64,000 nt of DNA from NCBI RefSeq assembly GCF_007859945.1, contig NZ_SJPQ01000002.1, forward strand, positions 598,279 through 662,278, in the 5' to 3' direction. The position numbers and the translations under genes are program-made. Shown here in pieces: positions 1 through 64,000 of this stretch (within the stretch, counting starts at the first letter, position 1; each line of letters begins with the position of its first letter). Source of the DNA: Pseudobythopirellula maris. Its GTDB lineage: Bacteria; Planctomycetota; Planctomycetia; Pirellulales; Lacipirellulaceae. The notes beneath the pieces are model-generated. The model was given only the letters and a program-made list of their open reading frames with translations. It did no database searches and was not told the DNA's origin.

Positions 1-279
1 CAGCCGACCGCTGTCGACGTTGGCCGCCACGTAATCGATCTCCGAGCCGCCCACGGCGTAACGGGCGTCGCCGTTCGTGGCGTCGCCGTACTGCGTGGCG
101 GTGTTCTGCACCGAGAGCGGGGCGCCGTAAATGCTGGGGTAATACTGCCCGTTTAACTTGGGCAATTGCGCTACGGCGGGAGCCGAGGTGAACGACGCGG
201 CCAGCAGCACAGCCAGCTGCAGAGCGATTCCTAATAGAGAGGCTAACGGCGGGACATGGCGGGCACGGCTGCGCGGCAT
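1..279 (-). CDS. Secreted protein, N-terminal part only (runs off the window edge)
   Basis: An open frame starts at an ATG (279-277) and stays open to base 1, giving 93 residues. It opens with a basic stretch (MPRSRARHV), then a hydrophobic run of about 20 residues ending in a likely signal peptidase site near SAPAVA. The mature part begins QLPKLNGQYYPSIYG and is rich in Gly, Tyr, Asn and Asp. This looks like an exported protein, but the visible part matches no family I recognise. The remainder lies outside the window. The adjacent tRNA is on the same strand. Confidence 0.6.
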   Translation of the reverse strand, partial: MPRSRARHVPPLASLLGIALQLAVLLAASFTSAPAVAQLPKLNGQYYPSIYGAPLSVQNTATQYGDATNGDARYAVGGSEIDYVAANVDSGRL

Positions 280-329
280 CGGATCGCCCTGGGCCTAACC
301 CTGGAGAGAAACGCCTGGGAAGAAGAGAG

Positions 330-400
330 AGCGGGTGAAGGGAATCGAACCCTCGTCACTAGCTTGGGAAGCTAATGCTCTACCATTGAGCTACACCCGC
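330..400 (-). tRNA. tRNA-Gly (anticodon CCC)
   Basis: Read on the minus strand, the 71 nt fold into a complete cloverleaf. The acceptor stem pairs GCGGGTG with CACCCGC, with discriminator U. The D arm contains AGCTCAATGGTAGAGC. The anticodon stem TTAGC/GCTAG encloses the loop TTCCCAA with anticodon CCC, and the T arm contains GGTTCGATTCC. It closely resembles the glyU-type tRNA that reads GGG codons. No CCA is encoded. Confidence 0.95.
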
Positions 401-448
401 ATTCGTGCGACTCACTTTAGCGAGCCGGGGGCCCCGAAGGCAAGGAGG

Positions 449-655
449 TCAGCGTTTCGAGCGGCGGGAGCTGCGTTTGTGCATGCCCCCCTGGTCCGAC
501 TCGGATCGCTTCGATCGCTCGTGCCGCGTGCTGCGGCTGCCATCGGACTTGCGGGCCGAGGCCTTCGGCCGGCTGCTGCTCCGGCGTGGGGCGTGTGGGG
601 CGGGCGCGTCGGGCCCCTCGTCGTCCGCCGGCTCGATCGAAAAGTGGGGCTTCAT
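449..655 (-). CDS. Possible small, highly basic protein
   Basis: This is a 68-residue frame beginning MKPHFSIEPADDEGPDAP. After an acidic N-terminal stretch it becomes extremely rich in Arg, Ser and Lys, ending in an RSSRRSKR-like tail. An AGAGG sits only two bases upstream of the ATG, so the ribosome binding site is not persuasive. It lies between the tRNA and the receiver-like gene on the same strand. Ser/Arg-rich frames arise easily by chance in GC-rich DNA, so it may be spurious. If real, the composition suggests a nucleic-acid-binding or ribosome-associated peptide, but no family is recognised. Confidence 0.35.
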   Translation of the reverse strand: MKPHFSIEPADDEGPDAPAPHAPRRSSSRPKASARKSDGSRSTRHERSKRSESDQGGMHKRSSRRSKR

Positions 656-737
656 GGCCTCTGAGACGCGTGTGCCGAGGGCTCTCGGCGTGAACGGTTG
701 ATCGGCATCCGAGCCTGTCGGGTGAGTTGGCTCCGTC

Positions 738-1277
738 TCAGTTGGCTTCGCCCAGCGACGAGGTCGCCGAAGCGGGGCTCGGCACGACCGGCGAGCCGGG
801 GTGCGTTGTCGCTTGAATCTTCTCGGCGGAGGACCGCGCCTTCTGGCAGATCTCGGTCAGAGGCTCGTCGAGAACCGCCTCGGGCAAATACATCCACACC
901 CCGAGCTGCCGAGCCCAGGACTCGCCCAGCGGCGATTCGCTGTCGTCGCACAGCAACAGCAGCGTCTCACGCCGCACGGCCACCCCGTCGACAAACTCCT
1001 GGTACGCCGTGCGTTGATCGGCGTCGAGTCGTTGCAGGTCAACGATCGTGAGCCCCAGGCGCCAACGCGCCACGTGGCGTTTGGCTGCCCCGGTCGAGTC
1101 ACACGCCAATGTCTCCCAGCCGGCCGCGGCAGCCGCTTTGGCGATGCCGTCGCGCCGCGAGGGATCGGCGGAGAGGATCAGGCAGTTCCACAACGAAACC
1201 GGCTGCCGGGCGTGGGGCGCCGGCCGTCGGTGAGAGGATATCTGCTTGGCCGCGAGGGCGCTATGAAGTGGGCTCAT
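738..1277 (-). CDS. Receiver-like (degenerate response regulator) domain protein
   Basis: This 179-residue protein has a basic N-terminus (to about residue 28) and then a stretch with the alternation of a CheY-like fold. The first strand is WNCLILSAD, followed by a helix and a putative phosphoacceptor strand LGLTIVDLQ. A later strand is LLLLCDD, and the last is GVWMYLP. The usual lysine of the last strand is not obvious, since the sequence there runs MYLPEAVLDEPL. The tail of about 30 residues is low-complexity Ser/Pro/Ala. No output domain is attached. It may be a single-domain or pseudo-receiver, but the family call is tentative and the partner unknown. Confidence 0.6.
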   Translation of the reverse strand: MSPLHSALAAKQISSHRRPAPHARQPVSLWNCLILSADPSRRDGIAKAAAAAGWETLACDSTGAAKRHVARWRLGLTIVDLQRLDADQRTAYQEFVDGVAVRRETLLLLCDDSESPLGESWARQLGVWMYLPEAVLDEPLTEICQKARSSAEKIQATTHPGSPVVPSPASATSSLGEAN

Positions 1278-1479
1278 ACGGACTCGTCGAGATAAGGGCG
1301 ACAGAAGAGCGGCGACGACAAGGCCGGCTCGGCGGGGGCAGTGCGGCCCGTGCTACGGACTCGCTCCGCCCCGCGCTGGCCTGCCGTGTGCGGGGCCGCT
1401 CCGATCATTCGGTGCGGTTCAAGGTTGGGAGGATGTGGTCTTCGGTCGCCTTTGCAGCCGCGGCTTCGCGGCGCAAGGC

Positions 1480-1665
1480 TCACCAAGACATCTTGCGGCG
1501 GCGGCGGCGGTGCAAGCCGTTGACCGACTGCGGCGACTTCGCGCGGCGGCTGGTCTGGGCGGACCGCCGACTCTTGGACGGACGGTTCTCGCCCGAATTG
1601 TTGAAGCGATCGGCGCCGTAGGCGTGCTGGTCGTTGTCGTACTCGTAGCTCTTCTCGTGGCTCAT
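1480..1665 (-). CDS. Small conserved-looking hypothetical protein (61 aa)
   Basis: The ATG at 1665 is preceded by AGGAG with seven bases of spacing, one of the clearest ribosome binding sites in this window. The protein starts MSHEKSYEYDNDQHAYG, which is polar and aromatic. It continues with Asn/Ser and ends in a strongly basic RRRRRK tail. It has no membrane segment or signal peptide, and I do not recognise the family. The good translation signal and non-random N-terminus favour a real gene despite its size. The polar front and arginine tail would suit a nucleic-acid-associated or stress protein, but that is only inference. Confidence 0.6.
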   Translation of the reverse strand: MSHEKSYEYDNDQHAYGADRFNNSGENRPSKSRRSAQTSRRAKSPQSVNGLHRRRRRKMSW

Positions 1666-2436
1666 TGACTCGCTCCTGTAAAACGGAGGTTGAACAACGC
1701 GTTCACGACGAACGCACGCTCCCTCCTAAAGCGAGCCGTGTGCCAAAGTCATCGACCAATCGGCTCATGCGGCCTAAACCCCTTGTGGGAAAGCAGATAG
1801 AAATCTCGATGATTCGGTAGACCCTAAAAACAACCACGCGAAGGTCTCACTGTTTTGGTGAAGCCAACGAGGCCCGAATTCGCAATCGCCTAGCGGGCTA
1901 ACAACTTGCGCTGCATTTCACTCTCTTTGTGATCCTTCACCAGAGTGGTGAGGCGTTATTCGCGGTAAGCACGCAGCTTTAGAGCGGTATTCGAATTGGT
2001 GTGGACGAGCGGGGAAGCGATTGGCGGCGTGGCGAGGAAGCCGGAGCAGGCAATGCGGTGCATTGTCGATGCAGGCTGACGAAGCCATGACGCCGATCGC
2101 GAGCCGAGCGTCTGCACCAATGAGCAAACCGCTCTAGGCTTCCAACTACAGCCAGCCACAACGCCTCACCTCTACAACCAGTACAAATGCGAATCACGCG
2201 CGCTGCCGCCTGGCGGTTCATCGCACGCGGCAGTGTGAAACGCGGTCGAGGCGCCGCGACTACCGGCGACGCGCTGCGTGAGCCGCTCAAGTGGCAATCC
2301 CTATCGGCGAGCGTTTCCCGTCAGATCGACGGGAAAAAGATGGCGCCGCACGCCGACTAAGGTGCAGGCAGAAAAAGAAGAAGGGGGCGCGCTACGCCCC
2401 AGAGCCGGGCCCTATAGGTCCCCGCAGCCGCGACGC
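1666..2436. other. Long gene-poor interval containing repeat copy 1
   Basis: About 770 bp lie between the small protein gene and the sigma-54 activator. The only structured content I can support is the 157-bp inverted-repeat element at 1980-2136. The first 250 bp are less GC-rich than the surroundings and could hold promoter sequence for the minus-strand small gene. Open frames across the repeat have no coding character. Confidence 0.5.
1980..2136. repeat. 157-bp MITE-like element, copy 1 of 3
   Basis: The ends are TAGAGCGGT and ACCGCTCTA, perfect inverted repeats that include a TA at each border. The inverted similarity continues imperfectly for about 20 bp. The body matches copies at 25461-25617 and 55488-55644, all exactly 157 bp, with only a handful of substitutions. 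An internal CAATGC-GGT-GCATTG hairpin is conserved. TA borders with terminal inverted repeats and no transposase are what a non-autonomous element mobilised by a Tc1/mariner or IS630-type enzyme would leave. No such enzyme is in the window. Confidence 0.85.
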
Positions 2437-3417
<981 letters not shown>

Positions 3418-3972
3418 GCCTTCTCTGCCCGAATGGCGGAAGCGCAGTGACCGAGCTTGGCCTGTTTGGTCCCAATGAAGATGAGGCGGGACCGGCGAGG
3501 AGTTTTTCAATACTACCGCGTCGCGTGCTTGCGAAGGGTAGTGCTGCTGCGGGTCACTGGCGTCCAATACGGCGGGGTGAATCGAAGTCACGCCAGGGCG
3601 GTCATCGCCCGGCTTGATGCTCTGTTCCGAACTTCGATGATAAGCGAACGGAAGGTATCACTCAACATTTTGGATTAGGTAAGATCCCGAAAATAGCCCG
3701 AGACGCCCGGCTGTAACGCCTGAAACGATCGACGATTTCGGAACCGATTACTCCGCCCACAAGCCAGAAACGGCTCGGATCGAGGGGCCTCCTCCAACAA
3801 CTTGGCCGGAAATCCGGGACAAGTGTTACCCTCTGCCTAGATAATCGCGAGAATCCGGCTAGCTATTGCAAAATATGGCGCCGGTTTGCCGCCTATGGGG
3901 GGATTGCACCCAACCGCAGCAGGCCGCCGCCGCCCCACCTGCGGCGTTGGCAAGCAGGCAGCCCGGTCCGGC
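3418..3972. other. Intergenic interval, nothing recognised
   Basis: About 555 bp separate the activator start from the lpxI stop. It is less GC-rich than the flanks and includes short frames without coding character. It probably carries the activator promoter and the end of the lpxD-lpxI transcript. I see no convincing terminator hairpin, RNA or repeat. Confidence 0.4.
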
Positions 3973-4902
3973 CTACGCGGCGGTTGACCGCGGGGCGTCT
4001 TCTTCCGCTCCTTGCAGAGCGACCACGGTCACCCCCAAGCGATCGGCTGTGCTGCAAACGTCGGGCTCGTCGAGCAAGATCGTGCGACCCGCCTCGACGG
4101 CGAGCAGCCGGCCGCCGGCTGCCGCCATCGTCCGCAGCGTGCGGACGCCGATCGTCGGCACGTCGAACCGCATGTCTTGCCGCGGCTTGGCGACCTTCAC
4201 CACGGTGAAGCCGCCGCGGGGGCAGAGCTGTCCTGCCCGCTGGATGCAAACATCGGTCCCTTCGATCGCCTCGACAGCAAGCGGCGCGCGGTCTTTGACG
4301 CACACGCTCTGCCCCACGTCGAGACGGCCCATCTCCTTGGCGAGCCGCCAGCCGAACTCGATGTCGGCCCTTTCAGAAACGCTCGGCTCGCGGCCGGCGA
4401 TCAGGCCCTCGCCCACCAGCAGCTCGGGGGCGAAGTCGGTGGCCGGCAGGAACTCGACCCCTCCTTGCGCGAACGTGTCGACCAACACTCCCAGCAGCGT
4501 GTCGTCCTTGCGGTCGGCGCGGCTGGTGACGAAGTGCTTGTAGAAAGCGCGGAGGAACACCGCGTCGGGCGTGTAGCGGAACCAGGCCCAGGGGCGGTAG
4601 ATCTCGGCCTTGTGGAACTTGCCAGCCATGGTTGCTTGCGTGACGCCGTGGCGATTGAAGTAGCGGATCGCCCCGCCGAGCCGGGCGGCGCCGAGCCACT
4701 CGAAGTCGTCGACTAGCTCACGGATCGCCGGATCGCAATGGCGTTTGACGCCCAGGCAGTAGACCTCGTGCCCGTCGCGCTTGAGCGCCTCGGCAACCAC
4801 GATGGGAAACCGCCCCCAGGCGGCCAGCAAACCGATGCGTTTTTTCGACGAGCTTTCCGATGCCACGGAGATCTTCACCTGCTGCAACCTAAGGCCAGCC
4901 AC
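3973..4902 (-). CDS. lpxI: UDP-2,3-diacylglucosamine diphosphatase, LpxI type
   Basis: LpxI hydrolyses UDP-2,3-diacylglucosamine to lipid X in lipid A synthesis and replaces the unrelated LpxH in many bacteria. The 309 residues show the family's N-terminal signature GLLAAWGRFPIVVAEAL at about 24-40. The central region includes TMAGKFHKAEIYRPW, and the C-terminal half contains VCVKDRAPLAVEAIEGTD and the FTVVKVAKPRQDMRFDVP stretch typical of LpxI. The start read here is GTG at 4902; an in-frame GTG at 4878 is also possible. It lies 40 bp downstream of lpxD on the same strand, so the pair is probably one transcript, fitting two steps of the same pathway. Confidence 0.92.
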   Translation of the reverse strand: MAGLRLQQVKISVASESSSKKRIGLLAAWGRFPIVVAEALKRDGHEVYCLGVKRHCDPAIRELVDDFEWLGAARLGGAIRYFNRHGVTQATMAGKFHKAEIYRPWAWFRYTPDAVFLRAFYKHFVTSRADRKDDTLLGVLVDTFAQGGVEFLPATDFAPELLVGEGLIAGREPSVSERADIEFGWRLAKEMGRLDVGQSVCVKDRAPLAVEAIEGTDVCIQRAGQLCPRGGFTVVKVAKPRQDMRFDVPTIGVRTLRTMAAAGGRLLAVEAGRTILLDEPDVCSTADRLGVTVVALQGAEEDAPRSTAA

Positions 4903-4942
4903 GGGCGCGGGGGCGGCCGTCGTGAACGGCGCGCCTCGCCAA

Positions 4943-6028
4943 CTACGCCGCGCGGTCCGTGGGCTTCTGCTTGGGGGCGAGCTGCTCTTGCAACTCCTTG
5001 AGTTCGCGACGCATGGCTTTGAACTCCTTGCGCATCTCCGGCAGCTTGGCCATGGCGGCGAACTGCATCTTCTGCTCGCGTACCGGCTTGGCGGGGGCGC
5101 CGAGCATCACGGCGTCTTCGGGCACGTCGTTCGGCACGCCGGCCATGGCCGAGATCACCGCCCGATCGCCGATGCGAACGTGGTCGCGAACGCCCACCTG
5201 TCCGGCCATCACCACGTAGTCGCCCGTGGTCGTGCTGCCGGCGATGCCGACCTGCGAGCAGATCAGGTTGTGGCGACCGATCTGGCAGTTGTGGGCGATC
5301 TGCACCAGGTTGTCGATCTTGGTTCCCTTGCCGATGCGTGTGGGGCCGTAGGCGCCGCGGTCGATGGTCGTGCCGGCGCCGATCTCCACGTCGTCGGCGA
5401 TCTCGACGTTGCCCAACTGGGCGGCGCGGGTGTGCTTGCCCTCTTTCTGGCGGTAGCCGAACCCGAACGATCCGATCACCACGCCGCTGTGGAGCTGGCA
5501 CCGATCGCCCACGACCGTCCCCTCGTACAGAGTGACTCGCGGGAAGAGCTTGGCGCCCTCGCCGACCTGGCAGCCGTCGCCGACCACGCAATGGGCGCCG
5601 ACCGCCGCGCCGCTCTCGATCGTCGACCCCTCGCCCACGATGGCGTACGGGCCGATCGTCACGTCGGCCGCAACGCTCGCGCTGGCGGCGATCACGGCCG
5701 TGGGGTGAACGCCTGTGGGCGCCTTGGCCCGCGCGGGGCGGAACTGGCGGACAATGCGAGAGAACGCCGCGTGGACGTCTTCGACCACGAGCAACGGCAC
5801 GCCGTCGGCCTCGACGCCGGGCGGGACCACCGCGGCCGCCGCGCCCGATTCGCGCAGCCGCTCCACCCGGTCGGGAGAGTCGACCAGCGTGATCACGCCG
5901 CTCTGGGCCTCGTAGAACAGTTCGTCGAGGGGCTTGGCGTCGGTGATGGCCGAGGCCTCGATGCCTACCGCCGTGCCGCCAACCAATTTAGCCAACCGGG
6001 CGAGCGTGGTGCGTGGCGCCTTGCTCAT
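4943..6028 (-). CDS. lpxD: UDP-3-O-acylglucosamine N-acyltransferase
   Basis: LpxD adds the second acyl chain to UDP-3-O-acylglucosamine during lipid A synthesis. This protein has 361 residues. The N-terminal uridine-binding domain covers roughly residues 1-100. A left-handed beta-helix of hexapeptide repeats follows (PTAVIAASASVAADVTIG and on). The catalytic histidine sits in QIAHNCQIG, near residue 246. A charged coiled-coil tail ends the protein (MRKEFKAMRRELKELQEQL), as in family members. The ATG at 6028 is chosen over the longer frame to 6061 because an AGGA lies seven bases upstream. It is the upstream gene of the lpxD-lpxI pair. Confidence 0.95.
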   Translation of the reverse strand: MSKAPRTTLARLAKLVGGTAVGIEASAITDAKPLDELFYEAQSGVITLVDSPDRVERLRESGAAAAVVPPGVEADGVPLLVVEDVHAAFSRIVRQFRPARAKAPTGVHPTAVIAASASVAADVTIGPYAIVGEGSTIESGAAVGAHCVVGDGCQVGEGAKLFPRVTLYEGTVVGDRCQLHSGVVIGSFGFGYRQKEGKHTRAAQLGNVEIADDVEIGAGTTIDRGAYGPTRIGKGTKIDNLVQIAHNCQIGRHNLICSQVGIAGSTTTGDYVVMAGQVGVRDHVRIGDRAVISAMAGVPNDVPEDAVMLGAPAKPVREQKMQFAAMAKLPEMRKEFKAMRRELKELQEQLAPKQKPTDRAA

Positions 6029-6472
6029 GGGGAGTCCTTTCTCAGGCCTTGCGACTCGCATAAAAGAGAGTCGCTTACCCTCGCGGCGCTGCGAATCCGT
6101 ACGCTAGCGTAGGTGGCGCGAGGGGGCGTGTTGATTTTGGCGGATCGTAGCCGTGTGGCGACCGCCGCGGCAATATCAGCTTTCGACGTTTTACCGCCCC
6201 GCCCACCCCTTGGGCTGGCGCCCCTCAGGACCGCCCAGCGGTTGGGCTAGCGTGGGACGCCGCGGCGTTGCCCGCTCGACGGTCGAGGGCTACGATTCGC
6301 ACTCGCCCCTTGCGGGCAAGCCCCACTCGACCCGCCCAGCCGCGATCCCCACCCGAGGCCCGCCACGCACGCCACGCCCCCCCAAGACGCCCCCTCCCCC
6401 GCCGACGCCCCCTCCGCGTCCCGCGAGCCGCGCGGCAGGCGGTTCTCGCGGCTGCTGGGGCTCGTTTGCTTC
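6029..6472. other. Divergent intergenic region
   Basis: About 440 bp separate two divergent genes, lpxD (minus) and the membrane protein (plus). The right-hand 150 bp are extremely C-rich and read, in frame with the downstream gene, as a Pro/Ala/Arg-rich peptide with no ATG, GTG or TTG start. Promoters for both genes must be here, but I could not identify clear -35/-10 pairs. Confidence 0.4.
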
Positions 6473-7195
6473 GTGCTGCTGATGACCTTCGCGGTCGCGA
6501 TTTCGGCCATCTATTGGACCGCCACCGCTTCGGTACCGGAGTACGATCAGATCATCGAACGCGAGCCCGAAGCGGTGGAGCAAGACCTCCAGCAATTCGA
6601 GAGCCAGCTAGCCGCTCTCTACAGCGACGCCCAGAAGCGGCCCGACTGGAGCACGGTCGTCACGGCGGGGCAGATCAACGCCTGGCTCGCGCGGCGGTGG
6701 ACCAACGACTACCCGAGGCTCAAGGCGGCCGGTGTCGACGACCCGCGGGTGCTGATCCGCGGCGAAGACGTGACTCTAGCGTTCCGAGTCGACCGCTCTT
6801 GGATAGACGCGGTCGCCACGATCGGCGTCCGCCCATTCCTCAGCGACGAGGGAGAGCTCGGCGTCGAGATGCTCAACGCCCACGTCGGCCGGGCGGCGAT
6901 GCCCCTGGCGCGGCTGGCGGCGCTGCTCGAAGACGCCTTGATGCGTTACCAACTGCCGGTCCGCTGGGCGCAAACCGATGGCCACCCAACCTTGCTGGTT
7001 AACGTGCCGCTCGTGGCGAGCGACGACGACCAACAACGGCGGCTCGAGGCGTTGGAGCTGCGCGACGGCGAGATCTATCTCAGCGGCTCGACGGTCGACA
7101 GCAATGCCGAGCCTGACGACGCAGCGTCTGACGACATCGAATCTGACGATGCTGCGTCAGGCGACGCCACAGAAAGCGGCCCCTCAGCGGAGTAA
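6473..7195 (+). CDS. Membrane-anchored hypothetical protein with acidic tail
   Basis: The 240-residue frame opens with a hydrophobic segment (LLMTFAVAISAIYW), likely one transmembrane anchor. A soluble domain of about 180 residues follows, mixed helix and strand, with phrases such as VVTAGQINAWLARRW and HPTLLVNVPLVASDDD. The tail is almost entirely Asp, Ser, Glu and Ala. The start is uncertain. The frame remains open upstream and encodes a basic then hydrophobic stretch (RRFSRLLGLVCF) that would complete the anchor, but no ATG, GTG or TTG precedes the GTG at 6473. An ATG follows at 6482. No family is recognised; a periplasm-facing planctomycete protein is the plausible reading. Confidence 0.65.
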   Translation: MLLMTFAVAISAIYWTATASVPEYDQIIEREPEAVEQDLQQFESQLAALYSDAQKRPDWSTVVTAGQINAWLARRWTNDYPRLKAAGVDDPRVLIRGEDVTLAFRVDRSWIDAVATIGVRPFLSDEGELGVEMLNAHVGRAAMPLARLAALLEDALMRYQLPVRWAQTDGHPTLLVNVPLVASDDDQQRRLEALELRDGEIYLSGSTVDSNAEPDDAASDDIESDDAASGDATESGPSAE

Positions 7196-7258
7196 TGCAA
7201 TCCTGCTGTGGGACACTCTTGCGAGGCTCAGCTTATCACCGGCTCAATTCTTAGAAGC

Positions 7259-8971
7259 TCAGCCGCACTTCTCGAGCAGCGCGTCTTTGCCCATGCGGTC
7301 GCAGAAGTCGCCGAACGACTCACTCGGCTGGCGCTCGGCTTTGAACAACTCGAAGCACTTACGGAGCTCGGGCACGATCTCGTCGGACGGCACCTTGTCC
7401 TTGTAGATCCAGTTGAGCCGGTGCCCCAGCCGGCTGCCGCCGAGAAACAGCGTGTACTTGCCCACCGCGCGGCCGACCAGTCCGATGTCGGAGTTGTAAG
7501 GCCGGGCGCAGCCGTTCGGACAGCCGGTCATGCGGGTGGTGAACAGCTCGTCCTGCAAGCCGAGCTCGGCGAGCATCGTGTCCATCTGGTCGATCATGCC
7601 GGGCATGAACCGCTCGCTCTCGGTGATCGAGAGCCCGCAGGTCGGCATCGCGGGGCAGGCCATCGACCAGCGGCGGGCGAGACTCACGTCCTCGGTGAGC
7701 GGCACGCCATGCGACCTGAGCACCGACTCGAGCCGCGACTTATCTTGCGGTTCGATGTCGCAGAAGATCAGGTTCTGGTGCGGCGTGATCCGCAGCGGCG
7801 GGGCCAGCGTCGTGCCGATCTCGCGCAACGCGGACTTCAGGCGAAAATCGCCCTCGTCCTTCACGCGGCCGTTCTCGATCGCCAAGCCGTAGTACCACTT
7901 GCCGTCGCCCTGCTCGCCCCAGCCCATGCCGTCGTTGTGCTCGGTGATGGCCACCGCGCGGGGCGCTTCGAGCGCTCCGCCGTAGTACTCCTCGACCTTG
8001 GTCTTGAACTTCTCCATGCCCCAGTCGTGGACTAGGTACTTGAGCCGCGCCCGCTTGCGGTCGGCTCGGTTGCCGAAGTCGCGTTGCACCTTGAGCACCG
8101 CCTCGGCGGCGGGGATCGCCTGGTCGGCGGGGACGTAGCAGAGCGCCTTGGCCACGGCGGCGAAGGTCTTCTCGGCGCTCGGCGTGCGGCCGAAACCGCC
8201 GCCGACGACCAGGTCGTAGCCGACCAGCTTGCCCCCTTCGACGATGCCCAAGAAACCGATGTCTTGCGAGTAGATGTCGGCCGAGTTGTCCTCGGGCAGG
8301 CCGACGCCCATCTTGAACTTGCGTGGCAAGTAGGTCGGGCCGTAGATCGGCTCGACCGGATCGGGCCCGCCGTCGCCGCCGCCCGCCAGCTGCTTCTCGC
8401 CCGTCTCTTCGTCGGAAATCCACAACTCGTGGTAGGCGCCGGTGCGCGGCTTGAAGTGTTCCTTCAGGTCCCAGCAGAGCTTCTGCATCTCGTCGTAAAC
8501 GACGTTCGCCTTGATCGGCAGCGGCGAGCACATCATGTTGCGGCAGACGTCGCCGCAGGCGGCGAGCGTGGTCTGCTGGATCTCGTTGACCCGCTTGATG
8601 TAGTGCCGGAGATTCTCCTTGAGCACGCCGTGCAGCTGGATCCCCTGGCGGGTGGTGAGACGGATCGTCGTGTTGCCGATCTCGTCGCACAGGTCGAGCT
8701 GCGCGAGCAGCTGCTCGCTGGAGAGCACGCCGCCCGGGATCACCGAACGGATCATCATGCTGTAGTACTTGCCGCCCGGGACCTTGTTGGCCTTGGCCTC
8801 TTTGCGGCGGTCGCGGTCGTCCTGCTCGTAAGTGCCGTGGTGCTTGAGCAGCTGCATCGCCTCGCCCGTGAAATTGGGCTCGCCGTTGACCAACTCCTCG
8901 GCGATCGGGCCGCGCAGGTAGTTGCTAGCGGTCTTGAAACCTTCGACGGGGCTGAGCTTCTCTTCGCTCAT
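7259..8971 (-). CDS. cysI: Assimilatory sulfite reductase hemoprotein subunit
   Basis: This is a siroheme/4Fe-4S enzyme reducing sulfite to sulfide for cysteine synthesis. Its 570 residues match the usual CysI length. The substrate and siroheme motifs TTRQGIQLHG and CGDVCRNMMCSPL are present. The cluster ligands appear as two pairs: CPAMPTC at about 439-445 and CPNGC at about 484-488. The ATG at 8971 is preceded by AGGA with good spacing; the long frame upstream of it has no family character. No flavoprotein partner (cysJ) or other sulfur gene is adjacent, so the electron donor could be ferredoxin or a distant reductase. The nearest neighbour, pgpA, is divergent. Confidence 0.93.
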   Translation of the reverse strand: MSEEKLSPVEGFKTASNYLRGPIAEELVNGEPNFTGEAMQLLKHHGTYEQDDRDRRKEAKANKVPGGKYYSMMIRSVIPGGVLSSEQLLAQLDLCDEIGNTTIRLTTRQGIQLHGVLKENLRHYIKRVNEIQQTTLAACGDVCRNMMCSPLPIKANVVYDEMQKLCWDLKEHFKPRTGAYHELWISDEETGEKQLAGGGDGGPDPVEPIYGPTYLPRKFKMGVGLPEDNSADIYSQDIGFLGIVEGGKLVGYDLVVGGGFGRTPSAEKTFAAVAKALCYVPADQAIPAAEAVLKVQRDFGNRADRKRARLKYLVHDWGMEKFKTKVEEYYGGALEAPRAVAITEHNDGMGWGEQGDGKWYYGLAIENGRVKDEGDFRLKSALREIGTTLAPPLRITPHQNLIFCDIEPQDKSRLESVLRSHGVPLTEDVSLARRWSMACPAMPTCGLSITESERFMPGMIDQMDTMLAELGLQDELFTTRMTGCPNGCARPYNSDIGLVGRAVGKYTLFLGGSRLGHRLNWIYKDKVPSDEIVPELRKCFELFKAERQPSESFGDFCDRMGKDALLEKCG

Positions 8972-9122
8972 CGCGATCCTTTGTGCTTTCCGCTGCTTAC
9001 GCAGAACGAGTAAGTCGTGTAGTTTGTCGGGCCCAATGGGCCTTGAATCATAGCGGCCTGCGGGGCGGGAGGCCATATCGCCCGCCGCGTCGCAATGTCG
9101 CACCGAACCCCCAGGAAACCGC

Positions 9123-9617
9123 ATGGCCGAGGCCCCCCGAAGAACCCCGGCCGTCTGGCTCGCCACTGGTCTGGGGGTCGGATTGGTCTCGCCGACGCCG
9201 GGCACAGTGGGCGCCCTGTGGGGCGTGCCGATCTTTCTGGCGGTGAGCCAGCTGCCCAGCCTCGGGTTGCAGTGGGTCGCGATGCTAGCCCTGGTGGCCC
9301 TCGGCGTGCCGATCTGCACCCGCGCCGGCCGTGACCTGGGGGCCGGCAAGGACCCGCAGGCGATCGTCTGGGACGAGTTCACCACCGTCCCGATCGTGCT
9401 GGCGGTGGCGCCTCGCGGCTTGCCGTCAGTAGACACGATCGCCTGGCTGGCGGCGGGGTTCGCCCTGCACCGCATTTTCGACATCAGCAAACCGTTTCCC
9501 TGCCGGCGGCTGGAGCTGCTGCCGGAGGGCTGGGGCGTGATGGCCGACGACGTGATGGCGGCCGCCTACGCGGCGGTCGTGCTGGCGACACTCGCCGCGA
9601 TGTGCCCGGTCGTCTGA
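9123..9617 (+). CDS. pgpA: Phosphatidylglycerophosphatase A
   Basis: PgpA dephosphorylates phosphatidylglycerophosphate to phosphatidylglycerol at the inner membrane. The 164 residues carry the family landmarks: the N-terminal segment [14 protein letters not shown], the acidic motif VWDEFTT, and [27 protein letters not shown] followed by MADDVMAA. Several hydrophobic helices fit a polytopic membrane protein. An AGGA lies six bases before the ATG. It runs in the same direction as folD, 80 bp upstream. Confidence 0.93.
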
Positions 9618-9697
9618 GGCCCCGCTCGCCGGGGGCGTGGTCCGGGGGATATATTGGGGAGCTTCCGCCCGCGCCGCCCCCGACACTCCCCGACGCA

Positions 9698-10570
9698 ATG
9701 CCCGCCCAGATTATCGACGGCAAACAGATCGCCCAGCAGATCCGCTCCGAGCTGGCGGCCGAGGTGGCCGAGTTCATCGAGAACAACGCCGCCACCCCCT
9801 GCCTCGCCGCCGTGCTGGTGGGCGAAGACCCGGCCAGCCAGGTTTACGTGCGCAACAAGGAGCGCGCCTGCGAGGCGGCCGGCATGGTCAGCAAGCTGTT
9901 CCGCCTGCCGGCCGAGACCACCCAGGACGAGCTGCTCAGCCTCATCGCCAAGCTCAACAAGGACGCCGAGGTCCACGGCATCCTGGTCCAGCTGCCGCTG
10001 CCGCCACAGATCGACAGCGAACGCGTGCTGCGGGCGATCCACCCGTCCAAGGATGTCGACGCCTTCCACCCGGAGAATGTCGGCCTGATGACCTTGGGCA
10101 AGCCGCGGTTCCTGCCCTGCACGCCGCACGGCGTGTTGCAGCTGCTGAAACGCTCGGGCGTCGAGACAGCCGGCAAGCGGGCCGTCGTGGTGGGACGGAG
10201 CGACATTGTCGGCAAGCCGATGACCTTGCTCTTGGCCCAGAAGGGCTGGGACGCCACGGTCACGATCGCCCACAGCCGCACCACCGATCTGGCGGCCGTT
10301 TGCCGCGAGGCGGACGTGCTCGTGGCGGCCGTCGGCCGGCCGGAGATGATCACCGGCGACATGATCAAGCCGGGCGCGGCGGTGATCGACGTCGGCATCA
10401 ACCGCGTGGACAACGGCACGCCGAAGGGCAAGCTCGTGGGCGATGTCGCCTACGACGCCGCCGCCGAGGTGGCCGGCTGGATCACGCCCGTGCCGGGGGG
10501 CGTGGGGCCGATGACCATCGCCATGCTGCTGCACAACACGCTCACGGCGGCCGCCGCGATCGAGCGGTAG
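9698..10570 (+). CDS. folD: Bifunctional methylenetetrahydrofolate dehydrogenase/cyclohydrolase
   Basis: FolD interconverts 5,10-methylene-, methenyl- and formyl-tetrahydrofolate using NADP. The 290 residues include the catalytic lysine segment YVRNKERAC, the conserved [11 protein letters not shown], the nucleotide-binding [16 protein letters not shown], and the C-terminal [14 protein letters not shown]. The start ATG at 9698 gives the usual [16 protein letters not shown] opening. The frame extends upstream into pgpA but without family character. It is convergent with bcp; a strong hairpin sits between the two stops. Confidence 0.97.
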
Positions 10571-10577
10571 ACGTGTT

Positions 10578-10600
10578 CCCCTCCCCCTGGTGGGGAGGGG
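10578..10600. terminator. Hairpin between convergent folD and bcp
   Basis: CCCCTCCCC pairs with GGGGAGGGG around a five-base loop between two convergent stop codons. There is no U tract, so it is at best a bidirectional RNA-stabilising or weak termination hairpin. Its sequence resembles the first hairpin of the repeat elements at 55415 and 63128. Confidence 0.5.
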
Positions 10601-10616
10601 AGTTACGACGTCGATG

Positions 10617-11102
10617 TTAGCCTTCGAGAGCCCGCAGCGCCTCGAGCACCTTCGCGTCGTGCCCGTCCACGCTCACGCGTCTCCAGAGCTTGGCGACTTT
10701 GCCAGCCGAGTCGATCACGTACGTGCTGCGTTGAATGCCCATCGACTTCTTGCCGTACAGCGTTTTCTCGCGCCAGGCGCCGTACTTCTCGGCCACTTTG
10801 TGGCCGGGGTCGGCCAGCAGTGGGAAGTTCAGCTTGAACTTATCGCGGAAGGCGGCGTGGCTCGCCTCGTCGTCGGGGCTGACGCCGAGGACCGTGGCGC
10901 CAAGCTTTTTGAGCTCCTTGCTGGCGTCGCGGAAGGCGCACGCCTCGCGGGTGCAGCCCGGGGTGTCGTCTTTCGGGTAGAAGTAGAGCACCAAGGGAGA
11001 GCCCTTCAGGTCCGCCAGGCGAACCTTCTCGCCTTGGTCGCTGGTCAGAGTAAATGCGGGGGCCCGTTCGCCCACCTCGATCCAGCCGTCGTCCGCCGCC
11101 AT
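10617..11102 (-). CDS. bcp: Thiol peroxidase, BCP/PrxQ family
   Basis: This is a thioredoxin-dependent peroxiredoxin reducing hydrogen peroxide and organic hydroperoxides. The 161 residues show the fold landmarks PAFTLTSDQG and VLYFYPKDDTPGCTREAC. The peroxidatic cysteine is at residue 50 and the resolving cysteine five residues later at 55, the arrangement of BCP enzymes. RSTYVIDSAGKV follows near the C-terminus. The ATG at 11102 gives a normal N-terminus; the frame reaches back to 11132 without gain. No regulatory gene is adjacent. Confidence 0.96.
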   Translation of the reverse strand: MAADDGWIEVGERAPAFTLTSDQGEKVRLADLKGSPLVLYFYPKDDTPGCTREACAFRDASKELKKLGATVLGVSPDDEASHAAFRDKFKLNFPLLADPGHKVAEKYGAWREKTLYGKKSMGIQRSTYVIDSAGKVAKLWRRVSVDGHDAKVLEALRALEG

Positions 11103-11379
11103 GCTTTGCCTCGTTTTTTCCTGGAAAACCAAGTCTGGGGCCGATCCGCGACGCGGAGTCGTCGAATCGACCCGAACCTATTAGAATAAGGGCAGGGTTT
11201 CGGGGAGAAGATCCCCCCCACCCATAGCCGCCCAGCCGGGCGCCCTTAAACCACCCGTACCGCAAGTACGCCATCGTACGGCGCCGATTGCCGACGCCAA
11301 GCCGCCCGTTCCGAGAGAGTTGATCATCAGCGAGAGCCCCGACACGGACCGTGAAGACACGGACACGCCTCCCCTGGAC

Positions 11380-11817
11380 ATGCAGCCCCACGTGGTTGTG
11401 AACGAGGAACAGTCGAAGCGTAGCCTCGCCCTCGCCATGGCGGCCGCCGAGACGGCCCACGACAACCGCGGCACCAATATCGCCGTGCTCGACCTGCGGC
11501 GCGTGACGCCCGTGTTCGACTACTTCGTGGTCGCCACCGGCACGAGCCGCCGCCAGCTGCACGCCATCAGCGAGGAGATCGACCACCGCCTGGAGGACGA
11601 GCTCAAAGACAAGCGGATGGGCATCGAGGGCTACAGCGAGAGCCGCTGGATCTTGCTCGACTACGGGTCGGTGGTGGTCCACCTGTTCGACGACGAAACG
11701 CGCGATTACTACGCGCTCGAGAACTTGTGGGCCGACGCCGAGCGCGTGCCGCTGCCGTGGGACGATGAAGCCGGCGACGACACACCCGGTGACGACCCCG
11801 CGTCCGAGGCCTCCTGA
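11380..11817 (+). CDS. rsfS: Ribosome silencing factor RsfS
   Basis: RsfS binds uL14 on the large ribosomal subunit and blocks subunit joining in poor nutrition. The 145 residues contain the family core: LALAMAAAETAHDNRGTNIA leading to VLDLR, then VFDYFVVATGTSRRQ, a GYSES segment and WILLDYGSVVVHLF, with FDDETRDYYALENLW near the end. I chose the ATG at 11380. A TTG at 11320 would add 20 acidic residues, and neither start has a clear ribosome binding site. The acidic C-terminal extension (DEAGDDTPGDD) goes beyond the usual length. Confidence 0.92.
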   Translation: MQPHVVVNEEQSKRSLALAMAAAETAHDNRGTNIAVLDLRRVTPVFDYFVVATGTSRRQLHAISEEIDHRLEDELKDKRMGIEGYSESRWILLDYGSVVVHLFDDETRDYYALENLWADAERVPLPWDDEAGDDTPGDDPASEAS

Positions 11818-11830
11818 GCAATCGGCCTGT

Positions 11831-11943
11831 TGGAGGGGTCTCTGACCCCGATGGTGGTGCGCCAGCCGGACTGCGCTGGCAGCGCGTTATCGGCGCCGAA
11901 GGCGCCTCCCACAATCACGCCGGCGTCGGAGACGCCTCCCACA
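11831..11943. repeat. GGCGTCTCCGACGCC palindromic element, copy 1
   Basis: An inverted-repeat element fills the rsfS-argS gap. The left arm is GGAGGGGTCTCTGACCCCGAT. A middle follows in which GCCAGC pairs with GCTGGC. The right arms are ATCGGCGCCGAAGGCGCCTCC and then GGCGTCGGAGACGCCTCC. The outer arms match those at 19321-19404 and 48325-48414. The right end is doubled here, as if one arm were repeated. Confidence 0.65.
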
Positions 11944-12019
11944 TTTCACCGCCCTTTCTCGCTATCCTGCCGTCGCACGCCGCCTTGCGGCGGAGCCTTC
12001 TAACCGGCATCCTCGTGGC

Positions 12020-14023
12020 ATGAATATCCTTGCTGAACTGCGCGGCCGATTCGCCGCGGCGCTCGCTGCGCTGGCCGACGACGCCCCCCAAGGGGTCGCC
12101 GCCGCCGACCTGACGCCCTTCGCCGACATGGTGCTGCCGAGCCAGGACGCCAAGTTTGGCGACTACCAGGCCAATTGCGCCATGCCCCTGGGCAAGAAGC
12201 TCGGCAAGCCGCCGCGCGACGTGGCCGCCCAGCTCGTCTCGGCCCTCAAGCTGAATGACATCTGCGACGAGCCCGAGGTAGCCGGCCCCGGGTTCATCAA
12301 CCTGCGGCTGCGCGACGCCTGGCTCGCCGAACGGCTGACCGAGGCGCTCGGCGACACCGAGAATCTGGGCGTCTCGGCCGTGGCCGAGCCGCGCACTTAC
12401 GTGCTCGACTACTCGAGCCCGAACGTCGCCAAGCCGATGCATGTGGGCCACATCCGCTCCACGGCGATCGGCGACGCACTCGCCAAGGTGCTCCGTGCGC
12501 TCGGCCATCGGGTGATCACCGACAACCACATCGGCGACTGGGGCACCCAGTTCGGCATGATCATCTACGGCTACAAGCACTTCGTCGACGAGGCCGCCCT
12601 GGCCGCCGACGCGGTGCCCGAGCTGAGCCGGTTGTACCGCCTCGTGAATCAGATCGGCGACCACCAGCAGCTGGCCGCCACGGGCGTGCCCGCTCTGGAG
12701 GCGAAGATCGCCGAGGCCGAAGGCCGCGTGGCCGATCTGCAAGCGGCGCCCGCCCAGGACGACAAGAAGAAAGAGAAGCAGGCCGCCAAGAAACTCCGCC
12801 AAGCGGAAGGGCAACTCGCCGACCTGCGCAAGGAGCTGGCGGGCGCCCAAGAGAAACTCGCCGCGTTCGAGGCCGACGCCGAGCTCAGCCGCCTCGCGGC
12901 CGAACACCCGGCGATCGGCGCGTCGGCCCTGGCCGAGACCGCCAAGCTGCACTCGGGCGACGAGGAGAACGTTGCGCTCTGGGAGCGGTTCCTGCCCGAC
13001 TGCCTGGAGGTGATGGACGAAATCTACCGCCGCTTGGGCGTGACGTTCGATCACACGCTGGGCGAGAGCTTTTACCACGACCGGCTCGCCCCGGTCGTCG
13101 AAGACCTCCAGGCAAAGAACCTCGCCCGCGAGAGCGACGGCGCCATCTGCGTGTTCCTCGACGGGCACGACGCGCCATTCTTGGTGCGTAAGAAGGATGG
13201 CGCCTTCCTCTACGCCACCACCGACCTGGCGACGATTCGCTACCGCATGGAGGAGTGGCGGCCGGACGCCATCCTGTACGTGGTCGATCACCGCCAGAGC
13301 CTGCACTTCGAGCAACTCTTCGCCACCGCGCGGCTGTGGGGCTTCGACGACTTGGAGCTCGAACACGTCTCGTTCGGCACGGTGCTGGGCGACGACGGCC
13401 GGCCGTTCAAGACCCGCAGCGGCTCGGCCGTGGGCCTGATGGGCCTGTTGGACGAGGCGGTCGAGCGGGCGCACAAGATCCTCTCCGAAAACGACGACGC
13501 GCGACCCGAGCCGATGCTCTCGGCCGACGAGCGACTCGAGGCCGCCGAGCGGATCGGCATCGGCGCCATCAAGTACGCCGACCTCGCCCACAACCGCACC
13601 AGCGACTACACGTTCAACTACGACAAGATGCTGGCGATGAACGGCAACACGGCCGCCTACATGCAGTACAGCTGTGCGCGGGTTAAAAGCATCTTCACCC
13701 GCGGCGGAGTCGACGCCGCGTCGCTGCGCACGCCGGGCGCCGAGATCGTGCTCGACAGCCTCGCCGAGCGGGCGCTCGGGCTTGAGCTGCTGCGGCTGAG
13801 CGAGACGCTCGCGCGCGTGGCGGCCGACTACAAGCCGAACCACCTGACGGCGTATCTGTTCGACCTGGCGAGCCGCTACTCGGAGTTCTTCGAGCACTGC
13901 CCCGTGCTTAAGGCCGAGAGCGAAGAACTCAAGACCAGCCGCCTGCGGCTCTGCGACCTGACGGCACGCACGCTGGAGCGCGGCCTGGGGCTATTGGGCA
14001 TCGAGACCGTCGCGCGGATGTGA
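12020..14023 (+). CDS. argS: Arginyl-tRNA synthetase with coiled-coil insertion
   Basis: This class I synthetase charges tRNA-Arg. It has 667 residues, about 90 more than the common bacterial form. The N-terminal additional domain precedes the HIGH-type motif in SSPNVAKPMHVGHIRST (about 131-147). The KMSKS-equivalent is GRPFKTRSGSAVG, near residue 460. The DALR anticodon-binding region includes YMQYSCARVKSI near 548. The extra length is a Lys/Glu/Ala-rich insertion at about 213-310, predicted coiled coil (KKKEKQAAKKLRQAEGQL), within the catalytic half. Its last 70 bp are duplicated at 14881-14962. Confidence 0.97.
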   Translation: MNILAELRGRFAAALAALADDAPQGVAAADLTPFADMVLPSQDAKFGDYQANCAMPLGKKLGKPPRDVAAQLVSALKLNDICDEPEVAGPGFINLRLRDAWLAERLTEALGDTENLGVSAVAEPRTYVLDYSSPNVAKPMHVGHIRSTAIGDALAKVLRALGHRVITDNHIGDWGTQFGMIIYGYKHFVDEAALAADAVPELSRLYRLVNQIGDHQQLAATGVPALEAKIAEAEGRVADLQAAPAQDDKKKEKQAAKKLRQAEGQLADLRKELAGAQEKLAAFEADAELSRLAAEHPAIGASALAETAKLHSGDEENVALWERFLPDCLEVMDEIYRRLGVTFDHTLGESFYHDRLAPVVEDLQAKNLARESDGAICVFLDGHDAPFLVRKKDGAFLYATTDLATIRYRMEEWRPDAILYVVDHRQSLHFEQLFATARLWGFDDLELEHVSFGTVLGDDGRPFKTRSGSAVGLMGLLDEAVERAHKILSENDDARPEPMLSADERLEAAERIGIGAIKYADLAHNRTSDYTFNYDKMLAMNGNTAAYMQYSCARVKSIFTRGGVDAASLRTPGAEIVLDSLAERALGLELLRLSETLARVAADYKPNHLTAYLFDLASRYSEFFEHCPVLKAESEELKTSRLRLCDLTARTLERGLGLLGIETVARM

Positions 14024-14051
14024 TTTCCTGCGTTTCTTCGGAGAATCGTCA

Positions 14052-14822
14052 ATGGCTAGCAGACTACGCCTCTCACTCGCGAACTTGCTCTTGCTGTCAG
14101 TGGCGATCGGCGCCGTTGTGTTCGCATTTGTTCTCCGCGAGAACGACCGCCGGTTGATCTCCAGCCAAGCGGCTGAGGTCAAAACTCTTCGGCAGGAGCG
14201 GCTTACGCTTAGCCAGCAGTTGGGCGTGCTCGACATCGCCGACCCAATCAAGGCCTACGTCATACAGGTCGAGACGGAAGAGACCCGTTTCAACCCGCGG
14301 CGCCGCCGCTACCGAGTCTATCTACCGGAACTGCACCCAGAAGCCGAGTACATGTTGTATTGCGCTTCAGGCACGATTGCCTCGCAAGGATTTCCCTACT
14401 GGGAGGGATCGGGGTGGCCGGCCGAGACGTTTGGTTACAGCATTAGTGGTTCCAACATATCGCCCGGCGAGCTGACGCTAGATGTTCACCTCGTTACCAC
14501 GGAGGAGGGTGATTTGCGTCTCGATCTGGTCTTGCTCGGGCACGGCAGCGCGATTGGCACAGGCTTGCACGACATGAGCTGGCTATTGGAACAACGGTCG
14601 TACAGATCGTACGACGGCGGCGTTGTCGGCGAACAAAAAATCCATGATCCCCTGGGGCCTATCCCCGTCATGCGTTTACTAAAAAAAGAGCACCTAAACG
14701 ACGAGCCAGCAACCGCCCCGGGCGTGCTAGTCTGGATCGATCCGAAGGCCAAGTTCGGCGTTCCCGGCTCACAGGGGCCCGCCTCGGCGGAAGAGGTCCG
14801 TAAGCTCCTGTCGACGGACTGA
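14052..14822 (+). CDS. Membrane-anchored hypothetical protein, lower GC than neighbours
   Basis: The 256-residue protein begins with a transmembrane segment (LSLANLLLLSVAIGAVVFAFVL). A short coiled coil follows (LISSQAAEVKTLRQERLTLSQQL), then a globular domain rich in beta strands with Arg/Tyr clusters (RFNPRRRRYRVYLPEL). The SLANLLLLSVAIGAV start resembles N-termini common in planctomycete proteins of unknown role. It starts 28 bp after argS. Codon use is visibly less GC-biased than in argS, and a copy of the argS 3' end lies just downstream. Both suggest later arrival. Function unknown. Confidence 0.75.
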   Translation: MASRLRLSLANLLLLSVAIGAVVFAFVLRENDRRLISSQAAEVKTLRQERLTLSQQLGVLDIADPIKAYVIQVETEETRFNPRRRRYRVYLPELHPEAEYMLYCASGTIASQGFPYWEGSGWPAETFGYSISGSNISPGELTLDVHLVTTEEGDLRLDLVLLGHGSAIGTGLHDMSWLLEQRSYRSYDGGVVGEQKIHDPLGPIPVMRLLKKEHLNDEPATAPGVLVWIDPKAKFGVPGSQGPASAEEVRKLLSTD

Positions 14823-14880
14823 ACGACGAGTCCAAGATGATGCCGTTGGCGGGCCCCACGGGATCGGCGTCAGACAGGAA

Positions 14881-14962
14881 AGCCGCGGCTTTGCTACCTG
14901 ACGGCCCGCACGCTGGAATGCGGCCTGGGGCTGCTGGGCATCGAGACCGTGGGGCGGATGTC
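14881..14962 (+). pseudogene. Duplicated fragment of the argS 3' end
   Basis: From 14891 the sequence matches the final ~70 bp of argS at a constant offset of 940 bp, with about nine mismatches. It corresponds to the residues DLTARTLERGLGLLGIETVARM. The stop codon is lost (ATG-TCA instead of ATG-TGA), and the fragment has no start or open gene of its own. It is a non-functional remnant lying just beyond the 14052-14822 gene. Confidence 0.85.
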
Positions 14963-15165
14963 ACGGAGGGCTAGGGTGTTTTCACCCACCCACGCGCTCT
15001 ACTTCTTCGCGGTTCAGCAGGGTCGGGCAGTGAATATCGCGTGAATCGCGCGATTATTACTGTCCATTCGTTGAGCCGGAGGACGAAGGCGCGTATTCTG
15101 TGCTTCTTGTACCGCTCCTCAACAGCCGCTCCGGGACGAACCACGTGACCCATCACGCCGCTCCG

Positions 15166-16065
15166 ATGAATCTTCCGCTTCCTCACGGCACGACGCACCT
15201 GCTCGGCGCCGTGCTGGCGACACTCCTCGCCGCATCGAGCGCGTTGGCCGTGCCGATCGAATACCAGGACAACTACGACCTCGGCTACGGCGAGGGCTAC
15301 ACGGTCGGCTACGACAGCGGTTTCGCCAAGGGCGAGACGCGTGGCGAGAGCGAGGGCGCCGAGCAGGGGCACAACGACGGCTACGAGATTGGCTGGGACG
15401 AAGGCTACGGCCCGGCGTACGACAGCGCCTACGACGCCGCCGTTCCCGCGGGCAAAGCGGCCGGCTACAAGTCGGGCATGCAAAACGGCTTTGTCGAAGG
15501 GTATACCTGGGCGCCCACTTACTTAGCTTCCTTCGGAGGTGTTGGAGTCGAAAAAACCGGTAGCGGCTCATTCACCATCTGGCTGGACGGCTATAGCGGC
15601 TCGGTCACTGTCACCAATGGGATACTCAACTTCGGCTCTGGAGTGGTGGTCTATTCGGGCGTGTCTCCGACCATAGATTACGAACAGAAGTACTACGACC
15701 AGGGCTATGACGATGGCCGCGAAGAAGGCTTCGATCTGGGCGACGCCGAGGGCTACGACTTCGGCTATGAAGCGGCTTATGGCCCGGCCTACGAGCTTGG
15801 CCGTGAAGAGGGCGTCACCGAAGGGATCGTCAGGGGCGAGACCGATGGCGGCGGCGATGGCTTCGAGGCGGGCTGGGACCTTGGCGAGCCGGTCGGCTAC
15901 GACGCCGGCTTCTACGCCGGGGTCGCCTACGCCACGCTAGGAGGCTCGCTCGAAGATTTCGTCCCCGCCGGCCTCAGCACCGATGCGGTCCAGACCCAAA
16001 TCCCCGAGCCGGGCGCCCTGGTGCTGGCCGTGGCAGCCCTGGCCGGGCTTCTCCGGCGGCGTTAA
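15166..16065 (+). CDS. PEP-CTERM protein with period-four Gly/Tyr repeats
   Basis: The 299-residue protein has a signal peptide (about residues 13-30, ending SSALAVP). Two blocks at roughly 33-113 and 176-254 repeat a G-[YFW]-x-x unit every four residues (for example GYGEGYTVGYDSGFAKG). Between them lies a lower-complexity beta-rich stretch of about 60 residues. The C-terminus is a textbook PEP-CTERM sorting signal: PEP at 280-282, a hydrophobic run, and RRR. It would be exported and processed by an exosortase. I chose the ATG at 15166 because the signal peptide follows it directly. The role is unknown; the repeats suggest an extended surface fibre or matrix protein. Confidence 0.85.
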   Translation: MNLPLPHGTTHLLGAVLATLLAASSALAVPIEYQDNYDLGYGEGYTVGYDSGFAKGETRGESEGAEQGHNDGYEIGWDEGYGPAYDSAYDAAVPAGKAAGYKSGMQNGFVEGYTWAPTYLASFGGVGVEKTGSGSFTIWLDGYSGSVTVTNGILNFGSGVVVYSGVSPTIDYEQKYYDQGYDDGREEGFDLGDAEGYDFGYEAAYGPAYELGREEGVTEGIVRGETDGGGDGFEAGWDLGEPVGYDAGFYAGVAYATLGGSLEDFVPAGLSTDAVQTQIPEPGALVLAVAALAGLLRRR

Positions 16066-16075
16066 GCGCCTGCCG

Positions 16076-17104
16076 CTAAACGATCTCGCGTTCGAAGCGA
16101 GCGAAGACCATCCGCCCCGCGCTCGTCTGCAGCACGCTCGTCACGACGGCGGCGATCTGCTTGTCGAGGTGCTCGCGGCCCGACTCGATGACGACCATCG
16201 TGCCGTCGTCGAGGTAGCCGACGCCCTGGTGCGATTCTTCGCCCGGCTTGACGACACGCACCTCGACCGGCTCGCCCGGCAGGAAGATCGGTTTGAGCGC
16301 GTTGGCGATGTCGTTCAGGTTCACGACCCCCACGCTCTGCAGCTTGGCCACCTTGTTGAGGTTGTAGTCGTTCGTAACGACCTTGCCCTCGAGGTGCTTG
16401 GCCAGCAGCACGAGCTTGCGGTCGACCGGCTGGCCGGCGAACTCCGGCAACTCGCGGTCGAATATCGTCAGGTCGGCCGTGGGGTTGCCGCGCAGCTTGT
16501 TGAGGATGTCCAGCCCGCGGCGGCCGCGGTTGCGGCGTGTCTTGTCACTCGAGTCGGCGATGTTCTGCAGCTCGGCGATCACGAACTCGGGCATCACGAG
16601 CGGGTTGTCGAACACCTGGGCGTCGACCACGTCGGCGATCCGGCCGTCGATCACCACGCTCGTGTCGAGCACCAACGGCTTGAGGCCCTTGGTCTGCTTG
16701 GCGAACTCGACGTACGGGATGATGAAGCGGAAGTCGTCCTTCGTCTGCAGCAGCACCGTGATGCAGGAGTAGCAGACGACGGTCGAGATCGCCAACCGGA
16801 ACCAGTCGGCGAGCCACGAATTGGTTTGATCGCTCGGCAGGATCGGCGTGAGAGCCAGCTGGAACACGTACGACAAAAACAGGCCGATGATCGTGCCGAA
16901 GTAGATCGCCGTGATGATGTCGAGCCGCTTCTGACGCGCCATCGCGTCGGCCACGATCACACCGCCCGCCACGAGCATCACGCCCAGGAAGCTGAGCCAC
17001 GGCAGCAGGACCGACTCGCTCTCGACGGTCGGAGACCGCGCCAGCTGGAAGCCGAGCGCCGTGGCGACCATCAAGAAGACCAGCCGGAGGATGATCAGCG
17101 ACAT
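16076..17104 (-). CDS. PIN and TRAM domain membrane protein (YacL-like)
   Basis: The 342-residue protein has an N-terminal membrane part with about four hydrophobic segments (residues 1-120). A PIN nuclease-like domain follows at about 144-270, with acidic residues in VLDTSVVIDGRIADVVDA and a later NDYNLNKVA. A C-terminal TRAM-like RNA-binding domain spans about 280-342 (GEPVEVRVVKPG ... GVGYLDDGTMVVIE). This layout matches the widespread YacL family, inferred to be RNA-acting at the membrane. The ATG at 17104 is used; the frame upstream adds only basic residues. It is convergent with the PEP-CTERM gene, whose stop is ten bases away. Confidence 0.9.
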   Translation of the reverse strand: MSLIILRLVFLMVATALGFQLARSPTVESESVLLPWLSFLGVMLVAGGVIVADAMARQKRLDIITAIYFGTIIGLFLSYVFQLALTPILPSDQTNSWLADWFRLAISTVVCYSCITVLLQTKDDFRFIIPYVEFAKQTKGLKPLVLDTSVVIDGRIADVVDAQVFDNPLVMPEFVIAELQNIADSSDKTRRNRGRRGLDILNKLRGNPTADLTIFDRELPEFAGQPVDRKLVLLAKHLEGKVVTNDYNLNKVAKLQSVGVVNLNDIANALKPIFLPGEPVEVRVVKPGEESHQGVGYLDDGTMVVIESGREHLDKQIAAVVTSVLQTSAGRMVFARFEREIV

Positions 17105-17306
17105 AGCGTGCGGGCGGGTAAGACGGGGGGGATGAATGCGTGCGGCGCGGAGGCCGCGGATCACCCTATCTTACACGCCCAGCGCAAGCGCCGGCCAGCA
17201 GAGGCTCGCCCCGGCCGTCGCCGCGCAGCGGCGCTAGCCGTGCGCAGGCGGCGTGACCGTTACGACCGACCGGCGACCGATCCCTCAGCAGCAAACGGCG
17301 AGGGGC

Positions 17307-19103
17307 TCAGCGTGAGCCGCTCGTCTGACGCACGGCGCCGTCGACCCGCGGCTTGGCGGCCTGCTTCGTGGCGGGGGGCGCGTGCGACGTGCCGGCCAGG
17401 TAGTTGTCGATCCGCGATCCGGCGCGGATGCGGTCGAACTCCTCGGCCATCGCCAGCCGGAGCTTCTTCTCGTAAATGTCGCTGGCGAGGATCTCGCGGA
17501 CCTCGTCCTGGCGAACCTCGATCGGCTCGGTGCGTCCCTCGCACTTGAGGATCACGTACTTGTCGGCCACCTGCGTGATGCCCGAGAGCTCGCCCTCGGA
17601 GAGGCGGAAAGCCACCTCTTCGAGCTGGGGCTGGCCGCCGTTCTTGCGGATCGGCGGCACCTCGCCGCGGAGGCTGCCGCTGGTGGGCTCGATCGAGTAC
17701 TCGGCCGCCAGGTCGCCGAAGTAGTCCATCGACGGGTTCTGGCGGGCCTTGTCCCAGACCTCTTGGGCCTGACGCATCGAGCCCATGACGATCGCCCGGC
17801 AACGGACCCGCTCGCCGTAGTTCGCGTCGAAGCCCTTGGCCAGGTCTTCCTGGGTGACCTCCACGCGGTTCTTGGTGAGCGCCTTGAGCGCCGCCGACGG
17901 CCAGACCGAGTCCCGCAGGTACATCTCGTAGCTGACGCCCTGCTCCTCGGTGGCGACCTCGGCCCACTTCTGCAGGTCGGGCTTGCCCGCCGCGTCGACC
18001 ACGCCGGCCAAGCGCGCCGCGTGCGCCATCTCGGCGTTCAGCTCTTTCTGCGTGACCTCGGCGCCCGAGCGCTTGAGCTGCTGACGGAGCAGCATCTGCG
18101 AGATCTCGATCTCCAGCACCTGCTCGCCGTGACGCATCAGGCACTCGGAGCCGAGCTCCTTCATCGTCACCTGGTCGCCGTTGACCGTCGCCACGACGCC
18201 GGGCATCATCTGCCGCAGTTGCGGGTCGTTGTACACGTTCTTGATCGTGGCCGATCCCTGCAGGGTGGCGAACAGGTTGTTCGCCACGCCGCGGAGCTTC
18301 TCTTCCTTGATCCGTTCGGCCAGCTCGTCCTGCACGTCCGCCAGCGGCACGTCCCGCGGCGGCACGCGGCCCTCGCACTTGAGGATGGCGTGTTGGGCGC
18401 CGACGCTGACCACGGGCGAGATCTGGCCGGGCTGCATCGCGAACGCCGCCCGCTCGATCGCCGGATCGCCCGTGTGACGGCGGATCGGCTGGATCAGGCC
18501 GCCGATGCTCGCCGAGTTCACGTCCTCGGAGTGCTGCATCGCGAGGCGGGTGAAATCGTCCGGCCGGGCCACGACCTCGCGGCGCAACTGCTCCGCCTTC
18601 GCCGCGTCGGAGACGACGATCAGGCGGGTGCGGATCGAGGCGCCGAACCGCGCCTCGTAAGCTTTGCTGATCTCTTCGGGCGTTGCCTGCAGGTCGTCGG
18701 CGGCCAGCTTACGCAGCGCCAGCGTGGGCCACAGGATGTCTCGCTTGTACTCATTGGCGCTCACGTTGCGCTCGTTCTGCAGCAGCTCGAGCCACTGCTC
18801 GCGGCCGAGCTTGAAGCGGGCGGCCATGCGGTCGACTTCGGCCTCGATCTCGGCGTCGGTCACGGTCAGGCCACGCTTGCGGCAGTGGTGTTCGATGAGC
18901 CGCTTGTTCACCAGGCTCTCGAGCACGCTCTCGCCGTGGCGTTCGACGCACGCCTCGACGAGCGTGGGGCGGCTGATGTCTTGGCCGTTGACGATCGCCA
19001 TCACGTCGTGCTGCGGCGCGGGCACGTCGGCGGCCAGGGACAGGGCCGGGGCGATCAGTAAAGCCGTCGACATAGCGGCGGCAAGCAGCGAGGGGCGGGC
19101 CAT
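17307..19103 (-). CDS. Exported parvulin-type peptidyl-prolyl isomerase with two tandem modules
   Basis: The 598-residue protein has a signal peptide ending near LSLAAD. It consists of two successive SurA-like units. Unit one has a chaperone helix segment (MAIVNGQDISRPTLVEACVERHG) followed by a parvulin-like domain ending HAILKCEGRVPPRDV. Unit two repeats the plan (VATVNGDQVTMKELGSECLMRHG, ending KYVILKCEGRTEPIEV). It probably folds outer-membrane or periplasmic proteins. The isomerase core is divergent, so enzymatic activity is uncertain. ATG at 19103 is chosen because the signal peptide starts there. A 328-bp gap with a palindromic repeat separates it from frr upstream. Confidence 0.87.
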   Translation of the reverse strand: MARPSLLAAAMSTALLIAPALSLAADVPAPQHDVMAIVNGQDISRPTLVEACVERHGESVLESLVNKRLIEHHCRKRGLTVTDAEIEAEVDRMAARFKLGREQWLELLQNERNVSANEYKRDILWPTLALRKLAADDLQATPEEISKAYEARFGASIRTRLIVVSDAAKAEQLRREVVARPDDFTRLAMQHSEDVNSASIGGLIQPIRRHTGDPAIERAAFAMQPGQISPVVSVGAQHAILKCEGRVPPRDVPLADVQDELAERIKEEKLRGVANNLFATLQGSATIKNVYNDPQLRQMMPGVVATVNGDQVTMKELGSECLMRHGEQVLEIEISQMLLRQQLKRSGAEVTQKELNAEMAHAARLAGVVDAAGKPDLQKWAEVATEEQGVSYEMYLRDSVWPSAALKALTKNRVEVTQEDLAKGFDANYGERVRCRAIVMGSMRQAQEVWDKARQNPSMDYFGDLAAEYSIEPTSGSLRGEVPPIRKNGGQPQLEEVAFRLSEGELSGITQVADKYVILKCEGRTEPIEVRQDEVREILASDIYEKKLRLAMAEEFDRIRAGSRIDNYLAGTSHAPPATKQAAKPRVDGAVRQTSGSR

Positions 19104-19320
19104 CGCGGTTTCTCCGTAAACCGTGTGCGGGATAGGTGCGGGACGCGTCGCGCGGCCGGGCGGTGCGCCATCGTGGCGCACCGCCGGCGGCGTGGGCAAC
19201 CAAGCTAACGCGCCGGCGAAGAAACCGGCAAGACGAACTCGCCCGCGATGCTGGCGCCGATGGGCCCGCGATGCTAGCGCCAGTGGGATAGTGGCGCTGC
19301 ATCCGAAGGAGATCGTGGTT

Positions 19321-19404
19321 GTGAGAGGCGTCTCCGACGCCGATTACGGCACGCCCGCCAACTGTGCTAGCATCGCGTTATCGGCGTAGGAGACCCCTCC
19401 CACA
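19321..19404. repeat. GGCGTCTCCGACGCC palindromic element, copy 2
   Basis: Left arm GAGGCGTCTCCGACGCCGAT and right arm ATCGGCGTAGGAGACCCCTC flank about 40 nt in the frr/parvulin gap. The layout is the same as in the copies at 11831 and 48325. Just upstream (19247-19282) a second short tandem pair, CCCGCGATGCT[GA]GCGCC, also occurs. Confidence 0.65.
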
Positions 19405-19431
19405 TCAGCACGGCGCGGTTCGCCTGCCGGC

Positions 19432-19992
19432 CTACTGCTCCATCACCTCGGCCTCTTTGGCCGTAGCGAGGTCGCCCGCCTGGCCCTCGTACTTTTTGGT
19501 GAGCTCTTGGACGTCGTCCTTGTAGGTCTTGCTCTCGTCCTCGGAGAGCTCCTTGTCCTTCTCGAGCTGGTCGATCGCCTTGTTGGCGTCGCGCCGCACG
19601 TTGCGGACGCTGACCCGCGTCTCTTCGGTCAGGTCCTTGCAACGCGAGACCATCTTCTTACGCACGTCGCCCGAGAGGGCCGGGATGTTGAGCCGCACCA
19701 CCTTGCCGTCGCTCTGCGGCGCGAGGCCCAGGTCGCTGGCGATCACCGCCTTCTCGATGTCCTTGATCACGCTCGGGTCGAACGGGCGGATCACGAGCTG
19801 CTGCGGCTCGGGCGCCGACACGCTGGCAAGCTGCTTGAGAGGCGTCGGCGAGCCGTACGCGTCGACCTTCAGCGAGTCGACCATGCCGGGGTTCGCACGC
19901 CCGGTGCGGATGCCGGTCAGGTCGCTCTTGAGCTTCTCGACAGCCTTCTCCATCCGCTCCTCGGCGTCGAGGAGGATCTCGTCCACGTTCAT
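19432..19992 (-). CDS. frr: Ribosome recycling factor
   Basis: RRF splits post-termination ribosomes with EF-G. The 186 residues are the usual length. They include the opening EILLDAEERMEKAVEKL, the signature LTGIRTGRANPGMVDSLKVDAYG, and PLKQLASVSAPEPQQLVIRPFD. The C-terminal helix region has RVSVRNVRRDANKAIDQLEKD. The ATG at 19992 is preceded by AAAGGA with normal spacing; the frame extends to 20037 without need. It lies downstream of pyrH on the same strand, the classical pyrH-frr order, with a 133-bp gap holding an inverted repeat. Confidence 0.97.
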   Translation of the reverse strand: MNVDEILLDAEERMEKAVEKLKSDLTGIRTGRANPGMVDSLKVDAYGSPTPLKQLASVSAPEPQQLVIRPFDPSVIKDIEKAVIASDLGLAPQSDGKVVRLNIPALSGDVRKKMVSRCKDLTEETRVSVRNVRRDANKAIDQLEKDKELSEDESKTYKDDVQELTKKYEGQAGDLATAKEAEVMEQ

Positions 19993-20012
19993 CGCCCGAT
20001 CCTTTCGAAACC

Positions 20013-20097
20013 CTAATGACCAAGCCCCACTGACCAAAAAGGCCCGTGGAGCAACGGATTGGTCATTGGGGCTTGGTCATTGGTCATTCAAAATGAA
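20013..20097. repeat. Inverted ATGACCAAGCCCCA repeat in the pyrH-frr gap
   Basis: TAATGACCAAGCCCCA on the left matches the inverse TGGGGCTTGGTCATT on the right. The right side repeats GGTCATT two more times. On the pyrH-frr transcript the arms can form a hairpin of about 15 bp, so an effect on frr expression is possible. It may equally be a chance-expanded intergenic repeat. Confidence 0.55.
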
Positions 20098-20125
20098 AAA
20101 AGAGGGTATCTACTCGGTACTCGAT

Positions 20126-20872
20126 TCACGCCTTAGTCAGCGATTCGGCCCCCACCAGCGTGCCGATCGTCTCGCCGCGCACCGCGCGGTCGATGTTGCC
20201 ATCGGTGCGGAAGTTGAACACCAAGATCGGCAGGTTGTGCTCCATGCAGTGGGCGATCGCCGTGGAGTCCATCACCCGCAGATTCTTGTCACGGACCTCT
20301 TTGTAGGTGAGGTTGTGGTACAGCACGGCGTGGGGGTTGGTCTCGGGGTCGTCGCTGTAGATGCCGTCCACGCGGGTCGCCTTCATCAGGATGTCGCAGT
20401 CGAGCTCCAGCGACTTCTGGGCGGCGGCGGTGTCCGTGGTGACGAAGGGCGCTCCGGTGCCGGCGGCGAAGATGACGATCCGGCCCTTCTCCAGGTGACG
20501 CGAGGCGCGGCGGCGGATGTACGGCTCGGCGACGCCGTCCATCTTGATGGCGGTCATCAGCCGCGTCGGGAAGCCGAGCGACTCGATCGCGTCTTGCAGG
20601 GCGAGGCCGTTGATCACCGTGGCGAGCATGCCCATGTAGTGGGCCGTGGCCTCTTGGATGCAGTTGTTGCCGGCCTTGAACTGGGCGCCGCGAAGGATGT
20701 TGCCGCCGCCGATGACGATGCCGACCTCGACGCCGAGCTTGGCCGCTTTGATCGTTTGGCGGGCGATGTCGACCACCTCGCTCATGACGATCCCCCGCTG
20801 CCCGGGCGGCACGAAGCTCTCGCCCGACAGCTTGAGGATGATCCGTTTGTAAGGGAGCGGAACGTCGGACAT
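20126..20872 (-). CDS. pyrH: Uridylate kinase (UMP kinase)
   Basis: PyrH phosphorylates UMP to UDP. The 248 residues show the amino acid kinase pattern: [12 protein letters not shown] near the N-terminus, [16 protein letters not shown], and [18 protein letters not shown]. The nucleotide and effector part contains [33 protein letters not shown] and [15 protein letters not shown] at 20872 is chosen; the open frame continues 100 codons further upstream with no family character. It heads the pyrH-frr operon. The rpsB-tsf genes often found upstream are absent; mscS is divergent instead. Confidence 0.97.
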
Positions 20873-21123
20873 CGGGGAAGATCCAGCGGGGCGGGGGGAC
20901 GACGCAAGGGGGGCGGGCGCCAGCGTTTCCAAGAGTCTAACCCCGGCGCCGGCGCCGCCAAAGACCCTCGCCCCCCACTGGAGTGTAGCACCCCGATGGG
21001 AGTGAGGCCCCCCATGCGCCGCTCGGCAAACCACGTTGAGCCGGTCGTCGACTCTTGCTAAGAGTCGCCGCCACCCCAGCCCACTAGCGCTACCCCCCGA
21101 CGCCCCCACGCGGAGCCGCCACA

Positions 21124-22038
21124 ATGGCCACAATGGACGAAGAGCAATCCCAGACCGTGCTCGAATCCGCACTCGAGAAAATCGCGGACTTCGACCTCAC
21201 CGCCCTCTCGGGCGCGGAGTGGCAGGCGGTGCTCTACAGCTACGGTCTGTATTACGGCATGCGCATCGCGTTGGTGCTCATCATCCTGTTCTTCGCGATG
21301 ACGGTCGCCGGCTGGGCTTCGGCCGCGGTGCGGAGCAGCCTTACCCGGCTGAAATTCGACCCAACCCTGACCAAATTCCTCGCCAAGCTCGCCCGCTGGG
21401 GCATTCTGGGGCTCGCGGCCCTGAGCTGCCTGAGCTACTTCGGCGTGGAGACCACCAGCTTCGCCGCGGTGATCGGCGCCGCCGGCTTGGCGATCGGCCT
21501 GGCGTTTCAAGGGACGCTCTCGAGCTTCGCCGCCGGCGCCATGCTGCTGATCTTCCGCCCGTTCAAGGTGGGCGACGTGGTGAACATCGCCGGCCAACTC
21601 GGCAAGGTCGACGAGGTCGAGCTGTTCACCACGGCGATCGACACGTTCGACAACCGGCGGATCATCCTGCCCAACAGCGAGGTGTTCGGCCAAGTGATCG
21701 AGAACATCACCTTCCACCCGTTGCGGCGGATCGACGTGGAGGTGGGCGCCGCCTACGACGCCGACATCGACGCCACCCGCGCCGCGCTCACCTCGGCCGC
21801 GGCGGCGGTCGAGGGCACGGTCACCAACCCCGAGCCGGCGATCGTGCTGGTGGGCCTCGGCGCCTCGAGCGTCGACTGGTCGGTGCGCGTGTGGGGGCCC
21901 ACGGGCGACTACCTCGCGATCAAACAAGAACTGATCCGCAGCGTGAAGATGAGCCTCGACGCGGCCGGCATCGGCATCCCCTTCCCGCAGATGGACGTCC
22001 ACTTCCTGACCGAGGGGGGCGAGCAGAAAGCCGCCTGA
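21124..22038 (+). CDS. Small-conductance mechanosensitive channel (MscS family)
   Basis: MscS-type channels open under membrane tension and release solutes on hypo-osmotic shock. The 304 residues have three hydrophobic segments (about 44-66, 88-103 and 108-140). The pore helix is Gly/Ala-rich ([24 protein letters not shown]). The beta domain follows: [38 protein letters not shown] and [15 protein letters not shown]. The C-terminal cytoplasmic domain ends [10 protein letters not shown]. The ATG at 21124 is used, with a second in-frame ATG at 21133. Confidence 0.95.
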
Positions 22039-22177
22039 CGGAGTTGACCACGGATCGCACGGATGGGCACGGATTGAGATCTCCAAGGACCTACGGTCGT
22101 TGGCAGGCGCCTCGCGACGTTCCGCCATCGAGTCGGTTAGGATAAGAGCGCCTTACCCCTAGCTCTTTTCTGCCGCG

Positions 22178-23809
22178 ATGCCCCGCTCAAGCCCCCGCCG
22201 CACCACCGCCCTCGGCGACTCCGCCCTGCGGATCGAGTGCGCCGACAGCGCCGTTGCGCTGGCCGCCGCGCTCGCCGCGGCTGCGCCCACGGGGGTGACC
22301 GACATCGTGCCGGCCTACGGCGTGGTCGTGGTCCACTTCGATCCTTTGCATGCCGGCCAGGAAGCGGTCGCCGAATGGGCGGCCGGCGTGCGATTGGGCA
22401 AGGCCTCGAAGCAGAAACCGGCGGAGGTCGAGGTCCCCGTGCTCTACCAAGGGGAAGACTTGGCCGAGGTCGCCCGCCACTGCGGGCTCTCCGCCGAGGA
22501 GGTGATCGAACGCCACGCCGGCGCAGCGTACCGCGTGCGGGCGGTCGGCTTCCTGCCCGGCTTCCCTTACCTCGACGGCCTGCCGCCCGAACTCGCCACG
22601 CCGCGGCGGGCCACGCCGCGCACCCGTGTGCCGGCCGGTGCGGTCGGCATCGGCGGCGCCCAAACCGGCGTCTACCCGCTCGCCTCGCCCGGCGGGTGGA
22701 ACCTGATCGGCCAAACGCCGATCGAGCTGTTCGACCCCGACCGCGAGCCCCCCGCGCTGCTGCGGCCGGGAGACATGGTGCGGTTTCGGCCGATCGACGG
22801 CGAGCGGTACGAGAAGCTCCTGCAAGCCGAGGAGACCATGGCGGCAGAAGGCAACGACCGGGCGCTGAGCGTGGCGGCCATGAAGGTGCTCGACGGGGGC
22901 GCCCAAACCACGGTGCAAGACCTCGGCCGGCCCGGCCTGCAATCGATCGGCGTCACGCCCGGCGGAGCGATGGACCCGGTCGCCGCGCGCCTGGCGAACC
23001 TGCTGGTCGGCAACCGCGAGAACGCCCCGCTGCTTGAGGCGGTGCTACGCGGCCCGAAGCTCCGCGCGCAATGCGACGTAACCGCGGCGGTCGTCGGCGG
23101 CCACGGCGAAGCGACGGGGCGTCCCTTCTCGCTCGCCAAGGGCGACACGCTCGACGCCCGCCAGATCGCCCCCGGCGCGCGGGCCTACGTGGCCGTCGCC
23201 GGCGGCGTCGGCGTTCCGCGGCGTCTCGGCGGACGCGGCGCCAACCTGCGAGCCGGACTGTCGGGAATGCTCGGACGAGCGCTCGTGAAAGGCGACCGGC
23301 TGGGGCTGCTCGCCACGACCCCCCCGCCAAGCGCCGCTGGCCATCATTGGTTCGTCCGCCCCGAGACGCTCACACCGGCCGACCCCGAAGGCAAACTGCG
23401 AGTGCTGCGCGGCCCGCAGGCCGATTGGTTCAGCGAGGAGGCATGGCGCCGTCTGCTCGGCGAAGCGTTCGACGTGGCGCCGCAGAGCGATCGCATGGGC
23501 GTGCGGCTCGCGGGCCCCACGCTCGCAACGAAGCAAACGGCCGACATGATGTCGGAGCCGGTCGTGGCGGGCGCCATCCAGACGCCCCCCTCGGGCGATC
23601 CGATCGTGCTCGCCGCCGATCGGCAGACGATCGGCGGCTACCCGGTGATCGCCTGCCTGGCGACGGCCGATCTGCCGCGATTGGGACAGCTGCGGCCCGG
23701 CGATCAGGTCCGCTTCCGCGAGATCGATCGGGCCGAGGCGCTCGCGTTGCTTAAAGAGCGAGAGAAGAACTTCGCGGTCCTGCGGCGGGGACTCGAACTC
23801 CGTGGCTGA
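22178..23809 (+). CDS. pxpBC: Fused 5-oxoprolinase subunits B and C
   Basis: PxpA, B and C together open 5-oxoproline with ATP to give glutamate. Here B and C are one 543-residue chain. Residues 1 to about 215 are the PxpB/KipI domain ([49 protein letters not shown]). From about 230 the PxpC/KipA domain follows ([47 protein letters not shown]). The linker is only about 15 residues. pxpA starts inside its last codons (8-bp overlap), so all three activities come from one coupled transcript. Older annotations call such proteins allophanate hydrolase-like or urea amidolyase-like. Confidence 0.92.
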
Positions 23810-24611
23810 CCCCCTCAACAAGCCCGGTTCGCGGCGCACGATCGACCTGAACGGCGACGTCGGCGAGGGCGTGGGCGACGACGCGGCGTTGATCCCGCTG
23901 CTCACCTCGGCCAACCTCGCCTGCGGCGGCCACGCCGGCGGCGCGCAAGCAATGAGCGAAGCGATCGCCTGCTGTCTCGCCAGCGGTGTGGCGATCGGCG
24001 CCCATCCCGGCTACGAAGATCGCGAGAACTTTGGCCGCGTCGCGGTCGCCATGTCGCCCGCCGCGTTGGAAGCGATGGTCCTCAGGCAAGCCGCGGCGCT
24101 GCAAGAACTCGCCGCCAAGCGGGGGGCGGCCGTCGCGCATCTCAAGCCGCACGGGGCGCTCTACCACACGGCGTCGATCGACGCCGCCGCCGCCGGGGCC
24201 GTCGCCGAGGCGGCGGCGCGGCTCGGCCCGCGCACCGCCCTGGTCGGCCCGGCCGGAAGCGAACTCGCCCATGCCGCGCAGATTCGCGGCTTGCCGTTCG
24301 TGCGCGAGGCGTTCGCCGACCGCGCCTACAATGCCGATGGCCACCTAGTCCCGCGCAGCGACCCGCGCGGCGTGATCACCGACAACGCCCACGCCATCGC
24401 GCAGGGGCTGCGGCTGGCTAGCGCCGGTGAGGTTCAAACCGTCGACAGAGCCATTGATGGGGCCGCCGAAGGGGCCGTGGTGCGGGTCCCGTGCGACACG
24501 CTCTGCGTCCATGGCGACCACCCGGGAGCGATCGCCCTCGCCGCCCAACTGCGAGCGGCTCTGATCCATGCGGGCGTCGAACTGCACACAGCCGGCGTAC
24601 ACCGCGGCTGA
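23802..24611 (+). CDS. pxpA: 5-oxoprolinase subunit A (LamB/YcsF family)
   Basis: The 269 residues carry the YcsF signatures: [18 protein letters not shown] near the start, [16 protein letters not shown], and [17 protein letters not shown]. Further on are [10 protein letters not shown] and the Asp/Asn-rich [17 protein letters not shown], with VCVHGD-type sequence near the end ([10 protein letters not shown]). The GTG start at 23802 overlaps the end of pxpBC, which implies translational coupling. It acts with the fused B-C protein to recycle 5-oxoproline formed spontaneously from glutamine and glutamate. Confidence 0.95.
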
Positions 24612-24755
24612 GCAGCCCTCACCATCAGTCCTCGCTCACCACCCGTCCCCACTCACGGGCAGGCCCCCCTTACCAACGGGCCGGGCCGATCTGGTAGATT
24701 GTGGTGAACCGAGTCCGCCGTCCCGTCACTACCGAACCAGCCCAGCCTTCCCACC

Positions 24756-25076
24756 ATGCCCGACGCCCCCCGCCCGCTCGCTCACGTCGTTTTCTTCACT
24801 CTGAAGGATCGCACGAGCGAGAACGTTCAGAAGCTCATCGACTCTTGCCAAGAGCACCTCACCGGCCACGAGGGAACACTCTTCTACGGCGCCGGGCCGC
24901 GGGGCGAAGAGTTCGACCGACCGGTGAACGACAGCGAGTACGACGTCGGCCTGCACGTCATCTTCGACTCGAAGGCGTCGCAAGACGCCTACCAGGGCCA
25001 CGAGCGGCACCAGCAATTCATCGCCGCCAACAAAGAGTCGTGGGCGCAGATCCGGGTGTTTGACACCTACCTGTGA
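24756..25076 (+). CDS. Dabb domain (stress-responsive alpha-beta barrel) protein
   Basis: The 106-residue protein fits the dimeric ferredoxin-like Dabb fold. The first strand is LAHVVFFTLKD. Then come a helix (ENVQKLIDSCQEHL), the typical FDRPVNDSEYDVGLHVIFDS with the hydrophobic strand, and the helical end SQDAYQGHERHQQFIAAN. Dabb proteins have varied roles, and the substrate here is not evident. It stands alone, 145 bp after pxpA, and is convergent with the antitoxin-like gene. Confidence 0.88.
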   Translation: MPDAPRPLAHVVFFTLKDRTSENVQKLIDSCQEHLTGHEGTLFYGAGPRGEEFDRPVNDSEYDVGLHVIFDSKASQDAYQGHERHQQFIAANKESWAQIRVFDTYL

Positions 25077-25125
25077 GCCCCCCCCGCGGCGTGCAACGCC
25101 GCGCCGGTAATGACAACTCGGTAGG

Positions 25126-25407
25126 TCATTCGCCGAGGGTCAAGCCGCGCGACGCGCCCTGATCGAGGAGCCCCTCGCGCATGTCGCAAGTACGGCCGGC
25201 GTCGAGGTCCGCTTCGCCACGGCTGATCAGCCGCTCGCTGCGGTCGCGCTGTGAGGCGTTGAGTGGAGCGAAGACAATCGCCCCCTCGCCGAGCGAGGCG
25301 ACATTGGCGAGCGACTCACCGACGTACGCCTCAACACTCGCATAGCCGTGCGCCGAGGCCTGCTCGACGAGGCGCTGTTCGAGACTGCTGGAAAGGTCGA
25401 TCTGCAT
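25126..25407 (-). CDS. Small antitoxin-like protein, solitary
   Basis: The 93-residue protein begins MQIDLSSSLEQRLVEQASAHG, followed by SVEAYVGESLANVA. This resembles the ribbon-helix-helix front of ParD/CopG-like antitoxins. Its second half (SERLISRGEADLDAGRTCDM) resembles the short basic/acidic motif in many such antitoxins just before the toxin gene. No toxin gene follows: the next frame is the convergent Dabb gene. The open frame extends upstream into the 157-bp repeat, but the ATG at 25407 is the natural start. Family assignment is tentative. Confidence 0.6.
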   Translation of the reverse strand: MQIDLSSSLEQRLVEQASAHGYASVEAYVGESLANVASLGEGAIVFAPLNASQRDRSERLISRGEADLDAGRTCDMREGLLDQGASRGLTLGE

Positions 25408-25460
25408 CCGTGTAGTTTCGCACGGGCGGCTACAGGCCCCCAGAAGCCCGTCGTCCTGGC

Positions 25461-25617
25461 TAGAGCGGTTTTCGAATTGTTGTGGACGAGCGGGGAAGCG
25501 ATTGGCGGCGTGGCGAGGAAGCCGAAGCAGGCAATGCGGTGCATTGTCGATGCAGGCTGACGAAGCCATGACGCCGATCGCGAGCCGAGCGTCTGCACCT
25601 ATGAGCAAACCGCTCTA
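25461..25617. repeat. 157-bp MITE-like element, copy 2 of 3
   Basis: It has the same length and borders (TAGAGCGGT ... ACCGCTCTA) as copies 1 and 3, with single-base differences near both ends. It sits 53 bp upstream of the antitoxin-like gene, on the side where that gene's promoter would lie, so it could affect its expression. Confidence 0.85.
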
Positions 25618-25773
25618 GGCCTAGGGGTCCCCCGGGATCTTGAGCAGGCCAGCCCCCCTAATACCGCCGCATTCGCCCCAAAACCCCCAAAGTGGCGTTT
25701 GGCCGGTCAGGTGGTACACTACCGTACCCCCGTTGCCGACTGACCTACTGAACAGCCGTTCCCTTCCGGCCCG

Positions 25774-28026
25774 ATGCCCAATCTTCCCACCGACTTACCC
25801 GAGAACTTCATCAACCGCGAGCTCAGCTGGTTGGAGTTCAACCAGCGCGTGCTCGAAGAGGCGCAGGATGAGTCGATCCCGGTGTTGGAGCGGGTGAAGT
25901 TCCTCGCGATCTTCGCGTCGAACCTCGACGAATTCTTCATGGTCCGCGTGGCCGGATTGCGCGAGCAGGTGTTCGGCGCCCTCGCGCCGCAAGACCCGCC
26001 GCCGGACGGCATGACGCCGATGGCCATCCTGCAACGCTGCGTGGTGCGCACGCGCGAACTGGTCGAGCAGCAATACGCCTGCTGGAACGATTCGGTCAAA
26101 CCGGCGCTCGACGCGGCCGGCATCGGGCTGCGCACCGAAGCCGACCTCACGGCCGCCCAGCGCAAGACAATCGACAAGTACTTCCGCCAGCAGGTGTTCC
26201 CGGTCCTCACCCCGATGGCGATCGACCCGAGCCACCCGAGCCCCCACTTCCACAACCGCGGCTTGTACCTGGCGGCCACCCTCAAGCGGCGTCGCGGCAT
26301 CGGGCCGGAGCGGATGTTCGCCGTGGTGCAGCTGCCGCAGATGACGCCGCGGCTTGTGCCGGTCGACCCCGGCGGGACGACCGAGTTCCTGATGCTCGAA
26401 GACATCGTCGCCGCTCGCTTGCACGAGTTGTTCGTCGGCTACGACGTAGTGAAGTGGGGCGAGTTCCGCATCACGCGCGACATGGACATCGACCTGCTCG
26501 ACGAGGAGGGAGACGACCTGCTGCGTGCGATCGAGGGCCGCCTACGCAGCCGCGCCCGCAGCGAGGCGGTTCGGGTCGAGGCGTCCGACCGGCTCGCGCC
26601 CGATCTGTTGGATGTGATCGTCAGAGAGGAAGAGGTGCACCGCGGCGACCCGGCCGACCCCTCGGCGTACGGCGAGGTTTACAAGGTCGACGGCCCGCTC
26701 GACCTGTCGTGCCTGATGTCGCTTCCGTCGCTCACCGAGCGCGGCGACCTGCTCAACCCGCCGTTCACCCCGCGGCTGCCCAACTCGTTGGCGATCAAGG
26801 GCGACCTGTTCGATCGCATCTCGGCGGGCGACGTGCTGCTGCACCACCCGTTCGACTCGTTCCAGCCCGTCGTGGAGTTCGTCACCCAGGCGGCCCGCGA
26901 CCCGCAGGTGCTGGCCATCAAGCAAACGCTCTACCGCACGAGCGGCGACTCGCCGATCGTCAGCTCGCTGATCGAGGCCGCCGAGTCGGGCAAGCACGTC
27001 ACGGCGCTCGTTGAGCTCAAGGCCCGCTTCGACGAGGCGAACAACATCTCTTGGGCCCGCCGCATGGAGCGTTCCGGCGTCCACGTGGTGTACGGCTTCA
27101 TGAATCTCAAGACCCACTGCAAGCTCTGCCTGGTCGTCCGCCAGGAGGGGGGCAAGCGGGTCCGCAATTACGCCCACCTCGGCACGGGAAACTACAACCC
27201 GACCACCGCCAGGCTCTACACCGACATCGGCCTGTTCACCGCCGACCGGGCGATGACCGAAGACGTGTCGGCCGTGTTCAACTTCCTCACCGGCTACTCG
27301 CAGCACCACCAGTGGCAGAAGCTGGTCGTGGCCCCGGTGGACCTGCACGACCAAACGATCCGACTGATCGAGGAGCAGACCGATCGCGCCAGCCGCGGCA
27401 AGCCGGCCCGTGTGATCGCCAAGCTCAACTCGCTCGCCGACCGCGAGACGATCGAGGCGCTCTACCGGGCGAGCCAGGCGGGCGTGTCGATCGACCTGGT
27501 GATCCGCGGCATCTGCTGCCTGCGGCCCGGCATCGAGGGGCTCAGCGAGAACATCCGCGTCCGCAGCATCGTCGACCGCTTCCTGGAGCACAGCCGCATC
27601 CTGGTGTTCGGCGAGGGCTCGAGGCAAAAGGTCTACCTGGCGAGCGCCGACTGGATGCCGCGCAACTTCGAGCGCCGCGTCGAGGTGATGTTCCCGGTCG
27701 AGGACCCCGAGTTGCGGCAGCGGATCACGCAGGAGATCTTGCCGATCTACCTGAACGACAACGAGCGGGCACGGCTGCTCACCCCCAGCGGGTCCTACGA
27801 GCACGCGGCGCCCGGCAAATCGGGCGAGGAACGCCGCAGCCAACTGGAGCTGATCGACATCGCCAACGGCCGGCCCTCGGCGCCAGTCGTCACGGACACG
27901 AGCACCCCCAGCAAGCGCAAGCCCCCGGCCCGCAAGTCGGCCGCCAAAAAAACGGCGGTGACCAAGTCGCTCGCCAACGGCGCGTCGAAGACCCCCAAGC
28001 CCCGCAAGAGCGACACGCCGAAGTAG
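25774..28026 (+). CDS. ppk1: Polyphosphate kinase 1 with lysine-rich tail
   Basis: Ppk1 reversibly polymerises ATP gamma-phosphate into polyphosphate. The 750 residues begin with the family motif FINRELSWLEFNQRVLEEA and ASNLDEFFMVRVAGL. The autophosphorylated histidine lies in NLKTHCKLCLVVR near residue 447, followed by NYAHLGTGNYNP. A second active-site histidine region is FLEHSRILVFGEG near 605. After the core the last ~55 residues are a Lys/Ala/Pro/Thr-rich tail (KRKPPARKSAAKK) absent from typical family members; it could bind polyphosphate or nucleic acid. Confidence 0.96.
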   Translation: MPNLPTDLPENFINRELSWLEFNQRVLEEAQDESIPVLERVKFLAIFASNLDEFFMVRVAGLREQVFGALAPQDPPPDGMTPMAILQRCVVRTRELVEQQYACWNDSVKPALDAAGIGLRTEADLTAAQRKTIDKYFRQQVFPVLTPMAIDPSHPSPHFHNRGLYLAATLKRRRGIGPERMFAVVQLPQMTPRLVPVDPGGTTEFLMLEDIVAARLHELFVGYDVVKWGEFRITRDMDIDLLDEEGDDLLRAIEGRLRSRARSEAVRVEASDRLAPDLLDVIVREEEVHRGDPADPSAYGEVYKVDGPLDLSCLMSLPSLTERGDLLNPPFTPRLPNSLAIKGDLFDRISAGDVLLHHPFDSFQPVVEFVTQAARDPQVLAIKQTLYRTSGDSPIVSSLIEAAESGKHVTALVELKARFDEANNISWARRMERSGVHVVYGFMNLKTHCKLCLVVRQEGGKRVRNYAHLGTGNYNPTTARLYTDIGLFTADRAMTEDVSAVFNFLTGYSQHHQWQKLVVAPVDLHDQTIRLIEEQTDRASRGKPARVIAKLNSLADRETIEALYRASQAGVSIDLVIRGICCLRPGIEGLSENIRVRSIVDRFLEHSRILVFGEGSRQKVYLASADWMPRNFERRVEVMFPVEDPELRQRITQEILPIYLNDNERARLLTPSGSYEHAAPGKSGEERRSQLELIDIANGRPSAPVVTDTSTPSKRKPPARKSAAKKTAVTKSLANGASKTPKPRKSDTPK

Positions 28027-28162
28027 CGGGGGGCGGGCTAGCTACTGTTCGCAAAGAGGGGATGCACGGGCTTCTCCGCGAAGCTTTCTTAATCGTGTAG
28101 ACTGCGCACCCGGCAACGAATGGGACATCAACCACAGAACGCATTGCAGGACGCGTGGGGTT

Positions 28163-29953
28163 ATGACTACCCAGGATATGGACGAGCACAACGAAGCCAT
28201 ACGCCTCGACCCCCAAGACGCTAACGCCTACGTCAAACGCAGCTTCGCGTGGCACACGAAAGGCGACAATGACAGAGCGATCGCCGACTGTACCGAAGCC
28301 ATTCGCCTCGATCCGCATTCTGCCGAAGCTTACTTAGGACGTGGTTTCTCATGGAGGGAGAAAGGCGAGTACGACAAGGCTCTCGCCGACTATAGCAAAG
28401 CCATCGCTATCGATCCAAACAGTGCTTACGCCCATTACGCCCGCGGTATCGCACTGACTGAGCAAGGCGCGTACGACAAAGCGGTGTTGGACTGCACCGA
28501 AGCCATCCGCCTCGACCCAGAAGACCCGTCTGGCCAGCACTCCTATTACATTCGCAGCCGGGCTTGGGCGGGGAAGGGAGACTTCAACAGGGCGATCGCG
28601 GACTGCACCGAGGCCATGCGGCTCAAACCGCAATGGGGCAATGCTTACTGCAGCCGTGGCGGCTACTGGGGTCAGAAAGGCGACCATGGCAAGGCGATCG
28701 CCGACTACAACGAAGCCGTCCGTCTCGACCCCCAAAGTCCTTATGCATATAACGGCCGTGCCGCCATGTGGTGCGAGATAGGCGAGTACGACAAAGCGAT
28801 CGCCGACCTGAGCGAAGCCATCCGCTTCGCCCCCCACGACGCCTACGCGTACCACGCCCGGGGGTACAATTGGTACAGCAAGGGCGAGCACGACAAGGCG
28901 ATCGCCGACTACAACGAAGCGATCCGCTTCAAACCGCAGTGCACCGACGCTTACATCGGCCGCGGCTTGTCTCACGATAAGAAAGGTGATTTCGACAAGG
29001 CGATCGCCGACTACAACGAAGCGATCCGCCTCGAACCACAGTCTGCCGACTCCTACTACCGCCGTGGCTTGTCTCACGAAAAGAAAGGTAATTTCGACGA
29101 CGCGATCGTCGACTACACCGAAGCGAGTCGCCTCGACCCTCAGTCTGTCGATGCCTGCTACCGCCGTGGATTGTCTCACAAAAAGAAGGGTGAGTACGAT
29201 GACGCGATCGTCGACTACACCGAAGTGATCCGTCTCGACCCACTAGGCGCCATAGTCAGCAGCGCCTTGTACAGCCGCGGCGTGGCCTGGAAGGCAAAGG
29301 GCGAATACGAAAAAGCCATCGCCGACTGCACCCAAGCGATCCGCCTCGAACCGCAGTACACTAACGCTTACATCGGACGCGGCTTGTGCTGGGCCAGCAT
29401 AGGAGATTTCAACAAGGCCATCGCCGACTACAACAAAGCCATCCGCCTCGACACCGAATCTGCCGACGCCTACCACAACCGTGGCACCGCTTGGGTGAAC
29501 AAAGGCGAATACGAAAAGGCGATCGCCGACTTTACAACAACCATCCGCCTCGACCCACAAGACGCCAAAACCCACAACAACCGCGGCATCGCGTGGAGCC
29601 GGAAAGGAAATTACCCCGAGGCCATTGCTGACTACTCGCAAGCCATTTGCCTCGATCCAGGTTGCGCCTCACGTTACAGCGTTCTCTCTTGGCTCTTGGC
29701 GACCTGTCCTGACGGCCGGTACCGCGACGGCGCCAAGGCCGTCCAATTGGCCGAAAAGGCAAGCGAGCTCGTCAGTGAAATGAATATTAAACAACTGCAT
29801 GGGCTTGCCACAGCCCACGCCGAAAATGGGAGCTTCGATGAAGCCATTGCGTGGCAAAAAAAGGCTCTCGATCTAGCCACTGCAGAAGACGAACCATCCA
29901 TGCGACAATGCCTAATCTGGTACGAGGCTGGCAAGCCTTACTCTGAGTTGTGA
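28163..29953 (+). CDS. TPR-repeat protein, about 15 units
   Basis: The 596-residue protein is almost entirely tetratricopeptide repeats of about 34 residues. Each carries a version of G-[DE]-x-[DN]-x-A-I-A-D-[YC]-x-[EK]-A-I-R-L-[DE]-P followed by AYxxRG. I count 14 clear units and one degenerate unit near the C-terminus (SFDEAIAWQKKALDL). Before the last unit is a planctomycete-style tail (SWLLATCPDGRYRDGAKAVQLAEKA). There is no signal peptide, membrane segment or catalytic domain, so it is presumably a cytoplasmic scaffold. GC is lower than in ppk1 upstream, and the repeats are similar at DNA level, suggesting recent internal duplication. Confidence 0.93.
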   Translation: MTTQDMDEHNEAIRLDPQDANAYVKRSFAWHTKGDNDRAIADCTEAIRLDPHSAEAYLGRGFSWREKGEYDKALADYSKAIAIDPNSAYAHYARGIALTEQGAYDKAVLDCTEAIRLDPEDPSGQHSYYIRSRAWAGKGDFNRAIADCTEAMRLKPQWGNAYCSRGGYWGQKGDHGKAIADYNEAVRLDPQSPYAYNGRAAMWCEIGEYDKAIADLSEAIRFAPHDAYAYHARGYNWYSKGEHDKAIADYNEAIRFKPQCTDAYIGRGLSHDKKGDFDKAIADYNEAIRLEPQSADSYYRRGLSHEKKGNFDDAIVDYTEASRLDPQSVDACYRRGLSHKKKGEYDDAIVDYTEVIRLDPLGAIVSSALYSRGVAWKAKGEYEKAIADCTQAIRLEPQYTNAYIGRGLCWASIGDFNKAIADYNKAIRLDTESADAYHNRGTAWVNKGEYEKAIADFTTTIRLDPQDAKTHNNRGIAWSRKGNYPEAIADYSQAICLDPGCASRYSVLSWLLATCPDGRYRDGAKAVQLAEKASELVSEMNIKQLHGLATAHAENGSFDEAIAWQKKALDLATAEDEPSMRQCLIWYEAGKPYSEL

Positions 29954-30577
29954 ACCCCTTGCGGCCGATGCCCCGCTACATCTTCCTGCAATTTTTTTGA
30001 TTCTCTACTTCACGATTGCATGGAAGTGAGGGCCGGAATGACCGCGAGCGACACCTGCCGCCCGGCACCGGCCGCCGCTGGCCTAGCGCCCAGGCGGGGG
30101 GCCGCCCGCAGAATCTCGGCCACCCACCTGCGCTACGCGAAGTGATCGAAGGCCTTGCGCCCATTAAGAGAGCGCTCGACTTCATCAACACGCCGTAGAT
30201 CGCGGCCAGCGCCGGTAGTAGATCTCGTCGAAGCCCTCTCACGAATCGAATCCGCCCTCGCAGTTCCGGCTTGCCGCGCTGGGCGGTGGCCAGTCGGCTC
30301 CCGCCCTTCCGTTTCTGTTCGCCCAAATGTCGCCCGGTCGTTGGCCGTACGCCCGCTATCACTTCCGCGAATGGTCCTCAAACGACCAATCGCCGGTCAC
30401 CTCGAAACCATGCATCGGATCGCACCGCGGCCTACGTGCACGCTGGCGATACAGATTCGTGAAACTCGAGGAAATACGCATCCGTGGGACGAACGTCAGG
30501 AGTATTAGAGGTGCTCCGTAATCATCGCGGCGCACGGACTACTCCTGTTCTGTTCCCACACCCAAGGTCAAATCTCC
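29954..30577. other. Intergenic interval of about 620 bp, nothing recognised
   Basis: It lies between the TPR gene and the DUF4394 gene. Several short frames overlap, but none has a ribosome binding site or family character. A T-run (ATTTTTTT at about 29990) follows the TPR gene without a strong hairpin. The mixed frames could be the remains of a decayed gene, but I could not match them to any family. Confidence 0.4.
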
Positions 30578-31516
30578 ATGGCAACACGCCGAATCTTTGC
30601 GTCCACGTTCGCTCTCGCTTTGGTCGCTCTCGCTCCTCATCACGCCGCCGCCGAGGCGCTCTTTGGGCTCGCTGGCAGCGGGATCAACCAGCGTCTGGTG
30701 GTGATCAATACGAACACCAACGCGGTGACCTACAACACGCCGATCAGCGGCTTGGTCGACGCCCTCGGCGCCGAGTCGCTACAGAGCATCGACGTCCGCC
30801 CGGCGACCGGTGAGCTGTTTGGCTTGGACAACAACAGCAACCTCTACACGATCGCTCCGCTCACGGGCATGAGCACTCTGGTGGGTCAGCTCTCTCCCAC
30901 ACCGACCGGCACCCCTTCGACGAGGACCATCGATTTCAACCCGACGGTCGACCGGATCCGCGTGCTCGGCGACTCGCCCAGCAACAACAACCTCCGCGTG
31001 AATCCCAACGACGCCTCGACGCTGGTCGACGGCACGCTCGCCTTCGGCGCAGGAGACACGAACGAGGGCGAGCGGCCCTTCGTCGTGGGGGGCGCCTACA
31101 CCAACAGCGTGCCCGGCGCGACGTCGACGATGCTGTACGACGTCGAGGCAGGCCTGGACGTGCTGGTCACGCAGTCGCCGGCCAACGACGGCACGCTGCA
31201 GACGGTCGGCCCGCTGGGCGTCAACCTGATCAACACGGCGAACGCGAGCTTCGAGATCTCGGGCGCCACAGGCGACGCCTACCTGGTGTTCACCGGATTC
31301 CTGGGGAGCGGCGGCAACGTGCTCTACTCGGTGGACCTCGGAACCGGCGCCGCCACGTCGACCGGCCCGATCACGGGCGTGCCCAGCGGCAGCGTGACCG
31401 ACATCGCCGCGGTGGCTCAGAACGCTTTCCCTCAGCAGTTCATCCCTGAACCGGCTTCGCTCATGCTGCTCGCCATCGCCGGGATGCTGGGGGCCTGCGG
31501 CCGTCGCGCTCGGTGA
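30578..31516 (+). CDS. DUF4394-type PEP-CTERM secreted protein
   Basis: The 312 residues start with a signal peptide (ASTFALALVALAPHHAAAE). A domain of repeated beta blades follows, with phrases such as ALFGLAGSGINQRLVVINT, GELFGLDNNSNLYTI and TIDFNPTVDRIRVLGDSPSNNN, a pattern I associate with DUF4394. The C-terminus is a PEP-CTERM signal (IPEPASLMLLAIAGMLGACGRRAR). It would be exported and handled by exosortase. The role is unknown; a propeller-like surface protein is the likely reading. A strong terminator follows. Confidence 0.88.
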   Translation: MATRRIFASTFALALVALAPHHAAAEALFGLAGSGINQRLVVINTNTNAVTYNTPISGLVDALGAESLQSIDVRPATGELFGLDNNSNLYTIAPLTGMSTLVGQLSPTPTGTPSTRTIDFNPTVDRIRVLGDSPSNNNLRVNPNDASTLVDGTLAFGAGDTNEGERPFVVGGAYTNSVPGATSTMLYDVEAGLDVLVTQSPANDGTLQTVGPLGVNLINTANASFEISGATGDAYLVFTGFLGSGGNVLYSVDLGTGAATSTGPITGVPSGSVTDIAAVAQNAFPQQFIPEPASLMLLAIAGMLGACGRRAR

Positions 31517-31550
31517 GTGGTGGCGCCGCCACAAAACCATGCACTAGCAA

Positions 31551-31591
31551 CGACGCCCCCGTTGGCCACAGGCCGGCGGGGGCGTTTTTTT
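31551..31591 (+). terminator. Rho-independent terminator after the DUF4394 gene
   Basis: CGCCCCCG pairs with CGGGGGCG, with further pairing GGCC/GGCC in the loop region, and is followed directly by seven T. It lies 35 bp after the stop at 31516. Confidence 0.9.
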
Positions 31592-31627
31592 GTGGGCGTG
31601 CGAAGCTGACGACCTTACGCGTGGGGC

Positions 31628-32236
31628 CTACTGGCCCGGCGTCAGCCGTTGCAGGCCGAGCACCCAGGCTGGGGTCGCCCGCAGGTATTCCACGACTCGC
31701 TTTTTCTGCGCGAAGTAGTAGCAGGCGTTGGCGCCTTGGAAGACCGCGCTCATCACGATCACCGTGCCGTACAACGCGACAAGCGCCAGATGGTAGACCT
31801 GGTCGAAGCCCTCGAACGAGTCGAACACCTCGCGCAGCTCGGGCCTGTCTCGCAACTCGGCGGCGAACGGGCTTTCGGCCGACAGGCCGGCGAGCAACAT
31901 CCAGCAGCTGTAGACGACGATCAGTCCCAAAAAAGCGACCTGATTCCAGCCCAAGAAACGGGGCGCCGACTCGTCGAACCGCAGCAGCCGTCGGCGGCCG
32001 GCGAACTCGTTGTAAGCGACCGCGGCCATGCCGACCGTCAACACAAAGCCGGGCATGCTGAAGAGCGCGAACGGCGCCGACAGGGCCGCGAACAGGCCGA
32101 TCGTCCAGCCGTTGAACCGCGCGACGGCGGCCGCCTTGCGGATCTTCTTCGCGCGGTCGTGCGCTAGCGTAACCTCGAGCTCCTGCGCGGGGCTCAGCGG
32201 GGCGGGCGTTTCGGTGGTGACGCAGGCGGCGGGCAT
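31628..32236 (-). CDS. Multi-pass membrane protein of unknown function
   Basis: The 202-residue protein has a polar start (MPAACVTTETPAPLSPAQ), a basic helix (AHDRAKKIRKAAAVAR) and about four hydrophobic segments. These are GLFAALSAPFALFSM, FVLTVGMAAVAYN, QVAFLGLIVVYSCWMLLAGL and LALVALYGTVIVMSAVF. It closes with YYFAQKKRVVEYLRATPAWV, a pattern shared by uncharacterised planctomycete inner-membrane proteins. The ATG at 32236 has AAGGGG with correct spacing; a longer frame to 32344 lacks one. Function unknown. Confidence 0.82.
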   Translation of the reverse strand: MPAACVTTETPAPLSPAQELEVTLAHDRAKKIRKAAAVARFNGWTIGLFAALSAPFALFSMPGFVLTVGMAAVAYNEFAGRRRLLRFDESAPRFLGWNQVAFLGLIVVYSCWMLLAGLSAESPFAAELRDRPELREVFDSFEGFDQVYHLALVALYGTVIVMSAVFQGANACYYFAQKKRVVEYLRATPAWVLGLQRLTPGQ

Positions 32237-32459
32237 CCGAAGCCCCTTGGGATCCGTGAGAGCGCGTCCGCAATCGACGATGACCATCGAGCGGCGGCGT
32301 TGGGCGACGCAAACTGCGTCGGGGGGCGTATAACCCCCTCTCACGAAACGTAGCTCACTGCGGGCGCCTGGGGCTTGGCCGCAAAGCGTCGCTAGCGCCC
32401 CACGCAGTCACAACCGCTATGAGCGATAGAAACCGCCGGTTCGCCAGCCCGATCCGCCC

Positions 32460-33473
32460 TCACACCGCGGAAGCGGAAGCCGGTTTCTTCGCCGGCTCGT
32501 CGGCCAGAGTGACCTGGAATTGCGACGGCGGGCTGGGTTGCGTCGTCTCGAAACGCTCCAGCCCCCGCGGCCGCGAACCGCGGCTCTCCTTGTCGACCAA
32601 CACCTGGAGCGCGCCGATGTACTCGGTCATCAGGTGATCGGAGAAGTGGTCGACTCGGCCGCGGCGCAGCGAGCGCCAGAAGCCCCAGAAGCGGTCGCGC
32701 ATCTTCCACACGCCCTCGACGTCGCTGATCTGGCCCTTGCGGTTGAGGTAGATCTCGCGGCCGCCGTGGGCGTAGCCTAACCACGCCGGCGGGACGCGGG
32801 GAACGATGTCGTTGTTGTTCACCCAGCGGTAGTACTCGAGCTTCACGTGGTTGATGTACCGCTTGTTGCCGACGCGCGGCGAGCCGTAGGTGTAGATCGC
32901 GCGCGGGTTCGAGTCGATCGCCGAGAGCTTGCAGCGCCCGCCGCAGATGGCGGCCATCGCGCCGCCGAGCGAGTGGCCGGCGAACCACAGCGTTTGATCG
33001 TTGCTGCGGAGCGCCTCCTCGAGCCGCGGCCAGAGGTCGTCGACCTCGCGTTTGAAGCCGCGGTGCACACGGCCGACCGTCTCGCCGGCGTCCCAGGCGG
33101 CGTCGAGATCGGCCCGCACGTCGTTCCACTCGTTCGGCTCGGTGCCGCGGCAGGTGACCACGGTGTCGGTGTCGTTCGAAAAGATGTACGCCTGGGCGCC
33201 GTCGCGGTCGTAGAAGCGGATCTCGGGGAAACCGATGGCGTTGGCCACCAGGCCCGCCTCGGCGCGGCTGAAGTACGAGAGCCGCGAGAGCTCGGCGAAC
33301 AGCAGCGATCGCTCGAGGAACGTGAGCCCCTCGATCGCGCCGTCCAGCAGCGAGGTGGCCACGAAGGGAGGCAGGCTCTCCACCGGCGGGGCAGCGTCGA
33401 TCGGAGCGCCGTCGATCGGGGCGCAGTCGATGGGAAAGGGAAGCTTGGCGGGGTTGCTCACGCTTGAGGCCAT
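32460..33473 (-). CDS. Lipase class 3 family alpha/beta hydrolase
   Basis: The 337-residue protein carries the class 3 lipase layout. The nucleophile elbow GHSLGGA has Ser at about 168. The acid lies in WVNNNDIVPRVPP (Asp about 222) and the histidine in DHFSDHLMTEY (about 280). The upstream strand VVTCRGTEPNEWNDVRADLDA and the GFKREVDDLW helix are also typical. There is no clear signal peptide. The N-terminus contains a short repeated PID-[CGA]-AP motif. The start is uncertain between 33473 and 33530. The substrate cannot be told from sequence; a lipid esterase is probable. Confidence 0.9.
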   Translation of the reverse strand: MASSVSNPAKLPFPIDCAPIDGAPIDAAPPVESLPPFVATSLLDGAIEGLTFLERSLLFAELSRLSYFSRAEAGLVANAIGFPEIRFYDRDGAQAYIFSNDTDTVVTCRGTEPNEWNDVRADLDAAWDAGETVGRVHRGFKREVDDLWPRLEEALRSNDQTLWFAGHSLGGAMAAICGGRCKLSAIDSNPRAIYTYGSPRVGNKRYINHVKLEYYRWVNNNDIVPRVPPAWLGYAHGGREIYLNRKGQISDVEGVWKMRDRFWGFWRSLRRGRVDHFSDHLMTEYIGALQVLVDKESRGSRPRGLERFETTQPSPPSQFQVTLADEPAKKPASASAV

Positions 33474-33608
33474 CCGTGTAGCAAGGTCGTTGCGGCTCGG
33501 GAGAAGCGGAGGGGCGATCGCCCGGTCCACCTAGGAGAATCTAGCCAGCCTCTCCCGCGATCACAAGCGATTTGCCCACAGCCGCGGCCGCACGCAAGAC
33601 GCACGCGC

Positions 33609-35114
33609 CTAAGGCTGGCCCTCGGCCGAGTCGAGCTTGCCTCGCCAAAAGGCTTGGGCCTCGGCCAGACGCTCGGCGGAGGGTGCGGCCTTTTCGTCGG
33701 CCGCTAGCTCGTCGAGCCACTCCAAGAAAAACGCCACGCTCGAGCGGCTCACCCGCCGCTGGCCCGACATCTCGACGAACCACGGGGCCGACTGGGCCAT
33801 CTGGTAGCGGTCGGCGTCGACCGTCACGGCCCGCACGGCGAACCAGCCGGCCGAATCGAACTCCACCGGTGGCAGCCGGCCGCCGCCGGCGGCCCAGTCA
33901 CGCAGCGGCACGGTGGCCGCCACCTCGTTGTTCTTAATAATCTCGAGGTACTCGATCTTGTCGCGTGTCGCGAGGCTGAGGCCGACCTCGAACGTGAGCG
34001 TCTCGCCGTGATTCAGGTAGAACACGGCGCCGGGGGCCCGCCCCTCGGCCTTCGGCCTCAGCAGCGGTCCGTTGGTCACGACCGTGGCGCCGGCGAGGGC
34101 GGCGTCCCACCAGTCGGGAGAGGCCTGCGATTCGCTGTTCGTGTCGCCCGTGTGGGCGTACACGCGTGCGGCGCCGAGCGTCGTTTCTTCAAAGCCCGAT
34201 CCGCTCCCCGCCAACGGGACCAACCGCAGCCCCGCGCCGAGCGTGTGGTGATAGACCGCTTCGCGCCAGCGGCCCAAGCCGCGGCGGGCGGGGTAGCGGG
34301 ACCGATCGCGAGGCCGGTTCCCTTCGCTTTCTTCGGGGCCGAGCACGAGCAGGGCGTCGACCGCACCCTCGGCGATCCACGCCGGCAGGCGCCAGGCGCC
34401 GGCGTCGGCGATCACGACGAGGCCCGCCTCGCGCGCGGCGAGCGCGACCGCCAATGGGTCGTCGCCCCTGAGTGATCGAAAGTCGAATGGCCCGTCACGC
34501 GACACGATTGTCAGCGAGCCGCCGGGGCTCTCGACCCGGGCGGCGCTGTAGTGGTGGGCGTCTTCCTCTTTGAGGCGGCGGATCGCTTTCGCGGGCCGCC
34601 ACGAGCCGCCGCTCCAAACGTGACCCACCTGCGGCGCCGCGGCGAGTTGCTCGGCTTGCCTCGCGACGTCGAGCCCACCCGGCTCGCGCGAGGCGAGCAG
34701 GTCGGCGGCTAGCCAACCCTCTTTGGCGAGATGCGCCGCGCGGCGCATCTCGACCCGCTTCGAGTCCTCGGCGCGGCGATCGATCTGGAAGTGGCCGCTT
34801 TGCGTGAGGTACTCGGGGCCGGCGTCGATGACAAAGCGGTAGTTGCCGCGTCTCAGCGGCAAAGTCACGTTGCCTGGAAAGTACGCGTGGTCACCCCAGA
34901 CAGCGACGCCCCAACGCCGCGCCGCGACCGGCCTACCGCGGCCGTCCTGCAGCTCGATCCGCACGGGGAGCGGGGTGAGCGTCTCGGCCTCGACGGCCTC
35001 GATCTCGAGGACGCCATCGGCGCGTGGCGCCCCCCCGGCGACGCCGTCCACCAGGACGATGGCCGCCCAGGCCAGGGGCAGAAGTAGAGCTTGTTTTGGC
35101 AAACCAATCATCAT
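33609..35114 (-). CDS. Exported protein resembling CehA/McbA metallohydrolases but lacking the metal site
   Basis: The 501 residues begin with a signal peptide (LLLPLAWAAIVLVDGVAGG). A beta domain follows with YFPGNVTLPLRRGNYRFVIDAGPEYLTQSGHFQIDR. Then comes a stretch matching where planctomycete CehA/McbA-like proteins carry G-W-x-x-G-D-L-H-x-H; here it reads GWLAADLLASREP, without the histidines. Further residues (YAHTGDTNSESQASPDWWDAALAGATVVTNGP) follow the family plan. It may be a non-catalytic relative, perhaps a binding protein. The family link is by memory of motif order and has not been tested by search. Confidence 0.65.
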   Translation of the reverse strand: MMIGLPKQALLLPLAWAAIVLVDGVAGGAPRADGVLEIEAVEAETLTPLPVRIELQDGRGRPVAARRWGVAVWGDHAYFPGNVTLPLRRGNYRFVIDAGPEYLTQSGHFQIDRRAEDSKRVEMRRAAHLAKEGWLAADLLASREPGGLDVARQAEQLAAAPQVGHVWSGGSWRPAKAIRRLKEEDAHHYSAARVESPGGSLTIVSRDGPFDFRSLRGDDPLAVALAAREAGLVVIADAGAWRLPAWIAEGAVDALLVLGPEESEGNRPRDRSRYPARRGLGRWREAVYHHTLGAGLRLVPLAGSGSGFEETTLGAARVYAHTGDTNSESQASPDWWDAALAGATVVTNGPLLRPKAEGRAPGAVFYLNHGETLTFEVGLSLATRDKIEYLEIIKNNEVAATVPLRDWAAGGGRLPPVEFDSAGWFAVRAVTVDADRYQMAQSAPWFVEMSGQRRVSRSSVAFFLEWLDELAADEKAAPSAERLAEAQAFWRGKLDSAEGQP

Positions 35115-35331
35115 CTCTAAGCGTAGCACACCGGATCGGAGGGGTGATTGCTCTCTCGGCTGCCTCGCTAGGCTTCGTGAGGGCGGCCCGCCCCCGGGGG
35201 CCGCTCACAGGCCTGTTTCGGCGGGCCCATAGGAAGCGCCCCCGTGGCGAGGGTAAGATGCTCAAACCACCAGTCGGAAACCTTCCCCTTCCAAGTTCCC
35301 CCCAAGCAACCCGCCGCCACTCCGGAGCCCG

Positions 35332-36315
35332 ATGGCCGAAGATTACTACAAGGTGCTAGGCGTCAAGCGCAACGCCCAGGAGGACGAGATCCGCCGGGCG
35401 TATCGCGAGCTCGCGCGCAAGTACCACCCCGACCTCCACCCCGACGACGAGTCGGCCAAGAAGAAGTTCCAAGAGGTGCAAGTCGCGTTCGAGGTGCTCA
35501 ACGATAAGAAGAAGCGCGAGAAGTACGACAAGTTTGGCGCCGGCTTCGAGAACATGTCGGGTGGACCGGGCCGGCGGGGCTGGCCCGGGGCGGGCGCGGG
35601 GGGGCCCGGAGGAGGCGGGGCGCACGAGTTCGACTTCGACCTGAACGACATCTTCGGCGGCTCGGCGAAAGCGGGCCGCGGGGGCGGCGGCGGTTTCGCT
35701 GATTTGTTCAAGCAGTTCGGCGGCGGCGCCGCGGGCGCCGGCCCGGGCGCCGCCACCGGCAGGCCCCCGGCCAAGGGCGCCGACCTGGAGCACGAGATCA
35801 CGATCCCCTTCGCCACGGCGGTGCTCGGCGGCGAAGCGGCCATCCAGGTCCGCCGCGCGAACGGCCGCGAGGAAACGATCTCGGTCAAGATCCCCGCAGG
35901 CGTGGATGACGGCAAGAAGATCCGCCTGAAGGGCCAGGGCGACCCCGGCCCGCGCGGCGCGGCGGGCGACCTGCTGCTCACCATCCGAGCGGCGCCCCAC
36001 CCCTGCTACCGCCGCACGGGCAACCGGCTCGACGTGACCGTGCCGATCACGCTGGCCGAGGCGGCCCGCGGGGCGAAGGTCGACGTGCCGACGCCGCGCG
36101 GCGTCATCACCCTCACCATCCCGGCCGGCTCCTCGAGCGGCAAGCGGCTGCGGGTCAAAGGACACGGTGTGAGAGCGAAGGACAAGCCGGCCGGCGATCT
36201 CTACGCCGAGATCGAGATCGCGATGCCCGAAGGCCTCAGCGACAAGGAAATCGAGCAGATCGCGAAGATCGCCGAGAAGCATCCCCAAGAGCCAAGGGCG
36301 GACCTGCGGTGGTGA
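35332..36315 (+). CDS. DnaJ-type co-chaperone without zinc finger (CbpA-like)
   Basis: The 327-residue protein starts with a J domain (YYKVLGVKRNAQEDEIRRAYRELARKYH) with HPD at residues 32-34, which stimulates DnaK ATPase. A long Gly-rich linker covers about 75-140. Two C-terminal beta domains bind clients (LEHEITIPFATAVLGGEA; NRLDVTVPITLAEAARGAKVDVPTP). There is no CxxCxGxG zinc region, so it is a type II protein like CbpA or DnaJ2. The next gene starts within its last seven bases, suggesting co-translation. Confidence 0.94.
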   Translation: MAEDYYKVLGVKRNAQEDEIRRAYRELARKYHPDLHPDDESAKKKFQEVQVAFEVLNDKKKREKYDKFGAGFENMSGGPGRRGWPGAGAGGPGGGGAHEFDFDLNDIFGGSAKAGRGGGGGFADLFKQFGGGAAGAGPGAATGRPPAKGADLEHEITIPFATAVLGGEAAIQVRRANGREETISVKIPAGVDDGKKIRLKGQGDPGPRGAAGDLLLTIRAAPHPCYRRTGNRLDVTVPITLAEAARGAKVDVPTPRGVITLTIPAGSSSGKRLRVKGHGVRAKDKPAGDLYAEIEIAMPEGLSDKEIEQIAKIAEKHPQEPRADLRW

Positions 36316-36626
36316 CGCTGGGGGCGACAAGCTGGGCGCCCCTGGCGCAGTCGCAAACCGTGCTCGAGCGGCTCGACCCGCCGACCCGAGCGGCGGTGCT
36401 GATGGCGGTCATCGGCCTGGTGCTGCTCGGCCTGGCGCTGGTGGTGCTCACCATGATCGGCGGCCGCTGGCTGCGACGCGTCGCGCGCGACCGGCCAGCG
36501 ACGCAAGCCATCGAGTCGAAGAAAAAAGCCTATCGGGCCAGCACGTCTCAGCCCGTCGCTCGATCGAACGGCCTCACGGGCGACACGGCGCCGGGAGAAG
36601 ACAGCTCGAGCGAGACCACCGCCTGA
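36309..36626 (+). CDS. Small single-span membrane protein
   Basis: The 105-residue protein has a short polar front, one strong transmembrane helix (AVLMAVIGLVLLGLALVVLTMIGG), a basic cytoplasmic collar (RWLRRVARDRP) and a Ser/Thr/Glu-rich tail. The GTG start at 36309 overlaps the dnaJ-like stop by seven bases. The basic collar after the helix predicts the tail inside. I do not recognise a family. Its place between a chaperone and rnpA-yidD hints at a role near protein insertion, but that is inference only. Confidence 0.75.
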   Translation: MVTLGATSWAPLAQSQTVLERLDPPTRAAVLMAVIGLVLLGLALVVLTMIGGRWLRRVARDRPATQAIESKKKAYRASTSQPVARSNGLTGDTAPGEDSSSETTA

Positions 36627-36744
36627 GGCTCGTCGGATGCCCGGCACGAATACCGAGCCGAGGGACCACGCCTCGCCCGCCAGGTTCGTCACGCTTGCTT
36701 CACTGGCTCCCCACCACATTTCACCCCCTTCGTCTCTCGTCGCC

Positions 36745-37134
36745 GTGCCCGACTTTTCCTTCCCCAAGAACGCGCGGCTGCTGAAGAAGGCGGAGTTCGA
36801 CGCCGTCTTCGCCGCCAAGTCGAGCGCGTCGGACGGGGTGCTGCTCGTCTTCGCCCGGCCCAACGGCCTGGGGCGGCCCCGGCTGGGATTGGCCGTCTCG
36901 CGCAAAGTGGGCAACGCGGTGGCGCGCAACCGCTGGAAACGGCTCCTGCGTGAGGCGTTTCGGCTCGCCCAACACGAGCTGCCGGCCGTGGACCTCGTCT
37001 GCCTGCCGCGGCTGCGTGGCAAGCCTCGATTCGCCGAGGTCGACAGCTCGCTGCGGCGCCTGGCGGGCAAGGCGACCAAGCGCGCCGAGCAACGCGCCAA
37101 GAAGCGCGACGCTCCGCCCGGGGGCCCATCGTGA
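36745..37134 (+). CDS. rnpA: Ribonuclease P protein component
   Basis: RnpA is the protein subunit of RNase P, which trims tRNA 5' ends. With the GTG start at 36745 the protein is 129 residues and begins MPDFSFPKNARLLKKAEFDAVF. The conserved RLGLAVSRKVGNAVARNRWKRLLREAFR follows at about 46-73, including the RNR motif. An earlier in-frame start at 36637 would add 36 residues without family character. yidD begins within its stop codon. The rpmH gene, normally just upstream, is not present here. Confidence 0.94.
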   Translation: MPDFSFPKNARLLKKAEFDAVFAAKSSASDGVLLVFARPNGLGRPRLGLAVSRKVGNAVARNRWKRLLREAFRLAQHELPAVDLVCLPRLRGKPRFAEVDSSLRRLAGKATKRAEQRAKKRDAPPGGPS

Positions 37135-37382
37135 TCGCGTCGCTGCGGTTCCTGATCGAGGGGATTCGCCTGCTGGCGCTGCTGGCGTTGCTGGCGGCGG
37201 TCGGGCTTTACCAACGCTTCGTGAGCCCGTTGCTGGGGCCGAGCTGTCGGTTCACGCCCACGTGCAGCCAGTACTGCGTGCAGGCGGTGCTGCGCTACGG
37301 CGTGCTGGCGGGCTCGTGGCGGGCCGTGCGCCGTGTCTGCCGCTGCCACCCCTGGAACACCGGCGGCTGGGACCCGCCTTAA
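37131..37382 (+). CDS. yidD: Membrane protein insertion efficiency factor
   Basis: The 83-residue protein has an N-terminal hydrophobic/amphipathic helix (GIRLLALLALLAAVGLYQRFVSPLLGP). The family's cysteine signature follows: SCRFTPTCSQYCVQAVLRYGV and VCRCHPWNTGGWDPP. YidD assists YidC-dependent insertion of membrane proteins. The GTG start overlaps the rnpA stop by four bases, as in many genomes. yidC itself does not follow; the next gene is an unrelated lipoprotein. Confidence 0.95.
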   Translation: MIASLRFLIEGIRLLALLALLAAVGLYQRFVSPLLGPSCRFTPTCSQYCVQAVLRYGVLAGSWRAVRRVCRCHPWNTGGWDPP

Positions 37383-37630
37383 AAGCGGTTGAGCCAGCAA
37401 CGGCGAGCCGGGTGGCCCTCCGGCTCGCCCGCACTCCGGCGCGCCCTGCACGCTTCGGTGGGAATCGCCTGGGAGAGCCGCCCACTCCCGCCTTGCCCGG
37501 TTCGGCGTAAACCCCTAACCTCCGCCCCACTTGCGGCTTTGCTGCGCGCCTCGCGGGGCGTGCGGCACGCCCACGGGATGGATCCCGCGGGCGCCCACTA
37601 TCCACGTGACCCTCCAACCGAGCGCCGAGC

Positions 37631-39376
37631 ATGACGCGTCGCGCCCCTCTCATCACGCTCAGCCTTGCGCTGTTACTACTGACCGTTGCGCCGACCGGCT
37701 GCATGGCGCCGCTGTTCCGCGGCAAGGTTGTGGAGCAACAGCTCGACGAGATCGATCCGCCCGGCGAGCCGACCACGAACTTCGTGTCGCGCTACACCCA
37801 CCCGTACGGCTTGGATTACGTCCAGGTCCAAGCGGTGTCGCTGGTGACGGGCCTGAAGGGCACCGGTGGCGACCCGCCCCCCACGCCCCAACGGGCGCAG
37901 CTGCTCGAAGAGATGCACCGCCTCAACATCGAGAGGCCGAACACCGTGCTCGCCATGCCCGAAACGGCGTTGGTACTGGTGCGCGGCTTCTTGCGGCCGG
38001 GCATCCAGAAAGGCGACCGCTTCGACCTCGAGGTCCGAGTGCCGTCCAAGAGTGAAACCACCAGCCTACGCGGCGGGCACATGCTCTCCGCCTATCTCAC
38101 CGAGATGGCGGTGCTGGGCAACTCGATCCGCTCGGGCAGCACGCTGGCCGAAGCCGAGGGCCCGGTGCTCGTCGACCCCTCGGCCGAGGGCGACGACGCG
38201 GGCGACACGGCGGTCGCCACCCGCGGGCGGATCCTCGGCGGCGGCGTGGCGCTCAAGTCGCGGCCGCTCGGCCTGGTGATCTCGCACGAGCACCAGAGCG
38301 TGCGGATGGCGCAGGCGATCTCGAAATCGATCAACGACCGCTTCCACCGCTACGACCAAGGCCGCAAGGTCGGCGTCGCCAAGCCGAAGACCGACGAGTT
38401 CATCGAGCTGCACATCCACCCGCGTTATAAAGACAACATCACCCGCTTCGTGAAAGTCGTGCGCAGCATCGCCGTGAGCGAGACCTCGGCGATGCGGACC
38501 GAGCGGCTCGGCCGGCTCGAGAAGCAACTGCTCGACCCGCTCACCTCGGCGGTGGCCGCCATCCGCCTCGAGGCGATCGGCGGCGAACGGGCGATCGAGA
38601 TCCTGGCCGCGGGCCTCGACTCGAGCGATCCCGAGGCGCGGTTCTACTCGTCCGAGGCGCTCGCCTACCTGGACGACACGCGCGGGGCCGACGCGTTGAT
38701 TGTCGCCGCCCGCGACGAGCCCGCCTTCCGGGTGAACGCCCTGGCCGCCCTGAGCGCCATGGACGACGTGGCCGCCTACGAGGGGCTCCGATCGCTGCTC
38801 GCCTCCAAGAGCGCCGAAACCCGCTACGGCGCGTTCCGCTCGCTGTGGGCCATGAACGCCGGCGACCCGATGCTCCGTGGCGAACGACTCGGCGGGCAGT
38901 TCGACTTCCACGTGCTCGACGTCGACGGCCCCCCGATGATCCACACCACCCGCAGCTTCCGCCCCGAGATCGTTCTCTTCGGCGAGGGGCAACAATTCCA
39001 GCTCCCGTTCGTGCTCGACGCCGGCAAGGACATCTTGGTGAACGGCATGACCGGCGACCAGATCGTGGTGAGCCGCTTCGCGGCGGGTGAGGAGTCGCAA
39101 AAGCTCACGGTGGGAACCGACGTGGATGCCGTTGTCCGCGCCATCGTGCAACTCGGCGGCGGCTACCCCGACGTGGTCCAGGCGCTGCAGCAGGCCAATA
39201 CCGACGGCGCCTTGGCGAGTCGCTTCTGTGTCGACGCCCTGCCGCAGACCGGCCGCGAGTACAGCCGACAGAATCATTCGTCGGACGGCGTCGAAAGCGA
39301 TGCGGACGCCGAGGCGAGCGACAAGTACCGTGTCGCCACGCCCGTGCCCGACTTGTTCTCCGAGCAGAGACAGTGA
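37631..39376 (+). CDS. Lipoprotein with FlgI (P-ring)-like domain and HEAT-like repeats
   Basis: The 581-residue protein has a lipoprotein signal with Cys at residue 24 (LTVAPTGC). Residues about 60-270 parallel flagellar P-ring protein FlgI: VSLVTGLKGTGGDPP, ALVLVRGFLRPGIQKGDRFDLEV, then TTSLRGGHML, GRILGGGVAL and RMAQAISKSINDRF. A helical HEAT-like stretch follows at about 300-410 (AAIRLEAIGGERAIEILAAGL, ALAYLDDTRGADALI). A C-terminal beta region ends the chain. No flagellar genes are nearby. This is probably an outer-membrane-attached ring or scaffold protein derived from the FlgI fold; the function is unproven. Confidence 0.82.
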   Translation: MTRRAPLITLSLALLLLTVAPTGCMAPLFRGKVVEQQLDEIDPPGEPTTNFVSRYTHPYGLDYVQVQAVSLVTGLKGTGGDPPPTPQRAQLLEEMHRLNIERPNTVLAMPETALVLVRGFLRPGIQKGDRFDLEVRVPSKSETTSLRGGHMLSAYLTEMAVLGNSIRSGSTLAEAEGPVLVDPSAEGDDAGDTAVATRGRILGGGVALKSRPLGLVISHEHQSVRMAQAISKSINDRFHRYDQGRKVGVAKPKTDEFIELHIHPRYKDNITRFVKVVRSIAVSETSAMRTERLGRLEKQLLDPLTSAVAAIRLEAIGGERAIEILAAGLDSSDPEARFYSSEALAYLDDTRGADALIVAARDEPAFRVNALAALSAMDDVAAYEGLRSLLASKSAETRYGAFRSLWAMNAGDPMLRGERLGGQFDFHVLDVDGPPMIHTTRSFRPEIVLFGEGQQFQLPFVLDAGKDILVNGMTGDQIVVSRFAAGEESQKLTVGTDVDAVVRAIVQLGGGYPDVVQALQQANTDGALASRFCVDALPQTGREYSRQNHSSDGVESDADAEASDKYRVATPVPDLFSEQRQ

Positions 39377-39493
39377 GATGAACCGGGATACGGAAGGCGA
39401 AACGGCCGGCAGAAAAACCTTTGAGCGATTGAGGCTGGGCGCGTCACGCGGATAGCGCGTCTTCGTTCCGAATTCCGCATCCCGAATCCCGCA

Positions 39494-42400
39494 ATGCTCA
39501 AGTCCCTCGAACTCGCCGGCTTCAAGAGCTTCGCCGACAAGACGCGGTTCAGCTTCCCCGAGGGAGTGACTGTCGTCGTCGGGCCGAACGGCTCGGGCAA
39601 GTCGAACGTGGTCGACGGCATCAAGTGGGTGCTCGGCTCGCAGAGCCCCAAGCAGCTGCGCGGTTCGGAGATGACCGACGTCATCTTCAGCGGGTCGGCC
39701 AGCCGCCGCGCGGCCAACACCGCCGAGGTGACGCTCACCTTCGCCAATGTCGAATTCGAGGGCGGCCGCAGGCTGTTCGACGTCGACGAGGACGAGGTGC
39801 GTCTCGGGCGCCGCGTCTACCGCAGCGGCGAGGCGGAGTACCAAATCAACGGCCGCCCCTGCCGGCTGCGCGACCTCCGGGAGCTGATCGCCGGCACCGG
39901 ATTTGGCGGCGAGACCTACTCGATCATCGAGCAGGGGCGCGTCGACGCGATGCTTCGCGCCTCGCCCGCCCAGCGGCGGGCCTTGTTCGAAGAGGCGGCC
40001 GGCATCAGCCGCTTCCGGCTCAAGAAACAAGAAGCGACACGCCGGCTCGACCGCGTCGATCAAAACCTGCTGCGACTCTCCGACATCGTCGACGAGGTCG
40101 AGGGCCGGCTGCGACGCGTCCGCAAACAGGCCGGCAAGGCGCGGCAATACCGCGAGCAGACCGAGCGGCTGCGCGAGGTGCGCACCCAACTCGCCCTGGC
40201 CGACTGGGACACGATGTCGGCGCGGTGCGAGCGGATCGAGTCGCAGCTGCGCGACAGCGAGACGCGGCTGGCGACCGCCGGCGAAGAGATCGAGCGACTC
40301 GAGACGGCCCGCGACAAGCACGCCCGCGAGACCGAAGACGCCACGCGACGCGCGCGCGAGGCGGACTCGCACCTGGCGGACCTGCGCGAACGGATCGCTC
40401 AGGCCGAGTCGGTCGCCCAGCTCGAACGCCGCCGGCTGTCGGAACTCGAGGAAGAGCTGGCCGAGCAACGCGGACGCGACCCGCTCGAAGGGCTCGCGCC
40501 GAGCGACGAATCGGCCGAGCAGCGTGAAGAGGCCAAGGCCCGCCTGGAAGAGGCGCAGCAGCTCCTCCGCGACGTCGAAGCGCGGCTGCGTCAGGCGGAG
40601 GCCGAATCGAACGACGCCTCCCGACAGGCCGAAGCCGCCGCCGAGGCGTTCCGCTTAGCGAACGAGGAGCACGGCGCCGCCGAGTCGCGGGCCCGCGAAC
40701 TCACCGCCGAGCACCACCGGCTCGAGGCGGTCGCCGCCTCGCTCCAAGAGAGCGAAGCGAAACGCCGCGAGCGGCTCGAGGCGATCCGCAGCCGGCTCAC
40801 CCAAGCGCAGGACGAACTGGCCGTCGCCCGCCAAAGCGAAGCCAAGGGGGCCGACACAAGCGCCCGCGTGCGGGGGCTGCTCGAGCGGGCGCAGCAGCGG
40901 CTCGACAAGAGCCGCCAACGGCAAGCCGACGACGCCCGCGCCCTGGCCCAGGCCGAGGCGCGGCTCACCGGCGTCGAGCACCGCACGGCGGTGCTCGACC
41001 ACGAACGCCAAAGGCTCGAGGCGCTCGGCGCCGAGATCATGGGGCTGCTCGAGCGGACCCCGGCCGAACGGCGGCCCACGGTCCACGGCCTCGTGGCCGA
41101 GGTGTTGCACGTCGACGTCGATCTGGCCGACATGGTCGAGGCGGCCCTCGGCGTGAGCGCCGACCACGTGGTGGTCGAAGAGGGCGACCTGCTCGTCGCG
41201 GCGCTCGAAGGCTCCGGAGTCGAGCTCTCGACCCGCGCCCACTTCCAACGCGGCGACGCGCGGGGGGCGGCCAGCGTCATCGACCGCGTCGATCTCTCCG
41301 GCGAGCCGGGCGTGATGGGCCGGGCCGACCAGTTCGTCGAAGCGCCCGAGCCGCTGGAGGCGATGGTCGTCGCGTTGCTCGGCCGCACCTGGTTTGTCGA
41401 CACACTCGCCACGGCTGTGCGGCTGGCGTCGCACGCCGGCCGGGGGCTGAGTTTTGTCACCCACAAGGGCGAACGGCTCGGCGCCGACGGCGTGCTCTCG
41501 GTCGGCCCGCGCGGCGACGCCTCGGGCGCGCTCTCGCGTCGCAAGGAGCTCGCCGAGTTGCACGCCACCTCGGAGCGGCTGCGCGGCGAAGTCGCTAGCC
41601 TCCAATCGCAAGTCGCCGCGGGCGAGCGTGCGGTGGCGATCCGCCACGGCCGCGCGAAGGCGCTCGGCGCTCGGCTCGACGGGCTCGCCAGCCAACTGGC
41701 CGAAACGCGTCAGGGAGTCGGCGCCCTCAGCGAGCGCGTGCGTCGGGCCGAAGAAGAAGCCGCCGAGCTAGACGGCTCGAACGCGCCGGGCGACGCCGAA
41801 GAGCGACTCGCGTCGCTCGCCGCCGAAGCCCAAGAGGCGAATCGGATCGTCGCGGCGGCCGCGTCGCAACAGGCCGAGGCCCAGCAGCACGAGGCGGCGG
41901 CCCGGCGCCGCAAGTCGGCCGCACGCGACCGCCTCGCCGAACTGCGCATCGAACAGACCCGCCGCGAGCACGAGCTGCGGCTGCTCCGCGCCGAGCGCCG
42001 CAACGGCCCCTCGACCGAGGAGCTGGAGCGCGCCAAACGCGAGGCTCGGCAGCGACTCGATCAAACCCTCCGGAGGGCGACCGCTTGCGAGTTGGCGATC
42101 CTCGCCGCCCAGAGCACGGCGGCGCCGCTGTGGATCGAGAAGGAGCGGTGGGCGCGCGTCAAATCGGCCGACGGGCCGCTGCTGAGCCGCGCCCGGGCCG
42201 AAGCCTCGGAGCTGAGCGACCGCCTCGAACGGCTCCGCCGCGAGAGCGAGCGACTCCGCGCGCAGCAGCAAAAGAACGAACTCGCCCGGCAGCAGCTCAC
42301 GCTCGAGGCGCAACAGCTGTGCGACCGCATGCAGGAGGACTACGGCGTCGACGTCGCGGCGGCCGCCGCCTCACGCCCCGAGGGATCCGCCAAGCCGCTC

Positions 42401-43183
42401 GCCGACGCGGACGCCGACGCCTTGCGCCGCGAGATGGAAACGCTGCGTCGCGACGTGAACAGCGTCGGCGCGGTGAACCTCGAATCGCTCGAAGAGCTCG
42501 ACGATCTGGAGTCGCGCTTCTCGCAGCTCTCGGCGCAGTACGAAGACCTGAGCAAGGCGAAGGCCTCGCTCGAGCGGCTCACGAGCCGCATCAACACCGA
42601 CAGCCGCGAGCTGTTCCTCGCGACGATCGACACGGTGCGCGAGCACTTCCGCGACTTGTTCCGCCGGCTGTTCGGCGGCGGCGAGGCGGACATCGTGGTC
42701 GAGGACGACGGCGCCGACATCCTGGAGTGCGGCGTCGAGATCACGGCCTGCCCGCCGGGCAAGGACCTGCGGAGCATCTCGCTGCTGTCGGGCGGCGAGA
42801 AGACGATGACCTGCGTGGCGCTCCTGCTGGCGATGTTCCGCAGCCGGCCGGCGCCCTTCTGCATCCTCGACGAGGTCGACGCCGCGCTCGACGAGGCGAA
42901 CATCGGCCGGTTCACTTCGGTGCTCGGCGAGTTCCTGGCCTCGACGCAATTTATCGTGATCACCCACTCGAAGCGGACGATGGTCGGCGCCGACACGCTG
43001 TACGGCGTCACGATGCAAGAGTCGGGCGTCTCGAAGCAGGTCTCGGTGCGGTTCGAGGACGTGACCGAAGACGGCCAGATCGCGCCCGCCAAAATGCTGG
43101 CCGATCGCGAAGAAACCCCGACCATCGAGGGGCCCGAGGGCGTGGGGCACGACGGCCAATCGCCCGAGCGGCGGGCCGCTTAA
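39494..43183 (+). CDS. smc: Chromosome segregation protein SMC
   Basis: SMC is the condensin ATPase. The 1229 residues show the N-terminal head with Walker A GPNGSGKS at 30-37 and [18 protein letters not shown]. Two long coiled coils rich in Glu/Arg/Ala flank a hinge at about 525-660 ([21 protein letters not shown]). The C-terminal head has the signature [10 protein letters not shown] near 1098 and Walker [15 protein letters not shown] near 1124. The length is normal. No scpA/scpB is adjacent. A short spacer repeats the phrase TTCCG-AATTCCGCAT-CCCGAATCCCGC just before the start. Confidence 0.97.
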
Positions 43184-43877
43184 TCGTCAGGCGCGCGAGC
43201 ACTCTTGCAACCGTCTCGCCCCGCCGGCCTTCGTCAGTCGTCGCGCTCAGCACGAGGCGCGCAACACGCGCGGATGGTGCGACTCGTGAAAGCGTCTAAA
43301 GTCCTCCCCCCCGCAGACACGAAGAATAGCTTCGGATGGGTCGTCCTGTCCGGAGCAATCGGCCGCCGCGGCCAGCCTCCGGGAGCCCCGGGACGTATGC
43401 AGGGGGGAGCCTGCCTTAGATCCCGCCGTATCGCAGGGCGTTGTGCGCTTGCAGGTGTGCAAGCTAGCAACGTCAACGAGCGGGATTCTGATCCGTCCAC
43501 CGTCGCTGTCGATCGCACTGTGTGTGAGGTCGTGTGCGTTCCGAAACGGTTGTTCCAGTGGTAACGGTTGTGCGGCCTCCCGTTGGTCGCAAGTCTTCCG
43601 CAACGCCATTAATGAGCAATTTCGGAAGAACGCCGCAACCGATGCAAGCAGTACGAAGGAGCGGATCAGACGGACCTGACCGAACCTGACACACATTATT
43701 TTTACGGAGCCCCGACCCAGAACGAGTGCTAAAGGTTTGCCCAGCGGCCGGCGCCAGGGATGTTCGCCAAACCAAGGGACCCAGCACGCGTGGGGCTTTA
43801 CCGCCTCGTTGGAAAGTGACCCAGCGATCCGACGCGGCAATAAGCGGACAAATACATACGACGAATTGGAGAGCCCG
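43184..43877. other. Long lower-GC intergenic region upstream of the HTH-receiver gene
   Basis: About 690 bp contain no gene I can support. GC is lower than in smc, and one minus-strand frame of nearly 200 codons (43247-43840) lacks a ribosome binding site and recognisable content. The region may hold a long leader, a small RNA or a decayed gene. The last 40 bp include TTGGAGAGCCCG in front of the ATG at 43878. Confidence 0.4.
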
Positions 43878-44450
43878 ATGAAGGTCTTTACTACTGGTCA
43901 GGTCGCGAAGATCTGCAAAGTGGCCCCCCGCACGGTCAGCAAGTGGTTCGACTCGGGACGCCTGAAGGGATACCGCATCCCCGGCTCCCAGGACCGACGC
44001 ATTCCTCGCGAATACCTAATCCGCTTCCTCAAAGAGCACGGCATGCCGCTGGGCGATTTGGAGGACGAGGCGATGGCCAAGGTGCTCATCGTCGCCCAGG
44101 ATCAGGTGCTCATTGAGAACCTCAAGCGTGAGTTGCCCGCCGAGCGGTCCTTCCGCACGCAGACCGCCGCCAGCGGCTTCGAAGCCGGCATCCAAGCCGA
44201 GAGCTTCCACCCCGACTGCATCATTTGCGACTTCTCGATCGGACACGTCGAGGCGTTGCAGATCTGCCAGAACTTGCGTCGCAACACCGACTTCGCCGAG
44301 ACGATCCTGATCGCTCTGCTGCCGGACGACGGCTCGCCCGTGAGCTTCGACCGCTCGACGATCAACGAGACGTTCAAGAAGCCGTTCGACGCGGCACTGC
44401 TGGCCGAGCGTCTGCGGACGCTGATCGGCGCCAAGAAGGAGCTCGTCTGA
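43878..44450 (+). CDS. Helix-turn-helix protein fused to a receiver domain
   Basis: The 190-residue protein combines an N-terminal excisionase/MerR-type winged helix (MKVFTTGQVAKICKVAPRTV and KWFDSGRLKGYRIPG, about 1-60) with a CheY-like domain (about 65-185). The receiver has the phosphoacceptor in IICDFSIG and a KKPFDA motif near the end (the FKKPF lysine). This order, DNA-binding domain first, is the reverse of most response regulators. The ATG at 43878 has GGAGAG eight bases upstream. No histidine kinase is adjacent. DNA targets are unknown. Confidence 0.85.
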   Translation: MKVFTTGQVAKICKVAPRTVSKWFDSGRLKGYRIPGSQDRRIPREYLIRFLKEHGMPLGDLEDEAMAKVLIVAQDQVLIENLKRELPAERSFRTQTAASGFEAGIQAESFHPDCIICDFSIGHVEALQICQNLRRNTDFAETILIALLPDDGSPVSFDRSTINETFKKPFDAALLAERLRTLIGAKKELV

Positions 44451-44545
44451 GCCCCTTCGCTTCAGTGACATGGGCCGACCGCAGGAAGCGGTCGCTGGCC
44501 GTGCGACCTTTCCCGGGTCCGCGGCCGGTCGCCCCGATTCAACCA

Positions 44546-44574
44546 GAGCCCGGCCGCTCCAAGCGGCCGGGCTC
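44546..44574 (+). terminator. Perfect 13-bp hairpin after the HTH-receiver gene
   Basis: GAGCCCGGCCGCT and AGCGGCCGGGCTC pair perfectly around a three-base loop, about 100 bp after the stop at 44450. No U tract follows, so intrinsic termination is unproven; transcript stabilisation or Rho-assisted ending is possible. A weaker imperfect hairpin precedes it at about 44470-44500. Confidence 0.55.
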
Positions 44575-44718
44575 CGGTCGTTGCTAGGGACCATTCTCTC
44601 GTCACCGGCTCTTGGGGGCCAAGGCGTCGGGCGCCGGCGGCCTTGAGCCGGCGCCATGTCGCGGGTAGGACTTAGGGCGTAGCCGCCGCCCGTTCCGCCC
44701 CGCAGCCCCGCCGCCCGC

Positions 44719-45204
44719 ATGCCCCCGCGACTGACGCACCTCGACGACCATGGGGCGTGCCGCATGGTCGACGTCGGCGGCAAAGAGCCGACCGCCCGGC
44801 GCGCCGTGGCGACGGCCGTCGTGCGGATGGCGAGCGAGACACTCGGACTCATCCGTTCGGGTGATGCCGCCAAGGGCGACGTGCTTTCCGCAGCCCGGCT
44901 GGCGGGCGTGATGGCGGCCAAGAAAACCGCCGATCTCATCCCGCTGTGCCACCCGCTGGGGCTCGATGCGGTGCAAGTCGATTTCCATTTCCAGGAGCCC
45001 GATGCGCTCACGATCGAGGCGTGCGCCTCGGTCCACGCCCGCACCGGCGTGGAGATGGAGGCGATGACGGCGGCTGCCATTTCTGCCCTAACCGTCTACG
45101 ATATGGTCAAGGCGGTCGACCGCGGAGTGGTGATCGAGCACGTTCGGCTCGAGGCCAAGTCGGGTGGCCGCAGCGGCGACTGGCGCCGCGACCACGCCGA
45201 CTGA
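44719..45204 (+). CDS. moaC: Cyclic pyranopterin monophosphate synthase
   Basis: MoaC forms cyclic pyranopterin monophosphate in molybdenum cofactor synthesis. The 161 residues contain the family elements [44 protein letters not shown] (residues about 54-80) and [25 protein letters not shown]. The length is standard. No other moa/moe genes are in the window. It is followed 38 bp later by the polyprenyl synthase gene on the same strand, but the pathways are unrelated. Confidence 0.97.
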
Positions 45205-45242
45205 TCCCCACCACGACCCACTCTCCCCCGCTGCCCCCCCGC

Positions 45243-46277
45243 ATGACCACCCCCGCGGCCCACACGATCGAGAGCGCGCGCAGCGCCTCGGCGGCGACGC
45301 TCGCCGAGCTCTTCGCCCCGATTGCCGAGGCGCTCGGCCGGGTCGAGTCGCGTCTGCAAACCGAGCTCCGCGCCGGCGATGGCCGCCTGGCGACCGAAGA
45401 GGTCGACCGCGTGGTGCGACACGGTTACCGGCTCGGCGGCAAACGGTTGCGGCCCGCGCTCGTGCTGCTATCCGCCCGCGCCGCCGGCGAGGCGTGCGAC
45501 GACCACGTGCTGTTGGGCGTGGTGGTCGAGATGATCCACACCGCCACGCTCGTTCACGACGACGTGCTCGACGAAGCGACGCTGCGACGCCACGTGCAAA
45601 CGGTCAACGCCCGTTGGGGCAACGAGACCAGCGTGCTGCTGGGAGATTTCCTGTTTAGCAAAGCGTTTTACCTGGCGAGCACCCTGCCCACCGTCGACGC
45701 CTGCCGCGTGATCGGCGCTTCGACCGAGCGGGTCTGCCTCGGCGAGCTCAGGCAAACACTCTCCGAGGGCGACCTCGAGCTCGACGAAGAGGACTACCTG
45801 GCGATCGTCGAGGCGAAGACCGCCGAGCTGTGCGCCTGCTGCTGCTCGCTCGGCGCCCGCTACGCCGGCGCCTCGACCGAGGCGATCGACGCGCTCACCG
45901 CCTTCGGCCGCGACCTCGGCGTGGCGTTCCAGATCGCCGACGACCTGTTGGACCTCACCGGCGAAGAAGCGGCCACCGGCAAGACCGTGGGCGCCGACCT
46001 CGCGAAGCGCAAGATGACGCTGCCGCTGATCCACGCCCGCCGCGAGTTGGTCGACGGCCCGCGGCTGGCGTTCGACGAGCTGCTGCGCAAGGGCGACGGC
46101 GCGTCGCGCAGCGAAGCGTTGCGCATCGCCGAAGAAACGGGCGGCCTGGCCTACGCCCAGGAGCAAGCCGAAGCGTACGCCGCCCGCGCGGCGGAGCGGC
46201 TGGAGGTCTTGGCCGAGGGACCCGATCGCGAGGCGCTCGCGATGGTGGCGCAGTTCTCAAGCCGCCGGCGGGCTTGA
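45243..46277 (+). CDS. Long-chain polyprenyl diphosphate synthase
   Basis: This all-helical prenyltransferase adds isopentenyl units in the trans configuration. The 344 residues show the first aspartate-rich motif HDDVLD (106-110) after GGKRLRPALVLLSA and the second motif DDLLD (233-237). GKTVGADLAKRKMTLPLIHA follows downstream. The small residues before the first motif (MIHTATLV) fit a long product, so a quinone side-chain (octaprenyl-type, IspB-like) role is likely. ATG at 45243 is the natural start, 38 bp after moaC. The frame is open further upstream without family character. Confidence 0.92.
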   Translation: MTTPAAHTIESARSASAATLAELFAPIAEALGRVESRLQTELRAGDGRLATEEVDRVVRHGYRLGGKRLRPALVLLSARAAGEACDDHVLLGVVVEMIHTATLVHDDVLDEATLRRHVQTVNARWGNETSVLLGDFLFSKAFYLASTLPTVDACRVIGASTERVCLGELRQTLSEGDLELDEEDYLAIVEAKTAELCACCCSLGARYAGASTEAIDALTAFGRDLGVAFQIADDLLDLTGEEAATGKTVGADLAKRKMTLPLIHARRELVDGPRLAFDELLRKGDGASRSEALRIAEETGGLAYAQEQAEAYAARAAERLEVLAEGPDREALAMVAQFSSRRRA

Positions 46278-46299
46278 GCCCAATATCTTGAGTGCACGT

Positions 46300-46410
46300 A
46301 ACCGGAGCCGCGCACGCAGTAAGCGGAGTGCGCCGCCAGCCCAAACGTGTTCCTGGCAAACCGTTTGCACTGCGGGCTACTCCGTTTACTTCGTGCGCGG
46401 CTCCGGTTTT
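46300..46410. repeat. Left REPIN-like inverted repeat flanking the transposase
   Basis: Arm ACCGGAGCCGCGCACG (then AGTAAGCGGAGT) starts at 46301. Its inverse, ACTTCGTGCGCGGCTCCGG, ends at 46407. The left arm contains an intact GCGCAC/GTGCGC hairpin. The whole unit matches, in inverted orientation, the element at 47130-47328, including about 20-25 bp beyond each arm. Confidence 0.85.
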
Positions 46411-46491
46411 TTCTGCTTGCCGAGGGCTGTCGAGAATTCGGCGGTCCCACAATTTCAGACAATATACTTGCGTACACTACCTGCGCCGAAT

Positions 46492-47091
46492 ATGCTCCGT
46501 GGCATGGTTCACGCTCTTCTCACCTCGACGACCTACGGCACATGGCTGCCGGGGGATACGCGTGGCTCGGTGACGCCGGTCCGCGACTACCGTCCCACGG
46601 ATGCGGCGACACCGTATCGAGTTGCTCACAACCAACGGGGCGAACCCTGGGAGCCTTCGATGCCGGGACTCTACGCCAGTGCAAGACAATCGCTCAAAGG
46701 GCGGCCGGTCTGGCTATCCGCGGGGCAAGCTCGCATCGCTATCGGCTCGATGCTCAACAAGAGCGAGCGGCGTGGCTGGCGTATCGAAGCGTTGTGCGTG
46801 ATGCGGAACCACTTCCACGCCGTGGTCGGCTGTGTCGGCGATGCGAGTTTCAAGCGGGTGCTCGCCAACCTCAAAGCGTTCGCCAGCGAGGGCCTGAACA
46901 ACCAAGCAGGTGAGCCGAGTAGATGGTGGACCCGGGGAGGTTCGGCACCCTTGCTCCGTGACGAACGCGCAATCGAGACGGCGATCCACTACGTGCTGCA
47001 CAAGCAGCAGCACCCACTTGCGCGATGGTCCGCGCGAGACGGGTTCCTCCTCCCAACAGACCCGACCACGAGAACCTATCCGCGCAAGTGA
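46492..47091 (+). CDS. REP-associated tyrosine transposase (RAYT, IS200/IS605 superfamily Y1)
   Basis: The 199-residue protein opens with ALLTSTTYGTWLPGDTRG, typical of TnpA-REP proteins. The metal-binding HUH-type motif is HFH at about 107-109 (in MRNHFHAVVG). The likely catalytic tyrosine is in AIHYVLHKQQ, near residue 167. Such enzymes cut single-stranded DNA at REP hairpins. The ATG at 46492 is used; another lies at 46504. The gene sits between two inverted copies of the same REP-type repeat. It appears intact, with no frameshift or stop. Whether it still transposes repeats is unknown. Confidence 0.88.
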   Translation: MLRGMVHALLTSTTYGTWLPGDTRGSVTPVRDYRPTDAATPYRVAHNQRGEPWEPSMPGLYASARQSLKGRPVWLSAGQARIAIGSMLNKSERRGWRIEALCVMRNHFHAVVGCVGDASFKRVLANLKAFASEGLNNQAGEPSRWWTRGGSAPLLRDERAIETAIHYVLHKQQHPLARWSARDGFLLPTDPTTRTYPRK

Positions 47092-47129
47092 AATGTGACT
47101 CTCGCTAGCATGAATCAACTCGCGTAAGT

Positions 47130-47328
47130 GACCGGAGCCGCGCACGAAGTAAGTGGAGTTGTTCGCATGGCAATCGGCTTGCTAGAGCGCACTCCCGATA
47201 GCCGTAGCGTTGTTTCGCCGTATCGACGCCGAATCATACCGCCCCACACGCTACGCATCTGTGCGATTCGCACTAAGAACACATTTTGGTTGGCGGCGCA
47301 CTCCGCTTACTTCGTGCGCGGCTCCGGC
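47130..47328. repeat. Right REPIN-like inverted repeat flanking the transposase
   Basis: The left arm ACCGGAGCCGCGCACGAAG is at 47131 and the right arm CTTCGTGCGCGGCTCCGG ends at 47327. Read in reverse, the unit aligns with the left element: the outer arm keeps the GCGCAC/GTGCGC hairpin and the GTGCGCCGCCA extension. It is about 90 bp longer internally. Together the two units form an inverted pair around the RAYT gene. Confidence 0.85.
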
Positions 47329-47361
47329 TATTTAGCGTGGATCATTTTCTGCCGATTCTGA

Positions 47362-48297
47362 TCACTCTCCCGCCTCAACGATCCGCCCCGCGATCGTCTC
47401 CGGCGCCTCTTCCGGTTCGAGATCGACGAAGCGGCACTCTGAGAGCCCGCGGAACCACGCGCCCTGGCGTTTCGCGAAACGGCGGGTGCGGGTTTTGATC
47501 CGCTCGATCGTGGTCGGCAGGTCGCTATCGCCCGCCAAGTGCTCGATCACCTCCTGGTAGCCGACCGCCTGGCTCGCGGTGCGGCCGAGTTCGTTGCCGT
47601 CGGCAGTGAGCGCGCGGACCTCGTCGACGAGCCCCTCGGCGATCATCTCTTCAACGCGAGCTTCGATGCGGCCGTGCTGTTCTTCGCGCGGGCGTTGCAA
47701 GACAAACACCCGGCACGCCTCGGCGGGGCGGCCCTCTTCGAACTCTTCCTGCTGGTGGCTGATCGGCTGGCCGGTGACGCGGTAGACCTCCAACGCGCGG
47801 ACGATCCGCCGGCTGTCGTTCGGGTGGATCTGGTTCGCCGCGAGCGGGTCGACGAGCGCCAGCCTCTCGTGCAACGCGGGCGAGCCGACCGTGGCGAGCT
47901 CCGACTCGATCTCGCTCCGCAAGTCCCAGTCGGCGGGCGGGCCCTCGAACAGGCCGCGCAACAGACACTTCAGGTAGAGCGGCGTGCCGCCGACGAACAA
48001 CGGTGTTCGGTCGCGCGAGCGGATCTCGCCGATCGTTTGCATGGCCAAGTCGAGGTATCGGGCGACGCTGAACTCCTCGTCAGGCGCCACGAGATTGATC
48101 AGGTGGTGCGGCAGCCGGCTTTGCAGATCGCGGCCCGGCTTGGCGGTGCCGATGTCCATGCCGCGGTAAACGGCCATCGAGTCGAGCGACAGCACCTCGG
48201 CGCCAAGCCGCTCGGCCAGGGCCAGCGCCACGCCGGTCTTGCCGACGGCCGTAGCGCCGGTGAGGTACCAGCAGTCTTGGGCGGGGCTAATGTCCAT
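47362..48297 (-). CDS. miaA: tRNA dimethylallyltransferase
   Basis: MiaA prenylates A37 of tRNAs reading UNN codons. The 311 residues have the P-loop LTGATAVGKTG at 12-22, the DSMAVYRGMDIGTAKP motif, PHHLINLVAPDEEFSVARY and FVGGTPLYLKCLLRG. Further on are HPNDSRRIVRALEVY and QAVGYQEVIEHL. ATG at 48297 is chosen; the frame extends to 48351 into a repeat. The end lies only 34 bp from the right REPIN. It is divergent from hisE-hisG. Confidence 0.96.
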   Translation of the reverse strand: MDISPAQDCWYLTGATAVGKTGVALALAERLGAEVLSLDSMAVYRGMDIGTAKPGRDLQSRLPHHLINLVAPDEEFSVARYLDLAMQTIGEIRSRDRTPLFVGGTPLYLKCLLRGLFEGPPADWDLRSEIESELATVGSPALHERLALVDPLAANQIHPNDSRRIVRALEVYRVTGQPISHQQEEFEEGRPAEACRVFVLQRPREEQHGRIEARVEEMIAEGLVDEVRALTADGNELGRTASQAVGYQEVIEHLAGDSDLPTTIERIKTRTRRFAKRQGAWFRGLSECRFVDLEPEEAPETIAGRIVEAGE

Positions 48298-48324
48298 AGG
48301 TTTCTGTAAGGGTACAAATTGCCT

Positions 48325-48414
48325 GTGGGAGGTGTCTCCGACACCGATCACGCCCCGCCAGCCGCAGCGGGCTCAAACACCGGTATTGGCGTCGGAGACG
48401 CCTCCCGCAGGCAA
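48325..48414. repeat. GGCGTCTCCGACGCC palindromic element, copy 3
   Basis: Left arm GGGAGGTGTCTCCGACACCGAT and right arm ATTGGCGTCGGAGACGCCTCCC flank about 45 nt in the miaA-hisE divergent gap, immediately upstream of miaA. It is the cleanest of the three copies, with nearly perfect 22-bp arms. Confidence 0.7.
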
Positions 48415-48512
48415 AAGCATGGGGTCTCGCTCTTGGGAGTTTGATGGCCGAGGGCGCAGAGCTTATGCTGAGGGGTCTGTGCCCCGCATTCTGGCCGCAA
48501 CAAGCGTCTGCC

Positions 48513-48875
48513 GTGAATCCCCCACCCGCCGCATCACGACCGCTCGACCTCCTGGAAGAGACCATCCGCCAGCGGGCCGCTGCGCTCGAAAGGGCCGACC
48601 AGGCCGCCACGAAATCGTACACCGCCAAGCTGCTCCAGGGGGGCGTGCCGAAGATCGGCCCCAAGGTGACGGAGGAGGCGGCCGAGCTGGTCGAGGCCGC
48701 CGGCGAAGAGGGCGACGCGGGCCGCGAGCACTTCATCTACGAGGCGGGCGACCTGCTGTACCACACGCTCGTGCTGTTGCGTTCGCGCGGCGTCGAGCTC
48801 GCCGAGGTCGAGGCCGAGCTGGGGCGCCGGTTCGGCGTGTCGGGCCTCACCGAAAAAGCCAACCGGAGCCGATAG
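48513..48875 (+). CDS. hisE: Phosphoribosyl-ATP pyrophosphatase
   Basis: HisE hydrolyses phosphoribosyl-ATP in step two of histidine synthesis. With the GTG start at 48513 the protein has 120 residues. It shows LDLLEETIRQRAAALE, then SYTAKLLQGGVPKIGPKVTEEAAELVEAA with the acidic metal-binding cluster, and FIYEAGDLLYHTLVLL. No HisI domain is fused. The stop is directly followed by the TTG start of hisG, so the two are co-translated. Confidence 0.93.
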   Translation: MNPPPAASRPLDLLEETIRQRAAALERADQAATKSYTAKLLQGGVPKIGPKVTEEAAELVEAAGEEGDAGREHFIYEAGDLLYHTLVLLRSRGVELAEVEAELGRRFGVSGLTEKANRSR

Positions 48876-49757
48876 TTGCCTGACACCGCCACCCCGTTCC
48901 GCATCGGCGTGCCCAGCAAGGGCCGCCTGTCGGAGCTCGCCGAGAAGCTGCTCAACGAGGCCGGCCTGAAGTACCGCCGCCAGAACCGCGCGCTCTTTGC
49001 GCGCGTCAAGCCGCTCGCCGACGCCGACCCGCCGATCGACATCACGTTCCTGCGGACCGACGACATCCCGGTGCTCTGCGACGAGGGAGCGATCGACCTG
49101 GGAATCACCGGCAGCGACCTGGTGGCCGAGGCCGACGTGGCGAACATCGAGACGCGTCTGTCGCTCGGCATGGGCGGCTGCCGGCTGGCCGTGTGCGTGC
49201 CCGAGTCGAGCCCGGTCGTCACGCCCAAGGACCTGGCCGGTGACCGCGTCGCCACCAGCTTCCCGACGGTCACACGCAACTACCTCAACGAGCACGGCGT
49301 CACCGGCCACGTTGTCGAGCTGAGCGGGTCGGTCGAGGTGATGATCGCGCTGGGCGTCGCCGACGCGATCGTCGACTTGGTCGAGACCGGCAGCACGCTG
49401 GCGGCCAACAAGCTGCGGATCCTCGACACGATCGGCTCGTACGAGACGGTGCTGATCCAGCGTAAGCGGCAGCGTCTGCCGAAGATCGCCGACCGCATCG
49501 CCCGCCGCCTGGAGGGCGTGGTGATCGCCCGCGCTTACACGCTGCTCGAGTACAACGTGCCCGAGGCCAAGCTGGCCGCGGCCGAGGCCGTGACCCCCGG
49601 CTTCAATTCGCCCACCGTGAACAAGCTCGAGCAGTCGGGCTGGTTCGCCGTGCGGGCGATGGTCAAGCGGAGCGAGGTGATCGGCGTGATGGAGCGGCTC
49701 GAAGAGCTCGGCGCCCACGCGATCCTGGAGACGGCGATCCAGAACTGCCGGCTGTAG
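48876..49757 (+). CDS. hisG: ATP phosphoribosyltransferase, long form
   Basis: HisG condenses ATP and PRPP to start histidine synthesis. The 293 residues are the long, self-sufficient form. The catalytic part has FRIGVPSKGRLSELAEKLL, the LCDEGAIDLGITGSDLVAE region, and the PRPP-binding ADAIVDLVETGSTLAANKL. The C-terminal ACT-like regulatory domain (VTPGFNSPTVNKL, WFAVRAMVKRSEVIGVMERL) binds histidine for feedback inhibition. The start is TTG, immediately after the hisE stop. The rest of the his pathway is not in the window. Confidence 0.95.
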   Translation: MPDTATPFRIGVPSKGRLSELAEKLLNEAGLKYRRQNRALFARVKPLADADPPIDITFLRTDDIPVLCDEGAIDLGITGSDLVAEADVANIETRLSLGMGGCRLAVCVPESSPVVTPKDLAGDRVATSFPTVTRNYLNEHGVTGHVVELSGSVEVMIALGVADAIVDLVETGSTLAANKLRILDTIGSYETVLIQRKRQRLPKIADRIARRLEGVVIARAYTLLEYNVPEAKLAAAEAVTPGFNSPTVNKLEQSGWFAVRAMVKRSEVIGVMERLEELGAHAILETAIQNCRL

Positions 49758-49854
49758 AACTCGCTCAAATCTGAGATGCGAAGCCCGGCGCCACGCGCTC
49801 CCGAGCTTCGCTCGGGGGATTCCGCATCCCGAAATCCGCCATCCGTATTTGAAG

Positions 49855-49925
49855 CAACCCCGCCAGGGCTCGAACCTGGAATGAGGGAATCAAAATCCCT
49901 AGTGTTACCATTACACTACGGGGTT
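49855..49925 (-). tRNA. tRNA-Gln (anticodon TTG)
   Basis: On the minus strand, acceptor AACCCCG pairs with CGGGGTT with discriminator G. The D arm contains AGTGTAATGGTAACACT. The anticodon stem AGGGA/TCCCT encloses TTTTGAT with anticodon TTG. The T arm contains AGGTTCGAGCCCT. All arms are complete at 71 nt. No CCA is encoded. The region before it carries a CCCGAGC/GCTCGGG hairpin (about 49800). Confidence 0.95.
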
Positions 49926-50000
49926 GTGGTTGCTCTGTAGCTGTCGGTCGCTTTGGGTGGTCGTTTGCCGGCTCGGCAAAGCCTCCCCAAGCACCGTAGG

Positions 50001-50672
50001 CTATCGCGTTTCGGGCCGGTTCGCAACGGCGAAGCTGAGCTGTTCGAGCTCGGTGGCCAGATCAACGCTCACCTGGCTCACTTCAACTGGCAGCGAGTGG
50101 AGTGTGACCGGCGCAAAGTTCAGGATGCCCACCACGCCGGCGGCCGCTAGGCGGGTGGCCGCTTCTTGGGCCGCCTCGGCGGGGGCGGCGATCAGCCCCA
50201 GGCTGATCTCGCGTTCGCGGACCACCTCGCTGAGCCGCTCAACGTCTTCGACGACCAGCCCCTCGAGCGATTGGCCGATCTTGGCCGGATCGGCGTCGAA
50301 AACCGCCGCCACACGAAAACCCTGCGACGCAAAGCCTCGGTAGCCCAGCAGGGCTCGCCCCAGGTTGCCTGCGCCGATCATCGCCACGGTCCACTCTCGG
50401 TCGGTCCCCAAGATCCCCTTGATGGCGCCCACCAGGTCTTCGCAGCGGTAACCGACGCCGGGGTGGCCGAACTGGCCAAAGATCGCCAAGTCCTTGCGGA
50501 CCTGGGCGTCGGTCAGGCCGAGCAGCTTGCCCAGCTTCCCCGAGCTCGCCATGGTGTCGCCCCCCCGGATCAGTCGCTGCAGCTCACGCAGGTACAAGCT
50601 CAGCCGGTAGACGACCGCCTTGGGCACCCCTTTGGCGCCTTGCGAGTCGGACTTCCACTTGCCGTTGGCCAT
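50001..50672 (-). CDS. rex: Redox-sensing transcriptional repressor Rex
   Basis: Rex senses the NADH/NAD ratio and represses respiratory or fermentative genes when NAD is plentiful. The 223 residues have the N-terminal winged helix (PKAVVYRLSLYLRELQRL and TDAQVRKDLAIFGQFG, about 17-75). The Rossmann motif AMIGAGNLGRALLGY follows at about 97-110, then VAAVFDADPAKIG and VGILNFAPVTL. A clear Rex operator is not visible in the flanking gaps, so its targets are unknown. The gene is divergent from the YTV gene with a long gap. Confidence 0.95.
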   Translation of the reverse strand: MANGKWKSDSQGAKGVPKAVVYRLSLYLRELQRLIRGGDTMASSGKLGKLLGLTDAQVRKDLAIFGQFGHPGVGYRCEDLVGAIKGILGTDREWTVAMIGAGNLGRALLGYRGFASQGFRVAAVFDADPAKIGQSLEGLVVEDVERLSEVVREREISLGLIAAPAEAAQEAATRLAAAGVVGILNFAPVTLHSLPVEVSQVSVDLATELEQLSFAVANRPETR

Positions 50673-51260
50673 CGCTTTTATCCGCCCCGTAGGGCGTTGG
50701 CTGCTTGCAGGGGGGCTAAACGGAACGCCGTGGCGGGAGGCCTGCGGGGAACACGCCCGAAGGAACTCTCAATCGTATCCCTGAATCATCTAAACATCAA
50801 TTCAGGAAAAGACTTGCGCCACCAAGGGCAACGGATCGAGCCTCCGCCCCAAGCGCGGCTGGTCATGGTGATTCTTACCCCACTAAATGCCCGGTTCGTG
50901 GCTGCTGATTCTCCCCGGGGCGCCCAAACCCTCCACTCATCCGTTGCAACCCGCACCGTGTGATCTCGTCATGCAACGCTCACGAATGGCTCATCCGCAA
51001 CAGCCGCTATGACCGCCTGGCCCCGGAACAGGTAATAGGCCTAACAAAGAACACATAACACCCAATGGTCAAACAACTTAAGGACTCTCACAACCGGGCA
51101 AACACTGCCTCCTGGAGAGCAAGCACTGAAAGCGAAATATAGGCAGTTCCGTTAAGGAGCGTGGGTCGGGCAATCCGAATCAATTAGCGACGGGACTATC
51201 CCTCCCGTTTGACCACCCCCCCTATATCCCCTCGATGTTCTTCAGGAGGCGAAGTAAGTG
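50673..51260. other. Long divergent gap between rex and the YTV gene
   Basis: About 590 bp without a supported gene. The right half is AT-richer than the average of the window and probably holds the YTV promoter and a long leader. It ends in a strong AGGAGG ribosome binding site at 51244-51249. I could not assign -35/-10 boxes with confidence. Confidence 0.45.
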
Positions 51261-52781
51261 ATGAAACGCACGATTGGATTGCCGGTTGCCGCGGCTGTCG
51301 TGCTCGCTCTCGTAGCCAGCCAAGCCCAAGCGGCTTGCTGTGGCGCAGAGCGAGTCGCCAGCGATGGCTGTTCGGCCCCGCACTACCACACCGTTTACCG
51401 CACAGTTAAGAAGACCGTGATGGACCGGGTCGAAGAGACCCGCTACCGCACGGTGCACGACCGCGTGCCGTTCGAGAAGACCATCAATTACACGGTCAAT
51501 CGCACGGAAAAGCGTCAGCGTCAGGTTAACTACACGGTCATGGTCCCCTCGTACGAGACCAAGACCCGCTCCTACACCGTGTGCAAGCCGGTTTGGGAGA
51601 CCAAGCAGAAGCAGGTCAACTACACCGTCATGAAGCCGGTCTACGAGACCAAGACCCGCACCTACACCGTGTGCAAGCCGGTTTGGGAGACCCGCCAGAA
51701 GCAGGTCAACTACACCGTCATGAAGCCGGTCTACGAGACCAAGACCCGCACCTACACCGTGCACAAGCCGGTTTGGGAGACCCGCCAGAAGCAGGTCAAC
51801 TACACCGTCATGAAGCCGGTCTACGAGACCAAGACCCGCACCTACACCGTGCACAAGCCGGTCTACGAGACCCGCTCGAAGGAAGTGACGTACTACGTCC
51901 GCAAGGCCGTGCCTTACACCAAGACCGTTCAGGTCAAGGGCGGCCACTGGGAGACGCAGAGCTACACGGTCCCCGGACCGAGCTACACCAAGACGGTCCG
52001 CACGCCGGGCAAGTGGGTTTACAACGCCGACACTTGCAGCTGCTGCTACCAACCCGGCACGTGCTGCAAGGTGCCGGTTCAGTGCCCGCCCCGCACCTGC
52101 TGCAAGAAGGTTTGGGTGCCGGAGTGCCACACGAAGGAGATCTGCTGCACGAAGTACGTCTGCGAGCCGCGCACCAAGACCGTGTGCTACAAGGTTTGCA
52201 AGATGGTGCCCGAGTGCAAGACCTGCTGCTACAAGGTCTGCAAGATGGTCCCCGAGTGCCGCACCAAGACTTGCTGCTACAAGGTTTGCAAGATGGTGCC
52301 CGAGTGCAAGACCTGCACGTACAAGGTCTGCAAGATGGTCCCCGAGTGCCGCACCAAGACCTGCTGCTACAAGGTCTGCAAGATGGTCCCCGAGACCAAG
52401 ACCTGCTGCTACAAGGTCTGCAAGATGGTTCCCGAGTGCCGCACCAAGACCTGCTGCTACAAGGTCTGCAAGATGGTCCCCGAGACCAAGACCTGCTGCT
52501 ACAAGGTCTGCAAGATGATCCCCGAGTGCCGCACTCGGACCGAGTGCTACAACGTCTGCGTGCCGGAGTGCAAGACCCGCACCGTCACCTGCTACAAGTG
52601 TGTTCCTCGCCAAGAGGCGTACACGGTGACCAAGTGCGTGCCCCGCTGCGTCTGTGAGCAGGTTCCGTGCAAGGTGCTCTGCACCAACCCGGAATGCCCC
52701 GAGGCCCAGACGGCCCCGGCCGACGGTTGCAACTGCCCGGACAACTGCTCCGGCGGCTGCGGCTGCTCGCACTGCGGCTGA
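51261..52781 (+). CDS. YTV-repeat cysteine-rich cell-surface protein
   Basis: The 506-residue protein has a signal peptide (VAAAVVLALVASQAQA). Its first half is built from repeats of about 28 residues carrying Y-T-V (QVNYTVMKPVYETKT, TYTVCKPVWETRQ), the planctomycete YTV family. The second half is a Cys-rich array of units like CCYKVCKMVPECRTKT, alternating 14 and 16 residues, with about 60 cysteines in total. It ends in a CGCSHCG cluster. A perfect AGGAGG lies 11 bases before this ATG and eight before a GTG at 51258. Strong translation and heavy disulfide potential fit an abundant wall protein, known for this family. A strong terminator follows. Confidence 0.93.
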   Translation: MKRTIGLPVAAAVVLALVASQAQAACCGAERVASDGCSAPHYHTVYRTVKKTVMDRVEETRYRTVHDRVPFEKTINYTVNRTEKRQRQVNYTVMVPSYETKTRSYTVCKPVWETKQKQVNYTVMKPVYETKTRTYTVCKPVWETRQKQVNYTVMKPVYETKTRTYTVHKPVWETRQKQVNYTVMKPVYETKTRTYTVHKPVYETRSKEVTYYVRKAVPYTKTVQVKGGHWETQSYTVPGPSYTKTVRTPGKWVYNADTCSCCYQPGTCCKVPVQCPPRTCCKKVWVPECHTKEICCTKYVCEPRTKTVCYKVCKMVPECKTCCYKVCKMVPECRTKTCCYKVCKMVPECKTCTYKVCKMVPECRTKTCCYKVCKMVPETKTCCYKVCKMVPECRTKTCCYKVCKMVPETKTCCYKVCKMIPECRTRTECYNVCVPECKTRTVTCYKCVPRQEAYTVTKCVPRCVCEQVPCKVLCTNPECPEAQTAPADGCNCPDNCSGGCGCSHCG

Positions 52782-52926
52782 ACCCGCACGAGACCGTTGA
52801 AAGAGAATCGTTGATGACAAGAAGACGGCCTCCCCCTCGGGGGGAACGCCGATAAGCTTCGCCCCTCACCGCTCCCGACGCCTCATTAGCCGACGGAGTC
52901 CTTAGCGGGGTGGTCAAAACCGCGAG

Positions 52927-52965
52927 GCGGCCCGGTCCAACCTTGGACCGGGCCGCTTTCGTTTT
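52927..52965 (+). terminator. Rho-independent terminator of the YTV gene
   Basis: A 14-bp perfect stem (GCGGCCCGGTCCAA with its complement) closes a two-base loop and is followed by TTTCGTTTT. It is the strongest hairpin in the window and suits a highly expressed gene. Confidence 0.93.
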
Positions 52966-52985
52966 GGACCGAACAAAAAAAGAGT

Positions 52986-53125
52986 GAACCGCCAAGACGC
53001 CAAGCAAGGAAAGCTGTAGGGAACGCCCTCCGTGGCGTTCCGTGGCGTGGGTGCACGACGACCGGCAAGGGCCCGGACCGCCACGGAGAGCGGTCCCTGC
53101 AGCTTGCTTGGCGTCTTGGCGGTTC
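52986..53125. repeat. 140-bp imperfect inverted repeat
   Basis: Two arms of about 50 bp start GAACCGCCAAGACGCCAAGC and end with its complement GCTTGGCGTCTTGGCGGTTC. Pairing continues inward over GGAACGCC/GGACCGCC-type segments with mismatches. The element lies between the YTV terminator and pyrG. The CCGCCAAGACGCCAAG phrase is a sequence I associate with dispersed repeats in other bacteria, but its family is not established here. Confidence 0.75.
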
Positions 53126-53243
53126 TCCACCTTTAAAAACCAAGGGCTTCGGCCCGCCGCTCCAAACGTTATCATGGAGGGTTTGCGACGATCCGATCCC
53201 CCACCGAGCCACGAGGGGCCCCTCCGCAGAGGGCGCCAGCAGC

Positions 53244-54944
<1,701 letters not shown>

Positions 54945-54966
54945 AGCGCATTGCAGAGGAGCCAGC

Positions 54967-55407
54967 ATGTCCGAAGACAAACCGAAGATCATCATCGACG
55001 AGGACTGGAAGAGCCAAGTCGAAGCCGAACGCGAAGCCGCCAAAGCAGGCGAGCCCGGGGCGTCAGCCCCCGGCGGTTCCAACCAACCAACCGACGCAAC
55101 CCCACCGGCGGCCGAAGCCGCCGGCTCTCCGGACGGCGCGCAGGACGACGACCCGCCGATGCCCCCCGCGTCGCTGCCGATGCTCGTCTCGTCGCTGGCG
55201 ACCGAGGCTCTAATGGCGCTCGGTCAGATCCCCCACCCGATGACCGGCGAGACGATCGCCCGCCCGAACCTGGCGAAGTACCTGATCGACATGGTGGCGA
55301 TGCTCAAAGAAAAGACCGCCGACGCCGCCGAGCCCGAAGAGGCCCAGGCGATCGAAGACATCCTGCACCAACTGCGGATGGCGTTCGTCGCGGTGCAGAA
55401 GAAGTAG
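54967..55407 (+). CDS. DUF1844 family protein
   Basis: The 146-residue protein has a variable front of about 65 residues (Pro/Ala/Gly/Glu-rich). The conserved helical domain follows: LPMLVSSLATEALMALGQIPHP, NLAKYLIDMVAMLKEKT and ILHQLRMAFVAVQKK. That pattern matches DUF1844. AGGAG precedes the ATG at 54967 with good spacing. It is co-directional with pyrG and could be on the same mRNA. Function unknown. Confidence 0.88.
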   Translation: MSEDKPKIIIDEDWKSQVEAEREAAKAGEPGASAPGGSNQPTDATPPAAEAAGSPDGAQDDDPPMPPASLPMLVSSLATEALMALGQIPHPMTGETIARPNLAKYLIDMVAMLKEKTADAAEPEEAQAIEDILHQLRMAFVAVQKK

Positions 55408-55414
55408 CCTCTTC

Positions 55415-55487
55415 ATCCCCTCCCCCCGTGGGGGGAGGGCTAGGGTGGGAGCGCATCGGGTACCCGGGTTCACCCCCACCCCAGGGC
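55415..55487. repeat. CCCCTCC / GGGTACC hairpin repeat, copy 1
   Basis: A CCCCTCCCC-type hairpin is followed by TAGGGTGGGAGCGC, then GGGTACCCGGGTTC and CCCCCACCCCAG. The same order of parts (hairpin, TAG-G-rich, GGGTACC-GGGTTC, CCCCTCCCC) occurs at 63128-63226. The MITE-like copy 3 begins at the end of this copy. Confidence 0.55.
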
Positions 55488-55644
55488 TAGAGCGGTATTC
55501 GAATTGGTGTGGACGAGCGGGGAAGCGATTGGCGGCGTGGCGAGGAAGCCGAAGCAGGCAATGCGGTGCATTGTCGATGCAGGCTGACGAAGCCATGACG
55601 CCGATCGCGAGCCGAGCGTCTACAACAATGAGCAAACCGCTCTA
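55488..55644. repeat. 157-bp MITE-like element, copy 3 of 3
   Basis: Borders TAGAGCGGT and ACCGCTCTA, with length and body as in the copies at 1980 and 25461. It differs from copy 1 at about four positions. It abuts the hairpin repeat at 55415-55487, so it may have inserted into that older repeat. Confidence 0.85.
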
Positions 55645-55696
55645 GTCGCTGGGCCGACACAGCCGAGCCCTTCAGGCTCGATTGCGCAGGCTCTTT

Positions 55697-55727
55697 CCTC
55701 TGCGTCTTAGCGCCTCTGCGTGAGACT
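55697..55727. repeat. Short direct repeat CCTCTGCGT ... CCTCTGCGT
   Basis: CCTCTGCGTCTTAGCG is followed directly by CCTCTGCGTGAG. In reverse this is the CACGCAGAGGCG/ACGCAGAGG phrase commonly found between genes in several phyla. It lies just before the YihY stop on the minus strand. Confidence 0.5.
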
Positions 55728-55733
55728 TCTTCC

Positions 55734-56645
55734 TCACTCCCCCCGCTCCAAACTCTCCACCACCCGCACCGCCCGCCGCCGCGGCCGCAGGCTGCGCCCG
55801 CGCCGATGGGCGTAGACCTGAGTCGCTTCGGCGCCGAGCAGCAGGATCATCGCCGAGTAATAGACCCACACCAAGATCACGGCGAGCGACGCCGCCGCGG
55901 CGCCGAACCGCGCCCCCGGCGCCGCGAACACGAAGTACTGCTGGATCGCCAGCCGGCCCAGCAGGAACAGGGCCGTCGTGAGCCCCGCTCCCACGACCAC
56001 GTCGCGCCAATTCACCCGGGCGTCGGGCAGCACCTTGAAGATCGTGGCGAAAACGACGAACGCAACGAGCGATTGCACGCCGTAGTTGATCGCCGCGGCC
56101 GGCAACGGGTCGACCCCGACCACCGCCTCGAGTTGATCGCCGATAAAGACCATCACGCCCGAGACCGCCATCGACACGACCAGCAGGAACCCCAAGCCCA
56201 GGATCAACGCGAACGAAACGGCGCGCTTGCGCAGCATCATCCGCACGGGCGATCGATCGGGGTCGGGTCGCACGCCCCACACCCGGTTGAGCGAAATCTG
56301 CAACGCCCCCATCAGGCCGGTGATGGCCACGACCACGCCCGTCAGACTCAGCAGCGTCTTCCACCACTTGCCGGTGGTGTGCTGGCTGCGCTCGATCATC
56401 GCGGCGATCTCGTCCGACGCGTCGGGGTTGCCGAGCAGCTGCGCGGCCTGGCGTTCGAGGATCCCCTCGGCCTTCTCTTCGGCGGTCTGCGAGTCGTACA
56501 CGACCGACAGCCCCCCCGTCACCACCGTGAGCAGCAGGAACAGCAGCGGCGGCAGCGCGAAGACGGTGTAGTACGACAGCGCGGCGGCCAGCGTGGGGCA
56601 CTGGTCGCGGAAGAACTCAGCGAAGACCTGCTTGAGGTAGCTCAT
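55734..56645 (-). CDS. YihY/UPF0761 family inner membrane protein
   Basis: The 303-residue protein has the YihY (BrkB-like) pattern: an amphipathic start with FFRDQCPTLAAALSYYTVFALPPLLFLLLTV, six hydrophobic segments, GVVVAITGLMGALQISLNRVWGV, and ATIFKVLPDARVNWRDVVVGAGL. LVWVYYSAMILLLGAEATQVYA comes near the end. The tail is Arg-rich. The family was once thought to be RNase BN but is a membrane protein of unclear function. ATG at 56645 is chosen. Confidence 0.93.
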   Translation of the reverse strand: MSYLKQVFAEFFRDQCPTLAAALSYYTVFALPPLLFLLLTVVTGGLSVVYDSQTAEEKAEGILERQAAQLLGNPDASDEIAAMIERSQHTTGKWWKTLLSLTGVVVAITGLMGALQISLNRVWGVRPDPDRSPVRMMLRKRAVSFALILGLGFLLVVSMAVSGVMVFIGDQLEAVVGVDPLPAAAINYGVQSLVAFVVFATIFKVLPDARVNWRDVVVGAGLTTALFLLGRLAIQQYFVFAAPGARFGAAAASLAVILVWVYYSAMILLLGAEATQVYAHRRGRSLRPRRRAVRVVESLERGE

Positions 56646-57356
56646 ACACGGCGCTTGCTTGGTGAGCGGTGTGGACAGTGCAACCCTAGCAGATCAGCCG
56701 CAACGCGCAGCGCTCTTGTGGCTGCGTGCGGCGCCCCCTTTCGCCCCGGCGAGCTGCGTGCAGTGGAATCCGTCCTCAAAAAAAACCGGCCGTCCAAAAC
56801 GCGTCGCATGAAAAGCAGGGCGATTATTTCCGCCCGCGTCGGGCCTGTCGGCTTCTCGTTAAACCATGACGCGGCAGCCCCTTACGACAAAATGGCCGCG
56901 GCACAAAAATCGTTTCTGCGCGCTGGTTCAAAACCGATTGCAGAAATTTGGCGTCCGACGTGTTATCAAGATAATTGGGCGCCGCAGGGTGTCGTTTTCG
57001 CGTGGGGCGTTGCGGCGGATCGGAAAGCGGCGCCCCCACTGAGCCGCGCCGCTGCGTTTTTCAGGCGCGTTTCTCCGCGCCCCCGCCGCCAAACTTTTCT
57101 GGCGACCAACTCGCCGCGGCAATCTCGAATATTCCTGGCCACCCGTTCGGCTCGTTCCGTCTGGCGCGGTTCGCGCTGTCGCCCGCTTCGTGCGTTCGCC
57201 GTTGTGAGAATTCCCACCCGTGACCCCGCCGAACGACTGCCCCTTCCGCTAGCAGTCTGCCGATACCACAAACTAGGCAAGATGGAGCTTATTTCCCGCA
57301 AGCCGCGGCGGCGCCGGCGGAGGGAACATCGACGGTTAGGATAAGGAGATCGGAAC
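56646..57356. other. Long divergent gap of lower GC, nothing recognised
   Basis: About 710 bp lie between the divergent yihY-type and coiled-coil genes. A stretch around 56770-56960 is clearly AT-richer than the flanks, with several A runs. Frames across it are short and unsupported. The right end carries AAGGAG at 57343-57348 for the next gene. A promoter region or decayed gene is possible. Confidence 0.4.
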
Positions 57357-58469
57357 GTGTCAGCTACGCCCGGCGCCATGGGCGCCCCCTCTCAGCCGAG
57401 CCACGAGCCCCTCGCCAAGCGGGCCCACACCGATTGGTTCACCCTGGCCGTCGCCATGGGCGCCACGCTGCTGCTCGTGCAACTGCTGATCGTTCAGCCA
57501 CTGCGCGAGCAGGTCGCCGCGATGCAGTCGCAGGTCGGCAGCGTGCACCAGGCGCTCACCGCGCTGAGCGACGAGTCGTCGCGGGCGGGAGAGACCGCGT
57601 CGCTGCTCACGTCGCTCGCCAACCAGGCGGAGACCGCCGAGGCCGCCGGCCGGGCGCTCGATCGGTTCGCCGACCTCGAGACCAAGCTCGCCGACACCGA
57701 GCGCAAGTACGGCGAGGTCCAGTCGCGGCTCGAGCGGCTCGCCGAGTTGCCCGCCCAGCTGAACGCCGCCCTCGAAGCCGCCGGCGACGCCGCCCCGTCG
57801 GTCTCGCAAGCTTGGGCCCTGCGGGACGACCTGGCCGAGGCCGTGGAGCTCTCCGAGGAGTCGCTCGAGCTGAGTCGCACGCTGCTCTCCTCCGAGGCCG
57901 GGCTGGCGAGTCGCGCCGCCGGCATCGCCTCGGCGCGGGCCGTGCTGGTCGAGTTGCTCGAGCTCGAGGCCGAGTTGCGTGAGCCGGCAATCGATGTCGC
58001 CCTGTCGCGCGAAAGGCTCGAAGGGCTGGTGGGCCTCAAACGCCGGCTCATCACCCAGACCGACGACCTGCCGGCGGCCGTCGACACACTGGCGCTGATG
58101 GCCGAGCTGCGCTGCGACTTCGACCGGGCGATGGACGTGCTCGCGCCGCTCAAGGCGATGATGACCGATCTGGTGATGATCGAGCCGTCGATCGCCCGGG
58201 TGGCGGCCTCGGTCGCCCCGTCGCTGGAGCGGGACGACCTAGCCCGGCTCGGCGGCGGCGAGCTGCGGATGGTGCTCCGCGAGCTCCGCGACCGCCACGC
58301 CTCGGCCCTGCAGCAGGCGGCCCGCAACAGCGACTACGACGACCTGGCCGTCGACGCCCCGGCGGAGCCCGAAGCCCCGGCGGAGCCGGTCGCCAGCGAT
58401 GAGGTCGCAAGCGGCGAGCCCGCGGCCGAGGTGGCCGCCCTGCCCGATGGCGACTCAGCCGCCAAGTGA
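57357..58469 (+). CDS. Membrane-anchored coiled-coil protein
   Basis: The 370-residue protein has a short cytoplasmic front and one transmembrane helix (WFTLAVAMGATLLLVQLLIVQP, about 27-48). About 270 residues of Ala/Leu/Glu-rich coiled coil follow (LRDDLAEAVELSEESLELSR and similar heptads). The tail is Pro/Ala/Glu-rich. The GTG start has AAGGAG eight bases upstream. No catalytic motif is visible. It may be a periplasmic spacer or scaffold, but no family is recognised. A clear terminator follows. Confidence 0.85.
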   Translation: MSATPGAMGAPSQPSHEPLAKRAHTDWFTLAVAMGATLLLVQLLIVQPLREQVAAMQSQVGSVHQALTALSDESSRAGETASLLTSLANQAETAEAAGRALDRFADLETKLADTERKYGEVQSRLERLAELPAQLNAALEAAGDAAPSVSQAWALRDDLAEAVELSEESLELSRTLLSSEAGLASRAAGIASARAVLVELLELEAELREPAIDVALSRERLEGLVGLKRRLITQTDDLPAAVDTLALMAELRCDFDRAMDVLAPLKAMMTDLVMIEPSIARVAASVAPSLERDDLARLGGGELRMVLRELRDRHASALQQAARNSDYDDLAVDAPAEPEAPAEPVASDEVASGEPAAEVAALPDGDSAAK

Positions 58470-58510
58470 GGCTTGCCTTGCTGGCAAGCGGCCTGGCTAC
58501 CGATCCCCCA

Positions 58511-58536
58511 CCACGCCCGCAAGGGCGTGGTTTTTT
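58511..58536 (+). terminator. Rho-independent terminator of the coiled-coil gene
   Basis: CCACGCCC-GCAA-GGGCGTGG forms an eight-bp stem with a tetraloop and is followed by six T. A smaller GCTTGCC/GGCAAGC hairpin lies just before it. Confidence 0.92.
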
Positions 58537-58766
58537 ATGCCCCTACGCACGCCGGCCGCGTGCTGCCACACAGCGGCAGTCGGTTAGAATCGGGCGGAAA
58601 TCGCTCCGGGATTGGCAACCTCTCGGGCGTTTGATGGCTCTTCTTATTGCGAGCCTACTGGTCAGCGGGCCGTCCGGGCCAAGTTTTCTCGGAGGCGCCG
58701 TTCTGGGGAGCCCGTCAGACCGGCGCCCTGATTGCCCCCGACGACTATGAACGGAAGAGCCCGGAA

Positions 58767-59312
58767 ATGGCCGACGACCAGCTTGTCTCCGGCCTCCGTT
58801 GTGGCGATGGGCTCGCCTTCGAGACGCTCGTCAAGCGATTCGAGACCCCGCTGTACCGATACTTTTTAGCCTCACACGGCGACGCCCAGCTCGCCGGCGA
58901 GCAGTCGGTCGATTGCTTCAGCGAACTGGTCCGCGCCATGCCAAAGATGTCGGGCGGCGACAGGCAACTCCGGCCGTTTGTCTTCGCGGTCGCCCGGAAC
59001 GTGCTTCGGCGTAGCTGGCGAGCGCGGGCTCGGCCTGCGGCGCCGCTCGATTCCGCGGAAGAAAAGGCCGATCCCCGTCCGACCCCGGCCGCGGTCGCTG
59101 AGTCGCAAGACGAGCACGCCCGGCTGATCGGGGCGATCCGCTCGCTCGATCCACCGACCCGCGACGCCCTGCTGATGCACTACGTCGAACAGATGCCCCT
59201 TGCCGAGGTGGCCGCGGCGATCGGCGAGCCGCTCGGGACGATCAAGAGCCGCCTGCACCGTGGCCGCCACCGCCTGGCGGCCCTCCTTCAGCCCTCAACC
59301 CCATCGCCATGA
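58767..59312 (+). CDS. ECF-type RNA polymerase sigma factor
   Basis: The 181-residue protein has sigma region 2 (FETLVKRFETPLYRYFLASHG ... LRPFVFAVARNVLRRSWRAR) and region 4 (AIRSLDPPTRDALLMHYVEQM, LAEVAAAIGEPLGTIKSRLHRGRHRL). No region 1 or 3 is present. The ATG at 58767 gives a normal N-terminus; GGAAGAG lies upstream. Its TGA overlaps the ATG of the next gene (ATGA), so the putative anti-sigma is translationally coupled. ECF factors usually direct their own operon. Confidence 0.93.
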   Translation: MADDQLVSGLRCGDGLAFETLVKRFETPLYRYFLASHGDAQLAGEQSVDCFSELVRAMPKMSGGDRQLRPFVFAVARNVLRRSWRARARPAAPLDSAEEKADPRPTPAAVAESQDEHARLIGAIRSLDPPTRDALLMHYVEQMPLAEVAAAIGEPLGTIKSRLHRGRHRLAALLQPSTPSP

Positions 59313-59725
59313 ACGAACCCGAAGAGAAGCGGATCGACCAATCGATCGAAGAGGCCCTGGCGCCTTTCTGCGACGCAAGCCCGCCGGAGTCGGTTCGCTC
59401 GGCCAACCGGGCGGCGGTCCGCCGGGCGTTGTCGCCGGAGCCCGCAGCGCCTTGGTGGCGCCAATCGATTGCCGTGCCCCTGCCGGCGGCCGTGGCGGCT
59501 GCGACGTTGCTCGTGGCCGCCACGGCATCCGCCTTGTGGCCCAGAGGTGTGGAAACGCTCGCCGATCCCGACACGGCGCCCGCCACGCTGGCGCGACAAC
59601 CGTTGGGCGGCGGCGATCCCTCGGGCCAATGGGACTGGACCGTCAGCCACCACTACATCGACTCGATCGAAACGCTCGCCTTGGAACGCAACGCTTGGAC
59701 AGTTCAACGCACAGGAGAACTCTGA
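59309..59725 (+). CDS. Putative anti-sigma factor, single membrane span
   Basis: The 138-residue protein has an N-terminal helical part of about 45 residues (EEKRIDQSIEEALAPF, SVRSANRAAVRRAL). One transmembrane helix follows (IAVPLPAAVAAATLLVAATASAL, about 54-76), then an extracytoplasmic part with WDWTVSHHYIDSIETLALE. There is no HxxxCxxC zinc motif of classical anti-sigma domains. The role is inferred from overlap with the sigma gene and the membrane topology. Its own stop overlaps the next start. Confidence 0.7.
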   Translation: MNEPEEKRIDQSIEEALAPFCDASPPESVRSANRAAVRRALSPEPAAPWWRQSIAVPLPAAVAAATLLVAATASALWPRGVETLADPDTAPATLARQPLGGGDPSGQWDWTVSHHYIDSIETLALERNAWTVQRTGEL

Positions 59726-60720
59726 TGATTATAAGAACCGCGGCGTGCATCGCTCTATTAGGCCTAGCGGGAGGCGCGGCTTGCCAGGCTGCCAACAAGG
59801 ACGATTTCTATCGGTACTACAGCGTCCAAGTGAAGGTCTCGTCGCTCGGCGCCGACCGCCTGCTCGATTCTTACCGCTCGCATGGCGGCGGCTCGGGATC
59901 GCCCGGCTCCAGCTTCGGTATCTCGTCGCCGATCGCGGACGCCTCCCAGGAAATCGAGATCAAGCCCACGCACGAGGGCGGCAGGCTCTACGCCAACCTG
60001 ACTTTTAGCTCCGAGGGGACCCAATCTGAATCAGGCAGCGACAAGAACGGCGACAAAGCCGGACCAGACGACGAGCCGGCAGTGAGGCGGCAGCGTATCG
60101 ACCTCACCGACCTGCGGCCTACGTCGATCGATCTTGGATCGGACAGCGACGGCCGCACCTATCGGCTCGACCTGACGCCCCAGGTAGTCGAGCAGAGGAT
60201 CACCCCGCTGTCGTTCCGAGAGGTGACCGACAAACTCTACAAGCTGAACTTCCACCGCTCGCGTGTCGTCCTCAACGACAAAACCTTGGTGGGACGGATG
60301 CAGGTCACCTCGACACAGATGACCTGGATCCAGATCAACGACTTAGCCAACATCGAATTCTCGCTGCACCGCATCAAGAACGCTAAGCCATGGGGACGGC
60401 TGCAAGACGGCTGCATCACGATCACCCACCCCGATGGCGACGAGATCGAAATCGTCCGTGTGACCAACGGCGACGATTCCCAATTGATCGAGGGTGGCCC
60501 CTACCGGGTATGGGTCCGCTGGAAGGAGCCGGCCCAAACCTACGCGGAAATGCGTGAAGCACTCACCAAGTATCGCGACCGCTTGCTGAGCGGCGAGGAG
60601 ACCGCAGCCTCGCCGCACACACTCCAGCTCATCGAACAGAAGCTCACGAGGGAGCCGGGGCCCTGGCTCGTCGGCTCCGGCGGCTCGAGCCGCCGGCCTC
60701 ACGACATTGTCGAGGAATAG
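59725..60720 (+). CDS. Secreted protein of unknown function, coupled to the sigma operon
   Basis: The 331-residue protein has a signal peptide (ACIALLGLAGGAACQA). The mature domain has phrases such as YYSVQVKVSSLGADRLLD, IEIKPTHEGGRLYANLTF, KLYKLNFHRSRVVLNDKTL and CITITHPDGDEIEIVRV. AGGAGA precedes the ATG at 59725. I do not recognise a family. Being third in a sigma/anti-sigma unit, it may be the envelope output or the signal-side partner. A Gly/Ser-rich patch lies at about 50-60. Confidence 0.78.
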   Translation: MIIRTAACIALLGLAGGAACQAANKDDFYRYYSVQVKVSSLGADRLLDSYRSHGGGSGSPGSSFGISSPIADASQEIEIKPTHEGGRLYANLTFSSEGTQSESGSDKNGDKAGPDDEPAVRRQRIDLTDLRPTSIDLGSDSDGRTYRLDLTPQVVEQRITPLSFREVTDKLYKLNFHRSRVVLNDKTLVGRMQVTSTQMTWIQINDLANIEFSLHRIKNAKPWGRLQDGCITITHPDGDEIEIVRVTNGDDSQLIEGGPYRVWVRWKEPAQTYAEMREALTKYRDRLLSGEETAASPHTLQLIEQKLTREPGPWLVGSGGSSRRPHDIVEE

Positions 60721-60823
60721 ATCGCAAGAACGGCAGGCAGTCCTTGTGGCGCTTGCGGGGCTCCTGCGGTGCAACAACCGCGGACACAGCCGCTTCTTAT
60801 GACTCACGAATCGAGCCGGAGGC

Positions 60824-62260
60824 TCACTCGCCCAGCGTCCGCTTGCTCCGCAGCAGGTGGTGGTAGTGCTGGGCGAAGCGGTGCGATTCGTCGCGGACGT
60901 ACTGCAGCAGCCTGAGGGCGAACGCGTGGCGGCTCAGCCTCAGCGGCTCGCTCTCGCCGGGGCGGTAGACCAGTTCCTCCTTCTTGGCGAGCGAGATCAC
61001 CGTCGTGGGCGGCGCCACGCCGAGTTGCTCGAACGCCTCCATCCCCTTGGCGAGTTGGCCCTTGCCGCCGTCGATCAGCAGCAGGTCGGGGAAGATCTCG
61101 TCCATCTCCTTCAGCCCGCCGTAGCGGCGCGAGACGACCTCGCGGATGCTGGCGTAGTCGTCCACGCCGTCGACCTCGCGGATGCGGAACCGCCGGTAGC
61201 CCGGCTTGAACGGCATGCCGTCGATGAACCGCACGAGCGAGGCCACGGTCTCGCCGCCGCCGAGGTGGGCGATGTCGACCCCCTCGATCACCCGCGGCGG
61301 CTCGGCCAGGCCGAGCACCTTCTGCAAGCCGGTCACGCCCTTCTTGGGGTCGACGTAGAACACCTCGGGCTGCTCGTGCTCCTCCAGGTCGCCGCGCTCC
61401 TTGAGCCGCTCGAGGGCGTTGATCTCGTCGCGCAGCTTGGCGGCTTTCTCGAACTTGAGTTCCTTGGAGGCGAGCGCCATCTCCTCACGCATCTCCTTGA
61501 GCAGCTTCTTGCGGCCCCCTTCGAGGAAGGTCCGCAGCCGGGCGATGTCTTTGCGGTAGTCCTCCTTCGACACCCGCAGGTTGCACGGCGCCGTGCACTG
61601 GTCGATCGACGCCAACAGGCAGGGCCGGAACCAGCGCCAGCGCTCGTCGCCATCCTCGATGTCGAGCGAGCAGGTGCGGAACTTGAACGCCTTCTGCAGA
61701 GCCTGCAGGGCGCCGCGCAAGGCGCCGACGCTCGTGAACGGGCCGTACAACTTGGCCGACGACGACTTCGGCTCGCGGGTGATCTCGACCCGGGGGAAGT
61801 CTTCGTGGGTGGTGATCTGCAGGTAGGGGAACGACTTGTTGTCGCGCAGGTCGCGGTTGAAGCGCGGCAGGATGTCCTTGATCAGCCGCGACTCCATCAG
61901 CAGCGCGTCGACCTCCGACTCGGCGTCGAGGTAGTCGATTTCGTACGCCGCTTTGACGAGCCCCATCGTGCGGGGGTCTTCGGCGGCCGCCTTGAGGAAG
62001 TAGCTGCCGGCCCTGGCCCGCAGGTTCTTCGCCTTGCCGACGTAGAGGACCCGTCCCTTCTCGTCCTGGAAGAGGTAAACGCCGGGCGTCTTGGGGAACT
62101 TGCTGCGGACCTTCTCCCGGGCGCGCTCGAAGAACTCGGCCTGGGTCTTGGGCAAGGGGCGATCGTCGGCGGCCTCATCGCCAACGGCGGCGCCGTCGGG
62201 CGTGGTCTCGAGGACGATCGGCTCGGGCGCCTCGGCGTTGTTGGCTTCTTGATCCGGCAT
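60824..62260 (-). CDS. uvrC: Excinuclease ABC subunit C without C-terminal HhH
   Basis: UvrC makes the two incisions of nucleotide excision repair. The 478 residues hold an acidic N-terminal extension of about 50 residues and the GIY-YIG nuclease (GVYLFQDEKGRVLYVGKAKNL, about 60-80). A UVR domain follows (LKFEKAAKLRDEINALERL), then the RNase H-like nuclease (VIEGVDIAHLGGGETVASLV, LLLIDGGKGQLAKG, VRDESHRFAQHYHHLL). The protein ends just after this; the tandem helix-hairpin-helix found in most bacteria is missing. All expected catalytic acidic residues and the RDESH histidine remain. Confidence 0.93.
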   Translation of the reverse strand: MPDQEANNAEAPEPIVLETTPDGAAVGDEAADDRPLPKTQAEFFERAREKVRSKFPKTPGVYLFQDEKGRVLYVGKAKNLRARAGSYFLKAAAEDPRTMGLVKAAYEIDYLDAESEVDALLMESRLIKDILPRFNRDLRDNKSFPYLQITTHEDFPRVEITREPKSSSAKLYGPFTSVGALRGALQALQKAFKFRTCSLDIEDGDERWRWFRPCLLASIDQCTAPCNLRVSKEDYRKDIARLRTFLEGGRKKLLKEMREEMALASKELKFEKAAKLRDEINALERLKERGDLEEHEQPEVFYVDPKKGVTGLQKVLGLAEPPRVIEGVDIAHLGGGETVASLVRFIDGMPFKPGYRRFRIREVDGVDDYASIREVVSRRYGGLKEMDEIFPDLLLIDGGKGQLAKGMEAFEQLGVAPPTTVISLAKKEELVYRPGESEPLRLSRHAFALRLLQYVRDESHRFAQHYHHLLRSKRTLGE

Positions 62261-62307
62261 ACAAGAAGCTTAGCGCGGGGGGCCCCGGGAGAGAAGGGCG
62301 ATAGTGT

Positions 62308-62997
62308 TCAGCCGTCACCTGGGACGCTGCCGAAGCGGTCGCCACCCTCGGCGATCTTTTGTTCGATATCGGCGACGATCTTGCGGAGCTCCGCGATGTC
62401 GGATTCCAGCATGATGCGTGATAGCTTCCGCCAGACACTGTCCGAGACGCCTTTGCGAAGCCTCAGCAAGCCAGTCAAATCACTCTGGTACACATCGATG
62501 CGGTCGAAGCGGGCTTGGCGATAGAGCGATGGGATCGCAAAGAGCTTCATCAATAGCATGCCCTCTTCGGATGCACAGTGTACTTCGCGCTCGAAGTAGG
62601 GCTTCTTCGTGACGTGCTCCATGGCCACGGTCTTGAACGGTTCGTTGTCGCTGAACAGGGCGTCGACCCGTAGGTCGTCCAGCCAGGTGCGCGCGAACCG
62701 CTCGTTGATCTCCTCGACCCGCAGCTCGGGCAACCGGTCGAGGTCTGCACGGGAAAGCACCAAGTCGATGTCCTGCGTGTTGCGGCCCTCGACGTAGGAG
62801 AGCATCGCGACGCCGCCGGCGAGCACGTAATCCACGCCGCGTTCATCCAGCAGGTCGAACAGCCGACCGACCGTGGCGTAGAGGCGATTGAGGTCCATGC
62901 GGGCGACTCGCTCACCGTTTTTAGGATCGAACGCCACGCCGCAGACAACCGTCTCGGCGATGCTCACAGGGTCACGATTGGCAGGGGGGCTGGCCAT
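62308..62997 (-). CDS. Nucleotidyltransferase-fold protein (MNT/AbiEii-like)
   Basis: The 229-residue protein carries DYVLAGGVAMLSYVEGRNTQDIDLVLS, the GG plus D-x-D-like signature of nucleotidyltransferase folds such as MNT and AbiEii. DALFSDNEPFKT follows further on and may supply the third acid. The last ~70 residues are helical. Relatives include type IV toxins and antibiotic-modifying enzymes, but no partner (AbiEi-like) is adjacent. The start is unclear: a TATAAT at 63004-63009 predicts transcription beginning about at the ATG at 62997 (leaderless) or favours the ATG at 62898. Substrate unknown. Confidence 0.75.
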   Translation of the reverse strand: MASPPANRDPVSIAETVVCGVAFDPKNGERVARMDLNRLYATVGRLFDLLDERGVDYVLAGGVAMLSYVEGRNTQDIDLVLSRADLDRLPELRVEEINERFARTWLDDLRVDALFSDNEPFKTVAMEHVTKKPYFEREVHCASEEGMLLMKLFAIPSLYRQARFDRIDVYQSDLTGLLRLRKGVSDSVWRKLSRIMLESDIAELRKIVADIEQKIAEGGDRFGSVPGDG

Positions 62998-63003
62998 GTC
63001 TCA

Positions 63004-63009
63004 ATTATA
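63004..63009 (-). promoter_or_regulatory. -10-like TATAAT before the nucleotidyltransferase gene
   Basis: On the minus strand a consensus TATAAT ends seven bases before the ATG at 62997. No good -35 is at the right distance. If used, the mRNA would start at or very near that ATG. Confidence 0.45.
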
Positions 63010-63127
63010 GCCCAGCCGAGACAGTGGCGCGAACGGGAATCGGCCGACCTCCTTGAGGCAGTCGGTCGATTGGCCGCTGCCTTTGGCCCGGTACCTATAC
63101 AAACTAGATAGTGAGTTGCCAAGAAGA

Positions 63128-63226
63128 TCCCCCTCCTCCTTAAAGAGGAGGGGTTAGAGGAGGAGGCGCGCCGGGTACCAGGGTTCTGCCCCCTCCCCTA
63201 GCCCCTCCCCCTTCCGGGGAGGGGAA
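63128..63226. repeat. CCCCTCC / GGGTACC hairpin repeat, copy 2
   Basis: A CCCCTCCTC hairpin (pairing GAGGAGGGG) is followed by GTTAGAGGAGGAGGCGCGCC, GGGTACCAGGGTTC and a second CCCCTCCCC/GGGGAGGGG hairpin. The order is the same as at 55415, with a longer right end. It fills the gap downstream of the GH51 gene. Confidence 0.6.
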
Positions 63227-63268
63227 TATACCGCATTGCATACGAGCTGCTTCCGATTGGAAGCCGCA

Positions 63269-64000
63269 TCACGGCGCCAGCCGCAGCACCACCACCGAAC
63301 GCGGCGGGATCGTCGCCTTCAGCTCGTCGCCGTCGAGCGAGGCGCCGTCGAACGCCGACGGCTTCACATTCTCCGGCTCGTCGAACGTGTTGTGGGCGTC
63401 GAGCTCCTCGGCGGTGAGGACCCGGCCGGTGACCTTGGCGCCGTCGGCGAGGCCCTCGATCTCGCACTCCAGCTCGACCGCCTCGCGCGGGTGGACATTC
63501 GAGATCGACACGTGCACAACGCCCTCCGAGTCGCGGGAGGCCGATACGCTCAGCGCCGGCATCTCGCGGTCGCCGTGCTCGTACTCGGGCGAATCGAGCT
63601 GAAGCGGCAGCCGCGTGGCGTCGTGGTGCACCTTGTACATCTCGAACAGGTGGTAGCTGGGGGTGAGCAGCATCTTGTCCCCCTCGGTGAGGATCATCGC
63701 CTGCAGCACGTTCACGACCTGGGCGATGTTGGCCATCGTCACGCGCTCGTTGTGCTCGTGGAAGATGTGCAGCGTTTGGGCCGCCAGCAGCGCGTCGCGG
63801 AGCGAGTTCTGCTGGTACAGCGCGTAGCCGGGTGTGCCGGGCTCGCCGGCGTACCACGCGCCCCACTCATCGACGTAGATGTCGATCCGCTTGTTAGGGT
63901 CGACCCGGTCGAACTCCTTCTCGACATTGCCAATGGCCTCCTCCATGCGCAGCGACTCGCTGAGGATGGCGGCCCACTCGTCTTCGCCAAAACCGGTGGC
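63269..64000 (-). CDS. GH51 alpha-L-arabinofuranosidase, C-terminal part (runs off the window edge)
   Basis: The frame is open from 64000 to the TGA at 63269, giving 243 residues. It shows the C-terminal half of a GH51 enzyme. The nucleophile-type segment is IDIYVDEWGAWY. Then come the helix QNSLRDALLAAQTLHIFHEH, the region MANIAQVVNVLQAMILTEGDKMLLTPSYHLFEMYKVH, and a beta-sandwich to the end. Such enzymes release arabinose from plant polysaccharides, in line with a carbohydrate-degrading planctomycete. Upstream sequence, including the acid/base residue, is beyond the window. Confidence 0.88.
   Translation of the reverse strand, partial: ATGFGEDEWAAILSESLRMEEAIGNVEKEFDRVDPNKRIDIYVDEWGAWYAGEPGTPGYALYQQNSLRDALLAAQTLHIFHEHNERVTMANIAQVVNVLQAMILTEGDKMLLTPSYHLFEMYKVHHDATRLPLQLDSPEYEHGDREMPALSVSASRDSEGVVHVSISNVHPREAVELECEIEGLADGAKVTGRVLTAEELDAHNTFDEPENVKPSAFDGASLDGDELKATIPPRSVVVLRLAP

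Follow-up and report, generated by a model that had tools for sequence, protein, structure and literature searches.

The window, which is the whole analysed stretch of 64,000 nucleotides, contains a block of about 1 kb in which a transposase gene (46492-47091) is flanked by inverted REP pairs on its left (46302-46406) and right (47132-47327). The block lies between two convergent genes that we take to be polyprenyl synthetase-like and miaA-like. The features are as follows.

45243-46277, + strand: flanking gene, presumably polyprenyl synthetase-like
46302-46406, + strand: left REPIN, two inverted REPs with GAG feet pointing outward
46305-46328, + strand: REP 1 (outer), GAGCCGCGCACGCAGTAAGCGGAG; G000:C2:644583-644606 of this genome
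46380-46403, - strand: REP 2 (inner), GAGCCGCGCACGAAGTAAACGGAG, with a disrupted pair in the stem; G000:C2:644658-644681
46492-47091, + strand: RAYT, a TnpA-Y1 class-3-like transposase of 199 aa; alternative start at 46504
47132-47327, - strand: right REPIN, which aligns with the left REPIN as its inverted copy
47135-47158, + strand: REP 3 (inner), GAGCCGCGCACGAAGTAAGTGGAG; G000:C2:645413-645436
47182-47272, no strand: about 90 bp confined to the spacer of the right REPIN, by alignment
47301-47324, - strand: REP 4 (outer), GAGCCGCGCACGAAGTAAGCGGAG; G000:C2:645579-645602
47362-48351, - strand: flanking gene, presumably miaA-like, convergent with the polyprenyl synthetase gene

Exact copies of the arm CCGGAGCCGCGCACG were found at 46302 (+), 46392 (-), 47132 (+) and 47313 (-), inverted within each element as in the original prediction, while the remaining matches in the window all had three mismatches and were at or below chance level. 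The right element, when reversed, aligned with the left one past the arms as well, which had also been predicted, with agreement at 47 of the outer 51 nt (score 43, shuffled maximum 15). The spacer part alone, right against left REPIN, scored 18 against a shuffled maximum of 14.

As single-stranded DNA, the left REPIN is predicted to fold to -45.9 kcal/mol (z -9.5). The single REP hairpins of the window gave values of -0.7 to -3.5 kcal/mol, no more stable than shuffled sequences, and both inner arms are damaged. This low predicted stability suggests that recognition may need the protein. The GCGCAC/GTGCGC hairpin that had been singled out in the outer arms is indeed present there, but it is not a conserved element: half of its length belongs to the spacer, it is missing from several copies elsewhere in the genome and, within the window, it was found only on the outer arms. 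As the recognised hairpin it is replaced by GAG-CCGC-(GC)-A-CGNAG-T-(AA)-GCGG, a structure derived from compensation between lineages.

Upstream of the RAYT start, at 46463-46479, is the sequence TATACTTGCGTACACTA, and a near-identical motif precedes the RAYTs of related loci (L063/L073 and L041); the motif is not widespread in the genome. A promoter-like sequence upstream of the gene, ATACTTGCGTACACTA, was considered as a regulon motif and rejected, with three matches genome-wide and two for the control.

The transposase and its relatives

The reading frame at 46492-47091 encodes 199 aa with no internal stop and includes the motifs HFH (H107, H109) and HYVLHKQ (Y167, Q172), confirming that the Y1-type transposase is intact. 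As the relatives start at a later ATG, a product of 195 aa starting at 46504 is equally likely. The HUH and Y/Q residues are conserved among the relatives. Matches to profile models were below threshold, with 19.2 bits for Pfam Y1_Tnp (cut-off 23) and 39.3 bits, E 5.5e-10, for NCBIfam REP_Tyr_transpos (cut-off 80), an equivalog model that may not cover class 3. An AlphaFold2 model (pLDDT 89, built from 54 sequences) had as its top PDB match 4er8, the complex of a RAYT with a REP hairpin, followed by IS200/IS605 transposases. The residues and the model together thus indicate an HUH enzyme with a single catalytic tyrosine and the IS200/IS605 fold. The gene is present in a single copy, the next best protein in the genome being 46% identical, and the several near-identical copies typical of IS200/IS605 transposases were not found in this genome. 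A single-copy gene flanked by REPs of a genome-dispersed family is characteristic of RAYTs, and the predicted RAYT-type transposase with IS200/IS605 kinship is borne out by the residues, the fold matches and these flanking repeats.

Class 3 transposases, described from few sequences, have been suggested to occupy an intermediate position between insertion sequences of the IS200 type and RAYTs. The window protein has the motifs NHFH, WWT and YVLHKQ (Y----Q) and a long conserved N-terminus, and its relatives are almost all from planctomycetes. When compared with the motif table of PMC6006769, its sequence fits TnpA-Y1/RAYT class 3 of Planctomycetes, for which Quentin et al. (2018, PMC6006769) described NH[FV]H, W[T/A], Y----Q and extended N-terminal conservation.

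The best fold match is to E. coli TnpAREP (PMC8266576; PDB 4er8), a likeness that rests on the predicted model. The REP stem of that system also contains two adjacent mid-stem mismatches (PMC8266576), which here are G/A and C/A (GC opposite AA). The two proteins share only about 10% sequence identity and the foot of the repeat differs, and binding by the window protein is a prediction.

The repeat family in the genome and among relatives

The 24-mer GAGCCGCGCACGAAGTAAGCGGAG, with up to three mismatches allowed, was found at 18 sites in the 5.07-Mb genome and the reversed control pattern at none. A variant with a CCC/GGG stem accounted for three further arms, again with no control match. The family thus has 21 arms at 12 places, which is small for a REP family, and 9 of the 12 places are clean inverted pairs, so that the pair is dispersed as a unit in the manner of a REPIN. 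The genome-wide search for pairs that had been proposed originally therefore recovered the repeat outside the block, with 17 sites in 10 other places, mostly as inverted pairs. The feet point outward in some pairs and inward in others. The change from CCG...CGG to CCC...GGG is compensatory. One mixed REPIN (G000:C2:1082396-1082469, arms at C2:1082399/1082443) combines a CCG/CGG arm with a CCC/GGG arm. Homology between the spacer of the window REPIN and that of another genomic copy was weak (15, shuffled maximum 12).

The only other protein match in the genome is the 46% identical one, a second RAYT (L037), which is flanked on both sides by another REP pair, GAGCCGCCGGCGTNAGCCGGCGG, with 41 genomic matches and no control matches. 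The genome therefore holds two RAYTs, each with its own repeat family.

Related loci were examined by comparing the 350 bp upstream of the transposase gene with the 350 bp downstream in the 75 loci with usable flanks, using segment pairs about 2.3 kb away as controls. In 63 of the 75 loci the two sides of the gene had an identical stretch of 14 bp or longer in common, a count that is slightly inflated as a few loci are present in both source collections (e.g. L043 and L070), and none of 44 controls did. The copies elsewhere in the genome and the equivalent repeats bracketing the relatives bear out the view that the arms belong to a dispersed REP/REPIN family; a repeat occurring nowhere else and beside no relative's RAYT, which would have counted against it, was not what was found. 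In one locus (L049), the RAYT has tandem arrays of REP-like units on either side (1351-1474 and 2191-2314), with a period of 33 bp.

The template GAGC-N6-CGNNAG-N6-G is common to the loci. At least five of seven Watson-Crick pairs were present in 155 of 167 flank matches, although pairing was not required in the search. In the 47 distinct sequences, 90.3% of cells were paired (G-U allowed), compared with 59.1% after shuffling, and the covariation score was 0.684 against 0.171 for shuffled sequences (0 of 500 shuffles; at most 0.197 with slid partners). The loci that yielded the template are also those on which it was scored, except in a GAG-free test, where perfect 7-bp hairpins were collected with no fixed foot. 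The most frequent 6-nt loop in that test was CGNNAG (with its complement), and 51 of 60 stems had GAG in front of them. The window REP family has the loop CGNAG, which is one base shorter, and the two adjacent stem mismatches noted above. In the closest relative (L041/L069), a window-type stem is found with a full-length loop.

The GTAG foot of canonical REPs is absent, the foot of the window REPs being GAG after CG, CT or CC, and hence we do not assign the window protein to the canonical class 2 RAYTs. The CnGA foot of class 3 hairpins is present as CGGA, CTGA or CCGA, and over all loci the commoner form is GCGA. Such feet and genome-dispersed repeats are shared with the class 3 REPtrons of PMC6006769, the main text of which describes the hairpins only as 'atypical secondary structures'. 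The template and its covariation are defined here, and the shorter window loop is a further difference. The gammaproteobacterial RAYT/REP systems (Nunvar 2010, PMC2817692; Bertels and Rainey 2011, PMC3116915) likewise have a single-copy gene with inverted REP flanks, REPIN pairs elsewhere in the genome, fast gene evolution and co-change of REP and RAYT, whereas the window system lacks the GTAG foot, has a small family and gives only sub-threshold REP_Tyr_transpos matches.

Template matches were more numerous in genomes with a RAYT match than in those without (p ~0.015), with no excess in several RAYT-positive genomes. The largest expansion seen was in G060, a genome with three RAYT matches, where 1352 template matches were found and 11 for controls.

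Covariation of REPs with RAYTs and REP sharing between lineages

Across the loci, RAYT distance was correlated with REP distance (rho 0.33; 0 of 2000 permutations). The arms on the two sides of one gene are usually identical, with a median of 0 differences in 14 positions compared with 6 between loci. The two RAYTs closest to the window protein, at 59% and 57% identity, also have the REPs closest to its own, which differ at 0.3 and 2.2 of 14 positions, and RAYTs that are at most 53% identical have unrelated REPs. REP sequence therefore tracks RAYT sequence among near relatives, though shared descent alone can give such a correlation. In two syntenic loci, L071 of Botrimarina colliarenosi and L045 of the same genus group, the RAYTs are 62% identical and the neighbouring frames about 94%. 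Single-copy RAYTs, fast RAYT evolution and REP-RAYT co-change were described by Nunvar et al. (PMC2817692), and the relatives examined here agree. The RAYT at first seemed to be inverted in L044 relative to L045, but this came from a misread strand, and the loci are collinear.

The exact core of the window REP was also found in two other genomes, G058 (20 sites) and G178, and with one mismatch in a third, G162. In G162 the window REP (20 nt identical) brackets a RAYT of a second lineage, B (L179, the same as L174:982-1518), the protein being only about 34% identical to the window RAYT, and the TAA stop codon of this gene falls inside the REP. This RAYT-B lies between what is presumably the end of a restriction-specificity gene and an apparent zeta-toxin-like ATPase gene. 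The REP of L042, a relative of the window RAYT, is likewise found (23 nt exact) flanking a RAYT-B, L183, and other B-lineage RAYTs broadly carry the window REP type. In G058, none of the 20 window-REP sites brackets a RAYT found there; those RAYTs are flanked by other REP types, and the genome also holds a B-lineage RAYT (L181).

In the phylogeny, the window sub-clade (support 100/99) is separate from the B lineage, and a single joint clade of the two RAYT groups was rejected (p-AU 9.4e-6), the tested group having been defined after the REPs had been seen. The simplest reading is probably that a nested sub-clade of lineage A, the lineage of the window RAYT, adopted the REP type of lineage B; alternatively, REPINs may have been mobilised in trans or transferred horizontally. 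More generally, we put at even the chances that cognate REP families can pass from one RAYT lineage to another. In the REP orthoswitch (Nunvar 2013, PMC3686654), too, the REP class flanking a RAYT changes and REP families occur without their RAYT, but that switch arises by mutation within an orthogroup, whereas here one REP type is found beside RAYTs of two deeply diverged lineages. The window RAYT was also examined as a possible chimera with lineage B, and no segment was clearly closer to B than in its sister proteins. Two residues, A131 and R148, are common to the window RAYT and B and rare elsewhere, a lead noticed post hoc.

Nature of the block and its likely activity

Taken together, these results make it very probable that the block is a REPtron, a single-copy RAYT gene of the TnpA-Y1 class 3 kind of Planctomycetes with a copy of its cognate REPIN on either side. 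A RAYT flanked by its own REPINs is an arrangement already known, and the branch of planctomycetes to which this host belongs is little studied. Judging from the fold and from what is established for TnpAREP (PMC8266576), the protein would recognise the REP hairpin in single-stranded DNA and bind it via the GAG (CnGA) foot and the stem, and Tyr167 would cut beside the hairpin, after which the ends would be rejoined. REPINs may be excised and re-inserted when the DNA is single-stranded, e.g. in replication, and it is presumably the REPINs that spread rather than the RAYT gene itself. The 1-kb block may also move as a whole, though this is less likely to be what the protein normally does.

We consider it unlikely that the RAYT is domesticated or inactive and that the repeats are now host hairpins, such as terminators between convergent genes or sites for a host DNA-binding protein. 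The stem-breaking changes in the inner arms, the small family, the very stable long hairpin of the left REPIN and the host roles of REPs in other bacteria (PMC3686654) are consistent with it, but the frame and catalytic residues are intact and in most relatives repeats are found on both sides of the gene and change with it.

The junction of the flanking genes bears on whether the block is an autonomous IS200/IS605-like insertion sequence, with the outer arms as its ends and the whole 1 kb transposing. The comparison with relatives that had been proposed originally showed that, in 20 genomes of the same family, no RAYT lies within 1.5 kb of the homologous miaA, hence the block is specific to this lineage at the junction. 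Four of the 20 have less than about 200 bp between the two genes, and six have a homologous interval of about 750-830 bp that contains other sequence. No clean empty site could be demonstrated among these 20 relatives, which are too distant and include the six with such intervals. The absence of the block from the homologous junction would fit an insertion. An insertion sequence is nevertheless quite unlikely. While the inverted repeats bracket the block between the polyprenyl synthetase and miaA genes and other RAYT loci are mostly elsewhere, the transposase gene is single copy, no tnpB was seen beside it, the repeats occur mainly without the gene and the homologous RAYT keeps its place in Botrimarina-type genomes.

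That the arms are the chance landing of an unrelated repeat family is very unlikely: the same REP type does bracket a RAYT of another lineage, and the 20 sites in G058 have no bracketed RAYT of their own, but inverted copies lie on both sides of the gene and only the nearest RAYTs have similar REPs.

The hairpin template and the natural compensatory variants provide ready substrates for testing how class 3 proteins choose their repeats, and the matched pairs, the window RAYT with L179 and L042 with L183, offer a direct test of specificity. If REP families do move between RAYT lineages, cognate pairing would not be strictly vertical.
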